A stretch of DNA of 48,240 bases. It comes from Paludibacteraceae bacterium. GTDB lineage: Bacteria > Bacteroidota > Bacteroidia > Bacteroidales > Paludibacteraceae. Location: NCBI GenBank assembly GCA_017417025.1, contig JAFPZY010000035.1, positions 1 through 48,240 on the forward strand, given 5' to 3'. The notes under the pieces were generated by a model. That model was not told where the DNA came from. It did not search any database and saw only the letters and a program-made list of their open reading frames with translations. The position numbers and the translations under genes are program-made. Positions within the stretch are counted from its first letter, which is position 1. The number at the start of each line of letters is the position of its first letter. Positions 1 to 48,240 of the stretch are shown in pieces.

Positions 1-16
1 AGACAGCGCTTACAGC

Positions 17-56
17 AAAAAGGAAAACAAGCAGATGTGTTTGTTTTCCTTTTTTT
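17..56 (+). terminator. Intrinsic terminator of a gene ending left of the window
   Basis: A 14-bp perfect inverted repeat (arms 17-30 and 41-54) with a 10-nt loop ends in a T run. The form is that of a rho-independent terminator. No coding region is visible before it, so it probably ends a gene outside the window. Confidence 0.75.
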
Positions 57-107
57 ATCTGCGCTTTTGCTACTGTTTTGTTACCCGTGACTGGTACGTT
101 GTCAGCC

Positions 108-200
108 GGTGATGTCGGCTTGATGTCGGTCTGATGTCGGTTTGATGTCGGCTCTATCATTCGGTTATCCTTCGGTTATCTTTCGGTTATCCTTCGGTTA
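108..200. repeat. Composite of two 11-nt tandem arrays
   Basis: About four 11-nt units starting GATGTCGG (108-150) are followed by a short CTATC link and about four 11-nt units CGGTTATCCTT (155-200). The same two arrays in the same order occur inverted at 47779-47866, so this is a dispersed composite element. No ORF or known mobile element was recognised in it. Confidence 0.8.
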
Positions 201-245
201 GAGCTGCTGATTTCAGGCTGAAAAGGCCATGAGCAAACAATAAGA

Positions 246-377
246 AACTATTAGTAAAACAGGGCAAACTATGAGTAAACGATAATGAGATTATAAGTAA
301 ATAATAACGAGATTATGAGTAAACAATAATGGGATTATGAGCAAACAAATACTGGAATGCGAGCAAGCAATGAGTAA
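246..377. repeat. 22-nt tandem array upstream of the adk promoter
   Basis: About six imperfect units resemble ATTATGAGTAAACAATAATG plus two bases. Unit starts at 268, 290, 312, 334 and 356 are exactly 22 nt apart. It lies before the adk promoter, so it is probably not in the adk transcript. Its sequence is unrelated to the 22-nt units downstream; only the period is shared. Confidence 0.75.
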
Positions 378-455
378 GGCGGGAGGAGGCTATGAGCAAA
401 ACGCGACGAAACAATGAGTATAGAGGAAGGAGGGAGAAATAAAAATACAAAAAAA

Positions 456-489
456 TTTGGATAATTGCAGATATTGCAGTATCTTTGCA
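456..489 (+). promoter_or_regulatory. Promoter of adk (Bacteroidetes -33/-7 type)
   Basis: TTTG at 456-459 and TATCTTTGCA at 480-489 match the Bacteroidetes consensus (TTTG / TAnnTTTG), with the two boxes starting 24 nt apart as at other promoters in this window. Transcription would start near 494, which leaves about 484 nt of leader before the adk start codon. Confidence 0.75.
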
Positions 490-545
490 CCAAATTTGCC
501 TGCGGCGAAATATGCAATATCTCGCAAAGCAAGAATACTATACAG

Positions 546-985
546 AGCAAAGCGGGAAGCCGATACAGGCAAAGCAGGAAGGCGATACTGGCAAAGCGGG
601 AAGGCGATACCGGCAAAGCAAGCATGCTATGCAGGCAAAGGGGGAAGGCGATACCGGCAAAGCAAGCATGCTATGCAGGCAAAGCGGGAAGGCGATATTG
701 GCAAAGCGGGAAGGCGATACCGGCAAAGCGGGAAGGCGATATAGGCAAAGCAGGAAGACGATACCGGCAAAGCGGGAAGGCGATATTGGCAAAGGGGGAA
801 GGCGATACCGGCAAAGCAGGAAGGCGATACCGGCAAAGGGGGAAGGCGATACCGGCAAAGCAAGCATGCTATGCAGGAAAAGGGGGAAGGCGATATAAAC
901 AAAAACAAGATGCAATATAAACAAAAACAAGATACAATATAAACAAAAACAAGATGCAATATAAACAAAAACAAGATATGCTTAA
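546..985 (+). repeat. 22-nt tandem array forming the adk leader
   Basis: Twenty consecutive 22-nt units keep exact register from 546 into the start of adk. Most begin GGCAAAG and end GGCGATAC plus one base. A variant with the palindrome AGCATGCT occurs at 612, 656 and 854. The last four units (from 898) have a different sequence, AACAAAAACAAG followed by an A/T-rich end, yet stay in phase. The ATG of adk lies inside the last unit. All three forward frames are free of stops through most of the array, so ORFs here reflect composition and are not good evidence of genes. See findings. Confidence 0.9.
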
Positions 986-1562
986 TGTAATTTTATGCGG
1001 GGCACCCGGGAGCGGGAAAGGCACCCAATCGGAGCTGATAGTGGAGAAATACGGGTTGCAGCACCTCTCCACCGGCGATGTGCTGCGGGAAGAGATAAAA
1101 TCGGGCAGCGAACTGGGCAAGGAAATAGACGTTCTCATCTCAAAAGGGAACCTTGTTCCGGACCACAAGATGATACACATCATAGCCCACTACTTAGACT
1201 CGCTGCCAGGTGACTGCAAGGGGGTTGTGTTTGACGGCTACCCCCGCACCGTGGAACAGGCAGAAGCACTGAAAATGATGCTCGAAAGACGCGGCATGAA
1301 CGCCGTAATGCTCGACCTTCAAGTGGACGAAGACGAGGTGATGAAACGCCTTCTGAACCGCGGCAAGACCAGCGGCAGAGCCGACGACAACTACGAGACC
1401 ATCAAACAACGGCTGAAAGTGTATCACGAAGTGACCAAGCCCGTGTGCGAGTACTATCTGAAGAAGCACAACTATTTCAGTATCAACGGCAACTACAATA
1501 TGGACTACACCTTTTCGCAGATAGACTCCATACTGACAATGATACAGCAAGCGTCTAAGTGA
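978..1562 (+). CDS. adk: Adenylate kinase
   Basis: Adenylate kinase interconverts ATP + AMP and 2 ADP in the cytoplasm. The 194-residue protein opens with the P-loop GAPGSGKGT (residues 8-16), followed by the AMP-binding [10 protein letters not shown] stretch and the FDGYPRT motif. The LID region is short and lacks the zinc-binding cysteines of the long Gram-positive form. The start at 978 was chosen because the P-loop sits at its usual distance from it; an in-frame ATG at 954 would only add repeat-encoded residues. obg follows after 2 nt, so the two genes are probably co-transcribed. Family assignment is secure. Confidence 0.97.
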
Positions 1563-1564
1563 CA

Positions 1565-2743
1565 ATGGGACAGGGCAACTTCATCGACTATGTAAAGATA
1601 TACTGCCGGTCGGGCAAAGGGGGCGCAGGCTGCATGCATCTGCACCGCGCGAAATACCTGCCGAAAGGCGGTCCGGACGGCGGTGACGGTGGCCGCGGAG
1701 GACACATCATCCTTCAAGGCAACCGCAACCTGTGGACGCTGCTCCACCTGAAGTACCAGAAGCACATACTGGCGACCGACGGCGGTCGCGGCGGAGACAG
1801 CCGCTCGTTTGGCAAACAGGGAGAAGACAAAGTGATAGAAGTGCCCTGCGGCACCGTTGTTTACGACGGCGACACGGGTGAGTTTGTCTGCGAAGTCCGT
1901 GAACACGGCGAGCGCATTGTTCTGCTGAAAGGCGGCAAAGGGGGCTTGGGGAACTGGCACTTCCGCACCGCGACCAACCAGACCCCCCGCTACGCCCAGC
2001 CCGGCGAACCCGCCCAAGAGCGCAACGTGATACTGCAACTGAAAGTGCTGGCTGACGTAGGTTTAGTGGGGTTCCCGAATGCGGGCAAATCGACCCTGCT
2101 GAGCGTTGTGAGCGCCGCCAAGCCGGAAATAGCGGACTACCCCTTCACGACCCTTACGCCGCAGCTGGGGATAGTGTCGTACAGGGACAACCGCTCGTTC
2201 TGCATGGCAGACATACCGGGCATAATAGAAGGTGCGGCAGAAGGGAAAGGCCTGGGACTCAGGTTCTTGCGGCACATAGAGAGGAATGCGGTGCTGCTGT
2301 TCATGGTGCCGGTGACAAGCGAAGACATAGCGGGAGAGTACAAGATACTGCTCGGCGAACTGGAGAAATACAATCCGGAGCTGCTGACCAAATCGCGCCT
2401 GCTCGCCATAACGAAATGCGACGTAGAGACGCCCGACAGCAAGCAGACAAAGGCACTGGAGAAAGAGCTGGGTGTGCCGGTGGTGTGCATATCGAGCGTG
2501 AGCGGCACAGGCATAGACACACTGAAGGACCTGATATGGACGGAGCTGGAGAAAGAGCAGAACCAGGTGATAGAGATTTCGCACAAGCCGCTTGACATAG
2601 AGCAGGTGGCGCGTGCGGAAGACACTGAAGACGAGGACGATACGCCGCAGACCATCTATTTGAACGAGGTTGAGGAAGAATGGGATTTGTCGAAATACGA
2701 GGGCATAGGCTGGGACACACAAAACAACAGCAGTGAGGAATGA
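1565..2743 (+). CDS. obg: Obg-family GTPase
   Basis: Obg (CgtA) is an essential GTPase that acts in late 50S ribosome assembly and stress signalling. The 392-residue protein has the glycine-rich Obg domain (residues 1 to about 158, [11 protein letters not shown] near the start), then a G domain with GFPNAGKST (G1), [11 protein letters not shown] (switch I), [16 protein letters not shown] (G3) and TKCD (G4), and an acidic C-terminal tail typical of Bacteroidetes. The ATG at 1565 is preferred to a GTG at 1559 that overlaps the adk stop. The GTG start of the downstream ClC gene overlaps its end by 11 nt. Confidence 0.96.
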
Positions 2744-4520
2744 GAAACTGACACAGGCTTACGACCGCTTCATCGCATGGCGCGAGAAGAACATCAGCGA
2801 GAAGAACCTTGTACTCCTGCTGAGTTTCTTTGTGGGCAGTTTCTCGGCACTGGCGGCCTACCTGCTGAAGGAGTTCATTCACTTCATACAGTGGCTGTTA
2901 GAGCATTATTTGGTGAGGGGTGAATATACATTCTGGTACTTCATATTCCCGATGCTGGGCATCACCCTTGCGTCTCTGTTCGTGCATTACATAGTGCGCG
3001 ACGACATCAGTCACGGGATAACCAAGATACTTTACGCCATCTCGCAGCGGAAGTCGATAATAAAGCCCCACAACATGTGGTCGTCGGTGGTGTCGTCTGG
3101 AGTGACGATAGGTTTCGGCGGTTCGGTGGGAGCAGAGGCCCCGATTGTGCTCACGGGCGCGGCCATAGGCTCGAACCTGGCGAAAGCACTGCGTCTGGAC
3201 CAGAAGACGATGATGCTGATGATAGGCTGCGGCGCTGCCGGTGCGATAGGCGGGATATTCAAGGCCCCGATAGCGGGCCTGGTGTTCACGTTAGAGGTGC
3301 TGATGATGGACCTGACAATGACCTCCGTCGCCCCGCTGCTGATATCGTCGGTGACGGCGACGGTGTGGTCGTACATAGCGACGGGCAGCGACCCGATGTT
3401 CGAATTTCAGGCGACGGACCCGTTTGTGATAGGGCGTATCCCGTGGTATCTGGTATTGGGAGTGGTTTGCGGGCTGTGCTCCTTATATTTCACGCGCGCG
3501 ACAAACGGCCTTGAGCAATGGTTCAAGGAGCATGTGAGGAGCATAGGCGCGAAGATAGCGGCAGGCGGCGCGACACTGGGTCTGTTAGTGTTCGTCTTTC
3601 CGCCTCTCTACGGCGAGGGGTATGACGTTATAGCACGGCTGATCAACGGCTCTCCGGACGAGTCGTTTGCAGTAAGCCCGCTGTCGGCATTCGGGAGCGA
3701 GACATGGATGCTGACCATATATTTCGTGCTGATAATACTGCTCAAAGTAGTTGCATCGGTTGCCACCAACGGCGGCGGCGGCGTGGGAGGCATATTCGCG
3801 CCCTCGCTTTTCATAGGAGCCGTGACGGGATTTGTAGTGGCCAGGCTGATGAACATGGCGGGACTGCATGTGTCGGAGGCCAACTTCGCGCTTGTCGGCA
3901 TGGCGGGCCTGATGTCGGGAGTGATGCACGCGCCGCTGACAGGGATATTCCTGATAGCCGAACTGACAGGCGGCTACCACCTGTTCATTCCACTGATGGT
4001 GGTGGCAGTGATTTCGTATCTGACCATTCTGCTGTTTGAGCCTCACAGCCTTTATGCCATGCGCCTTGCGCAGAAGGGGGAGCTGCTGACCCACAACAAG
4101 GACAGGTCGGTGCTGACCCTGATGCAGCTGGACAATGTGCTTGAGACCGACCTGAAGACCGTGCCGCCTGACATGCGTCTGGGGGAATTGGTGAGAGTGA
4201 TAGCCAGGAGCAGACGCAACATCTTCCCCGTGACCGACAAGGACGGGCGGCTGTGCGGCGTGCTGCTGCTTGACGAAATACGCAACATCATGTTCCAGCC
4301 CCGGCTGTACCACCGCTTCACAGTGCGGCAGCTGATGACTTCGCCCGCCGCCATACTGCGCAACGACATGTCGATGGAGCAGGTGATGGAGACCTTTGAG
4401 GACACGGGGGCATGGAACCTGCCCGTGGTGGACGCGGAGAAGAGGTACGTGGGGACAGTGTCGAAATCGAAGATATTCAACAGCTACAGAGACGTGTTAG
4501 TGCAGTTCTCGGAAGAATAA
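2733..4520 (+). CDS. ClC-family chloride channel/antiporter with CBS pair
   Basis: This polytopic inner-membrane protein (595 aa) belongs to the ClC family of anion channels and H+/Cl- exchangers. Family motifs visible are GSVGAEAP (residues 130-137, with the gating glutamate E135) and [12 protein letters not shown] in the second half. The C-terminal part, about residues 455-590, holds two CBS domains, usually nucleotide-responsive. The segment VFTLEVL aligns with the place where exchangers have a second, proton-pathway glutamate; here that position appears to be valine, which suggests a channel-like mode (inference). The start is GTG, inside the end of obg, which implies translational coupling. 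No in-frame ATG lies nearby. Confidence 0.93.
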
Positions 4521-4533
4521 ACAAGCAGGCATT

Positions 4534-5700
4534 ATGACGAACACCGACGTTTTATTACGCTCGTTTGAAGAGCGTTACGGCAGGAAGACAGAGCGGGTGT
4601 ACTTCGCTCCCGGCCGAGTGAACATGATAGGCGAGCACACCGACTACAACGGCGGACGCGTTTTTCCGTGCGCTCTGAGCTTCGGCACCAGTCTGGCAGT
4701 GGCAGCCAACGACAGCGGCCTGCTCCGCTTCGCTTCGCTCAACATGCCGGAGACACGCGAGACCGGCATCGGCGACCAATGGCACCCCATAGAGGGCAAG
4801 AGCTGGGTGAACTACGCCCTCGGCGCGATAGCCCAAGCCGCCAAGAAAGGCGTTAGGCCGGCACAAGGCTATGACCTGCTGTACAGCGGCGACGTGCCCA
4901 TAGGAGCTGGCCTGTCGTCATCGGCGGCACTGGAGGTGGTGACGGCATTCGCCTTCAACGAGCTGTGCGGCAGCGGATTCTGCAGGACGGAGATAGCACA
5001 GATGGCGCAGGCGGCGGAGCATGAGTATGCGGGCGTGCAGTGCGGCATAATGGACCAGTTTGCCTCGGCACAAGGACGGCAAGGACATGCCATGTACCTG
5101 GACTGCAGCACATTAGACTGCGAGTGGGTGCCGCTTGACCTGACCGGGATGCAGATAGTGCTTGCCAACACAAGAAGTCCGCACAAGCTGTCGTCAGGCG
5201 TTTACAACGAGAGAGTGGCGCAATGCAGGCAGGCAGTGGAAGATATACGCAAAGCCTTTGACATACAGCACCTTGCTGAACTGACGGCGGAGCAGTTTGC
5301 CGAAGCAGAGAAGCTGATAAGCGACGAGACTGTGAGACGGCGTGCACGGCACGTGGTTAGCGAGGCGGAGAGGACCAAGCAAGCCGTGGAAGCCCTGAAA
5401 GCCGGCAACATCGGGCTGTTCGGGCGGCTGATGAACGCGAGCCACGCATCGCTGCGCGACGACTATGAGGTGACAGGCCGCGAACTGGATGCCATGGCTG
5501 AAGCAGCATGGGCGGAAGAGGGGGTAGCGGGAAGCCGTATGACAGGCGGCGGCTTCGGCGGGTGCACAGTGTCGATAGTGAGAGAGGACGCAGTGGAGGA
5601 GTTCAAGAAGAACGTGGGAGCGGCATACAAGAAACGCACAGGCCTGACCGCGGAATTCTATGTAGCACAGGCGGGCGACGGCGTGCGGCGGCTGATGTAG
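4534..5700 (+). CDS. galK: Galactokinase
   Basis: Galactokinase phosphorylates D-galactose to galactose-1-phosphate in the Leloir pathway. The 388-residue GHMP kinase has the signature GRVNMIGEHTDYNGG near residue 28, the ATP-binding PIGAGLSSSAALEV, the catalytic-aspartate region CGIMDQFAS and the C-terminal motif GGGFGGCTVS. It starts 13 nt after the ClC gene, so it may share its transcript. No galT or galE is seen nearby. Its last 43 nt overlap the end of the opposing glycosyltransferase gene. Confidence 0.96.
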   Translation: MTNTDVLLRSFEERYGRKTERVYFAPGRVNMIGEHTDYNGGRVFPCALSFGTSLAVAANDSGLLRFASLNMPETRETGIGDQWHPIEGKSWVNYALGAIAQAAKKGVRPAQGYDLLYSGDVPIGAGLSSSAALEVVTAFAFNELCGSGFCRTEIAQMAQAAEHEYAGVQCGIMDQFASAQGRQGHAMYLDCSTLDCEWVPLDLTGMQIVLANTRSPHKLSSGVYNERVAQCRQAVEDIRKAFDIQHLAELTAEQFAEAEKLISDETVRRRARHVVSEAERTKQAVEALKAGNIGLFGRLMNASHASLRDDYEVTGRELDAMAEAAWAEEGVAGSRMTGGGFGGCTVSIVREDAVEEFKKNVGAAYKKRTGLTAEFYVAQAGDGVRRLM

Positions 5701-6632
5701 GCGGCAAGATACTCCTGCTCAGGCTGGCCAGGAGTGGGTATAAGTTCAGCCTTGCCGAGCAAATTGAGAGCCGCAAAATCCATGACCGACGAATATCCGC
5801 TGCGGGAGACAATATGCTCCGCCCCCTGCAAAATCGGGACGAGCAGTTCGTCAGGCAGCGAGGGGACAAGAGTGATGTTGTTGTGGCGCGTGCGGACAAA
5901 CGGCATTCCGACCTTTCCACGGACGATTAACAGAGTTTCACCGGACTTTTCATAACGCTTAACAAGCTGCTGCTCAAACAAAGTGCGCTGCGGCTCGAGG
6001 CCTGAGAGGACGGCGACAGTGTGGTAGTCGCTGCATGATTGCTGCGCAGGCTGCATGCGCGAGAGCGGTCCGATATAGCGCGCGTTTTCCCTTTCCCCTC
6101 CGGAGCTGAGGAAGCCCGCCAAGCGTTTGTCCTCTTCGGCGAAGTCAGGCACCCAGAGCTGGTCGAAGCGGCGATAGACGGAGCGGTGCAGCCTGTAAGC
6201 GAGCGGCTCCAGCCATCGCCAGAAACGCGGCAGGCGTATGTGGAGCTGGTGAGTAAGATAGACAAAGACAGTGCCTTCAGGACGGCGGCTCGGTGGGAAG
6301 AGCCCGAAGCGGTTGTCGGAGATGACGAGGTCGAAATGCTCGTTATGAAGAAAGCGGGCAAGCCTTTTGTGGTCGCGGACAGAGAAGCGTATGAGAGCGG
6401 GGAGAGAGCGCAGTACAGCCCAAGTCTGCGAGGCTGACCGCGAGTATGTGAGCCTGAGCGGAGCAAGACTGACAATGCGCAACGTGGGGAAAGTGCGTTT
6501 GAGCAAGAGGAGCGAGTCGCCATCGCCGGCGAGAACGACCTCGTTTTTTTCAGCTATATACTTACGAATAAGGGGGATACAGCGCGTAGCATGTCCCAAG
6601 CCCCAGTTGAGCGGTGCGATAAGAATCTTCAT
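5658..6632 (-). CDS. MurG-like glycosyltransferase of unknown acceptor
   Basis: The 324-residue protein starts MKILIAPLNWGLGHATRC, the glycine-rich N-terminal loop typical of GT-B enzymes related to MurG and family 28. The C-terminal half has SRSGYSSVMDFAAL, like the donor-nucleotide site of that fold. Similar stand-alone proteins are common in Bacteroidetes, and their substrate is generally not established. It is a single gene between oppositely oriented neighbours and overlaps the 3' end of galK by 43 nt. A perfect 16-bp palindrome lies 24 nt upstream of its start. A role in surface glycan or glycolipid synthesis is inference. Confidence 0.75.
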   Translation of the reverse strand: MKILIAPLNWGLGHATRCIPLIRKYIAEKNEVVLAGDGDSLLLLKRTFPTLRIVSLAPLRLTYSRSASQTWAVLRSLPALIRFSVRDHKRLARFLHNEHFDLVISDNRFGLFPPSRRPEGTVFVYLTHQLHIRLPRFWRWLEPLAYRLHRSVYRRFDQLWVPDFAEEDKRLAGFLSSGGERENARYIGPLSRMQPAQQSCSDYHTVAVLSGLEPQRTLFEQQLVKRYEKSGETLLIVRGKVGMPFVRTRHNNITLVPSLPDELLVPILQGAEHIVSRSGYSSVMDFAALNLLGKAELIPTPGQPEQEYLAAYISRRTPSPACAT

Positions 6633-6655
6633 TTGCAGTTGTTTTCTATGTGTTT

Positions 6656-6671
6656 TGTCATCGCGATGACA
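6656..6671. promoter_or_regulatory. 16-bp perfect palindrome, possible operator
   Basis: TGTCATCGCGATGACA is a perfect palindrome 24 nt before the start codon of the glycosyltransferase at 5658-6632. Its size and position fit a dimeric regulator site, but no regulator is known for it and no clear -7 box was found next to it. Confidence 0.4.
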
Positions 6672-6675
6672 GGGG

Positions 6676-6741
6676 AATCACCTACTAATCACCTACTAAT
6701 CACCTACTAATCACCTACTAATCACCTACTAATTTCCTACT
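6676..6741. repeat. 11-nt tandem array, six copies
   Basis: Six units of AATCACCTACT start at 6676, 6687, 6698, 6709, 6720 and 6731; the last one diverges. The array lies between the glycosyltransferase gene and the ychF promoter. A related 11-nt array (AATCACCCAAT) occurs at 26764-26818. Confidence 0.9.
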
Positions 6742-6854
6742 ATTGACAGCGTAACGAGAGAGCACTTACGGCAGAGGGAGAGAGGGGGTTCCGCTGAATG
6801 TTGATATGATTTCATTGCAAGTTGATGCGATTTCATTGCAAAAGTAAGAGTTTT

Positions 6855-6888
6855 TTTGCATATATGCAAATTTCTTCGTACCTTTGCA
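6855..6888 (+). promoter_or_regulatory. Promoter of ychF with palindromic -33 element
   Basis: The palindrome TTTGCATATATGCAAA (6855-6870) supplies the -33 TTTG. The -7 box TACCTTTGCA is at 6879-6888, 24 nt from start to start. The expected transcript start is near 6892, about 495 nt before the start codon. Confidence 0.75.
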
Positions 6889-6920
6889 TGTTTTTTGGGC
6901 AGGAAAAGCCCAAAAAACAT
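6888..6920 (+). other. 13-bp hairpin at the predicted 5' end of the ychF transcript
   Basis: Arms ATGTTTTTTGGGC (6888-6900) and GCCCAAAAAACAT (6908-6920) are perfect complements around a 7-nt loop. The hairpin begins at the predicted transcript start, so the mRNA would begin with it. It could protect the 5' end. It has no trailing T run, so a terminator is unlikely. Confidence 0.7.
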
Positions 6921-6923
6921 AAT

Positions 6924-7345
6924 AAAGAGAGACGAGAAGTCCCATAAAGAGAGACGAGAAGTCCCATAAAGAGAGACGAGAAGTCTCGTAAAGAGAGACG
7001 AAAAGTCCCGTAAAAAGAGACGAGAAGTCTCGTAAAGAGAGACGAGAAGTCCCGTAAAGAGGGACAAGAAGTCACACAAAAGAGAGACGAGAAGTCCCGT
7101 AAAGAGGGACAAGAAGTCCCGCAAAAGAGAGGCGAGAAGTCCCGTAAAAAGAGACGAGAAGTCCCGTAAAGAGAGACGAGAAGTCTCGTAAAGAGAGACG
7201 AGAAGTCCTGTAAAGAGAGACGAGAAGTCCTGTAAAGAGGGACAAGAAGTCTCGTAAAGAGGGACGAGAAGTCCCGTAAAAGAGAGACGAGAAGTCCCGT
7301 AAAGAGGGACGAAAAGTCCTGTAAAGAGGGACAGCAAATATCTTA
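6924..7345 (+). repeat. 22-nt tandem array forming the ychF leader
   Basis: About 19 units, mostly 22 nt (a few 23), follow the pattern AAAGRGRGAC, then GAGAA, then GTCYC and two or three more bases. Unit starts at 6924, 6946, 6968, 6990 and 7012 are exactly spaced. Each unit can fold GRGAC/GTCYC around a five-base loop. GAGAC tends to pair with GTCTC and GGGAC with GTCCC, with some mispaired copies. TAA in most units closes all forward frames, so the leader is not coding. Its length matches the adk leader although the sequence is unrelated. Confidence 0.9.
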
Positions 7346-7386
7346 AAAAGAGACAAGACAAGAATTCAGAAAAAAGGAATAAGACC

Positions 7387-8487
7387 ATGAAATGCGGTAT
7401 AGTAGGGCTGCCCAATGTGGGCAAATCGACATTGTTCAACTGCCTTAGCAACGCGAAGGCACAGTCAGCTAACTTCCCATTTTGCACGATAGAGCCCAAT
7501 GTGGGCGTGATAACGGTGCCAGACGAGCGGCTTGTCAAATTAGGCGAGCTGTGCAAGCCCGAGCGCGGCGTTATACCGACGACAGTTGAGATAGTGGATA
7601 TAGCCGGTCTGGTGAAAGGCGCGAGCAAGGGGGAAGGCTTAGGCAACAAGTTTTTAGCCAACATAAGAGAGACAGACGCGATAATACACGTGCTGCGCTG
7701 CTTCGACGACGGGAACGTGGTGCATGTGGACGGGACAGTGAACCCCGTGAGGGACAAAGAGGTGATAGAGGCAGAACTGCAACTGAAAGACCTCGAGACA
7801 GTGGAAGCCCGCATACAAAAGACTGAGAAACAGGCAAAAGCCGGCGGCGACAAACAGGCGAAGACGGCATTGGAGGTGCTGATGAAATACAGGGACGCCC
7901 TGTCGCAGGGTCTGTCGGCACGCACGGTGGAGCTGCAGAACAAAGAGGAAGAGGCCGTGGCAAAAGAGATGTTCCTGCTGACCAACAAGCCTGTGATGTA
8001 CGTGTGCAACGTGGACGAGGAGTCGGCAGTGACGGGAAACGCATACGTGGAGCAAGTGCGCGAGGCAGTGAAAGGCGAGAATGCGCAAGTGCTGGTGCTC
8101 GCGGCGAAGACAGAGGCGGAGATAGCCGAACTGGACACTTACGAAGAGCGGCAGATGTTCCTGCAAGAGATGGGACTGGAAGAGTCGGGCGTGAACAGGC
8201 TGATAAAAGCCGCCTACGCCCTACTCGAGCTGAGGACCTTCCTGACCGCAGGTTCGGACGAAGTGAGGGCCTGGACGTTCAAGGCGGGGTGGAAAGCCCC
8301 GCAGTGCGCGGGCGTGATACACACCGACTTCGAGAAAGGCTTCATACGCGCAGAAGTGATTAAATATGAGGACTATATAAGTCTCGGCGGAGAGGCAGCC
8401 TGCCGCGCTGCGGGCAAGCTGGGCGTTGAAGGCAAAGACTATCAGGTGCAGGACGGCGACATCATGCACTTTCTGTTCAACGTATGA
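7387..8487 (+). CDS. ychF: Ribosome-associated P-loop ATPase YchF
   Basis: YchF (OLA1 family) is an Obg-related protein that prefers ATP, binds ribosomes and is linked to oxidative stress. The 366-residue protein starts with GIVGLPNVGKSTLFN (P-loop), then NFPFCTIEPNVG, DIAGLVKGASKGEGLGN and, at the G4 position, NVDE in place of NKxD, which is the basis of ATP preference in this family. A coiled-coil insert spans about residues 125-200. The C-terminal TGS domain contains VRAWTFKAGWKAPQCAG. The upstream sequence GGAATAAGACC resembles that before dnaJ. Transcription would come from the promoter at 6855-6888 through the long repeat leader. Confidence 0.96.
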   Translation: MKCGIVGLPNVGKSTLFNCLSNAKAQSANFPFCTIEPNVGVITVPDERLVKLGELCKPERGVIPTTVEIVDIAGLVKGASKGEGLGNKFLANIRETDAIIHVLRCFDDGNVVHVDGTVNPVRDKEVIEAELQLKDLETVEARIQKTEKQAKAGGDKQAKTALEVLMKYRDALSQGLSARTVELQNKEEEAVAKEMFLLTNKPVMYVCNVDEESAVTGNAYVEQVREAVKGENAQVLVLAAKTEAEIAELDTYEERQMFLQEMGLEESGVNRLIKAAYALLELRTFLTAGSDEVRAWTFKAGWKAPQCAGVIHTDFEKGFIRAEVIKYEDYISLGGEAACRAAGKLGVEGKDYQVQDGDIMHFLFNV

Positions 8488-8504
8488 CATGAAGGAGAGA
8501 GAGT

Positions 8505-9476
8505 ATGTTTGATTTTCTTAATCAGTGGTTTGACAGCCAGCCATGGACATTAGCCGCAGCACTGGTAGCGGGACTTGTTTTGCTGGTAAAAGGTGCGGAC
8601 TGGCTTGTAGGCGGCGCGTCGGGTTTAGCGAAGCGTTTAGGCGTATCGGACCTGCTGATAGGTCTGACCGTTGTGGCTTTCGGCACCTCGATGCCGGAGT
8701 TTGTGGTGAACATGGTGTCGGTGAGTGAAGGCTCGACCGACCTTGCCGTGACCAACATCCTCGGGTCGAACATCATCAATACATTCGTCATTCTGGGTCT
8801 GACGGCGGTGGTGTGCCCGGTTGTGTCGCAGCATACCTCCCGCGCACTGGATATACCGATGGCGACGATAGCAGGTCTGCTTGTGCTGCTGTTCGCCTGG
8901 ACTGGCGGCATAAGTTTCTGGGAGTCGATGGCACTGCTTGTGATGTTTGTGGTTTACATGGTTGTGACGTTTTTTATAAGCCGCAAAAAGGGTCAAGATG
9001 AAGAAGGGAAAGTGGCATCTATGCCTATATGGCGTGCCCTGCTGCTGATAGCGGCAGGTTTGTGCGGGTTGGTGACAGGCGGGGAAGCGATAGTGAAAAG
9101 CGCCGTGCACATAGCCACCGACTTGGGCGTGAGCGAAGCCATAATAGGTCTGACCATAGTGGCTTTGGGCACTTCCCTGCCCGAGCTGGCGACCTCGGTG
9201 GCAGCGGCGGCCCGCAAGAACAGCGACATAGCATTAGGCAACGTGCTGGGCAGCAACATCTTCAACGTTTTCCTCGTACTCGGCGTGAGCGGTGCCATAC
9301 AGACCCTGCCTGCCTACAAGGGCTTTGTGCTTGACAGCCTTATGGCGGCCGTGGGGTGCGCGCTTGTGTGGCTGTTCGTGGAGACGAACAAGCGCAAAGA
9401 AGTGAAACGCTGGGAAGGTGCGCTATTGTTAGCGGTGTATGCGGCGTATCTGACTTACAGGCTTATGATGCTTTAA
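8505..9476 (+). CDS. Calcium/sodium antiporter, CaCA family
   Basis: This 323-residue inner-membrane protein has about ten hydrophobic segments in two inverted halves. Each half carries the family's alpha-repeat motif: VAFGTSMPEFVVN in the first and VALGTSLPELATS in the second, both with the cation-binding glutamate. It resembles YrbG-type antiporters that exchange Ca2+ for Na+ or K+. It starts 17 nt after ychF and is probably on the same transcript. Its last 14 nt overlap the convergent GT2 gene. Confidence 0.93.
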   Translation: MFDFLNQWFDSQPWTLAAALVAGLVLLVKGADWLVGGASGLAKRLGVSDLLIGLTVVAFGTSMPEFVVNMVSVSEGSTDLAVTNILGSNIINTFVILGLTAVVCPVVSQHTSRALDIPMATIAGLLVLLFAWTGGISFWESMALLVMFVVYMVVTFFISRKKGQDEEGKVASMPIWRALLLIAAGLCGLVTGGEAIVKSAVHIATDLGVSEAIIGLTIVALGTSLPELATSVAAAARKNSDIALGNVLGSNIFNVFLVLGVSGAIQTLPAYKGFVLDSLMAAVGCALVWLFVETNKRKEVKRWEGALLLAVYAAYLTYRLMML

Positions 9477-10308
9477 TCTGCTCAAGGGTGAGGCGGTTGA
9501 ACAGACGGCGCTCGCTGTCGAAGAACCAGCCCCATTTATTGAAATACCGGCAGATATTGACTATGTGCACCCACGTCATGCGCAGGGACTTGTATGAAGC
9601 CCTGGCGTGGTTGTGGACGATGGTGATGTCTGGGAGGAAGAGTGTGAGCCAGTCGCGGTGGATGGTGCGCGTGAGGTCGATGTCCTCGGGGTACATGAAG
9701 TAGCGCTCGTCGAAGAGGCGCGCCTGCCTGACCGCCTCTGTGCGGAGGAACATGAAACAGCCGCTGAGGTAAGGGACGTTGAGCATGCGGTTGTAGCCGG
9801 AATCGCGCAGTTCGTAGCGGCGGTTGCGGCTTTTCATCATCCAGGACGGGAGGAAACGGCGGCCGAAAACGTCAAAGGGAGTCGGGAGGAGTTTGCAGAG
9901 ATACTGTATTTGTCCATCGGGACAGAGCACTTTGGGCATGACACAGCCGACCTTCGGGTTGTGCGCGATGAAAGCGTGCAAGCGGTCGATGTCTTCGGGG
10001 CTGACGAGAATATCGGAGTTCATCACGAGATGGCAGAGCGTGCGCTCGTAGATGGAGCGGCGTATGGCGATGTTGTGCGCCGCGCCGTAGCCGAGGTTGC
10101 TGCCGTTGTTCCAGATATACTTAATCTGCGAGCGCTCCGTGCGGCGCGGGAAAGAGTTGAGAGTGCTGATAAAGAGCGGGGCAGCCTGCACCGGCGAATT
10201 GTCAATGAGATACAAGGCGCGGAGAGAGGACACCTGCAGCAGTTTTTCGCAAAGAGCGGCAAGCTGCTGCCAATCAGGGTTATATAGCACTATCGAGATG
10301 TTCAGCAT
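9463..10308 (-). CDS. Family 2 glycosyltransferase, rhamnosyltransferase-like
   Basis: This 281-residue GT-A enzyme is the last gene of the polysaccharide operon starting at 16065. LYLIDNSP near residue 35 lies in the nucleotide-binding part, VMNSDILVSPEDID gives the metal-binding aspartate region, and FDERYFMYPEDIDLTRTIH is the catalytic-base motif seen in the rhamnosyltransferase-type GT2 group. The sugar and acceptor cannot be told from sequence. It overlaps the upstream GT2 gene by 7 nt. Its 3' end overlaps the antiporter gene on the other strand. Confidence 0.9.
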   Translation of the reverse strand: MLNISIVLYNPDWQQLAALCEKLLQVSSLRALYLIDNSPVQAAPLFISTLNSFPRRTERSQIKYIWNNGSNLGYGAAHNIAIRRSIYERTLCHLVMNSDILVSPEDIDRLHAFIAHNPKVGCVMPKVLCPDGQIQYLCKLLPTPFDVFGRRFLPSWMMKSRNRRYELRDSGYNRMLNVPYLSGCFMFLRTEAVRQARLFDERYFMYPEDIDLTRTIHRDWLTLFLPDITIVHNHARASYKSLRMTWVHIVNICRYFNKWGWFFDSERRLFNRLTLEQIKAS

Positions 10309-11051
10309 GAGTGGAAGAACTGGTAGATTTTGCGCAGTTTCTTGAACAGGACAGTGTATATTCCGCCGATGGCGTTTTTGCGCAAAGCGCGGTAGTCCTC
10401 CCGCGTTTTCAGCATCATGGTGCGCATGTTGCGGTTGCTGACCCCGCCGACCGACATGTACACGAGCACGTTGGGGAGATAGACCGTTTTGCAGCGGCGG
10501 CTGAAGAGGCGTAGCATGAAGTCGTAGTCGGCAGAGATGGAGAAAGTGGGGTCGTATTCGCCTGTTTCGTCGTATATCCGGCGCCTGAGATAGAGGGTCG
10601 GGTGCGGCGGCATCCAGCCGTATTCAAGCAATCCGGGGCGGAAGGGATTGCTGCGCCAATAGCGGACGACAGAGTCCTGGTGCAAGATGTCCTTACAATA
10701 AATCAAGTCGCCATAGAGGACATCCGCGCCTGTGTTTTCCATTTTGCGGACGATGGTCTCAATGGTTGTTGTGTCGGCAAGCATGTCGTCGGAGTTGAGA
10801 ATGCCGATGATGTCGCCCGTGGCGAGACGCAGCCCTTTGTTGATAGCGTCGTAGATGCCGTTGTCGGGTTCGGAGACGACACAGGCGAGACGGCTGCGAT
10901 GGCGGGCGATGATGTCAAGAGTGCCGTCGGCGGAGCCGCCGTCGATGACGATATGCTCGATGTCGGGGTAGGTCTGCACCTCCACGCTCTGCAGCGAGAG
11001 TTCAAGGAGACGGGCGCTGTTGTATGATATGGTGATGAGTGAGACTTTCAT
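10302..11051 (-). CDS. Family 2 glycosyltransferase, WcaA-like
   Basis: This 249-residue GT-A enzyme starts with SLITISYNSARLLELSLQSV, then VIDGGSADGTLDII and GIYDAINKGLRLATGDIIGI, and the DxD-type motif in ILNSDDM. This group includes exopolysaccharide enzymes such as WcaA. It overlaps the upstream GT4 gene by 4 nt and the downstream GT2 by 7 nt, so translational coupling within the operon is likely. Specific donor and acceptor are unknown. Confidence 0.92.
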   Translation of the reverse strand: MKVSLITISYNSARLLELSLQSVEVQTYPDIEHIVIDGGSADGTLDIIARHRSRLACVVSEPDNGIYDAINKGLRLATGDIIGILNSDDMLADTTTIETIVRKMENTGADVLYGDLIYCKDILHQDSVVRYWRSNPFRPGLLEYGWMPPHPTLYLRRRIYDETGEYDPTFSISADYDFMLRLFSRRCKTVYLPNVLVYMSVGGVSNRNMRTMMLKTREDYRALRKNAIGGIYTVLFKKLRKIYQFFHSC

Positions 11052-12259
11052 TTCCTGGTGATTGTGTCTGTGTACAATTTCATATATTGCATCAAATTGT
11101 TTTTCAGGTTGTAATGCTCAAGCACATAGTCCCTGCATGCCGCTGCTTTCTCCCCCACCTCGCTGCTGCCATAGAGAGACTCAATTTTTCCGGCGACAGC
11201 ATCAAGGTCACGGTCATTGACAAGCCATCCGACTTTTTCACTGCACATCATAGTCATAGCCGTGTTTGAGTAAGCCATAACAGGCGTGCCGCATGCCATA
11301 GCCTCCGCCAGCGTCATGCCAAAAGTCTCCTGCCGAGAGAGACTGAGGACCACGTCCGCCATTGAATATATCTCTGCCAGTTGCGCAGGAGCAGCGGTGC
11401 CGACAGTCAAAACCGACGGCGGCAACACATCGTCCGGCACATTGCCGACCATGACAAGTGCAAAACGCGAGTCAAGGCGCTCTGCGAGAGCTTTCCAGTC
11501 AAACAGTCCTTTTTCAGCGCACCAGACACCGGCAACACCTACAACAACGAACTTCCCCTCCAGCCCCATCTGCCTGCGCAAACTGCCGGAGACAGGCTTG
11601 AAGACTGCCGTGTCGATGCCGTTTACGACAGCGAGATGCCTACATCCGGACAAAAAAGACTGCGCGACTATGCCGTCAAGCCACTGCGACACACTGACAA
11701 AAGTGAGATTGGGAATCTGTGTGAGCAGCCTCTTCTTCAGCATATAATTGCGCGAAACGCCATAGCGGACAAGAGAGCGCGGGTAGTCATCAAGCCCGGG
11801 ACATACGCTGCAACCGGTTTTCCATTGTCCGCAGCCGGAGACGGCAAACGAGGCACACCTGCCAGTCAGCAGCCAGCAGTCATGCAGAGTCCAGATGACA
11901 GGCACGCCGCAACCACGCAGAAAACGCATGAACAAAGGAAAATTAACATAATAGCCGTGAATGTTGTGTATGTGTATAATGTCCGGTTTCCAAGTGCGGA
12001 TTTTGCGAATCAGCCGAAGAGCGGCTATGCACGAGCCCAGTCCGTGAAGATTCAGCAGACTCAGCAGAGCGTGCAAATACTCGTTCCACTTTCCGGCTAT
12101 TTGCCACTCAGGGACGGAGGAGTGTGCACAATAACGCGCCCCATGAACAACGAGGCACTCATCACCAGCTGCGACAGCCTGTGCAGCAAGCTGCTCCACA
12201 ATATGCCCTGTGGAGCCCGTGTTAAGTGCGGTGTTGATATATAATATCCTTTTCTTCAC
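11048..12259 (-). CDS. Family 4 glycosyltransferase
   Basis: This GT-B enzyme of about 403 residues would transfer a sugar from a nucleotide donor during repeat-unit assembly. It begins KKRILYINTALNTGSTGH. The middle has IIHIHNIHGYYVNFP and WTLHDCWLLTGRCASF, as in WcaC-like enzymes. The C-terminal donor site has RQETFGMTLAEAMACGTPV with the E-x7-E pattern. The GTG at 12259 is preferred because it overlaps the preceding gene's stop in a GTGA arrangement; an earlier in-frame GTG at 12280 would add seven residues. Confidence 0.9.
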   Translation of the reverse strand: MKKRILYINTALNTGSTGHIVEQLAAQAVAAGDECLVVHGARYCAHSSVPEWQIAGKWNEYLHALLSLLNLHGLGSCIAALRLIRKIRTWKPDIIHIHNIHGYYVNFPLFMRFLRGCGVPVIWTLHDCWLLTGRCASFAVSGCGQWKTGCSVCPGLDDYPRSLVRYGVSRNYMLKKRLLTQIPNLTFVSVSQWLDGIVAQSFLSGCRHLAVVNGIDTAVFKPVSGSLRRQMGLEGKFVVVGVAGVWCAEKGLFDWKALAERLDSRFALVMVGNVPDDVLPPSVLTVGTAAPAQLAEIYSMADVVLSLSRQETFGMTLAEAMACGTPVMAYSNTAMTMMCSEKVGWLVNDRDLDAVAGKIESLYGSSEVGEKAAACRDYVLEHYNLKNNLMQYMKLYTDTITRK

Positions 12260-13407
12260 GTCTTCAGAAGTTTCATCCACATTTGCATAACCGGTTCGAG
12301 TGCGAAGTGCGTCACGGCATACCTGTATGCCTCCCCCCCTACTCTGCCGCGCTCATCGTCACGGACAATGCAACGGTCAATTGCCGCGGCGAGCGAGTCC
12401 ACATCTTCACACGGCACCAAGAAGCCGTTGGTGCGGTTGTCTATAAGCTCTGCCGGCCCCTGCGGGCAGTTGAAAGCAATGCAGCAACACCCGCATGACA
12501 TAGCCTCTATCAAGGCCAGCGGCAAGCCCTCATAGCGGCTGGAGAGGACAAAGACGGCGGAGTTGAGATAGTCAGTCCTTATATCGCTGCTCAAGCCCGG
12601 CATGGAGACCGAAGCGGCGACAGAGAGCTGCTCCGCAAGCGCCTCCAGACTGTGCCTCTCATCACCTTCACCGACAATGCGTAGAGTCCAGCCGGTGTGC
12701 TCCGGCGCGACCTTTGCCCACGCACGCAGCAGGAGGTCGAAACCTTTCTGCGGATGAAGCCTGCCCACTGCAAGCACCTGCCTGAGCGCATGAGTGCCGC
12801 TGCCGGAAGGCTGCAAAGGCGAGGGGTTGGGGATACAGAGAGTGTTGGTAACACCGGCTTTGTTCCAGTGGCTCTCATCAGCCTTAGTGAGGACAACCAG
12901 ACACTCGAGACGGCTGACAGCACGCTGCAGACGGCGTGTGCGTATTCTGCCGAGCATCCGCCAGAACAAGCCTTTGTGGTACTGCATCATCAGCTGCTCG
13001 CGCTGCTCCATGGCAAAGTGCACTTCCGCCATTTTGCGGCACGGGACATCAAGCCGCCACAACCAGTCCACCTCTTTTCCGCAAAGCGAGATACACACAT
13101 CAGCATGACTATCAAGCAAAAGCTGCCGCAGTTTTTTCCGATAGAGCCTCTGCTTGAGGTTGTGGTTGATATATTTGCGCAGAAGCGGCAAGCGGAAATC
13201 AGCATCAAAATCAAGCCCAAGCTCCACAAGGCGGACATCTGCATGAAGAGGGAAAAAGACTGCAGGCCGCCCGTGCGGAGGCAATTCGGTGGTGACAACA
13301 GTAATGTGCATACCGGGTTGTGCGGCAAGGAAATTCACCTTCTGCGTCAGCACGCGTTCCATGCCCCCTGCATTATACAACTGCGGAATGCAATAAACAA
13401 TATTCAT
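12256..13407 (-). CDS. Family 4 glycosyltransferase
   Basis: This 383-residue GT-B enzyme is probably a retaining glycosyltransferase of the polysaccharide operon. It has YNAGGMERVLTQKVNFLA at the N-terminus, VGRLHPQKGFDLLLRAW at the start of the second Rossmann-like domain, and SRYEGLPLALIEAMSCG in the donor site with the E-x7-E pair. The flanking LIDNRTNGFLVPCED is also typical of GT4. It overlaps the polymerase gene upstream by 4 nt (ATGA). Confidence 0.92.
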   Translation of the reverse strand: MNIVYCIPQLYNAGGMERVLTQKVNFLAAQPGMHITVVTTELPPHGRPAVFFPLHADVRLVELGLDFDADFRLPLLRKYINHNLKQRLYRKKLRQLLLDSHADVCISLCGKEVDWLWRLDVPCRKMAEVHFAMEQREQLMMQYHKGLFWRMLGRIRTRRLQRAVSRLECLVVLTKADESHWNKAGVTNTLCIPNPSPLQPSGSGTHALRQVLAVGRLHPQKGFDLLLRAWAKVAPEHTGWTLRIVGEGDERHSLEALAEQLSVAASVSMPGLSSDIRTDYLNSAVFVLSSRYEGLPLALIEAMSCGCCCIAFNCPQGPAELIDNRTNGFLVPCEDVDSLAAAIDRCIVRDDERGRVGGEAYRYAVTHFALEPVMQMWMKLLKT

Positions 13408-14783
13408 GCTGCGACCTCCTTTTTTTCAGGTTTGCGAAAGAGGGAACTCCAATCAAAAGTCGTAGTAGAGCGCACAGCCCAAAGCAGCAACAACGACCAG
13501 CACAAGACACGCGGCGGAAACAATATAGGTGCACGGGAGTAGAAGACGGCATAAGAAACGAGCAGATAATGAACCAGATACCAATAGATATTGTTGCGCC
13601 CGCGATAGTAGCTCTCCTTGACAGCCAGCCCGACGAAGAACATGGACACCGCCACTCCTCCGTATTTAGCCATGCGGAAAGCATCGCCAATCATGTTGCA
13701 TCCCATCCCCCAACCGCAGTCAGGCCCTTCAAAGATGTAAGTTGTCATTTCCTGCGCGCACAGAGTCTCGTAAGGCCTCCCCGTCCACTCAACAATATAT
13801 TTTGCCATTCCGGGAACGGGGGTGGCAAGGTCGATGAGCATGCCGTTGAACCAGTCGTTGGCATGATGCATGCCATAGCCGACCAGAGCGAAGAGGTTGA
13901 TGCCATTGATAGTCAGGTCGGCAAAAATATCCACGAGATGCTCTTTGTCCATCTTATTGACGACATTGACAATATTGCCCAGATGCGAGCTGCGCGTTTT
14001 CATAATAACCCACATTCCGACAACCCCGACAAGCACCAGCACAAAAATCTCCCAGAGACGGAAGCGGCGCACATTGTTGTTCCAGCCGACCAGGAGTACA
14101 AGCCCCACCCCCAGCACCACAGTACGGCTTCCCGTCGCCAGAATAAGCACCATGCAAGTGCCCATTGTAAGCAAATAGAACCACCAGTGCGCGCGCGGAA
14201 TGTGGTAAACGAATATAGCCATCAAGTAAATAGCGAGCGTAAAGATGACATAAAAGTAAGAGTAAACACCCACTGTGCGTATGTTTCCGCCTCCTCCATA
14301 GACAGCATTCATGGCCGCCCAGCCCCCCGAGAGCACATAGAGCACGTAAGTCAGGACGGTGAGAAAGAAAAAGAGCAGATACTGGTCCTGCGAGACACGG
14401 AAGCCAACAGTCACCGGCTCAGGACGCGACATCTTAAGCCACTTAGTCAGCCCGAGCATGTAGAAAGTATAACCCATATATGCGATAGAGACGGCACGGT
14501 CGATAAGAGTCCTGTCCCATGGACGGTGGAAGAACGACCAGTTTTCGCGTTCAGGATAATAAAACAGCGGATATGCGAAATTGACAAAGAAGAAGGCAAT
14601 TGCAAAAAACAACTCGAAACCGACGAAGCTCTTCCGCCCGTTGGTCAGGAAATAGAGCACGTTCTGCGCAATATAGCACCAAGCCAGAGTCTGGCAGAAG
14701 TCAGCATGATAGCCGCTCTTTGCACAGATGCACATCACCACACTGACGACAGCAAAAACAATATGTATAACCCATGCAGCCAT
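13404..14783 (-). CDS. O-antigen/oligosaccharide repeat-unit polymerase (Wzy-like)
   Basis: This 459-residue inner-membrane protein has about eleven hydrophobic segments and a larger periplasmic loop in its second half, the usual plan of Wzy-type polymerases that join lipid-linked repeat units. These proteins are poorly conserved, so the call rests on topology, length and position directly after a flippase and before glycosyltransferases. TGSRTVVLGVGLVLLVG lies in a region where many polymerases have a short basic motif. It starts 2 nt after the flippase gene ends. Confidence 0.8.
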   Translation of the reverse strand: MAAWVIHIVFAVVSVVMCICAKSGYHADFCQTLAWCYIAQNVLYFLTNGRKSFVGFELFFAIAFFFVNFAYPLFYYPERENWSFFHRPWDRTLIDRAVSIAYMGYTFYMLGLTKWLKMSRPEPVTVGFRVSQDQYLLFFFLTVLTYVLYVLSGGWAAMNAVYGGGGNIRTVGVYSYFYVIFTLAIYLMAIFVYHIPRAHWWFYLLTMGTCMVLILATGSRTVVLGVGLVLLVGWNNNVRRFRLWEIFVLVLVGVVGMWVIMKTRSSHLGNIVNVVNKMDKEHLVDIFADLTINGINLFALVGYGMHHANDWFNGMLIDLATPVPGMAKYIVEWTGRPYETLCAQEMTTYIFEGPDCGWGMGCNMIGDAFRMAKYGGVAVSMFFVGLAVKESYYRGRNNIYWYLVHYLLVSYAVFYSRAPILFPPRVLCWSLLLLWAVRSTTTFDWSSLFRKPEKKEVAA

Positions 14784-14784
14784 A

Positions 14785-16065
14785 TCAGCAGACTTTTTTC
14801 AGTTGCAACAAACGCTCTTTATATGTAACGACGGCGCAGAAGACCACCTCACACATCCCCGAGAGTGCGAGCCCGGCCGCCACCCCATAGACAGACGGAC
14901 GCAGGAACAGCCATACAAAGACCGCCGCCAGACAAGTGACCAACGCCACGACCTGATTAGCCGTAACCAGATAACGGCGGTTGGCGGGGATGAAGACAAA
15001 ATCGATGAAAGCAGTGCCGAGCAGCCAGAAAAGCACCGTAGTACTCAAGATGACACTCACGGGATATGCCATAGGCAGCTGCCCGTGGCCGAGCCAGAGC
15101 ACCAGCCACTTGCCCACAGCAGCCACCAGAGCGACAACCGCGAGACCGAGAAGCGCCTCCGCGTACATAATCCGCCTGACCTGCCGCGGCGTGGAGCTGA
15201 CCACGATTTTAGGGAAGAGCGCCTCGTTGAGTTTAAGCAACATAATGCGCGGCACAGTGACAATCTTGTTAGCCAGGTCATAGACCGCCACATCAGCCAT
15301 ACCGAGGAAGGAGCCTGTGAGCAGGACAACGCCCTGCTCTTTGGCGATAGCCATGACATTGGTCAGGAAAAAAGGCGTTGCCTCGACGCAATACGGGACA
15401 ACCGCGCGTACAGGGACAAGCGGCATAGGCACCCCGTCCTTGAAGCGGACAAGCAGCCACGCAGCGACTGCGCCCAAAAGAGACGCGACAGTGTTTATGA
15501 GCATGAACAGCCACACATCATCGGGCGTGTGCAAGAGGAGGAAGATGAAGGGCAGAGTGAGCAACTTGCCCGCCAGCTGTATAAAAGTGACGACACGCAT
15601 CCTCTGCACCCCCTGAAAATACCACTGCGGAAAGAGTATGCAAGAGAGCGTCTGCGCAAACCCGACCGCAAAAACGAGCCGGTTGTCGCGCATGAAAGGC
15701 ACAGTGAGCAGCAGGACGACAAAGACAAGCGTCACCAGCGCCTCCAGCAGTATTTTGGCAGTCTGCACAGCGGCGAGCACTTCTCCCAGCCTCTCCCTGC
15801 TTCCGCCTTCAGCCACGATGCGCGCTATGTGCTTGGCACAAGGCATGTCGAAGCCGAAATTGACGGCGGCCATGAAGATGCAAGTGACCGACCAGGCGAA
15901 GACATAGGTGCCGAAGCCCGTGTCACCGAGACGGCTGATGAGGACAGGATAGACAATGAGATAGAAGCACATATTCAGCACCTGCAAGACGGTCATGAAG
16001 ACATAGTTCTCCACCACCTTGCCGTTGTTGCGGAACAGCCTTTTTATGTATCCGTATATTGCCAT
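14785..16065 (-). CDS. Oligosaccharide flippase (Wzx-like, MOP superfamily)
   Basis: This 426-residue protein with about 12 transmembrane segments resembles the polysaccharide transporters that flip undecaprenyl-linked repeat units to the periplasmic face. Typical features are the N-terminal VLQVLNMCFYLIVYPVLISR, a GFGTYVFAWSV segment and PQWYFQGVQRMR. It is the first gene of the six-gene polysaccharide operon. Its promoter is at 16113-16146, giving a leader of about 40 nt. Confidence 0.92.
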   Translation of the reverse strand: MAIYGYIKRLFRNNGKVVENYVFMTVLQVLNMCFYLIVYPVLISRLGDTGFGTYVFAWSVTCIFMAAVNFGFDMPCAKHIARIVAEGGSRERLGEVLAAVQTAKILLEALVTLVFVVLLLTVPFMRDNRLVFAVGFAQTLSCILFPQWYFQGVQRMRVVTFIQLAGKLLTLPFIFLLLHTPDDVWLFMLINTVASLLGAVAAWLLVRFKDGVPMPLVPVRAVVPYCVEATPFFLTNVMAIAKEQGVVLLTGSFLGMADVAVYDLANKIVTVPRIMLLKLNEALFPKIVVSSTPRQVRRIMYAEALLGLAVVALVAAVGKWLVLWLGHGQLPMAYPVSVILSTTVLFWLLGTAFIDFVFIPANRRYLVTANQVVALVTCLAAVFVWLFLRPSVYGVAAGLALSGMCEVVFCAVVTYKERLLQLKKVC

Positions 16066-16112
16066 TGCCTTTATCCAGCTATGCCTGTTTGGGCAAAAAG
16101 TCCCAAAAGTTC

Positions 16113-16146
16113 TGCAAAGTTACGACATTTTTTGCATATATGCAAA
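16113..16146 (-). promoter_or_regulatory. Promoter of the polysaccharide operon, palindromic -33
   Basis: On the minus strand TTTGCATATATGCAAA (16131-16146) is followed after 8 nt by TAACTTTGCA (16113-16122). Spacing and -33 palindrome are identical to those of ychF. The U tract of the rpsP terminator runs directly into this palindrome. Confidence 0.75.
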
Positions 16147-16147
16147 A

Positions 16148-16170
16148 AAAGCACGCTATTTGCGTGCTTT
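16148..16170 (-). terminator. rpsP: Terminator of rpsP
   Basis: A 9-bp stem (AAAGCACGC / GCGTGCTTT, arms 16148-16156 and 16162-16170) with a 5-nt loop is followed on the minus strand by a run of T. It lies 22 nt after the rpsP stop and directly abuts the flippase promoter. Confidence 0.8.
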
Positions 16171-16191
16171 CTTTTGTTGCATAGCAGAAGA

Positions 16192-16740
16192 TCAGGCCTC
16201 TGCTTCGGCGGCGGGAGCCTCCTGAGCTGCAGCTTCAGCAGCGGCGGCCTCCTGTGCAGCGGCAGCGAGAGCCTCGGCAGCAGCTTTGCGTTTTGCAGCA
16301 ACAGCTTCGGCTTTAGCCTTGTTGGCCTCTTCTTCCTGAGCCAGCAGTCGTTTGGCTTCGGCAGCTTTCCTGTCGGCTTCAGCCTGACTGATTTTACCGA
16401 GTTTGGCATCTTTCTGTGCTTTCCAAGCATTGAAGCGACGCTGTGCCTCCTCCTCGCTGAATGCGCCTTTGGCGACACCGCCTTTGAGATGCTTCATGAG
16501 CATAACGCCTTCGGTTGAGAGGATGAAACGGACTGTGTCAGTAGGCTGGGCTCCGACACAAACCCAATACATTGCGCGGTCGAAATCAAGGTCAATCATC
16601 GCGGGATTGATGTTGGGGTTGTAAGAGCCGATACGTTCGATGAATTTGCCATCACGTGGCGAGCGGCTGTCAGCCACTACGATGTGGTAGTAAGCGTAGT
16701 CTTTGTGACCATGACGAGCCAGACGAATCTTTAATGCCAT
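16192..16740 (-). CDS. rpsP: 30S ribosomal protein S16, extended form
   Basis: The first 80 or so residues are standard S16 ([20 protein letters not shown], then [18 protein letters not shown]). The total is 182 residues, about twice the E. coli length, because of a C-terminal extension. The extension has a charged helical part with [18 protein letters not shown], then an Ala/Glu-rich tail. Long S16 tails are usual in Bacteroidetes, so this is not an anomaly. It is apparently transcribed alone, with a leader of about 110 nt and a terminator just after the stop. Confidence 0.96.
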
Positions 16741-16857
16741 TTTGACTTTGGTTTTAAGGGGCTGTGACTACTCGAATCACCTGCCCGGGGTTGATATTAT
16801 TTTAGTTTAACGTGCCTCCGTGCGCGGTGCCTCAAGGCGCTTTACACGAAAAAGCCT

Positions 16858-16890
16858 GCAAAGATACGTGTTTTTTTCCGACTGTGCAAA
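16858..16890 (-). promoter_or_regulatory. Promoter of rpsP
   Basis: On the minus strand TATCTTTGCA (16858-16867) is preceded by TTTGCACAGTCGG (from 16890). The same extended -33 sequence TTTGCACAGTC is found before the tRNA-Arg leader and the AraC-type gene. Confidence 0.7.
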
Positions 16891-16985
16891 TTTTTCTTTG
16901 TTTTTCGTTATTTTTCTGCGTGAAGACAGAGAGGGGGAGGGAGAGAAAAACAGTCCAACGCGAGTTTGAGAAGGCAGCGCGTGTG

Positions 16986-17022
16986 AGGGTACTGCAAGGG
17001 TACTGTGACGGTACTGTGACGG
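16986..17022. repeat. 11-nt tandem array
   Basis: Three units of 11 nt similar to GGGTACTGTGA, with part of a fourth, lie in the gap between the rpsP promoter and the PAS gene. The rest of 16891-17185 is G-rich and shows no gene. Confidence 0.7.
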
Positions 17023-17136
17023 TAGAAGGCAGCGCAAGAAAAACAGGCCAAAGGCAAGACTACAGCGGGGTGACGGTGACTGGTGCGGATGGGGGGGTGG
17101 GCGGCGGGGGGATGTTGTTATGCTGCAGGCAGGAGG

Positions 17137-17208
17137 GTTATTGTGTAGCGGGAATGTGGTGTTATTGTGTAGCGGGAAGGGAGGGTTATTGTGCGGCGGG
17201 CCGGCGGA
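17137..17208. repeat. 24-nt tandem array at the 3' end of the PAS gene
   Basis: GTTATTGTG recurs at 17137, 17161 and 17185, exactly 24 nt apart, each followed by an AGCGGG- or CGGCGGG-like stretch. The third copy contains the stop codon of the PAS protein gene, so the repeat touches its coding end. Confidence 0.7.
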
Positions 17209-17527
17209 CGTAGTGGGGCATGTCGAAGGGGATTTCCATTGAGAGCTCCATGAGTCCGGCGAAAACGCCGTCTTTGTACCAGGGGACCTGATAGATAAGT
17301 TTCTTCACCCCGTTCTTCTCGATTGTATAGACATTCTTTTTCTGCTCTGCATAGAGTTCGCGGAGGATGGCGGCGGCGCGCGGCGGGTGGCAGTCGTAGA
17401 GGTTACGGCCAATGATTTTCTCTCCGTGCGAGTTTACTTCCGCCGAGCGGCGGTTCATGTCGATGATGTTGCCCTCGGTGTCGGCGACGGTGATGGCGAC
17501 GGGCAGTTCTTCAAAACAAGTGTCCAT
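17186..17527 (-). CDS. Small single PAS-domain protein
   Basis: This 113-residue protein is one PAS domain: LPVAITVADTEGNIIDMN at the start, a GRNLYDCHPP segment in the middle and a final beta-hairpin around MELSMEIPF. No output domain is attached, so it may be a sensor partner working through protein contacts. The ligand is unknown. The last six residues lie in a 24-nt repeat and may not be part of the fold. It lies 33 nt downstream of the pseudouridine synthase gene on the same strand, so the two may share a transcript. Confidence 0.75.
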   Translation of the reverse strand: MDTCFEELPVAITVADTEGNIIDMNRRSAEVNSHGEKIIGRNLYDCHPPRAAAILRELYAEQKKNVYTIEKNGVKKLIYQVPWYKDGVFAGLMELSMEIPFDMPHYVRRPAAQ

Positions 17528-17560
17528 AATATGAAAAGATAGTGCGGTTAATTGTCAGTC

Positions 17561-18469
17561 TTAGTCAGCAGGTTTGCGGCGCAGCAGAGCAGTGAATGCC
17601 GGCGGGACGGGGCTCTCGAAGCGGACTTTCTGCTCGGTGAGGGGGTGGATGAACTCCAGTACGCAGGCATGGAGGCATAGTCGGTCGATGGGGCTGAAGG
17701 AGTTGCCGTGGCCGTATTTGCGGTCGCCGAGCACGGGGTGCCCTTTGGAGGCGAGGTGTACGCGTATCTGGTTGGTGCGCCCTGTTTCGAGATGAAGTTC
17801 AAGCAGCGAGCAGTTGTCATTTTCGCGCAGCACTTTGTAGTGAGTGACGGCAAGGTCGCCCCCGTCGTCCACGGGCGAGGAATAGACCATGGCATTCCGT
17901 TTGTCCTCCGTGAACCAGGATTTGATGACCCCTTCCTTTTCACCGAAGAGTCCTTCGGCGAGCGCGATGTAGGTGCGCTCGGTGACGATGTCGCGCCACC
18001 ATGTGCGCATATACTCCTGCAGTTCAGGCGTTTTGGCAAAGACGAGCAGTCCGCTTGTCTCTCGGTCGAGCCGGTGGACGACAAAGACGTTGTTGCGCGG
18101 GTTCCGGCGGCGCACATAGGCCCGCAGGACGGAAATGGCGGTAGTCTCGCGCGAGCCGGCAAAGACGGGAACGGTGAGGAGGCCTTCTTTTTTCTCGACG
18201 ACGATGAGATGGTCGTCCTCATAAACCACTTTCAGTTTGGGGTGTGTGAGGCGGATATTGCCTTTGCTGTTGGAGACAGTGACCGTGTCTCCTGCGCGGA
18301 GTGGTGTGTCGTGGCGCGTCTGACAACTCCCGTTGACCTGCACACGGCGGTTGCCGAGGAGCTGCTTGATGCTTGTGCGGGCAGCTCCTGTCTGCTGCAT
18401 AAGGAAATCCAGCAGAGCGGCATCAGCCTTGACATGGTATGATGTGTCGTTTTTTTTGCGTATATACAT
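17561..18469 (-). CDS. RluA-family pseudouridine synthase
   Basis: This 302-residue enzyme would convert uridine to pseudouridine in rRNA or tRNA. An S4 RNA-binding domain is at about residues 15-70 (SIKQLLGNRRVQVNG). The catalytic motif HRLDRETSGLLVFAKT, with the nucleophilic aspartate, follows near residue 130, and later LETGRTNQIRVHLAS is also typical of RluA/RluC/RluD. The exact target cannot be assigned. It lies 5 nt from the downstream end of the PnuC-like gene and is probably co-transcribed with it. Confidence 0.94.
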   Translation of the reverse strand: MYIRKKNDTSYHVKADAALLDFLMQQTGAARTSIKQLLGNRRVQVNGSCQTRHDTPLRAGDTVTVSNSKGNIRLTHPKLKVVYEDDHLIVVEKKEGLLTVPVFAGSRETTAISVLRAYVRRRNPRNNVFVVHRLDRETSGLLVFAKTPELQEYMRTWWRDIVTERTYIALAEGLFGEKEGVIKSWFTEDKRNAMVYSSPVDDGGDLAVTHYKVLRENDNCSLLELHLETGRTNQIRVHLASKGHPVLGDRKYGHGNSFSPIDRLCLHACVLEFIHPLTEQKVRFESPVPPAFTALLRRKPAD

Positions 18470-18474
18470 CTCTA

Positions 18475-19245
18475 TCAGTTTTTACTTTGCTTGAGCCATG
18501 CCAGGAAGGCGGTTGTGTTCACCGCCAGCATGACGAGGAAGAGGAGCATTGAGAAGACGTTGCCGAGCCTGGTGAACATAGCCAGTCCGGCAACGCAATA
18601 GACAATCCAGCCGACCCAGGCATCGTTCTTTTTGTAGATGAGCCAGAAGTTGGCGGCGAGGCTGAAGGCTATCATCACAGCACCCAAGAGCTTGACAGTG
18701 AGGTTGTAACCCCAGTCACCGATATGCTCCGCGGGGGAGAGGAGCAGGGTGTTGAGCGCGTAGTCAGCCACGACGACAAGCACAACCGCAGCAAGAGTGA
18801 GCAGCTGCATGCGCCTGCCGAGAAAAGAGGGACGGAGGCCGTCTTCATCTCCGCTCCGCCCGTGTTTCCAATTCCAGAGCGACATGCCCTGGAAGGGAAT
18901 AAAGACAAAGACATAGAGCACGAAGAGGTCGGGCTGCCCCTGCAAGAGGCACTGCACAGCAAGGAGGGCGGACATGAGTATGCCCGGGTAGAAGCCTGTG
19001 TAGTTCAGCGGGTTGCGTACAGTGAGGACATAGGCAGTGCCGAGGACACTTGCGGGTATACCCACGCAGAAAGCGGGGGAAGTCCACTGCAATAGTTTTC
19101 CGCCGAAGCGTTCCGCCCAGAGCAGTTCCGCCGCCTCCATGAGAAAGAAGAGGGCGGCGTACATGCCAAGAGAGAGGAGGAGCATAGCGCCCTGCTCTTT
19201 CCAGAGCGTTTTGTCAGCCTGAGTCATAGTTGCGGTTGTCGCCAA
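18475..19245 (-). CDS. PnuC-like nicotinamide riboside transporter family protein
   Basis: This 256-residue membrane protein has about seven hydrophobic segments. The C-terminal half (AVMIAFSLAANFWLIYKKND, then AWVGWIVYCVAGLAMFTRLG) resembles the second half of PnuC proteins, which take up nicotinamide riboside or related NAD precursors by facilitated diffusion. The tryptophan-rich FQGMSLWNWKHG segment in the middle fits the family's W-containing motif. The match is by eye and fairly weak in the N-terminal half, so another small transporter is possible. No NAD gene is next to it. Confidence 0.6.
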   Translation of the reverse strand: MATTATMTQADKTLWKEQGAMLLLSLGMYAALFFLMEAAELLWAERFGGKLLQWTSPAFCVGIPASVLGTAYVLTVRNPLNYTGFYPGILMSALLAVQCLLQGQPDLFVLYVFVFIPFQGMSLWNWKHGRSGDEDGLRPSFLGRRMQLLTLAAVVLVVVADYALNTLLLSPAEHIGDWGYNLTVKLLGAVMIAFSLAANFWLIYKKNDAWVGWIVYCVAGLAMFTRLGNVFSMLLFLVMLAVNTTAFLAWLKQSKN

Positions 19246-19253
19246 GTTACAAC

Positions 19254-19279
19254 AAAGGGCGGACAGTAGTCCGCCCTTT
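19254..19279 (-). terminator. Hairpin between rpmE2 and the PnuC-like gene
   Basis: An 11-bp perfect inverted repeat (AAAGGGCGGAC / GTCCGCCCTTT) with a 4-nt loop lies 13 nt after the rpmE2 stop. It is most likely the terminator of the ribosomal protein genes, although the T run is short on both strands. Confidence 0.65.
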
Positions 19280-19291
19280 TGAGAGGTGAGA

Positions 19292-19546
19292 TTACTTTTT
19301 CCTGCGGTTTCCGTAGCGCGACATGAACTTGTCCACTCGTCCTGCGGTGTCCACCAGTTTGGATTTGCCCGTATAGAAGGGGTGGCTGGTGTTGGAAATT
19401 TCGAGTTTTATCAGCGGATATGTCGTTCCCTCGATGTCGATGCTGTCTTTGGTGGCAGCAGTGGAGCGGCTGAAGAACTGAGTGCCGTCTGACATGTCCT
19501 TGAAAACAACTACGCGGTAGTTGTCGGGATGAATTCCTTGTTTCAT
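19292..19546 (-). CDS. rpmE2: 50S ribosomal protein L31, type B
   Basis: The 84-residue protein begins [20 protein letters not shown] and has [20 protein letters not shown], both standard for type B L31, the form without the zinc-binding cysteines. It lies 57 nt after rplI and just before a strong hairpin. It may be read through from the rpsF operon or have its own promoter; no clear -7 box was found in the gap. Confidence 0.96.
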
Positions 19547-19603
19547 AATGTCCTTTTTATATAATAAGGTGTGTCCCTTCGTTAAACATTGTTCCGCTGC
19601 GGC

Positions 19604-20047
19604 TTATTCTGCGGCAACGACATTGAGTTTGATTTCAGCTTTCACATCGCGATGGAGGCGTGCATAGGCGATATGTTCGCCCAGCTCTTTAACCTGCTCG
19701 ACAGTGATGACCTTTTTGTCAACGGTGATGCCTGCAGCCTCAAGAGCCTCAGCGATGTTGGCAGTGGTGACAGTGCCGAAGATTTTGCCGTCCTCGTTAG
19801 CTTTGACAGCGACAGTGACAGGAGTCTCGGCGAGCTGCTCTGCGAGTTTCCGGGCATTGGCGAGGGCCTCTGCCATCTTGCGAGCCTGCTGCTTCATGTT
19901 TTCAGCGAGCTGTTTGCGGTTGCTGTCGTTGGCGATGATAGCGAGTTTGTTAGGTATGAGGTAGTTACGTCCGTAACCGTCCTTCACTTTAACGATATCG
20001 TTCTTGTAACCCAGATTGGCTACATCCTGTATAAGAATAATTTCCAT
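19604..20047 (-). CDS. rplI: 50S ribosomal protein L9
   Basis: The 147-residue protein starts MEIILIQDVANLGYKNDIVK and continues with GYGRNYLIPNKLA, the N-terminal rRNA-binding domain. A long connecting helix (NRKQLAENMKQQARKMAEAL) and the C-terminal domain follow. It is the last gene of the classic rpsF-rpsR-rplI cluster, 32 nt after rpsR. Confidence 0.97.
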   Translation of the reverse strand: MEIILIQDVANLGYKNDIVKVKDGYGRNYLIPNKLAIIANDSNRKQLAENMKQQARKMAEALANARKLAEQLAETPVTVAVKANEDGKIFGTVTTANIAEALEAAGITVDKKVITVEQVKELGEHIAYARLHRDVKAEIKLNVVAAE

Positions 20048-20079
20048 AACTGTTCTTTATTGATGTTAGACATTCGGGA

Positions 20080-20346
20080 TTACTTCATCATGTCGGTCAC
20101 GTAAGGCAGGAGAGCCAGGTGGCGTGCTTTCTTGATAGCCTGAGCGACTTTGCGCTGATACTTGAGGCTTGTACCTGTGATGCGACGGGGAAGGATTTTG
20201 CCCTGCTCGTTGAGGAACTTCTTGAGGAACTCGGGGTCCTTGTAGTCAATGTATTTGATACCGAGTTTCAGGAAACGGCAGTATTTTTTCTTTCTCTGCT
20301 CGTTGGTCTGCGGTGTGAGATAGCGGATTTCATCAGTCTGTGCCAT
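20080..20346 (-). CDS. rpsR: 30S ribosomal protein S18
   Basis: The 88-residue protein contains the family's core [20 protein letters not shown] and [20 protein letters not shown]. It starts 2 nt after rpsF. S18 pairs with S6 on the platform of the 30S subunit. Confidence 0.97.
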
Positions 20347-20348
20347 AG

Positions 20349-20696
20349 TTATGCCTCCTGTTTTTTAAGATGGTTGTTACGACGTTTCTCTGCATACTCG
20401 AAAGCATACTTGTCCAGACGCGTGGTGAGGAAGCGAATAACGCGCTCGTCACGGCGGAACTCTGTTTCGAGAGTCGCAATCATAGCGGGCTCCGCGTCAA
20501 ACTGCAGCAAGGCGTAGAATCCCGTAGTTTTGCCTTGGATGGGGTAAGCGAGTTTGCGCAGCCCCCACTCCTCACGATTCAGGATGGAACCGCCATTCTG
20601 TGTGAGAAGGTTCTCGAATTTGTCAACCGCTTCCTTCATCTGTGGCTCAGACAAAACGGGAGTAAGCACGAAAGCGGCTTCATAATGGTTTAACAT
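20349..20696 (-). CDS. rpsF: 30S ribosomal protein S6
   Basis: The 115-residue protein starts [20 protein letters not shown] and has [20 protein letters not shown], both typical of S6. It is the first gene of the operon, with a leader of about 115 nt. In other bacteria the S6:S18 complex binds such leaders to repress the operon. A GC-rich foldable segment is present here, but I could not confirm the known motif. Confidence 0.97.
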
Positions 20697-20813
20697 AATG
20701 TTTTGTTGTTTTGGTTAATATAAAAGGTTCAATCAGCTTTCTCTGCCGCCCAGTCTGCGTGCGCAAGAGACGTTTAAGTCTTCGCCGCATATGCAGTTTG
20801 GCGGAAAAAAGCG

Positions 20814-20847
20814 TGCAAAGGTACGGCTATTTTTTCATATATGCAAA
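20814..20847 (-). promoter_or_regulatory. Promoter of the rpsF-rpsR-rplI operon
   Basis: On the minus strand TACCTTTGCA (20814-20823) is preceded at the standard 24-nt offset by TTTGCATATATGAAAA (from 20847), a near copy of the palindromic -33 element of ychF and the flippase operon. Confidence 0.75.
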
Positions 20848-20862
20848 TCTTTTTGCGATTTT

Positions 20863-20896
20863 TTTGCACATATCGCGGAAAAGCAGTATCTTTGCA
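20863..20896 (+). promoter_or_regulatory. Promoter of trxB
   Basis: TTTG at 20863-20866 (in TTTGCACATATCGCGG) and TATCTTTGCA from 20887 are 24 nt apart. Transcript start is expected near 20901, about 46 nt before the ATG. It is divergent from the rpsF promoter, 16 nt away. Confidence 0.75.
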
Positions 20897-20946
20897 GGCT
20901 GAAAGAGGAGAACACCTTAAATATAAATATATACGACTGTTTGACT

Positions 20947-21903
20947 ATGACACACACACGCTGTCTGATACTCGGTTCCGGCCCTGCCGGATATACGGCG
21001 GCTCTCTATGCCGCCCGCGCCAACCTTATGCCCGTGCTGATAGAGGGTCCTCAGCCCGGCGGGCAGCTGATGATAACCACCGAAGTGGAGAACTTCCCCG
21101 GGTATCCGGACGGAGTGGAGCCTTTCCAGATGATGGACGACATGCGCCGTCAGGCGGAGCGTTTCGGCACAGTGATGGTGGCGGACGAGGCAGTACGCGC
21201 GGAGCTTGGCGCAACGGCAGGCGACGGGCACAAGGTGCACCGCATCTTCACGGACAAGGGGGAAGAGTATGAGGCAGACACGCTGATTATAGCCACGGGT
21301 GCGGCGGCGCGCTTTTTAGGCATTCCGTCGGAAGAAGAGTACAGGGGCAAAGGCGTGAGCGCGTGCGCGACCTGCGACGGGTTCTTCTACAGGGGGAAGA
21401 CAGTGGCAGTGGTAGGCGGCGGCGACACCGCCTGCGAGGAAGCAGGCTACCTTGCCAACCTGTGCAAGAAAGTGTATCTGATTGTGCGCAAGCCTTATCT
21501 GCGCGCGTCGGAGATAATGCAGCAGCGCGTTATGAGCAACCCGAAGATAGAAGTGCTGTTCGAGCACAACACGCTCAGGCTGACAGGCGAAGGCAAAGTG
21601 ACCGGCGCAGACCTTGTTTTCCGCAAAGGCGAAGCAGACGAGAAGGACGTGCATATAGACATCGACGGATTCTTCCTCGCCATAGGTCACACTCCGCGCA
21701 CGGAGCTGTTCAAAGGCATGATTGAGACAGATGCAGAGGGCTACATCAAGACCGAGGGCGACTCACCTCGCACGTCAGTGGCGGGAGTGTTTGCCGCAGG
21801 CGACTGCGCCGACCCACACTACAGGCAGGCAGTGGTGGCCGCAGGCAGCGGCTGCAAGGCGGCGTTAGAGGCAGAGAGATACCTGAAGACAATTGACAAT
21901 TGA
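20947..21903 (+). CDS. trxB: Thioredoxin-disulfide reductase
   Basis: This 318-residue flavoenzyme reduces thioredoxin with NADPH. It has the FAD loop GSGPAGYTAALYAARANL (residues 10-27), the redox-active CATC (C140, C143) followed by DGFFYRG, the NADPH loop VVGGGDTACEEA and the C-terminal FAD motif VFAAGDCAD. The start at 20947 follows the promoter and gives the standard N-terminus; upstream in-frame codons lie in or before the promoter. An overlapping repeat (AATTGACAATTGATA) begins at its stop codon. Confidence 0.97.
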   Translation: MTHTRCLILGSGPAGYTAALYAARANLMPVLIEGPQPGGQLMITTEVENFPGYPDGVEPFQMMDDMRRQAERFGTVMVADEAVRAELGATAGDGHKVHRIFTDKGEEYEADTLIIATGAAARFLGIPSEEEYRGKGVSACATCDGFFYRGKTVAVVGGGDTACEEAGYLANLCKKVYLIVRKPYLRASEIMQQRVMSNPKIEVLFEHNTLRLTGEGKVTGADLVFRKGEADEKDVHIDIDGFFLAIGHTPRTELFKGMIETDAEGYIKTEGDSPRTSVAGVFAAGDCADPHYRQAVVAAGSGCKAALEAERYLKTIDN

Positions 21904-21945
21904 TATTGCAACGCTGATACAGTTTTCGCTGAGACTATTTTTTAC

Positions 21946-21971
21946 CGCAGGCTGGAAGCCTGCGTACCCAG
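21946..21971. repeat. REP-like palindromic repeat, copy 1
   Basis: CGCAGGCTGGAAGCCTGCG (21946-21964) is an 8-bp stem with a 3-nt loop, followed by TACCCAG. Five further copies occur at 26669, 27035, 27714, 47431 and 47668. It lies between trxB and its downstream hairpin, next to short AATTGACAATTGATA repeats (21890-22006). Confidence 0.85.
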
Positions 21972-22011
21972 AGAAAATTGATAGTTGATAATTGACAATT
22001 GATAAGATGTA

Positions 22012-22041
22012 AGAGAACCGACTTTCACAAGCCGGTTCTCT
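22012..22041. terminator. Hairpin downstream of trxB
   Basis: A 9-bp inverted repeat (AGAGAACCG / CGGTTCTCT) with a 12-nt loop lies in the gap between convergent trxB and the 226-residue secreted protein gene. It probably terminates from one or both sides, although a T run is not evident. Confidence 0.55.
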
Positions 22042-22112
22042 CTCATTATAACTTACTTTACCATCTGCGCTAAAGGGTGTTATTGCTGCGCAGATATGAT
22101 TTGTTGAGTTGC

Positions 22113-22793
22113 TTATTTCTTGATGACGAGCTTCTCCTCGGTCTGGTCAGCCTTCGTCACGATAACGAGGTACTGTCCTGCTTCGAGATCTGCGAGGTCA
22201 ATCTCCTGATAATCAAGAGTGATGTTGGTGGCGGCAACAGCAACAACGGTGTTGTCCTCGTAGCCGACAACCTGTACACTTGCGCCTTCATAAGCGGTGA
22301 ACTCCAGACGGCCGTTCTGATGGCAGATGCCAGGAGTTGCGGGAGCAGCTGCGAGCACGAAACGTGTGTCATCAGTGCTGTTGGCTGTGGCTGTGAAGTT
22401 CCATGTAGCACCTTCTGTCAACGTGTGAGTCTCTCCGGTCTCATTGTCCTTCATAACAAGGGGAGTGCCTTCAACCTTAGAAACGGTGATACTATAGTTT
22501 GTGCTTGCGTTGGTCTTCATTCCGAAAGCCAGGGTGCCAAGATCCTTCAGACCGAAAGTCTCGTATTTAACACCGTTGTAGAGTGCATAGAACGCGATTT
22601 CAACACCTTCCATATCCAACTCGCCGCAATATGCTGCATCAACGGTTGTTCCGATTTCATCTGCCTGAAGCAGATAAAGTGTGCTCTTTTGTGTGCCGTC
22701 GGAAAGAACGACTTTAGCCTTTGCTGTGTAAGTGATTGCAAAAGCATTCACTGTTGCTGCCATAACGAGCAGCGAGAAAAACAGTTTCTTCAT
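22113..22793 (-). CDS. Secreted protein with T9SS-type C-terminal domain
   Basis: This 226-residue protein has a signal peptide (MKKLFFSLLVMAATVNAFA). No known catalytic domain was recognised in the middle; it is rich in T, A and short beta-type stretches. The last 75 residues resemble a type IX sorting domain: VQVVGYEDNTVVAVAATN, then LEAGQYLVIVTKADQTEEK and the final basic LVIKK. In the T9SS this domain directs passage through the outer membrane and is often cleaved. It is the last of three genes on one strand, with the 45-residue ORF and the 1021-residue protein upstream. Confidence 0.75.
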   Translation of the reverse strand: MKKLFFSLLVMAATVNAFAITYTAKAKVVLSDGTQKSTLYLLQADEIGTTVDAAYCGELDMEGVEIAFYALYNGVKYETFGLKDLGTLAFGMKTNASTNYSITVSKVEGTPLVMKDNETGETHTLTEGATWNFTATANSTDDTRFVLAAAPATPGICHQNGRLEFTAYEGASVQVVGYEDNTVVAVAATNITLDYQEIDLADLEAGQYLVIVTKADQTEEKLVIKK

Positions 22794-22826
22794 AATTTGA
22801 TATTGTTTTTACGTTTGTATTATTCT

Positions 22827-22964
22827 TTATTTTTCAAAAGCCCTGCGCGAAGGAGCTCCCCACATATTGGGTTCGTCTTCAGGATTATTGGAATCCATCA
22901 GGATATGTGCAGGCACCAATAAATCCAAACTTTCAGTCTGCGGTTCAATAAAAATCTTCTTCAT
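22827..22964 (-). CDS. 45-residue conserved-type small protein
   Basis: A 46-codon ORF starts with ATG at 22964 and ends with TAA at 22827. It begins MKKIFIEPQTESLDLL and ends APSRRAFEK, with a DSNNPEDEPN acidic stretch between. There is no signal peptide or membrane segment. Short ORFs that begin MKK.(Y/F)..P.TE and end with a charged, proline-rich tail occur in many Bacteroidales genomes, from general knowledge; their function is not known. It lies between two secreted-protein genes on the same strand, 33 nt before the second. That it is translated is inference. Confidence 0.6.
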   Translation of the reverse strand: MKKIFIEPQTESLDLLVPAHILMDSNNPEDEPNMWGAPSRRAFEK

Positions 22965-22990
22965 AATTCACGGTGTGCAGCCTCCCCGCA

Positions 22991-23018
22991 CACCTAATGA
23001 TGTGCGGGGAAACAACAA
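22991..23018 (-). other. Hairpin between the large secreted protein gene and the small ORF
   Basis: CCCCGCACA and TGTGCGGGG form a 9-bp perfect stem about 10-25 nt after the stop of the 1021-residue protein gene. No T run follows on the minus strand, so it is more likely a processing or stability element than a full terminator. Confidence 0.5.
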
Positions 23019-23026
23019 TCATCTGT

Positions 23027-26000
23027 TTATTTTACCATCTTCTCACCGTTTACAACATAGATGCCTGCGGGCAGAGTGTTCCAAACGCTCATGTTGCCGA
23101 GGTACATGCCAGTCAGAGTGTAGATGCCTTCAGCCTTTGCAGCAGCCTCGGTGTTCTCGAGAGCTGTAGCGGCATTGCGACGTCCAACAATCTGGAAACG
23201 ATAGTCGTTTTCAGTGTCAGCAGCTGCATCGAAGGTGTATTCAGCGCCCTCTACCATGTCAATACGCTGTCCGTTTACGAGGTCAACCAGCACCATGTTG
23301 TCACCGCTCATGCGGGTGAAGCGCAGTGTATAGGTGCCTGCAGTCTGGCAAGCGAAGCCGAGATAGGTATTCTCCATGTCATTGGTAGCAAGAGTTCCCA
23401 TGCGGCCGTTGTTGCTGATGAAGAGATTAACGTCCTCGTTCTGTCCTTTCTCGCTGTCCCAACCGTCTTCAAACTCTGCGGAGAACTGTGCACCTTGCAG
23501 CATGTAGATGTCATCAATCTCTTCACCGTTGGCAGCAATGGTAAGTTGAGCCATTACATCGTAATTGTTAGCAGCAGCACGGCGTGCAGGTGCAGCTTCT
23601 AAAGCCTCAAATTCCTTATTTCTGGCAGCCCAAATCATGGTTGCATAGTCAAGAGCAATGTCTGCCACATTACCGTTGTTCTTTACATAGAACGCCTGCA
23701 TGGGTTCAAGAGCACGATCCTCAAAAGCAATGACGGTCCTGTTATAGTTCTTCCATACAAAGGTATTGGAAGCTACAGGACGATAAGTCCACAGTGTTTT
23801 TTCCACACCATCAGTAGCGTCAATAGCATCATACAAAGGCTTCAGGTCAAGTTTTGCCATATAGCTGTTGGCAAAAGTTGTGTAAGTTGCTTCTGTAGTG
23901 GTAAGTACAGGACTTTCGTTACCAACAAGTGCACCCTTCATCGTGATAGTCGGATGAGCCTGGTCTTTCTTGATGTTGCATGACATCTGGTAGTAAGCGA
24001 AAGGTTTGTTGAGTGCAGTAGTGAGGTCAATAGCGGGAGTAGCGTTGATACGACCGAGGTTCTGCCATTTGCCGTTGAAATAGCCTGCAAATGCTACAGG
24101 AATATTGTTGCTCGAAGTAATCTCGTCAATCTGACCCATTGTCGGGATACCGAAACGCTGGTTGCGATAGTCTTCAGCATTCTCATAATAAGACTTCGAC
24201 TCAAACTCTACAGTTGCATTCGGGTGACGGTTGCTGGTAACAGCGGGGTTGAACAGGAACTGAGCGGTTGTGCCCTCTTTGGTCTGGAATACAAGGTTGT
24301 TGTTTGAAGTTGCTACGATACCTTGTTCGCCATCAACGATGAGGCGTGCACCGGCTTTAACGATGATTTGAGCCTGAGCGCCCATTACGACACGGCCAAC
24401 GGTGAGAGTAACGTTCTCGTTTACAGTCAGAACCTGTACCTTATTGGCGTTGATTTCCAGATAATCAAGATTCTTGTCTGCAGAGAGAGTCTCTTCTGTG
24501 CCAATCCAGTTTACAGAAGCGGAAGATGCATTAGCAACTGATTCTTCGCCCTCGGGAGTTGTGCCTTCAGTTACGACGGTGATAGTTCTGCCATTCTCAT
24601 CCTGGATAGTGGTGGTGATATAACCGGCGTTGGGAACGAAATTGTCTGCAGAAGCAGGAACATTATTACCTTCGTCATTTTTTACGAAGAAACCACCATC
24701 CTGAATATTACCGCCAACGATTTCAACAACCTTATTATCGGCAGTCTTGGCAGTAACAACAGCAGTACCTTCACCACCGGCGATGATTGTACCACCTTCA
24801 ACAACGATGGAGGAAACTTTAGTATCAACAGCGGTTGTGATAGCCTCTTCAATGGCGTAACCAGAACCACCTTCAACTTTGGTGTCGCCTTCAATCTTCA
24901 GTTCCTGGCCACCTCTGTAGCTGGCGTTGGACTCAATAACTATGGCACTACCACCGGCATCTACGCCAGATCTTTTTCCTGCGGGTTCGGTATACTCGCC
25001 TGTATAATCAGACTTAACAATGGCATCCTTCAAATCAACCTTACCAGATTTGATATATATACCGGTTGCACCATGTACAAAACCACTGATTTCAAACTTT
25101 CCATAACCAGAGCTATAAACGCCAGTTGACTTTGTATCAGCCGGATTTGCATAAACATTAGCGTCTTTAGAAATGATAACAGTAGGAATATTGTCTTCAC
25201 TTACACCTTCCAGTTTTCCTACGTTACCATTGATTTTAACACCATATTCCTGGCCATAAACAGTACCATTGATTGTCACTTTTACGCCATAAGCCAATGC
25301 AAAAGAAGCAGTCGTTTTGTAGTAAGTATCAGTAGTAACTTCTGTATAAGTATAAGGTTTACTTGCACTTCTTGTATAAAGAGTTGCAGGATTCAGATAG
25401 ACAGCAAATCTGTTTGCCCCATACAATTTGTTTTTTGCATTGGTCGAAAGGGTAGTTGTTGCTTTGGTATACGACGTACCGTCCTTAAGGTAATAGAGAG
25501 TGGTATTAATATCCTGAGTCTGGCCATTTCTATCAAGAATGACATTAGCAACAACACCGCCATCTGTAGTATAAGTGCCTTTGGTCATATTGTCCAAGGT
25601 CTCCTTCTTAGCATAAGGGAAATAGTCATCAGTAATTGTTCCGTCTATAACAATAGCCTTACCTTCCGGACAGGTAGCTTGAACCAAGACATCTTTGCCG
25701 ATAGTAAGCACGGAATAATTAGCGACATCGGGATTACCCTGTCCCTCAATCTGAATAGCCATTTTTTCCTTTACGCTATTGGCATTCCTAATTTCCGAAC
25801 CAGCAGCTCCTGTGAACTCAACATTACCTTTCAGAATCCAAAAGACATAGTTCTGTGTTGTGGTAGAAACAAGTTTACCATTGAGGTCAATAGTAATCTT
25901 CTGTGCAGGATCTGCAAACACCGTAATCGGAGTTGCATCGACAGTAATGGCATTGCCAATAACGATGTTTGTCTCTCCATCGTTAATGGCCTGCTGCAGT

Positions 26001-26092
26001 TCGGCAGCAGTAGTTACTGTCTTTGCAGCAAAAAGACTTGTGCTCAACAGCAAAGTGCATGCCGTCAGCACGATTGAATAGATTTTACGCAT
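23027..26092 (-). CDS. Large secreted protein, beta-helix-like, with T9SS-type tail
   Basis: This 1021-residue protein starts with the signal peptide MRKIYSIVLTACTLLLSTS. The first half, with repeated short glycine- and valine-rich strands such as AIVIDGTI, KLEGVSED and IVVEGGTIIAGGEG, looks like a right-handed beta-helix as in pectate-lyase-fold surface proteins. No catalytic site was recognised. The end has EGIYTLTGMYLGNMSVWNTL and PAGIYVVNGEKMVK, a full type IX sorting domain. Its leader is about 245 nt. Codon use is less GC-rich than in the surrounding genes, but transfer is not shown by this alone. Adhesion or matrix functions are possible, unproven. Confidence 0.8.
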   Translation of the reverse strand: MRKIYSIVLTACTLLLSTSLFAAKTVTTAAELQQAINDGETNIVIGNAITVDATPITVFADPAQKITIDLNGKLVSTTTQNYVFWILKGNVEFTGAAGSEIRNANSVKEKMAIQIEGQGNPDVANYSVLTIGKDVLVQATCPEGKAIVIDGTITDDYFPYAKKETLDNMTKGTYTTDGGVVANVILDRNGQTQDINTTLYYLKDGTSYTKATTTLSTNAKNKLYGANRFAVYLNPATLYTRSASKPYTYTEVTTDTYYKTTASFALAYGVKVTINGTVYGQEYGVKINGNVGKLEGVSEDNIPTVIISKDANVYANPADTKSTGVYSSGYGKFEISGFVHGATGIYIKSGKVDLKDAIVKSDYTGEYTEPAGKRSGVDAGGSAIVIESNASYRGGQELKIEGDTKVEGGSGYAIEEAITTAVDTKVSSIVVEGGTIIAGGEGTAVVTAKTADNKVVEIVGGNIQDGGFFVKNDEGNNVPASADNFVPNAGYITTTIQDENGRTITVVTEGTTPEGEESVANASSASVNWIGTEETLSADKNLDYLEINANKVQVLTVNENVTLTVGRVVMGAQAQIIVKAGARLIVDGEQGIVATSNNNLVFQTKEGTTAQFLFNPAVTSNRHPNATVEFESKSYYENAEDYRNQRFGIPTMGQIDEITSSNNIPVAFAGYFNGKWQNLGRINATPAIDLTTALNKPFAYYQMSCNIKKDQAHPTITMKGALVGNESPVLTTTEATYTTFANSYMAKLDLKPLYDAIDATDGVEKTLWTYRPVASNTFVWKNYNRTVIAFEDRALEPMQAFYVKNNGNVADIALDYATMIWAARNKEFEALEAAPARRAAANNYDVMAQLTIAANGEEIDDIYMLQGAQFSAEFEDGWDSEKGQNEDVNLFISNNGRMGTLATNDMENTYLGFACQTAGTYTLRFTRMSGDNMVLVDLVNGQRIDMVEGAEYTFDAAADTENDYRFQIVGRRNAATALENTEAAAKAEGIYTLTGMYLGNMSVWNTLPAGIYVVNGEKMVK

Positions 26093-26343
26093 AATTTTTA
26101 ATTGGTTTGGTTAATATTTGGTGCTTGCGCACCGGTTAGTTGTTTATTTTGTTTGTTCATCGCACACCGGCAAATCACCATCTGCCTGACTGTTACGTTG
26201 CTTTTTCTTCCCCGCGTATGCGTGCGAGCATGGGCTCTTCGCACAGGAGGGAAAGGCCTTGTGCCGATATGCTGTAACGATTAACACCCACTCCGTTACA
26301 CCTCCGCCTCGACAGCAGAAAAACATATCTACACAAAATCCGG

Positions 26344-26376
26344 TGCAAAGGTACAACATTTTTTTTATTGCACAAA
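26344..26376 (-). promoter_or_regulatory. Promoter of the secreted-protein operon
   Basis: On the minus strand TACCTTTGCA (26344-26353) is preceded by TTTG ending at 26376. Transcript start is near 26338, leaving a leader of about 245 nt (26093-26338) in which I see no known RNA motif. Confidence 0.65.
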
Positions 26377-26518
26377 GAAATAATGATTTTTTTTCATATT
26401 TTTTTATATTTTCGCAGAAAACAAGTGGTTTAGGGAGGGCGGGGAGGGTGATGAGGGAGTTACGCGCGCGCATATACGCGTATATATATTGTACGCGCGC
26501 GGGGGAGAGGGAGGGGAA

Positions 26519-26567
26519 TTGATAATTCTTATCTCCTTCAGAGAACGATCTACGGTATGGATATTGC
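26519..26567. repeat. 49-nt dispersed repeat, copy 1
   Basis: The segment TTGATAATTCTTATCTCC through ATGGATATTGC matches 47715-47763 inverted with a single mismatch. In the second copy TCTCC-TTC-GGAGA forms a small hairpin. Both copies lie near REP-like palindromes and intergenic arrays. Confidence 0.85.
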
Positions 26568-26587
26568 GAGGGTGATAATAGATGTAC

Positions 26588-26700
26588 TATACTTACTAGG
26601 GTTACTAGGCCTACTATTGTTTGTCGCAGGCTGACTTGCCAATGCTGACTTGTCGCAGGCTGACTTGCCGCAGGCTGGAAGCCTGCGTACCCGGTGTGCG
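26588..26700. repeat. TTACTAG-type array with REP-like copy 2
   Basis: Short 9-nt units (TTACTAGGG/C) at 26588-26625 are followed by two partial copies of the REP sequence (CGCAGGCTGACTTGC) and a full one, CGCAGGCTGGAAGCCTGCG at 26669-26687, then TACCCGGTGTGCGGGGGGG. The order array, then REP, then GTGTG recurs three times in 26-28 kb. Confidence 0.8.
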
Positions 26701-26763
26701 GGGGGGCAATGGACGCTGCGATGTTGATGCTTTTTTGCGGAGATGGAGGCCTGCTCTGCCGAG

Positions 26764-26818
26764 ACAAAAGGGGTAATCACACAATAATCACCCAATAATA
26801 ACCCAATAATCACCCAAT
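26764..26818. repeat. 11-nt tandem array
   Basis: Five units close to AATCACCCAAT occur with an 11-nt period. The sequence resembles the 11-nt array at 6676-6741. Confidence 0.8.
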
Positions 26819-26869
26819 AATAGTGCAATAGTGATAGCGGAATAGTAGTATTACCTGACCTGTTAAATT

Positions 26870-27072
26870 TAGTAGGGTTACTAGACTTACTATATTTACC
26901 GGACTTACCGGATTTACCGGACTTACTAGGGTTACTAGGCTTACTAGGGTTACTAGGCTTACTAGATTTACCGGACTTATTAGATTTACCGGATTTACCG
27001 GACTTAGCAGTTCTAATAATCCTCTATTGCTTATCGCAGGCTGGAAGCCTGCGTACCCGGTGTGTGCGGGGG
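26870..27072. repeat. 9-nt array with REP-like copy 3
   Basis: About fourteen 9-nt units alternate between TTACTAGAC/GGG and TTACCGGAC/GAT forms (26870-27012). They are followed by a REP-like palindrome at 27035-27053 and TACCCGGTGTGTGCGG. The apparent ORF on the minus strand (NLVSLVTLV repeats) only reflects the array. Confidence 0.8.
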
Positions 27073-27132
27073 GGCTATTGACGATGCGAGGCGGGAGAGA
27101 AAGGGGAAGGGGAAAAATAAGTGTAACTTTTA

Positions 27133-27166
27133 TTTGCACAGTCCGCAAAAAAGCCGTACCTTTGCA
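27133..27166 (+). promoter_or_regulatory. Promoter upstream of tRNA-Arg
   Basis: TTTGCACAGTCCGCAA (from 27133) and TACCTTTGCA (27157-27166) are 24 nt apart. Transcript start is expected near 27171, about 185 nt before the tRNA. The gap is filled with repeats. Confidence 0.65.
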
Positions 27167-27169
27167 GGC

Positions 27170-27355
27170 GCAAACGGTGGCCTTGACATATATCAGCGGC
27201 AAACGGTGGCTTTAGAGAAAAGCAAGAACCGCGGCTTTAGAGAAAAGCAAGAACCGCGGCTTTAGAGAAAAGCAAGAACCGCGGCTGACTATATTGCGGC
27301 TGCAAACGGTGGGCTGACATATTGCGGCGGCAAACGGTGGCTTTAGAGAAAAACG
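27170..27355 (+). repeat. 25-nt tandem array in the tRNA-Arg leader
   Basis: Three exact 25-nt units starting GGCTTTAGAGAAAAGCAAG begin at 27208, 27233 and 27258, with partial units at both sides that share GCGGCAAACGGTGG. The last partial unit ends directly against the tRNA's first base. The segment has no ORF of note and would be cut off as a 5' leader during tRNA maturation. Confidence 0.85.
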
Positions 27356-27427
27356 GGTCCTTTAGTTCAATGGATAGAATACGGGTTTCCTAAACCTTAG
27401 ATCCGGGTTCGATTCCCGGAGGGACTA
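27356..27427 (+). tRNA. tRNA-Arg (CCT anticodon)
   Basis: A cloverleaf folds with a D arm containing TTCAATGGATAGAA, an anticodon loop TTCCTAA (anticodon CCT, reading AGG) and a T arm CCGGGTTCGATTCCCGG. The acceptor ends are GGTCCTT and the complementary GGGACT plus discriminator A. CCA is not encoded. The first acceptor pair is G-U and the first anticodon-stem pair looks mismatched; the rest is standard. Confidence 0.93.
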
Positions 27428-27440
27428 CAACAGAGTGCAT

Positions 27441-27478
27441 TTCAGGCATCCTCCTGCGAAAGCGGGGGGATGCCTGAA
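27441..27478 (+). terminator. Long GAAA-loop hairpin after tRNA-Arg
   Basis: A 17-bp stem (27441-27457 with 27462-27478) is closed by a GAAA tetraloop, a GNRA type. Two G-U pairs replace G-C in the middle. It begins 14 nt after the tRNA and has no clear T run. It may stop transcription or mark the 3' processing site. Confidence 0.6.
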
Positions 27479-27499
27479 GGGTTAATTGCGAGGTTGAGA

Positions 27500-27745
27500 A
27501 TAGGCCTACTAGACTTACTAGACTACTAGACTTACTAGACTTACTAGACTACTAGATTTACTAGACTACTAGACTTACTAGACTTACTAGATTTACCAGA
27601 CTACTAGACTTACTATATTTACTATACTTACTATACTTACTGGACTTACCGGACTTACTGGATTTACTGGATTTATTAGATTTATTAGACTTACTAGGCA
27701 TAGTATTGCTTACCGCAGGCTGGAAGCCTGCGTACCCAGTGTGTG
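27500..27745. repeat. ACTAG-rich array with REP-like copy 4
   Basis: About twenty short units (CTTACTAGA, CTACTAGA, TTTACTGGA and similar) run from about 27500 to 27705 and end at a REP-like palindrome at 27714-27732 followed by TACCCAGTGTG. On the minus strand this reads as SKSNKSSKSS-type repeats, which is a translation artefact. Confidence 0.8.
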
Positions 27746-27759
27746 GGGAATTGACGCTG

Positions 27760-28476
27760 TTAGCGGGAGGAGCGAGGGGGGAACTCGCCGTACTCTTCAA
27801 AAGTGTAGTTGAGGAAGTCGTTCATGGGTTTGGCGGCACGGGCGATGTCAGAGACAAGGTCGAGGAAATCGGGAGAGCAGACCTGTGCATCGGACAAAGG
27901 CGTGGAGAAAGTGTAGGCCTTGCGCTTGAGCCAGTCGGCATGCGGCGAGTCGGGACTGAAGCCGGCAGGGACCTTCTTGAGCATCCAGTCGGTGTCGAAA
28001 TCGCCAAACCACCTCTGCCATGCGGGGTCAGACATTATATGCTCCACCTCGTCGGCATTGGCATCAATCTCCTGCCGCAGCGCCTTGAGCAGTTCGGGCG
28101 GAGGTCCCCAGATGCCTCCGGCGAACATGCATGAGCCGGGCTGCAGATGAACATAATAGCCGCCGCGCATCGACTTCTTCCCCCCTGTGGCAGCCGCCGT
28201 TCTGCCCGGAGCAGGTGCAGCGGCGAAGACGCCGAACCATTCCTTGTACGGGCGTTTGTCGGCAGAGAAGCGTGTATCCCGGTAGATGCGCCAGATACAG
28301 TCTTTGGGCGCGAGCGCGGCGAGGTCGGGGTCGATAGCAGAGAGGCGCGCAAGGTAATCGGCTGCGAAAGCGACGAAGCGGCGGTTAGCCTCGTCGTAGC
28401 GCGGGCGGTTGGCAAGGAACCAGTCGCGCGAGTTGTTGAGCGCGAGGTCGGAGAGGAAAGAGAGGACGTGATTCAT
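27760..28476 (-). CDS. DUF2461 family protein
   Basis: This 238-residue protein has the family's N-terminal block FLSDLALNNSRDWFLANRP, then IWRIYRDTRFSADKRPYKEW and GGYYVHLQPGSCMFAGGIW. The fold is conserved but its biochemical role is unknown. It lies about 40 nt after rfbD on the same strand; the gap holds short AATTAGG direct repeats. Confidence 0.92.
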   Translation of the reverse strand: MNHVLSFLSDLALNNSRDWFLANRPRYDEANRRFVAFAADYLARLSAIDPDLAALAPKDCIWRIYRDTRFSADKRPYKEWFGVFAAAPAPGRTAAATGGKKSMRGGYYVHLQPGSCMFAGGIWGPPPELLKALRQEIDANADEVEHIMSDPAWQRWFGDFDTDWMLKKVPAGFSPDSPHADWLKRKAYTFSTPLSDAQVCSPDFLDLVSDIARAAKPMNDFLNYTFEEYGEFPPRSSR

Positions 28477-28515
28477 TAATTAGGAATTAGGAATTAGGAA
28501 TTATGCATAGCGACC

Positions 28516-29406
28516 CTATTTCATTAGTTCGAGGCAGCGGGTGAGAGAGTCGGTCCAATGGGGGATGGTGAGGTTGAAGGTGCGCTTGACGAGCGCCTTG
28601 TCGAGGACGCTGTAGTGCGGGCGAGGCGTAGGACTGGCATACTCGGACGAGAGGCACGGCAGCACGCGACAGCTGACATGGTCGGCAGGGACAAGGGCAT
28701 TGTGCTGCCTGAAGACCTCAAGCGCGAAGTCGTACCAGGAGCAGACCCCCTCGTTGGTGAAGTGGTAGATGCCAGGGTGCCATTCGGGCACCTGCACCGC
28801 CGCCATGACAGCAGCAGCAAGGTCGGCAGCGAAAGTGGGAGTGCCGACCTGGTCGTAAACGACAGAGAGCGTATCGCGCTGCGCTCCGAGACGCAGCATG
28901 GTCTTGACGAAGTTGTTGCCGAAAGAGGAGTAGAGCCACGCGGTGCGGAAGACCAGAGCGTCGGGCGCGGCATTGAACAGGAGTTGCTCGCCCTCAAGCT
29001 TGGTGCGGCCGTAGGCAGTGCGCGGGGCGACAGGGTCGGACTCGCGGTAAGGGCAGCAGCCTTCGCCGGAGAAGACATAGTCGGTGGATATATGTATGAC
29101 CCGCGCGCCCGTGAGGGCTATGTTTTCGACGGCGAGAGCATTGATACGGCGGGCTTCGGGCTCGTCCTGCTCCGCGCGGTCCACATTGGTGTATGCGGCG
29201 CAGTTGATGACGAGTTGTATGCTGTTGTCAGAGACGAAATTGCGGAGCGCGTCGCGGCAGGTGATGTCGAGAGGGAAAATGCGGACGGGGGCGTTGTCGG
29301 GCACAAAGAGGTCGGAGAAGAAGAAGCGGTGCTCCGGGAACTGCGGAGCGAGAAGCCGCATCTCATTGCCGAGCTGGCCGTTGGCACCTGTGACGAGGAT
29401 ATTCAT
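28516..29406 (-). CDS. rfbD: dTDP-4-dehydrorhamnose reductase
   Basis: The enzyme makes dTDP-L-rhamnose in the last step of that pathway. The 296-residue protein has the Rossmann motif VTGANGQLGNEM, STDYVFSGEG and the YGRTKLEGE active-site segment (YxxxK). It overlaps rfbC by 4 nt (ATGA). rfbA and rfbB, for the first steps, are not in this window. Product use by the rhamnosyltransferase-like GT2 at 9463 is inference. Confidence 0.96.
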   Translation of the reverse strand: MNILVTGANGQLGNEMRLLAPQFPEHRFFFSDLFVPDNAPVRIFPLDITCRDALRNFVSDNSIQLVINCAAYTNVDRAEQDEPEARRINALAVENIALTGARVIHISTDYVFSGEGCCPYRESDPVAPRTAYGRTKLEGEQLLFNAAPDALVFRTAWLYSSFGNNFVKTMLRLGAQRDTLSVVYDQVGTPTFAADLAAAVMAAVQVPEWHPGIYHFTNEGVCSWYDFALEVFRQHNALVPADHVSCRVLPCLSSEYASPTPRPHYSVLDKALVKRTFNLTIPHWTDSLTRCLELMK

Positions 29407-29957
29407 GATTCAAAAGGTGTTTGTATGTCCTTGAGCAGAGGGTGGCGGCGGTCTTTGTCGCTGAGTATGCGCAAGTCGGCAGGCAGCCGCCAGTCGATAT
29501 TGAGTTCAGGGTCGGAGAGGAGTATGCCCCCTTCCGCCTCGGGGTGGTAGAGGTTGTCGCACTTGTAGGTGAAGGTGGCGGTGTCGCTGAGGACGGAGAA
29601 CCCGTGTGCGAAGCCGCGCGGGATGAAGAACTGGAGGTGGTTTTCTCCTGTGAGTTCGACGGCATACCACTGCCCGTAGGTGGGGCTGTTTCTGCGTAGG
29701 TCCACCGCCACGTCTAGGACGATGCCCTGTGTGCAGCAGACGAGTTTGGCCTGCGCGAAAGGCGGGCGCTGGAAATGCAGTCCGCGGACAACGCCGTAAG
29801 AGGAGCAGGACTGGTTGTCCTGAACAAAGGCGGCCGTAATGCCCGCGTCTCGGTAACGCTGCTCGTTGTAAGTTTCAACAAAATAGCCCCTTGCATCGCG
29901 GAAGACCTGCGGGCGTATGACGAGAAGTCCGCTAATGGGAGTAGTGAGGATTTCCAT
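29403..29957 (-). CDS. rfbC: dTDP-4-dehydrorhamnose 3,5-epimerase
   Basis: This 184-residue cupin-fold enzyme epimerises dTDP-4-keto-6-deoxyglucose. RGLHFQRPP contains the catalytic histidine. FFIPRGFAHGFSVLSDTATF and YKCDNLYHPEAEGGI follow. The start at 29957 is preferred: an earlier in-frame codon at 29981 overlaps the -7 box, and the N-terminus MEILTTPISG is normal for the family. It is the first gene of an operon with rfbD. Confidence 0.96.
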   Translation of the reverse strand: MEILTTPISGLLVIRPQVFRDARGYFVETYNEQRYRDAGITAAFVQDNQSCSSYGVVRGLHFQRPPFAQAKLVCCTQGIVLDVAVDLRRNSPTYGQWYAVELTGENHLQFFIPRGFAHGFSVLSDTATFTYKCDNLYHPEAEGGILLSDPELNIDWRLPADLRILSDKDRRHPLLKDIQTPFES

Positions 29958-29976
29958 ACATGTTACGAATTTGAGG

Positions 29977-30028
29977 TGCAAAGGTACAAAAAAATTTGCA
30001 TGTATGCAAAAAAAAAACTAACTTTGCA
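29977..30028. promoter_or_regulatory. Symmetric divergent promoters sharing one palindromic -33 element
   Basis: The palindrome TTTGCATGTATGCAAA (29995-30010) has a -7 box exactly 24 nt from each of its ends: TACCTTTGCA on the minus strand (29977-29986, rfbC) and TAACTTTGCA on the plus strand (30019-30028, M6 protease). One element thus serves as the -33 box of both genes, so their polymerase sites overlap and may exclude each other. Confidence 0.75.
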
Positions 30029-30046
30029 GCAATTTTTGCAAGAGCC

Positions 30047-31555
30047 ATGAAAAAGCACATATTGAAACTATGGGCTGTGCTGTTTGCGGCGATGCTGCTA
30101 CAGCCTGCAGAAGTGCACTCCGCCCCCCCGACAGACGGCGGAAGAGAGCCTGTGCGCCCTCACGTGAGGACAGGTGTGAGCGGGCGGCAGCAGATAGGTC
30201 CGGCGGCACGGTCGGTGGGACAGATAAACTTAGCCCCCCGCGGTCTGCTGATAATGGCGGAGTTCAGCGGCAACAGTTTCCAGCCGGAGAACCCGAAGAA
30301 AGCCATTGACTCGCTCGCCAACGGGAGCGGCTACAAATACAACGGTGCGTCAGGGTCGATAAGAGAGTACTTTGAGGCGCAGTCGGACGGGCAATACCAC
30401 CCCCACTTTGACGTGGTGGGTCCGGTGAAACTGCCGCAGACCATAGATTGGTACGGCGCGAACAGGGGCGACACCCAATTAGACAGATACACGGCAGACT
30501 TTGTGATAGATGCAGTGGAAGCCGCCGACAAGGAGGGAGTGGACTTCAGCATATACGACAACGACAATGACGGGGTGATAGACTTTGTGTATATCATCTA
30601 CGCGGGTTTCGGCGAGGCTGACGGCGGCGGGGCGAACACAATATGGCCGCACAACTGGGACATGATGTCGAACTTCTACTACGGCTACAGCTACCAGACC
30701 AAGTACTACTACAAGAACGAAAGCGACTACCTGCTGCCAGAGTACGACGGCAAGAAGCTGAATGACTACGCCTGCTCGTCGGAGCTCAGGAAAGGCGGGA
30801 GCCGCAACGGGATAGGCGTTATATGCCACGAGTTCAGCCATGTATTAGGACTGCCGGACTACTACCTGAGCAGCAACAACGCGACAATGCCGCTGAGCAC
30901 GACCCCCGGGAGCTGGTCGCTGATGGGGTACGGGTGCTACCTTGACAAGAGCAACACGCCGTGCAACTTTTCGGTGTATGACAAATACTACTTAGGCTGG
31001 AGCGTGCCGACACCGCTGGCAGACACGCAGAACGTAGTTATACCGGCAGACGGGAAGACCTTCTACGCAGTGACACGCGACTGCCAGAAGCCGGAGGCGG
31101 ACGCACAGACGGAGGACACCGTATATTATATAGAAAACAGGCAGTACACGGGTTGGGACAAATACCTGCCCGGGCACGGGCTGATAGTGTGGCAGGTGGT
31201 GTACGACAGCAAGATGTGGCTTGACAACACCCCCAACGACTTCAGCACCAGATACCTGCTTGTGACCGCCAACGGCACGGCCCCCTACACATCAGACACC
31301 AGCGGCGGGACGAGAGAAGGCGTGCCCTTCCCGGGCAGGGAGAATGTGACAACACTGGGTCTGTTCAACCACAAGATAGAGGACATCAGCGAACAGAGCG
31401 ACGGGGTGCACCTCAAGTTCGTTGCGGGGAAGACACACACCGCCCTGAACGGGACGACAGCACCAGGGCAGCCGGAAAAGAGGATAGAGAACGGGCGTAT
31501 AGTGATAGACAGAGGGGGAAAGAAGTTCGACATAACAGGGAGAGAAGTGAGATGA
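30047..31555 (+). CDS. M6-family secreted zinc metalloprotease
   Basis: This 502-residue protein has a signal peptide (MKKHILKLWAVLFAAMLL). The catalytic part contains FSIYDNDNDGVIDFVYIIYA, an aspartate-rich Ca-type stretch, and the zinc site HEFSHVLGLPD near residue 261, followed by SLMGYG, probably the Met-turn. The end, GGKKFDITGREVR, resembles the first strand of a type IX sorting domain but stops there. The start at 30047 was chosen because it follows the promoter and begins the signal peptide. Its stop overlaps the next gene's start by 4 nt. A second M6 protease lies at 42341-43948. Confidence 0.92.
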   Translation: MKKHILKLWAVLFAAMLLQPAEVHSAPPTDGGREPVRPHVRTGVSGRQQIGPAARSVGQINLAPRGLLIMAEFSGNSFQPENPKKAIDSLANGSGYKYNGASGSIREYFEAQSDGQYHPHFDVVGPVKLPQTIDWYGANRGDTQLDRYTADFVIDAVEAADKEGVDFSIYDNDNDGVIDFVYIIYAGFGEADGGGANTIWPHNWDMMSNFYYGYSYQTKYYYKNESDYLLPEYDGKKLNDYACSSELRKGGSRNGIGVICHEFSHVLGLPDYYLSSNNATMPLSTTPGSWSLMGYGCYLDKSNTPCNFSVYDKYYLGWSVPTPLADTQNVVIPADGKTFYAVTRDCQKPEADAQTEDTVYYIENRQYTGWDKYLPGHGLIVWQVVYDSKMWLDNTPNDFSTRYLLVTANGTAPYTSDTSGGTREGVPFPGRENVTTLGLFNHKIEDISEQSDGVHLKFVAGKTHTALNGTTAPGQPEKRIENGRIVIDRGGKKFDITGREVR

Positions 31556-32613
31556 TATATTTCGAGTGCGACTATCAGGAGGGGTGCGCTCCGGAGATAC
31601 TGGAGCAGCTGCAGGCGACCAACATGGAGCAGACCGCGGGCTACGGTCTGGACCCCCACTGCGAACATGCGAGGCGGCTGATAACGGAGGCCTGCGGGCT
31701 TGAGGAGCATGCAGAGCGTACATGGCGCGGGGACCAGACATCGGGGACGGTGCATTTCCTTGTAGGCGGGACACAGACCAACACAGTGGTAATCAACAGT
31801 TTGCTGCGCCCTCACCAGGGGGTACTGTGTGCAGACAGCGGTCATGTGAACGTGCATGAGACAGGGGCGATAGAGCACTGCGGACACAAGGTGCTGGCCC
31901 TGCCCACAGCGGACGGCAAACTGACGGCCCTGCAAGTGCAGGAGGCCATACTGGGACATCTGTATGACCCGAACATAGAGCACACGGTGCAGCCAGGGAT
32001 GGTGTATCTGAGTTTTCCGACCGAGACGGGACTGCTGTACAGCAACGCAGAGCTGCAGGCAATAAGCGCTATATGCCGCCAATACGGGCTGCCGCTGTAC
32101 ATAGACGGGGCACGCGCAGGCTACGGCCTTGCTTCGCCGGAAGCGGACACAGAGCTGAAAGACATAGCGGCGGCAGCCGACATCTTCTACATAGGCGGGA
32201 CCAAGCAGGGGGCTCTGTTCGGGGAGGCGTTAGTGATAGTGAACCCCGCACTGAGAAAGGACTTCAGATACCTGATCAAGCAAGGCGGCGGCATGCTCGC
32301 CAAAGGACGGCTGTTAGGCATACAGTTTGAGACGCTGTTCGAGGACGGGCTGTACATGCGGCTGTCGGAACACGCTGTGAGCGAGGCACTCCGCATAAGA
32401 AAGGCACTGGAAGAGAAAGGCTATGAGCTGCCGTGGAAGAGCGCGACCAACCAGCAGTTTGCCGTGATGGAGAACAAGAAGCTGGAAGAAATAGGGAAAG
32501 AGTTCGTGCTGTCGGAAGTGAGCCGTCCGGACGCAGAGCACACCTTAGTGAGGATATGCACAAGCTGGGCGACCAGGAAAGAGCACACGGACATGCTGAT
32601 TGCCGCCCTATAA
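31552..32613 (+). CDS. Threonine aldolase-like PLP enzyme
   Basis: This 353-residue fold-type I PLP enzyme of the beta-eliminating lyase/threonine aldolase group would split threonine or a related beta-hydroxy amino acid into glycine and an aldehyde. HFLVGGTQTNT, the IDGARAGYGL aspartate motif and the PLP lysine in GGTKQGALFGEA are visible. It forms an ATGA overlap with the M6 protease, an unexpected operon partner. Substrate preference is not decidable from sequence. Confidence 0.9.
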   Translation: MIYFECDYQEGCAPEILEQLQATNMEQTAGYGLDPHCEHARRLITEACGLEEHAERTWRGDQTSGTVHFLVGGTQTNTVVINSLLRPHQGVLCADSGHVNVHETGAIEHCGHKVLALPTADGKLTALQVQEAILGHLYDPNIEHTVQPGMVYLSFPTETGLLYSNAELQAISAICRQYGLPLYIDGARAGYGLASPEADTELKDIAAAADIFYIGGTKQGALFGEALVIVNPALRKDFRYLIKQGGGMLAKGRLLGIQFETLFEDGLYMRLSEHAVSEALRIRKALEEKGYELPWKSATNQQFAVMENKKLEEIGKEFVLSEVSRPDAEHTLVRICTSWATRKEHTDMLIAAL

Positions 32614-32656
32614 CTGCCAAAATGGCAGTAAAGGAGCATTTGGCACGGATTATGTG
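32613..32656 (+). promoter_or_regulatory. Palindrome and possible sigma-54-like promoter before grpE
   Basis: ACTGCCA-AAA-TGGCAGT (32613-32629) is a perfect 7-bp inverted repeat just after the threonine aldolase stop codon. It is followed by TTTGGCACGG (32639-32648), which matches the -24 part of a sigma-54 promoter. The expected -12 TTGC is only partly met (ATGT at 32652-32655). No Bacteroidetes TAnnTTTG box is seen. A special stress promoter for grpE-dnaJ is plausible. Confidence 0.4.
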
Positions 32657-32665
32657 GAAGAGACA

Positions 32666-33271
32666 ATGCACACAAAACACACAAGATATATGGGACACGA
32701 CAAACATAAGCACAACTACTCCGCCCCCGAGACGGAGGAAACAGAACTGACCAACAACGAGGCAGAGGAGATGCAGGAAGAGGCAGAAGAGTGCGAGACA
32801 AACCACAAAGCCGAGACCTGCAAAAAGCTGCTGCAAGAAGCCAAAGAGAAGATAGCCGACCTGGAGGACAAGAACCTGCGTATGATGGCGGAGTTCGACA
32901 ACTACCGCCGCCGCACCAACAAAGAGAAACTGGAGCTGATAGAGACAGCCGGCGAGCGCATCTTCACCGACATGCTGCCGCTTCTGGACGACATGGAGCG
33001 GGCGATGAAGGCGATGGAGAAGTCGGACGACGTGGAGTCGCTGAAAGAAGGCATGCAGCTGATTTACCAGAAGTTCCTGTCGTTCCTGGAGAAGAACGAA
33101 GTGAAGCAGATAGAGACCGAGGACAAGGAGTTCTCGACCGACGAGCACGAGGCCGTAACCACCTTTGCCGCCGGCGAGGATAAGAAAGGGAAGATAATAG
33201 ACTGCACACAAAAAGGCTACAAGTTAGGAGATAAAGTAATAAGGTTTGCCAAAGTAGTGGTAGGAGAATAA
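32666..33271 (+). CDS. grpE: Nucleotide exchange factor GrpE
   Basis: GrpE releases ADP from DnaK. The 201-residue protein has a long acidic N-terminal region and helix ([20 protein letters not shown]), then the family core [20 protein letters not shown] and the C-terminal beta domain ending [16 protein letters not shown]. The start is uncertain: ATG at 32666 or 32690 are both possible, while the in-frame TTG at 32600 lies upstream of the palindrome and overlaps the previous gene. dnaJ follows after 4 nt. Confidence 0.93.
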
Positions 33272-33275
33272 GACC

Positions 33276-34442
33276 ATGGCAGAAAAGAGAGACTATTATG
33301 AGGTTTTAGGTGTCGCCAAGACCGCGACAGCAGATGAGATAAAAAAGGCCTACAAGAAGATGGCCCTGCAATACCATCCGGACCGCCACGTGAACGACTC
33401 GGAGGCCGACAAGAAAGCGGCGGAGGAGAAGTTCAAGGAGGCGGCGGAGGCCTACGAAGTGCTGAGCGACCCGCAGAAGCGCCAGCGCTACGACCAGTTC
33501 GGCCATGCGGGTGTAGGCGGTGCTGCAGGCAGCGGCTTCAGCAACATGGAAGACGTGTTCTCGCAGTTCGGCGACCTGTTCGAGAGCTGGGGCATGGGCG
33601 GCTCGTTCTCCAGCTTCTTCGGCGGCGGCGGACGAGGCGGACAACGCGTGCGCCGAGGCAGCGACCTGAGAGTGCGCGTAAGGCTGACACTGGAAGAGAT
33701 AGCCACCGGCGTAGAGAAGAAGATAAAAGTGCGCAAATTAGTGCCCTGCCAGGCCTGCCACGGGACAGGCAGCGCAGACGGCAAAGGCGGCGAGACCTGC
33801 CAGACCTGCCACGGCACAGGACGCGTTGTGAGAGCACAAAGAGGCATATTCGGCATGATGCAGGTTCAGACCGACTGCCCGACCTGCCACGGCGAAGGGA
33901 AAGTGATAACGAACAAGTGCCCGAAATGCAACGGCGAAGGCGTAGTGCGCGACGACGAGATAATAAGCATCCACATACCAGCCGGCGTGAGCGGCGGCAT
34001 GCAGATTCCGATAGAGGGCAAAGGCAACGCGGCTCCCCACGGCGGCATAGCAGGCGACCTGCTGGTGCTGATAGAGGAAGAGGAGCACAAAGACCTGCTG
34101 CGCGACGGCAGCGACCTGATATACAACCTGCTGCTTGACATGCCGACCGCCATACTGGGCGGACAAGTGAAAATACCGACACTGACGGGCGAGGCAAAGA
34201 TAACCATAACGCCGGGGACACAGCCCGGGAAAGTGTTGAGAATGAGAGGCAAAGGACTTCCGATGATAGACCAATACGCACGGCAGTACGGCACAGGCGA
34301 CCTGCTGATAAACGTGGGAGTCTATATCCCCGAAAAACTCAACAAGGAGGAGAAAGCCCTGATAGAGAAACTGCAGAACTCGGAACACATACGTCCCGGC
34401 GGTGCAGACAAGAAGAACTTCTTCAAGAACCTGTTCGGGTAA
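33276..34442 (+). CDS. dnaJ: Chaperone DnaJ
   Basis: DnaJ stimulates the ATPase of DnaK and delivers substrates. This 388-residue protein has the J domain with HPD at 34-36, a Gly/Phe-rich linker (about 80-125), and four CxxCxGxG zinc repeats: [24 protein letters not shown] and CPKCNGEG (residues 158-224). The C-terminal substrate-binding domain follows. It is preceded by AGGAGAATAAGACC. dnaK is not in the window. Confidence 0.97.
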
Positions 34443-34460
34443 TTGACAATTGATATTTCA

Positions 34461-35537
34461 ATGCACAGGCGGCTGAGGAGTATAATAATACTGATGTTTT
34501 TGGGTGCGGGCACGGTCTGCGCCCAAAAGTTTTTGTATGACGTGGACTTCATTCTCAACTTCGACAACCGCGAGATACACAACAACTACGAGCCTTCAGG
34601 GACCATCTTCGGGTTCAGACTGACTCCGACCATAGGCGTAGGCTTGTCAGACTCACTCGGCGGGAGCCACAGGCTGATGGCCGGCGCAAGCTACCTGCAG
34701 CCGTGCGGAGCCGACTGGAGACACGTAAAAGTGACCCCCACAGTGTTTTACCACTACGGCATGCGCGGCTTTGAGATGCATGTGGGTTTTGTGCCTTACA
34801 ACGAACTGGGTCAGGCACTACCCGACTACCTGCGGAGCGACTCGTTAGCCTTCTACTATCCGAACATCCAGGGGGCGCTGTTCCAGTACAAGTCAAAGCA
34901 CGGCTACGCGATGGCCCTGTGCGACTGGCGCGGCATGATGAGCCACGAGACACGCGAGGCTTTCAGGATTGTGGGCGGCGGCCGTTATGAGCACAAGTGC
35001 GGTTTCTATGCAGGCGGCTATGCGCAGATGAACCACCTGAGCCACAACGCAGACAGCATTCACGGAGTATGCGACGACCTGCTATTCAACCCCTTAGTCG
35101 GCGTAAACCTCGCCAAGTACACCCCTCTTGACAGCCTGACGCTGCAGGCCGGGTATTTATGCGGTTTCCAACGCGACCGCCGCGCCCACAGGGAGCAGTG
35201 GTGCCACGGCTTTCATGCGGCACTGGCAATAGGCTGGCGGTTCATCGGCTTCAGGAACGAGCTGTATGCAGGTCAGAACCAGATGCCGCTATACGGCAAA
35301 TACGGCGTAGTGCTCAACCAAGGCGACCCGCGCTACCAGGCGGAGCTGTACAACAGGACAGACCTGTACTTCTACATAGTGCGCCGCAGTTTCGTGACGT
35401 GCTGGGCAGGCTGGAGCCTGCTTGTGACAGACAAGGGGACGGTGAGCAACCAGCAACAGGTGGTATGCCGCTTCAATCTGGACGGCCTGCTGCACCACCC
35501 CGAGAAAAAGAAGATACGAACCCTGAGCTGGAGGTAA
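34461..35537 (+). CDS. Predicted outer-membrane beta-barrel protein
   Basis: This 358-residue protein was not recognised as a named family. It starts with a likely signal peptide ending near GAGTVCAQ. The rest has alternating aromatic and hydrophobic residues (for example YRYEH-, GFYAGGYAQM and WAGWSLLVTD segments) like strands of an outer-membrane barrel. The ATG at 34461 is preferred to an upstream TTG, which lies in an AATTGACAATTGATA repeat. It is 18 nt after dnaJ and 4 nt before a second protein of the same type. An envelope role is inferred. Confidence 0.6.
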   Translation: MHRRLRSIIILMFLGAGTVCAQKFLYDVDFILNFDNREIHNNYEPSGTIFGFRLTPTIGVGLSDSLGGSHRLMAGASYLQPCGADWRHVKVTPTVFYHYGMRGFEMHVGFVPYNELGQALPDYLRSDSLAFYYPNIQGALFQYKSKHGYAMALCDWRGMMSHETREAFRIVGGGRYEHKCGFYAGGYAQMNHLSHNADSIHGVCDDLLFNPLVGVNLAKYTPLDSLTLQAGYLCGFQRDRRAHREQWCHGFHAALAIGWRFIGFRNELYAGQNQMPLYGKYGVVLNQGDPRYQAELYNRTDLYFYIVRRSFVTCWAGWSLLVTDKGTVSNQQQVVCRFNLDGLLHHPEKKKIRTLSWR

Positions 35538-35541
35538 AGGC

Positions 35542-36501
35542 ATGCGCAGGCTGAAAATTCTGCTGACCATAATACTGGCAGCTGCAACGACGGCAGCACA
35601 GGACAGGGGAAAGTACATCTCCCCCCTGCATTTCGGCCCCAACGCTTTCCCTGTTCCAGAGATGCTTGACGGGCGCGTAAGCGGGACTCTGAAAGCAGAG
35701 ATAGCCGTGGACGAGTACAGAGGCTATGCCGGCGACAGGACAACCGACATATTTGCAAAGATACAAATCCCCCTGTTCACAAGACGAGTGAACCTGAGCG
35801 TGTGGATGCCTGTGTGCGAGTGGTATGAGATGACGGCAGAACGCCAGCGGATATGCCTGCTTCAGGACACGTCGCTGATACGCGGACACGGTTACGGAGA
35901 TGTGTATGTGACCACAGACATACAGGTGTTGCGTGCGCGGCGATGGTGGCCCGACATAACACTGCGTGCCGCCCTGAAGACCGCCAGCGGCGAGCAGTAC
36001 GAGAAAGCCCGGCACTATGACGACCCCGGCTACTTCTTTGACGCGGCAATAGGCAAGTCAATGTACATAGGCAGGGACAGGAGCGTAAGCGCAGAAAAGA
36101 AGCACGACAGCGACTGGGAACTGCGCATAGCAGGCATGGCGGGCTTTCTGTGCTGGCAGACCGTCACCGCGCGGCAGAACGATGCCTACCAATACGGCGT
36201 GCAACTGCTGGTGAAGCAGCAGTACTTCAGCCTCCGCGCCACATGGAGCGGCTACAGCGGCTGGCAGAAGAACGGCGACAAGCCGATGACAGCCAAAGGC
36301 GAACTGCGCGGCTACTTCAACGGCTGGGAGCCGTTTGTGGCATACCAATACGGCATACGCGACTACCCGTTCCACCAGGTCAGAGCCGGAGTGGCATACT
36401 CAGCCGACATCATCAGCCTTGCGCAGAAGCAGGCCGAGAAGAGGCGGAAGGCGCGACAGCAGGCTGCTGCACAGGAGAAGCCGGCCGAGAAGGGGAAATG
36501 A
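35542..36501 (+). CDS. Predicted outer-membrane protein
   Basis: This 319-residue protein has a signal peptide (MRRLKILLTIILAAATTAA) and a body of alternating aromatic and polar stretches such as LSVWMPVCEWYEM, GVQLLVKQQYFSLRATWSGY and GYFNGWEPFVAYQYG, consistent with a beta-barrel. The last 35 residues are Lys/Arg/Ala/Gln-rich (EKRRKARQQAAAQEK). The last 89 nt overlap the 3' end of the O-antigen ligase gene on the other strand. The real family is unknown. Confidence 0.6.
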   Translation: MRRLKILLTIILAAATTAAQDRGKYISPLHFGPNAFPVPEMLDGRVSGTLKAEIAVDEYRGYAGDRTTDIFAKIQIPLFTRRVNLSVWMPVCEWYEMTAERQRICLLQDTSLIRGHGYGDVYVTTDIQVLRARRWWPDITLRAALKTASGEQYEKARHYDDPGYFFDAAIGKSMYIGRDRSVSAEKKHDSDWELRIAGMAGFLCWQTVTARQNDAYQYGVQLLVKQQYFSLRATWSGYSGWQKNGDKPMTAKGELRGYFNGWEPFVAYQYGIRDYPFHQVRAGVAYSADIISLAQKQAEKRRKARQQAAAQEKPAEKGK

Positions 36502-37753
36502 CAAGCAGTATGAGGAGTCCGGCTGCAGTGAAGAAGATGCCCTCTATGCCGCTCAGCATGTTGTCGGTGCACATATCAAGCATCAGTATTTCGGTGAAGA
36601 AGATTGCGAAATAGCGCGCCCTCCCCTGAAAAGCAAACGGGACTGAAATCCAGATGAGCAGGAAGAAGAGCATAGCGGCAAAGCCCAATTCTATCCAGGT
36701 GCAGAGATACTGGTTGTGCGAGTGATAGCGTCTCGTTATGAACATTATCCAGCCGTAGTTTTCGTATTTTTTGAGCAGGTAATCCGAGCACTGCCCCACC
36801 CCTACACCGTGCAGAGAATATTCTTCAGGATGCTCGAGCGCAGTGTGCCAGATGGCATAGCGCGGCTCAACGGATGGCCTTATAGGGTCGTCGGTAATGC
36901 GGAAATACTCTTTGAGCGGGACCTCGTTGAAGCGCGGGTGGAACTTGAGGGCAGCGCAAGCGGCAAGAGCGGCAAGAGCAACGACAGCCACCATGCCCCA
37001 GAGACGTTTGGAGGCGGGAAGAGCCAGGACAGCCGCCGTAGAGAGGACAGCGAAGGTGTCAATCAGCCCCTCGCGAGAGCCCGTCCAATGAACAGCCAGC
37101 AAAAGGACGGCAAAAGCAAGCGCGGCAAAAACGAATGTGCGCACTCTGCCAAGCGCGGCGACATTCTCTTTAGCGAGCAAGATGACCGAGGGGAAACAGA
37201 GGCTGAGAAGCGTGGTATATTGCAGCCGGTGTTTGAGGTTGAGCGTGAAGTCGGTGAGGTGCAGCCAGTCGAAAGAGAAATAGAACTTGTGGTAGCGATT
37301 GACGGCGTGCAGGTGGTTCATAACCCAATAATGGGCAAAGAGATAAACAAAAACAGAGATGAGGCACGACGCGACAAAGACCTTGAGACATGTCTGCCAG
37401 TTGTAGCGCCCGTTAAGCCCCCAGAGCGCGGGGAAAAGGAGGAAGAAGAGATCGAAGTTGCGCATCAGCGCCCCTTGCGCATCATGCAGATTCTCAGCCC
37501 ACAACACAGACGCAGCCCCCCAGATGAACCAGACTGCCAGCCCGACAAAAGGAAGGAGTTTTCTGCGTTCAGCAGGGTCGGTGAAGGCGGCAGGCCTGGC
37601 GATGAAGCGGCACTCCAGGAGCCAGGAAACGAGCCAGACCATCCATATAGGGCGCGAGAGACTGTGGCTGTAAGGGAGCACGGCAAGAAAGGCAAGGAAG
37701 GCGTACCAGTTGATTTCGCCGATGACCTGCTGATATTTGGCAAAGAATTTCAT
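36413..37753 (-). CDS. O-antigen ligase-like protein (WaaL/Wzy_C)
   Basis: This 446-residue inner-membrane protein has about ten to twelve hydrophobic segments and one large periplasmic loop containing HTALEHPEEYSLHGVGVGQC, the hallmark of O-antigen ligase-type proteins. TGSREGLIDTF is the usual short motif before that loop. It would attach polysaccharide to lipid A-core. The C-terminal 30 residues are Pro/Ala/Ser-rich, and the coding end overlaps the opposing gene by 89 nt. It is the last gene of the long envelope cluster and starts 45 nt after the GT2-kinase gene. Confidence 0.88.
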   Translation of the reverse strand: MKFFAKYQQVIGEINWYAFLAFLAVLPYSHSLSRPIWMVWLVSWLLECRFIARPAAFTDPAERRKLLPFVGLAVWFIWGAASVLWAENLHDAQGALMRNFDLFFLLFPALWGLNGRYNWQTCLKVFVASCLISVFVYLFAHYWVMNHLHAVNRYHKFYFSFDWLHLTDFTLNLKHRLQYTTLLSLCFPSVILLAKENVAALGRVRTFVFAALAFAVLLLAVHWTGSREGLIDTFAVLSTAAVLALPASKRLWGMVAVVALAALAACAALKFHPRFNEVPLKEYFRITDDPIRPSVEPRYAIWHTALEHPEEYSLHGVGVGQCSDYLLKKYENYGWIMFITRRYHSHNQYLCTWIELGFAAMLFFLLIWISVPFAFQGRARYFAIFFTEILMLDMCTDNMLSGIEGIFFTAAGLLILLVISPSRPASPVQQPAVAPSASSRPASAQG

Positions 37754-37798
37754 TTACATTACAGATTAGGGTCGATTTTCTTATATTTCTGACATTGT

Positions 37799-39280
37799 TC
37801 AGTGTCGGTCATCTCCCGGTCTTCTCTCGGTCTTCTCCCGGTCAGCCGTCGGCTGACCGTCGGCTGACCGTCGGCAAAGACAGCCAAGCGCACACAAAAA
37901 ATTACGACGGCGCACATGCCAGGGAGTCCATCGGAAGCGGCGGACGAGCGCAGCACAAAGCTGCGGGTCGAAACCGCGTGCACGCGCATACTCTTCGCCG
38001 AGCAGGGTGCAGGCGGCAGGGTCAAGGTCGAGCCTTTCGAAATTGCGGCACCCGCGCTCAAGCGAGACGCGGACATTGAAGACAAGGCGGTTGAGATCGA
38101 CAATCTGGATATTGTCATCGTCGTCAAAGAGTATATTGCCTCCGGAGTAGTCCCTGTGCATAATGCCTTGTTCGTGCAGGCGCACCGTAAAGCGGGCAAT
38201 AGCCCGGAGATGCCTGTCGCGGTCAGGGAAGGCAGGGTCTTTGGCGAGCTGCATGGCAGTGTAAGGCAGAGAGGAAAGGCGCGAGACATAATAGCTGTCA
38301 GTGAGTAGTCCTCCGCGCTTTATGTCGAGCCACGCCACCGGCTCAGGCGATGCCGCACCGAGCCGCCGAGCATAGATGAACGAGCGCTCCGCCTTGCTCT
38401 TGCGGAAAAGCCCGTAGATGAGGCTGTTAATGAGCGAAGGACGCGCAAAGCGCTTGACAACAAGCCCGCCCTCAAGGAGTTTGACAGTGTTGCGCCCCTT
38501 GTGCATTATGTTTTCAGAGCCGGCGAAAGCCTCCGGCAGATGCGCGATGGTGTGCTTCTGCTGCAATTCTGCGCGTGAGACGAGATAGTCGCGCCAGGAA
38601 GCGCCCTGCTCGTGTTTGAAAGAGCCGCAGCCGTCGGACTTGGCCTTCTGCCTTGTGAGGAAGCGGCGCTCCATCTGCTGCGGACTGCGGTACTGGAAGT
38701 GCTCGACCTCCACCGGCTTGGCATAGACGCGTCCCCAGGGGTGAGGATAGCGCCAGGTCTCCTTCCAGACAAGCAGCGGGCTGTGGCGCATGAAGCGCCT
38801 CTCCTGCCGCCTGAGCGGGAGAAAAGAGCGGATGAAAGGTCTGTCAGCCTCGAAAGAGCCGGAGAAGTTGTGCTCCTGCAGGTCTTCAAAGGTGAGGACA
38901 TAGTCGCGGCTGGACTTCTTGACCGTCTGACAAGCAAGAGGGACCGAGGCGAGGAAAGCGCGCACGTCGCCGGTGAAGAACTCGTCGGCATCGAGGCGGA
39001 CGCACCACCAGTCGCGGCAGGTCAGCTCGTGGCGGAAAGCACGGAAAGCGCGTGCGCGCAGGCCTATGTGGAAAGGCCCGTCGTAGCGCAGCCAGGGAAC
39101 GACCTGCGGGTGAGTGAGAGCCAACGCCTGCACCTTCTCCCACGTGCCGTCGGTGCTGCCGTTGTCGATGACAATAATCTTGTCACTCCAGCGGCAAGCG
39201 TCAGAGAGAGAGGCGGTTATGACATCCGCCTCGTCCTTGACAAGAAGGAGACTGTATATCTTAAATTCTGTCGCGCCCAT
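37799..39280 (-). CDS. Fusion of a family 2 glycosyltransferase and a WaaP/KdkA-like kinase
   Basis: The 493-residue protein has two parts. Residues 1 to about 260 are a GT2 of the WaaE/KdtX type: SLLLVKDEADVITASL, IIVIDNGSTDGTW and RLDADEFFTG. Residues from about 265 form an LPS-core kinase fold: VVKRF with ATP-binding K276, E298 in KAERSF, HRDYSGGNILF (375-385) and VDLNR with D395. It probably adds a sugar and a phosphate to inner-core lipopolysaccharide. The last 25 codons lie in an 11-nt array, so the C-terminal tail is repeat-derived. It overlaps the upstream GT2 gene by 20 nt. Confidence 0.88.
   Translation of the reverse strand: MGATEFKIYSLLLVKDEADVITASLSDACRWSDKIIVIDNGSTDGTWEKVQALALTHPQVVPWLRYDGPFHIGLRARAFRAFRHELTCRDWWCVRLDADEFFTGDVRAFLASVPLACQTVKKSSRDYVLTFEDLQEHNFSGSFEADRPFIRSFLPLRRQERRFMRHSPLLVWKETWRYPHPWGRVYAKPVEVEHFQYRSPQQMERRFLTRQKAKSDGCGSFKHEQGASWRDYLVSRAELQQKHTIAHLPEAFAGSENIMHKGRNTVKLLEGGLVVKRFARPSLINSLIYGLFRKSKAERSFIYARRLGAASPEPVAWLDIKRGGLLTDSYYVSRLSSLPYTAMQLAKDPAFPDRDRHLRAIARFTVRLHEQGIMHRDYSGGNILFDDDDNIQIVDLNRLVFNVRVSLERGCRNFERLDLDPAACTLLGEEYARARGFDPQLCAALVRRFRWTPWHVRRRNFLCALGCLCRRSADGQPTADREKTERRPGDDRH
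37807..37883. repeat. 11-nt tandem array inside the 3' end of the GT2-kinase gene
   Basis: Seven units begin at 37807, 37818, 37829, 37840, 37851, 37862 and 37873; the first four resemble GGTCTTCTCCC and the next ones GGCTGACCGTC. Eleven is not a multiple of three, so each repeat shifts the reading frame. The C-terminal peptide is charged and low in complexity, and the stop lies just beyond the array. Confidence 0.85.
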
Positions 39281-39962
39281 GAATGAGTTTCAGCCAGTAG
39301 TACTTGAGGGGGTTGGTGTATTTAAGCAGTTTCCAGGGCCTTGAAGAGTGCGGGCGGTGGACAACAGGGTTGTCGAGCATGAGCAGATTGCGGAAGCCTA
39401 ACTCGCAGGCTTTGTGCGAGATAAAGACATCGTACCAGTTCTTGGAGGGGTCCAAATTGCGGAAGTCGAAAGCACGCAGGAAAGCGAGAGAGAGGAGCGT
39501 GCAGCAGAAACTGAGGCGCTTGCGTGTCTCGTGGGTGCCAATGCTCCAGCGGCGGGCATACTCGTAGGGGAAGTTGATGTTTCCGCCGTCGTCGGTGGTG
39601 ACAGCCGCCACCAGCCCCGTCTGCGGGGTGTCAGCCGCTTGTGCAAGCCGCATGACAGTGTCGCCACGGACTATGACATCGCTCTCTACTATGACGAGAT
39701 GCGCTCCATCGTCCAGAGCCTGCCGCTGCGCTATCTGCAAGACCAGCAGGTAGTTAGGCGAAGGGTGGCAGGTAAGGTCCTGCAGATTGACGAGCGTGAA
39801 ATGCAGTTCGCCGGCAAGCTGCTGCAGGGCGGCGGTGTTCTCTGCCGTGGAAAAGTCGTTGAAGACGGTGAGCGGCAGGCCCGCAGCGCATATTGCGCGG
39901 ACAGCCTCCGTTGCAGTCTGCAAGGAGTCTTTGACAGGCATTATGACATGAAGAGGGCGCAT
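39261..39962 (-). CDS. Family 2 glycosyltransferase
   Basis: This 233-residue GT-A enzyme starts PLHVIMPVKDSLQTATEAV. It has LTVFNDFSTAENTA for donor binding and LVIVESDVIVRGDTV as the DxD-type metal motif. It lies between the fucosyltransferase and the GT2-kinase genes. The N-terminal and central motifs resemble those of enzymes that decorate LPS core. Acceptor and sugar are unknown. Confidence 0.88.
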   Translation of the reverse strand: MRPLHVIMPVKDSLQTATEAVRAICAAGLPLTVFNDFSTAENTAALQQLAGELHFTLVNLQDLTCHPSPNYLLVLQIAQRQALDDGAHLVIVESDVIVRGDTVMRLAQAADTPQTGLVAAVTTDDGGNINFPYEYARRWSIGTHETRKRLSFCCTLLSLAFLRAFDFRNLDPSKNWYDVFISHKACELGFRNLLMLDNPVVHRPHSSRPWKLLKYTNPLKYYWLKLIHGRDRI

Positions 39963-39964
39963 CG

Positions 39965-40843
39965 TCAGGCAGGGACTCTAATCCATTGTTCAGGAAGAAT
40001 ATCCGGACGCTCGCGGCCGATAAACCATCTGTCAGGCGCAATTACAATCTTGTCGGGCGATGGGTTCAGCCATGCCCCCCACCAGCTGAAACTGCTGTTG
40101 GCGATGATATGGTGGCGGCAAAGCGACATAAGCTGCATGTCTATGCAGGCGCTTTTCCCCGTATTGCCCTCTATATAAACAGCCTGCGGTATATCAAGAT
40201 TGCTTTTCACCCAGCTGATGTCGTCAGAGAACACAAAGAACTGCGGAGTATCGGCCAAGCGCTCCCTCATTGTGCTGACAGCATTATTGTAATAAGCGGC
40301 GGTACACACAGCCCCCATAGAGGCGAAATTACGCCTGTTCATGTAGTTGCCCCGGCGGACATGCAGGCTGACAGACAGGCAGTTGCGCATCTGCTCCGCC
40401 CATTGCAGGTTCCGCCCCTGCAAAGGAGCCCGGAAACGGAAAGCGCGCCGAACAGCACCGGCAGAAGCAAGGAAATACTTTTCACTCTGCCACCAGCCCT
40501 GAATATAGGCATTGTCCAGCGCAAAGACGGCAGGAGTATAGCGGAACCCGAAGTCTTCCTCCCTGACAACAGTGCCACTACCACTATGGCGGAACCCGAG
40601 TTTGCGGCGCAGGACAGAGAAGAAATCTTTGGACACATCCGCCATCCGGTCCACTTCGTCCCGTGTGGCATACACGGGACTCACCCCGAACACATCCCCA
40701 AGTTCGTAGCCGTTGTGAGAAGGGCGGTATTTATATCGCAATATATTGAGTTTCACCTCTTTCCCCTGCTCCCGCATAGCGCAGTACAAGGCATACTGAA
40801 ACATCTGGTTGCCCAATCCCGATGACATTTCGATTATATTCAT
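39965..40843 (-). CDS. Alpha-1,2-fucosyltransferase (GT11)
   Basis: This 292-residue enzyme would add L-fucose in alpha-1,2 linkage from GDP-fucose. Family motifs visible are [19 protein letters not shown] at the N-terminus, the donor-binding HVRRGNYMN, and SNLDIPQ plus [15 protein letters not shown] near the end. It forms a 4-nt overlap with lptB upstream. Such enzymes give fucosylated surface glycans in gut Bacteroidales; whether it is GDP-fucose here is inferred. Confidence 0.93.
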
Positions 40844-41595
40844 TCGCTGTCTTTTGTGGTGCGTGTGCGCTTCTTCAGTTCGAAGTCCCGTCCGAGATAG
40901 TTTTTGCGGACAGTGGGGTTGGCCGCCAGTTCTTCGGGGGTGCCGTGGAAGAGTATCCGCCCCTCGAAAAGGAGGTATGCGCGGTCGGTAATCATGAGTG
41001 TTTCATCGACATTGTGGTCGGTGATGAGTATGCCGATGTTCTTGTCCTTGAGCCTCCACACCACGTCCTGAATCTCCTGCACGGCAATGGGGTCCACTCC
41101 GGCGAAAGGCTCGTCGAGCATGACAAACTTGGGCTCGATGGCAAGGCATCGCGCTATCTCGGTGCGCCGCCGCTCGCCGCCGCTGAGCCGGTCGCCTATG
41201 TTGCGGCGGACGTGCGCGAGGTTGAACTCCTGAATGAGCTGCTCCACTTTCTGTTTCTGGTAGTCAGCAGGAAAATCGGTCATCTCAAGCACGGAGCGGA
41301 TATTGTCCTCCACCGTCATCTTGCGGAAGACGCTCGCCTCCTGCGGCAGATAGCCTATGCCCAACTGCGCGCGCCTGTACATAGGCAGGCCGGTTATGTC
41401 GGTGTCGTTGAGGAAGATACGCCCCTCGTTGGCAGTGACAAGCCCCGTGGTCATGTAGAAGGTGGTGGTCTTCCCCGCCCCGTTTGGACCGAGCAAGCCC
41501 ACTATTTCCCCCTGCTCAAGATGGATGGACACGTCGTTCACGACGGTGCGCTTGCCATAGCGCTTGACCAGATGTTCGGTTCGCAGCCTGTCCAT
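40840..41595 (-). CDS. lptB: LPS export ABC transporter ATPase LptB
   Basis: LptB powers LptFG, which extract lipopolysaccharide from the inner membrane. The 251-residue ATPase has Walker [14 protein letters not shown], signature [14 protein letters not shown], Walker [12 protein letters not shown] and the family-typical [20 protein letters not shown]. It starts 9 nt after xth and precedes the fucosyltransferase, supporting a lipopolysaccharide role for this cluster. lptF/G are not in the window. Confidence 0.95.
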
Positions 41596-41604
41596 AGATA
41601 TGCC

Positions 41605-42366
41605 TTATTGAAGTTCGACAGAAACGGGGCAATGGTCGCTGTGCACAGCCTCCGTCAGTATGCGTGCGCCGGTGAGCCTGTCCTTGAGCGGGGCGCTAAC
41701 CCAATGATAATCAATACGCCAGCCCGCATTGCGCTCGCGTGCGCCGAAGCGGTACGACCACCACGAGTACTTCTCTGGCGAGGAGTCGAAGACGCGGAAC
41801 GAGTCAATCATGCCCGAAGCCTCCCAGCGGTCCATCCACTCTCTTTCCTCGGGCAGGAAGCCGCTGACCCCCACCTGCCGCTCGGGGTGGTTGATGTCGA
41901 TGGGGTGGTGGCAGATGTTGTAGTCGCCGCAGACAACGAGGTTGGGCCGCTCGCTGCGCAGCCTCTCCATCCACGGGAGGAAAGCCCCGAGGAAGTCCAT
42001 CTTGAAGTCCTGCCTCACGTCGCCCGTGGTGCCGCTGGGGACATAGACGCAGACCACTGTCAGGTCGCCGAAGTCAGCCCGCAGCACGCGTCCCTCTGAG
42101 TCGTAGCGGGGGTCGCCCATGCCGGCTACCACCTTGTCCGCCTCCTTCCTGGAGAAGATGCAGACACCCGAATAGCCTTTCTTGTCCGCCGAGTGGATGT
42201 AGCTGTGATAACCAAGCGCGCTCATGGCCGTCGTGTCAATCTGCTCGGGCTGCGCCTTGCTCTCCTGAATGCAGAAGATGTCCGGCTGCTCTGCGCCGAG
42301 CCAGTCAAGCAGTCCTTTTGAGACCGCCGCGCGTATGCCGTTAACGTTGTATGATATGATTTTCAT
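41605..42366 (-). CDS. xth: Exodeoxyribonuclease III
   Basis: This 253-residue AP endonuclease/3'-5' exonuclease acts in base excision repair. It has SYNVNGIRAA at the start, the metal-binding IQESKAQ, the VCGDYNICHHPID segment and the active-site SDHCPV at the end. Its start lies inside the coding end of the M6 protease gene (26-nt overlap). A DNA repair gene between a protease and lptB has no evident functional link and probably reflects operon packing. Confidence 0.95.
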   Translation of the reverse strand: MKIISYNVNGIRAAVSKGLLDWLGAEQPDIFCIQESKAQPEQIDTTAMSALGYHSYIHSADKKGYSGVCIFSRKEADKVVAGMGDPRYDSEGRVLRADFGDLTVVCVYVPSGTTGDVRQDFKMDFLGAFLPWMERLRSERPNLVVCGDYNICHHPIDINHPERQVGVSGFLPEEREWMDRWEASGMIDSFRVFDSSPEKYSWWSYRFGARERNAGWRIDYHWVSAPLKDRLTGARILTEAVHSDHCPVSVELQ

Positions 42367-43948
42367 TGCCCAGAATGTCGTATATATGTCCGTTGTGATT
42401 CAGGTAGATACGCCCCTGCCAAAGCCATTTGCCTCCGTCGGTCATGCCGCTGACGCTATTGACCTCCGTCACCGGCGAAGCCGCACCGCCCATAAACTTG
42501 AGAGAGACAGCCCCATCCTTGAGCTTTATGTCGGTGAGCGGATAGTTTTCTATTGCCTTGTAGGAGTCCGCCCCTGCGGGGAAAGCGTCCTCCGGCCGCC
42601 CGTACCAGCCATCGTCCGGATAGCGCGGGGCTTGGCCGTCCGCTTCAATAATGTCAATGCCCATGGACGACTCCACATCATTCACATAGTTCCCTCTCCA
42701 TGCGCTATAGTTGTAAGCCACTTTGGTTATCAGCAGCCCTTCTCCCGGATTAAAGGCGTTCCAGCCTGTCTGACGGCGGTTCTCAAGCACATAGAAAGTC
42801 TGCGGCACAGGGTTGTTCCCCACCAGATTGTGCTTGCCGTCGGGCGAAATGATAAGCACCTCGTTGGTGGTGAGGATTTCGCCCAACGTCCAGTTCTCCG
42901 GATCTGTGAGCAGACGCGGCTTCGCCCAGCCGAGGAAGAAGCGCTCGTAGCCCGAATACGACGGCGGGGTGTTGGAGTCGTTATTGTAAGGCCCGTAGTC
43001 CATTATGTCCCACATGCCGAGGGTCTTCCAGTTCTCCTTGCCGCTGGTCTCGTAGATGTCAGGCAGACCGAGCACATGCCCGAACTCGTGGCAGAACAGC
43101 CCGATGCCGTAGAACTGCTTGCTGTAGTTGTTCATCTCGCAGCCGCAGGCATACAATTGCACGGTCTTGCCGTTGAGTTTCACCGTTTTGCCCAGTTTGT
43201 GCTTGTGCGGCCAGATTGTGTTCTCACCCCCGCCGTCAGCCTCGCCGTAGCCGGCATAGATGACATAGACGAAATCTACATAGCCGTCCTTGTCATTGTC
43301 GTAAATGCTGAAGTCCGTCCCCTGGTTCGATGCCAGTGTGCACGCCTCGCGTATCATTTCCTGCACATTGCGGTCTTTCCCGCCCGAGTTGGACCCGTAG
43401 TACTCGGCGTTGTTGCTCACCGTCACAGGCCCTATGACATCAAACTGCGGATTGTACTGCCCGAAGCTACTGTCGAAGAAATACTGCCGTGCCGAGCCGC
43501 TGCTGACCACATGGTAACTCTTCTCATTGTAGGTGTAGTCATACTCGCGCTCGAACACACGCCCGTTGAGCATCGTGTCAATCACGGCCTTCGGCGTGGC
43601 GAACTTCACATCCTGGAACTGCGCCAGAATAACCAGCCCGCGCGGGGCGATGTTCAGCGGAATAGCCGACTGCACCTCCTCCGGAGCCATGTTCGGGCTT
43701 GGCCTGCGCCGAGCCTGTATTTCGGCAGGCTGCAGGGCTGCCACAGGGCGGTAAAAGCCGTCTGCCGCACGCTCAAGCCAGCGCCCGTCCTCGCCAGTGA
43801 GCCAGCTGAAGCGCTCGTCGCCGTGGGCATAGACCGTGATGACGCTGCCGTCGGGCTGCACCACATTGCGCGGACCGCGACGCGCAGGAACGGCCCAAGC
43901 GCAAGCCGCCGAAAGCAGCAGTACAATTATGCCAATCTCTTTTCTCAT
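42341..43948 (-). CDS. M6-family secreted zinc metalloprotease
   Basis: This 535-residue protein has a signal peptide (MRKEIGIIVLLLSAACAWA), then a short N-terminal domain with VVQPDGSVITVYAHGDERF. The catalytic domain has NIAPRGLVILAQF, FSIYDNDKDGYVDFVYVIYA, the zinc site HEFGHVLGLPD near residue 287 and WDIMDYG. It resembles the M6 protein at 30047-31555. The C-terminus, HIYDILGNENHIIQR, looks like a reduced type IX tail. The start at 43948 was chosen because an upstream in-frame stretch is Arg/Gly-rich and overlaps the neighbouring gene. Confidence 0.9.
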   Translation of the reverse strand: MRKEIGIIVLLLSAACAWAVPARRGPRNVVQPDGSVITVYAHGDERFSWLTGEDGRWLERAADGFYRPVAALQPAEIQARRRPSPNMAPEEVQSAIPLNIAPRGLVILAQFQDVKFATPKAVIDTMLNGRVFEREYDYTYNEKSYHVVSSGSARQYFFDSSFGQYNPQFDVIGPVTVSNNAEYYGSNSGGKDRNVQEMIREACTLASNQGTDFSIYDNDKDGYVDFVYVIYAGYGEADGGGENTIWPHKHKLGKTVKLNGKTVQLYACGCEMNNYSKQFYGIGLFCHEFGHVLGLPDIYETSGKENWKTLGMWDIMDYGPYNNDSNTPPSYSGYERFFLGWAKPRLLTDPENWTLGEILTTNEVLIISPDGKHNLVGNNPVPQTFYVLENRRQTGWNAFNPGEGLLITKVAYNYSAWRGNYVNDVESSMGIDIIEADGQAPRYPDDGWYGRPEDAFPAGADSYKAIENYPLTDIKLKDGAVSLKFMGGAASPVTEVNSVSGMTDGGKWLWQGRIYLNHNGHIYDILGNENHIIQR

Positions 43949-44280
43949 GGATTCACAGTTTTCTTTATCCCTTTGCGTTTCAGGTAGCGTTCCTCGCAGC
44001 GGCTGCGCTTGTCCGCGTCGTGGGCCTGGCGGCGGCCGGCCTTGACCGCGCCGCGTTTCTTCACCGCATAGCAAAGGCTCTTTTTCTTGTTCTCCATTAT
44101 CTGCCAGCCGTCAAGCGTCATGCTGAAGTGGCTGCGCTCGTCGCCGCGGAGATAGATGTGCAGAGTGTCGCCGTCAGGCTGAACGCGCTCTATCACTCCG
44201 CGGAATGCCGGAACACGGTTCTGCGCTAAAACAGGCAGCGACAGAAGCACTACCGACAACACTAATAGACTCTTTTTCAT
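43945..44280 (-). CDS. Small secreted protein related to the N-terminal domain of M6 proteases
   Basis: This 111-residue protein has a signal peptide (MKKSLLVLSVVLLSLPVLAQ) and then VQPDGDTLHIYLRGDERSHF with a following DGWQIM. This aligns by eye with the N-terminal domain of the adjacent M6 protease (VVQPDGSVITVYAHGDERF). The C-terminal half is strongly basic. It overlaps both neighbours by 4 nt, a sign of coupled translation. It may act in trans on the protease, for example as inhibitor or folding aid; that is inference. Confidence 0.75.
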   Translation of the reverse strand: MKKSLLVLSVVLLSLPVLAQNRVPAFRGVIERVQPDGDTLHIYLRGDERSHFSMTLDGWQIMENKKKSLCYAVKKRGAVKAGRRQAHDADKRSRCEERYLKRKGIKKTVNP

Positions 44281-45035
44281 TGCATTGCGTTTTTAACACG
44301 TTTGTACAGGCGGCTGGCGAAGACGAAGTCGTCAAGCGCCTCGTTGCCCGCATGGAATATATTGTCGCGGCTGCCCTGCCACTCCTTCCGGCCGTTGCGC
44401 AGGAAGAGGATGTTGTCGCCGACCTCCATTATCGAGTTCATGTCGTGGCTGTTCACTATCGTGCAGATGCCCAGCTCCTCCGTCAGGTCGTGAATAAGCT
44501 GGTCTATCACGAGGCTCGTCTTGGGGTCGAGCCCCGAGTTGGGCTCGTCGCAGAACAGGTAACGGGGTTCCATCACTATGGCGCGCGCTATGGCGACACG
44601 CTTCTGCATGCCGCCGCTTATCTCCGACGGCATCAGCCCCAATGCACGCTCCGGGATATTCACATGCTCAAGGCAGTAGCGCGCGCGCTCCTCCATCTCC
44701 GCGTCCGTCTTATGCGAGAACATCTCAAGCGGAAACATCACGTTCTCAAGCACTGTCATGCTGTCAAACAGGGCCGAACCCTGGAACAGCATCCCCACCT
44801 CGCGGTGGACGGAGCGCAGCTGCTGCTCACTCATGCGGGTTATGTCGCGCCCGTCATACAGTATCCGCCCGCTGTCGGGCTTGTGCAGACCTATAAGCGA
44901 CTTCATCAGCACGGTCTTACCGCTGCCCGACTGACCGATTATCATGTTCACTTTCCCGTCATAGAGCGTCGCGCTCACATGGTCAAGAACGGTCATACCG
45001 TCAAAACTCTTTACTATGTCCTCTATCTCTATCAT
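44277..45035 (-). CDS. mlaF: ABC transporter ATPase, MlaF-like
   Basis: This 252-residue ATPase of the Mla/MCE-type phospholipid transport system has Walker A GQSGSGKTVLMK, signature ISGGMQKRVAIARA and Walker B FCDEPNSGLDP. It lies 39 nt after the permease MlaE on the same strand. In other bacteria MlaEF and an MCE-domain protein move lipids between the two membranes; no MCE protein is in the window. Confidence 0.93.
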   Translation of the reverse strand: MIEIEDIVKSFDGMTVLDHVSATLYDGKVNMIIGQSGSGKTVLMKSLIGLHKPDSGRILYDGRDITRMSEQQLRSVHREVGMLFQGSALFDSMTVLENVMFPLEMFSHKTDAEMEERARYCLEHVNIPERALGLMPSEISGGMQKRVAIARAIVMEPRYLFCDEPNSGLDPKTSLVIDQLIHDLTEELGICTIVNSHDMNSIMEVGDNILFLRNGRKEWQGSRDNIFHAGNEALDDFVFASRLYKRVKNAMQ

Positions 45036-45074
45036 CTAATTCCTCACTCCTAATTCCTAATTCCTCATTCCTAA

Positions 45075-45821
45075 TTACAGTAGCAGTTTCGTCAGCAACA
45101 GGTCGCTGAACAGGATTATGATATTCGAATTGACCACCGCATTCGTACTCGCTCTGCCCACATCCAACGCGCCGCCGCGCGCGTAATAGCCGTAGTAGCT
45201 GCTCAGGCTCGTTATGATGAACGCGAACACCAGCGACTTGATGATGCCGTACCACACAAAGTAGGGGTTGAAGGCATACTGTATCCCCACCAAGTAGTCA
45301 GCCACGGTTATCACATCGGTGAACGCACCAACGCCCCAGCCGCCTACCAACCCCACCGAAATGGAGATTATCACCAGAAATGGCATCATCGTCACCAGCG
45401 CCAGTATCTTGGGCAGTATCAGGTAGTTGGCGGAGTTCACGCCCATTATCTCAAGCGCGTCTATCTGCTCCGTGATGCGCATCGTACCTATCTCCGACGC
45501 TATGTTGCTACCCACTTTGCCCGCCAGTATAAGGCACAATATCGTGCTCGAGAACTCCAGCAGAAGCGTCTCGCGCGTCAGCAGCCCCGTCGTGTACGTG
45601 GGCAGAAGCGGGTTCTCCGTGTTGATCTTCGCCTGTATGGTGAGGATCGCTCCGATGAACACCGATATTATCACCACTATCGGCAGCGACTGCAGACCCT
45701 GCTTCTCCAGTTCGCGCGAGTACTGCCGCCAGAACATGCGCTGGCGGTCAGGAAGGCGGAACACCTTCCCCAGCAGCATGAAATATTCGCCCGTATGTTG
45801 CAATGCACTTAAACCCATCAT
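45075..45821 (-). CDS. mlaE: Lipid transport permease, MlaE-like
   Basis: This 248-residue membrane protein has about five hydrophobic helices. The conserved LEFSSTILCLILAGKVGSN and EIGTMRITEQIDALEIMGVN stretches are the hallmark of MlaE/YrbE. It begins the ten-gene envelope cluster with a leader of about 15 nt. The start could also be the next codon. Confidence 0.94.
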   Translation of the reverse strand: MMGLSALQHTGEYFMLLGKVFRLPDRQRMFWRQYSRELEKQGLQSLPIVVIISVFIGAILTIQAKINTENPLLPTYTTGLLTRETLLLEFSSTILCLILAGKVGSNIASEIGTMRITEQIDALEIMGVNSANYLILPKILALVTMMPFLVIISISVGLVGGWGVGAFTDVITVADYLVGIQYAFNPYFVWYGIIKSLVFAFIITSLSSYYGYYARGGALDVGRASTNAVVNSNIIILFSDLLLTKLLL

Positions 45822-45842
45822 ATCCTTTTGTCATATTGAGCC

Positions 45843-45876
45843 TGCAAAGATACAACATTTTTTTGTTATATGCAAG
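45843..45876 (-). promoter_or_regulatory. Promoter of the mlaE envelope cluster
   Basis: On the minus strand TATCTTTGCA (45843-45852) has CTTGCATATAACAAAA (from 45876) at the standard 24-nt offset. No other promoter of this type was found between 45821 and 37753. Confidence 0.65.
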
Positions 45877-46043
45877 TCCAATCGCGTTTTTTGTTCCCCG
45901 CAATGGTATTTTCTGCGTCCCGACGCGCTTTGCCGCACTATCAGCCTTTGTGTTTTACTGCTTGCGCGCTATATATTTTTGGGTGCAGGCAAGGCCGCAA
46001 TGCCCCCGCAGGCGCGGCCGGCAAGCCCCCCACGCAAAACAAA

Positions 46044-46067
46044 AAGGACGGCCCATCGGCCATCCTT
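46044..46067 (-). terminator. Terminator of tRNA-Pro
   Basis: Arms AAGGATGGCC and GGCCGTCCTT (minus strand) form a 10-bp stem with one mispair and a 4-nt loop, followed by a run of T. It begins 4 nt after the tRNA. Confidence 0.8.
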
Positions 46068-46070
46068 CTG

Positions 46071-46143
46071 TCGAGAAGAGGCGACTCGAACGCCCGACCC
46101 CCACGTCCCGAACGTGGTGCGCTACCAACTGCGCTACTTCTCG
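46071..46143 (-). tRNA. tRNA-Pro (CGG anticodon)
   Basis: A normal cloverleaf reads on the minus strand: acceptor CGAGAAG/CTTCTCG, D arm GCGCAGTTGGTAGCGC, anticodon loop TTCGGGA (CGG, for CCG codons) and T arm ending in GTTCGAGTC. Discriminator A; CCA is not encoded. The gap to mlaE contains only the mlaE promoter and short A/T stretches. Confidence 0.95.
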
Positions 46144-46205
46144 AAGGTTATTAACCCTATTATCTAACCATTTTTCTTTTCAAACAATCTGTCTCTGCTT
46201 CCGTC

Positions 46206-47045
46206 TCAGGAGTTCCGGTACATCTTCGGAGTCATCCCCATGTGCGACTTGAAAAAGCGGTTGAAGAACGCCACATTCTCAAATCCTAACGACATCGCTA
46301 TCTCCTTTATCTGCAGGTTCGTTATTTTCAGCTGCGACTTCGCATCCGTCAGTATCGCATCGTCTATTATGTCCCCGGCCGTGCGGTTGCACACCTGCTT
46401 CACCGTGCTGCACAGGTGAGGCAGCGATATCCGCATCTCCTCCGCATAGTTCGACACCTGGTGCCACTCCGCATAATGCTCCATCACAAGCTTTATGTAC
46501 TCGCGGCACAGCTCCGTGCGCCTGTCCTGAGGCTTGTCCGCCGACTCGTCTATGCCGCGCAGATAATCCGCGTAAGCCGACTGCAGCAAATTGAAGACAA
46601 AGACCATGTTTTCGGAACTCAACATCGGCGGCGTTGTGTTCGATGCCTTCATCAGCAGCTCCAACATCCCCTTGAAGACATCCGCCTTTTCCGCACTCAG
46701 CTTTATCGGACCCTCAGTCTTCGGACTGCTGAAAGGAATCCTGTAAGTGAATGTGTTCTTGTCCCAAAACGAAGACGAGAAGAGTATGTAATACACAAGC
46801 GCGTCGTCCGAAAACTCGTGTATGAGCAGAAACGTCCCCGGTTCAAGGAAGAACGCATCGTTCTCATGGTACTCGCACTTGGTGATATTCACTGTCGCTT
46901 TAGCCGTGCCTCTTACAAGGAGCGCATAGACATTACACATGATTTTGCACGGGAATCGTCCGTACTCATTCATGAGTTTTCCGGTGGCATCTCCTATCAA
47001 GAAGTCCACGGGGCAGTCGAGCAGCGGTATCTTCTTGTCTTGCAT
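46206..47045 (-). CDS. AraC-family transcriptional regulator
   Basis: This 279-residue regulator has an N-terminal cupin-like sensing part (ECEYHENDAFFLEPGTFLLI) and a C-terminal AraC domain with two HTHs: SNYAEEMRISLPHLCSTVKQ, and LQIKEIAMSLGFENVAFFNR followed by FFKSHMGMTPKMYR. The effector is unknown. It is divergent from nothing obvious and no target is adjacent, apart from the tRNA. Confidence 0.93.
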   Translation of the reverse strand: MQDKKIPLLDCPVDFLIGDATGKLMNEYGRFPCKIMCNVYALLVRGTAKATVNITKCEYHENDAFFLEPGTFLLIHEFSDDALVYYILFSSSFWDKNTFTYRIPFSSPKTEGPIKLSAEKADVFKGMLELLMKASNTTPPMLSSENMVFVFNLLQSAYADYLRGIDESADKPQDRRTELCREYIKLVMEHYAEWHQVSNYAEEMRISLPHLCSTVKQVCNRTAGDIIDDAILTDAKSQLKITNLQIKEIAMSLGFENVAFFNRFFKSHMGMTPKMYRNS

Positions 47046-47102
47046 ATATCATTCCGCTTCTTCATCAGCAGGCCCGAAAGCCCCCCTGATTTCAAAAGCG
47101 GC

Positions 47103-47136
47103 TGCAAAGATACGGCAAAAAATCGGACTGTGCAAA
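47103..47136 (-). promoter_or_regulatory. Promoter of the AraC-type regulator
   Basis: On the minus strand TATCTTTGCA (47103-47112) and TTTGCACAGTCCG (from 47136), 24 nt apart. The extended -33 sequence is shared with rpsP and the tRNA-Arg leader. Confidence 0.7.
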
Positions 47137-47159
47137 AAAAAATGTCATTTTTCCACAAA

Positions 47160-47340
47160 AAAAAGTAAAATTCCCCACCCACCCCCTCCTTCAACCCTCC
47201 CTCACACCCTCATTCAACCCCTCCCCACACACTCCTTCACACACTACTTCACACACTCCCGCAACCATCCCTCACACACTCCTTCCCCCCTTCCCTCAAC
47301 ACCAAAAAACACCCTTCCCCCACCCAACCCACATCCCCCA
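47160..47340. other. C-rich low-complexity stretch
   Basis: C/A/T-rich text with many TCACACACTCC-like segments and almost no G on this strand. ORFs here (proline- and threonine-rich) look like compositional artefacts. Confidence 0.6.
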
Positions 47341-47344
47341 CCAA

Positions 47345-47455
47345 ACTAGTAAGTCTGGTAAAACTAATAAGACTATCAAGTCTGGTAAAACTACCAAAAC
47401 TACCAAAACTACCAATCCAACCACCGGGTACGCAGGCTTCCAGCCTGCGGCAAAA
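47345..47455. repeat. Inverted array with REP-like copy 5
   Basis: Short units such as CTGGTAAAACTA and ACTACCAAA, inverse versions of the TTACTAG arrays in 26-28 kb, are followed by CGCAGGCTTCCAGCCTGCG at 47431-47449. The order is opposite to that at 26870-27072, so the whole module is inverted. Confidence 0.75.
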
Positions 47456-47499
47456 GAGAGTAGTGCTGAATTATCAATAATCAATCCTCAGCTGTCCTT

Positions 47500-47640
47500 T
47501 TCCTCTTCGTTATGTTCGCTGAGCTTTCCTCTTCGTTATGTTCGCTGAGCTTTTCTTTTCGTTATGTTCGCGGAGTTTTCCTCTTCGTTATGTTCGCGGA
47601 GCATTTCTCTTCGTTATGTTCGCGGAGCTTCAGCTCCGTG
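47500..47640. repeat. 26-nt tandem array, five copies
   Basis: GTTATGTTCG occurs at 47509, 47535, 47561, 47587 and 47613, exactly 26 nt apart, with TTCCTCTTC before it and GCGGAG or GCTGAG after. The last copy ends in the palindrome CGGAGCTTCAGCTCCG. Confidence 0.85.
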
Positions 47641-47667
47641 TTTTGAGTATCGATTGCCCACTGGGTA

Positions 47668-47686
47668 CGCAGGCATCCTGCCTGCG
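47668..47686. repeat. REP-like copy 6 with compensatory change
   Basis: CGCAGGCATCCTGCCTGCG keeps the 8-bp stem of the other copies although the innermost pair is changed from T-A to A-T. It lies next to the second copy of the 49-nt repeat (47715-47763). Confidence 0.8.
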
Positions 47687-47714
47687 GCAAGTTAGCAGCG
47701 GTAAGATCATCGCT

Positions 47715-47763
47715 GCAATATCCATACCGTAGATCGTTCTCCGAAGGAGATAAGAATTATCAA
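47715..47763. repeat. 49-nt dispersed repeat, copy 2 (inverted)
   Basis: Reverse complement of 26519-26567 with one mismatch in 49 nt. Confidence 0.85.
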
Positions 47764-47778
47764 CTCTCATTCAGCAGT

Positions 47779-47866
47779 TCCAACCGAAGGATAACCGAAG
47801 GATAACCGAAAGATAACCGAAGGATAGACCCGACATCAAGCAGACATCAAGCAGACATCAAGCCGT
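47779..47866. repeat. Inverted copy of the two-array composite
   Basis: Four 11-nt units ACCGAAGGATA are followed by three AGCAGACATCA-type units, the inverse of 108-200 in the same order. The rest of 47867-48177 is A/T- and C-rich with no gene seen. Confidence 0.8.
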
Positions 47867-48177
47867 GACTAAACCTGAAAAAGGCGACTCGTTTACTGAG
47901 TTGTAATCTTAAAAAACGTAAACTTTTGCCTTGTTTCCTGAAAAAGTTTACTCCCTTCCTTCTTTTGCGCTCGATTGAATCGCCCATCCCCCTCTTTGCC
48001 GCATACACAGCCCCCCCCTTTCGTCACCTGCGCGGAGCATCACCTTCGCGGTCTCCTCAATACAGCGCCGTGTTCTTGCCCCCTCCTTAAAATATATCAC
48101 GCGCGCCCGCGCAAGAACGCGCACATTAAAACGCAATACTCACCCCCCTTCCCCCGCAAACCAAAAACACAAAAAAC

Positions 48178-48211
48178 TATGTCACAAAAAACGACCGTTT
48201 TTTGTGACATA
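48178..48211. other. 34-nt palindrome near the window end
   Basis: Two perfect 16-nt arms (TATGTCACAAAAAACG and its complement) flank a 2-nt centre. It may be a bidirectional terminator of genes outside the window or a protein-binding site; nothing decides this here. Confidence 0.6.
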
Positions 48212-48240
48212 CTTTTCTTTAGTAATCCGACAGCGGCAAA

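Follow-up and report, generated by a model that had tools for sequence, protein, structure and literature searches.

What is a long array of 22-nt tandem repeats doing between the promoter and the start codon of a housekeeping gene, and how did it come to be there? The window that we analysed is one contig of 48,240 bases from a 2.18-Mb genome of the Paludibacteraceae, and the gene is one that we take to be ychF, following its first naming from the sequence rather than a family library. For counts across the genome we used 717,049 bases, with the studied contig included (sample 1), and 366,255 further bases (sample 2). The main features of the ychF locus, and of the adk leader in the same window, are:

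547 to 977, plus strand: adk leader arrays, a 22-nt unit in 15.9 copies and a second 22-nt unit in 3.9 copies that runs into the start region
6676 to 6742, minus strand: 11-nt array, AATCACCTACT in 6 copies, within the divergent gene's leader; it belongs to a dispersed family and is distinct from the ychF unit
6855 to 6886, plus strand: ychF promoter, TTTG (-33) and TACCTTTG (-7), a consensus match of the form TTTG-N-TACCTTTG
6888 to 6920, plus strand: perfect 13-bp hairpin, ATGTTTTTTGGGC / GCCCAAAAAACAT, at the predicted 5' end of the ychF mRNA
6923 to 7332, plus strand: 22-nt tandem array of 18 full units, consensus GAGAGACGAGAAGTCCCGTAAA, from TRF and unit alignment
7333 to 7386, plus strand: decayed partial repeats to about 7358, then an A-rich stretch ahead of the start codon
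7387 to 8487, plus strand: ychF, 366 aa

The promoter before ychF is a good Bacteroidota promoter; the consensus TTGN{18,22}TANNTTTG had 615 matches in the genome versus 102 for a backwards control, and the 1.2 kb upstream of the gene yielded no second TAnnTTTG box. Measured from the end of the -7 box (6886) to the ATG (7387), the leader is 500 nt long, against a median of 69 nt for the 149 leaders of sample 1. Genes were called with a home-made hexamer model; leader counts are approximate, and some long array-free leaders are probably missed genes. The initial annotation had remarked on how close the ychF and adk leaders are in size (495 and 484 nt in its measure), and they are indeed 500 and 490 nt. 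The divergent promoters at 6839-6886, and likewise those at 29979-30026, use one palindromic -33 box per pair (TTTGCATATATGCAAA and TTTGCATGTATGCAAA, respectively).

TRF reported the array at period 22 with 18.5 copies, 87% matches and a score of 604. The aligned full units span 6927-7325, three of them being followed by one extra base, with a degenerate copy at about 7325 and fragments up to about 7358. The array that had been put at about 19 units is thus there, with 18 of them complete. Its composition is 43% A, 31% G, 16% C and 10% T. The only ATG, GTG or TTG triplets in the ychF leader are at 6888 and 6895, both ahead of the array; as to coding potential, the array has no start codon, and the length of its unit is not a multiple of 3. 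A scan found no intrinsic terminator-like site on the sense strand of the array; on the minus strand there were 17 terminator-like matches (1.3 expected), mostly of one repeated motif. At up to 2 mismatches the unit had 18 matches in the genome, every one inside the array.

TRF and the repeat finder also called a period of 200 nt at 90% identity. However, identity between units is 0.899 at an offset of nine and 0.876-0.898 at other offsets (0.898 at two), and a nine-unit block duplication, which would support recombination, is barely visible unit by unit; since units nine apart are no more alike than units two apart, it is not established. The unit variants comprise 25 transitions to 1 transversion (9:1 as distinct variants), compared with 284:213 (227:179) in 109 other intergenic arrays, counting only those with at least 3 copies and free of indels. 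The post hoc Fisher test gives p = 2e-5 on cells and 0.048 on distinct variants, and the adk array has no such excess (19:18). Something may hold the purine/pyrimidine pattern of the ychF array, but we treat the excess as a lead only, because the test was post hoc and the variants are partly copies of one another.

Orthologous leaders and the origin of the array

The closest ychF proteins that we found, at 92%, belong to two uncultured Bacteroidales genomes (UBA7009 and RUG12580), followed by four at 86-87% from Paludibacteraceae of deer and buffalo gut. No second genome of the same species was among the ychF matches, a set from which very near genomes may be missing. There were 38 relatives with a strong ychF match, and the 29 that had loci were read, with at least 598 nt of upstream sequence in 28 and 364 nt in one. 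A full-consensus promoter was present in 18 of the 29 loci, the nearest lying 25-155 nt from the aligned start in 17 of these; the other (L029) has its full promoter 462 nt from the start and weaker -7 boxes at 106 and 54. In the two nearest relatives (L082 and L083), a ychF-like promoter lies 26 and 44 nt from the ATG.

A second set, partly of the same genomes, was made up of the best 80 of 593 confirmed loci. The longest array between a found promoter or -7 box and the start in these 80 was two 23-nt copies in a 67-nt leader (L084, from the relative G015), and another leader, of 47 nt, has 2.7 copies of a 15-mer (L103). The -7 box was not found in 10 of the 80, among them two loci (L087 and L150) with 31- and 37-nt arrays near the start.

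The most direct comparison is with five relatives in which ychF has the same divergent neighbour (six loci, with L010 and L089 coming from a single genome). The complete intergenic region spans 754 nt in our genome and 80, 80, 80, 81 and 142 nt in these relatives, each with a TACCTTTG box and a start codon and none with the array. The short, array-free regions argue that the array grew inside a short ancestral leader. Absence from the orthologous intergenic regions is one mark of a lineage-specific minisatellite and, together with the uniqueness of the unit, it points to local, lineage-specific amplification rather than to a conserved regulatory leader or a dispersed element.

We consider that the ychF array is probably a lineage-specific minisatellite, transcribed and largely passive, in a repeat-prone lineage. 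The ancestral leader would have been short, with about 25-45 nt from promoter to start codon. A 22-nt stretch would then have been amplified by slippage or unequal recombination, adding about 455-475 nt, in what would be one case of a genome-wide filling of noncoding DNA with arrays at 11 nt and its multiples. We expect the array to be part of the transcript, within the untranslated leader. It may be tolerated as a purine-rich sequence with no start codons and no sense-strand intrinsic terminator seen in the scan, the A-rich stretch before the ychF start having been kept. Any effect on expression would probably be passive, and a strong function is presumably lacking.

Pairing within the units

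Within each unit, GRGAC can pair with GTCYC to close a 5-nt loop. The 5-bp stem per unit proposed in the initial annotation therefore holds as a capacity, with 89% of positions paired in register against 25-46% when the arms are slid by 1-3 columns, but all five pairs form in just 7 of the 18 units. Selection on pairing had been read from the GAGAC/GTCTC and GGGAC/GTCCC forms. Variation on both sides is seen at a single stem pair, which in 10 of the 18 units is an A·C mismatch (the others are A/T in 3, G/C in 3, G/T in 1 and G/A in 1). The two sides of this pair showed no association across the 18 units (Fisher p = 1). Summed over units, there were 79 pairs, against 79.6 (sd 0.9) when the right arms were shuffled among units; pairing with the next unit gave 76 pairs against 75.5, and among the 13 distinct units 89.2% of cells were paired against 89.9%. 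Pairing is no better than shuffled in either register, which does not bear out the earlier reading. The pairing capacity is that of one inherited unit sequence copied 18 times.

Fold energies were ambiguous, since the evidence that they give for structure depends on the null model. The MFE is -142, compared with a mean of -78 for dinucleotide shuffles (z = -13.4), but these shuffles destroy the repeat. Against a null that keeps the repeat, the consensus unit in six copies stands at the 48th percentile of 500 shuffled units, while the fully paired GGGAC/GTCCC variant folds better than all 500 of 500; the real array stands at the 5th percentile of 300 in which one column permutation was applied to all units. 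There is some structure in the array, with no sign of selection on pairing. The 13-bp hairpin ahead of it is the only one with arms of at least 10 bp within the first 60 nt among the 149 leaders of sample 1; in control stretches upstream of promoters, 2 of 149 reach arms of 11 and 13 bp.

A selected RNA leader, in which a stack of small hairpins, joined by the 13-bp hairpin at the 5' end, protects or regulates the ychF mRNA, would account for the low MFE relative to the shuffle mean, the 5th percentile among column-permuted arrays, the 500/500 of the fully paired variant, the hairpin at the predicted 5' end and the 25:1 transitions. Of these, the percentile among permuted arrays and the transition excess also weigh against the minisatellite reading. 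We nonetheless consider it unlikely. There is no covariation in either register, the consensus unit is ordinary among shuffled units and the array is absent in relatives. RNAalifold on the units gave a 3-bp consensus stem with a covariation term of -0.05, where the rpsA leaders of relatives (below) give a 7-bp stem and -0.57. No Rfam family matched the ychF leader, and the array thus has none of the marks of a structured cis-regulatory leader: an Rfam match, covarying pairs or conservation before orthologues.

Long leaders before other housekeeping genes

The initial annotation had proposed one leader design for two housekeeping genes, and the design recurs. The three largest leader arrays among 228 leaders are those of adk (415 nt, in 22-nt units), ychF (396 nt) and rpsA (338 nt), in leaders of 490, 500 and 510 nt; the arrays are mutually unrelated, and the array parts are 4-10% T. 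The leaders of gyrA and lysS also have arrays, of 282 and 34 nt (the names rpsA, gyrA and lysS are our assumption, read off translated sequences rather than taken from library matches). The second adk array (893-977) duplicates the start region and includes an in-frame ATG at 954, 24 nt ahead of the ATG at 978.

Matches to adk came from 40 genomes, of which 30, our own included, had loci. Neither the 29 relatives for which loci were available nor the two nearest genomes showed an array comparable to that of adk. The adk leader of G015 (524 nt) has 117 nt of 21-nt repeats, and one further adk locus (L222) has four 9/10-nt arrays of 26-58 nt each upstream of its nearest promoter. That G015 has small, unrelated repeats at both adk and ychF counts against the minisatellite reading.

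For rpsA there were 12 loci, nine of which were aligned (L295 and L297-L304); our own locus (L294) holds the array, L296 repeats L295, and L305 does not have the GCTTTTT arm. The nine leaders share this 5' hairpin arm and a TTTAAC-type element (ATGTTTAAC in 7 of 9), and their 7-bp stem shows wobble changes and one pair changed on both sides. No Rfam match was found in the six rpsA loci scanned. In our genome, one array lies between the two hairpin arms and another between the TTTAAC-type element and the start codon, so that the conserved arms and element are left in place. This placement fits arrays growing where they do little harm.

In sample 1, arrays account for 13.9% of the bases in leaders and 11.0% of those in other intergenic DNA; in sample 2 the shares are 9.7% and 11.5%. 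At least 25 nt of array are present in 17 of 149 and 10 of 79 leaders of the two samples, respectively. A leader-specific enrichment, slightly up in the one sample and down in the other, was rejected; as the shares are inconsistent across samples, leaders are not special. The proposal of one leader design with different repeats therefore stands as a description of adk, ychF and rpsA, but not as a shared regulatory mechanism: with relatives lacking the arrays and with no consistent preference for leaders, a shared mutational process explains the resemblance more simply.

We also examined purine bias. On the sense strand, purines exceed half of the array part in 16 of the 17 leaders with arrays in sample 1 (86 of 123 for array-free leaders). 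In a test fixed beforehand, the figure for sample 2 was 8 of 10 (p = 0.11; array-free 32 of 64), and in relatives it was 6 of 11. Counted per array in sample 1, purine majorities occur in 20 of 22 arrays in leaders and 34 of 41 in co-directional gaps where no promoter follows; the figures are 27 of 48 for arrays followed by a promoter, 13 of 30 for those in convergent gaps and 11 of 21 for those in the remaining divergent gaps. Purine bias as a general property of leader arrays, weaker in sample 2 and absent in relatives, was rejected. Because the bias is also seen in co-directional gaps and is absent in relatives, it is not peculiar to leaders, nor does it hold throughout the genus.

Leaders of about 500 nt, U-poor and purine-rich, may instead have arisen independently before adk, ychF and rpsA, with length and composition selected and sequence not. 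They could provide, for instance, an A/G-rich landing zone for the ribosomal protein bS1, with repeats as a quick way to build such a leader. bS1 is the product of rpsA, and to our knowledge the phylum lacks Shine-Dalgarno sequences. The leaders of 490, 500 and 510 nt, their 4-10% T, their rank as holders of the three largest arrays among 228 leaders and the ychF transition excess all speak for selected composition. We regard it as improbable all the same, given the fall in purine bias from 16/17 to 8/10 and 6/11, the 34/41 of co-directional arrays and the 19:18 of adk. The convergence of three housekeeping leaders on 490-510 nt with U-poor arrays counts against the passive-minisatellite reading, and it keeps a functional one open, at low probability.

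Repeats across the genome and known repeat systems

There were 239 arrays in sample 1, of which 183 are intergenic (48 of the 56 in called genes have a unit length divisible by 3), and 104 in sample 2, of which 81 are intergenic. The load in sample 1 is 33.3 arrays per 100 kb, or 11.4% of intergenic bases. The numbers of intergenic arrays with unit lengths from 9 to 13 nt are 1, 1, 50, 2 and 5 in sample 1 and 2, 0, 21, 1 and 0 in sample 2; from 20 to 24 nt they are 5, 5, 22, 6 and 4 in sample 1. Unit lengths thus peak sharply at 11 nt and its multiples, a result replicated in sample 2. Elsewhere in the window, 26869-27697 and 47180-47630 hold more dense arrays around other genes, with 9/18/27-, 12/23- and 26-nt units.

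Array density per 100 kb ranges from 7.5 to 25 in ten relatives with 40 kb sampled, and from 4.3 to 33.7 in six with 118-200 kb sampled. Five of these six have 4.3-13.5 per 100 kb and 1.3-3.8% of intergenic bases; the sixth, G015, is as array-rich as our genome (33.7 per 100 kb, 7.7% of intergenic bases), which we count against the preferred explanation. The unit length is a multiple of 11 in 85 of the 183 intergenic arrays of our genome, 11 of 20 in G058 (probably one genome with G049, from identical matches), 9 of 11 in G011 and 4 of 28 in G015, where multiples of 7 are favoured instead (14 of 28; loci L162, L163 and L254-L257).

The 11-mer arrays form dispersed families. The 96 intergenic 11-mer arrays of our two samples gave 87 pairs with an identical unit (on either strand, in any rotation), whereas shuffling the units, in 20 rounds, gave 0.05 such pairs on average. 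Identical arrays occur at unlinked loci, some in other species, and those in the window are at 155-200, 6676-6742, 26774-26821 and 47782-47826. The AATCACCTACT array ends 112 nt ahead of the ychF promoter. Exact two-copy matches of AATCACCTACT were found in 26 of 121 genomes of the genus, our own included, with at least 14 places in our own, and those of TGTTAATCCTG in 10 of 121, with 9 places in our own; the backwards controls of both had no match in the 121 genomes. GACAGC lies within 25 nt of 17 of 194 ends of 11-mer arrays (e.g. at 6743-6765); the corresponding counts are 2 of 280 for the ends of other arrays and 76 of 15,085 for background intergenic windows. It could mark the ends of a repeat element, and the 11-mer arrays may be their own kind of element. 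The ychF array is outside these families.

The sharp peak at 11 and its multiples would also suit a DNA-level element, in which repeats of 11 or 22 bp, one or two helical turns, line up sites for protein or for bending along the same side of the helix in the DNA that separates divergent promoters; the ychF array does adjoin a divergent promoter pair with a common palindromic -33 box. However, the array is downstream of the promoter, its unit is unique in the genome, seven 11-mer families, inspected by eye, are not placed or oriented in any consistent way with respect to genes or promoters, and G015 prefers multiples of 7. Such an element is improbable. We give still less credence to a mobile repeat of the kind of BrickBuilt, the minisatellite-MITE of Porphyromonas. 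The setting agrees (Bacteroidales, intergenic, units of about 22 nt) and the neighbouring 11-mer arrays do form dispersed families, but the ychF unit has a single locus in the genome, its flanks, compared with the roughly half of the genome sampled, matched nothing but promoter-like stretches and the array, and a search limited to inverted repeats of at least 40 nt found none around the array. Lastly, an artefact of this metagenome-assembled genome is very hard to credit, as the units differ from one another, the array lies inside a 48-kb contig and its flanks on either side match the orthologous promoter and gene, even though contig ends are array-richer (in sample 1, 9 of 40 ends have an array within 200 nt, compared with 292 of 3518 windows in contig interiors). 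This enrichment suggests that repeats probably break the assembly, and the assembled copy number may be wrong.

A lineage-specific minisatellite at ychF would mean that a housekeeping leader can grow from tens of nucleotides to 500 nt within one lineage while the gene stays intact. It also serves as a warning that the units of one array can mimic selected hairpins with no sign of selection on pairing. Units locked to 11 nt (7 nt in one relative) and identical 11-mers at unlinked loci bear on how bacterial noncoding repeats arise and spread, and the genus offers more than 100 genomes in which the origin and spread of such repeats can be tested.

We found no paper on these arrays in the open-access PMC literature, but three known systems resemble them in part. 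BrickBuilt of Porphyromonas gingivalis is reported to consist of imperfect 23-nt tandem units, intergenic, in 1 to 22.8 copies at 19 dispersed loci, most of which are flanked by a leader, a tail or both and end in small inverted repeats; a transcriptional role has been suggested (PMC4596501). On that description, the ychF array is alike in its order, its intergenic position and its near-equal unit length (22 versus 23 nt), and unlike in having one locus and no inverted-repeat ends seen at 40 nt or more. The TAACTGA heptamer repeats are described as intergenic in Beggiatoaceae, Cyanobacteria and Bacteroidetes (PMC4679880). As described there, they share with the ychF array a position between genes and ahead of start codons, but they are one 7-nt sequence at many loci, whereas ychF has a unique 22-nt unit with separate 11-nt families nearby; it is the 11-mer families, and not the ychF unit, that have one short unit at many loci. 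The tandem repeats of archaeal Borgs are reported to be recent, independently formed and A-enriched, with flanking partial repeats, in intergenic regions and ORFs (PMC9879509). The ychF array is likewise A-enriched with partial repeats beside it, but Borgs are extrachromosomal elements of archaea, whereas here the repeats belong to a bacterial genome and have a dominant period of 11 nt.
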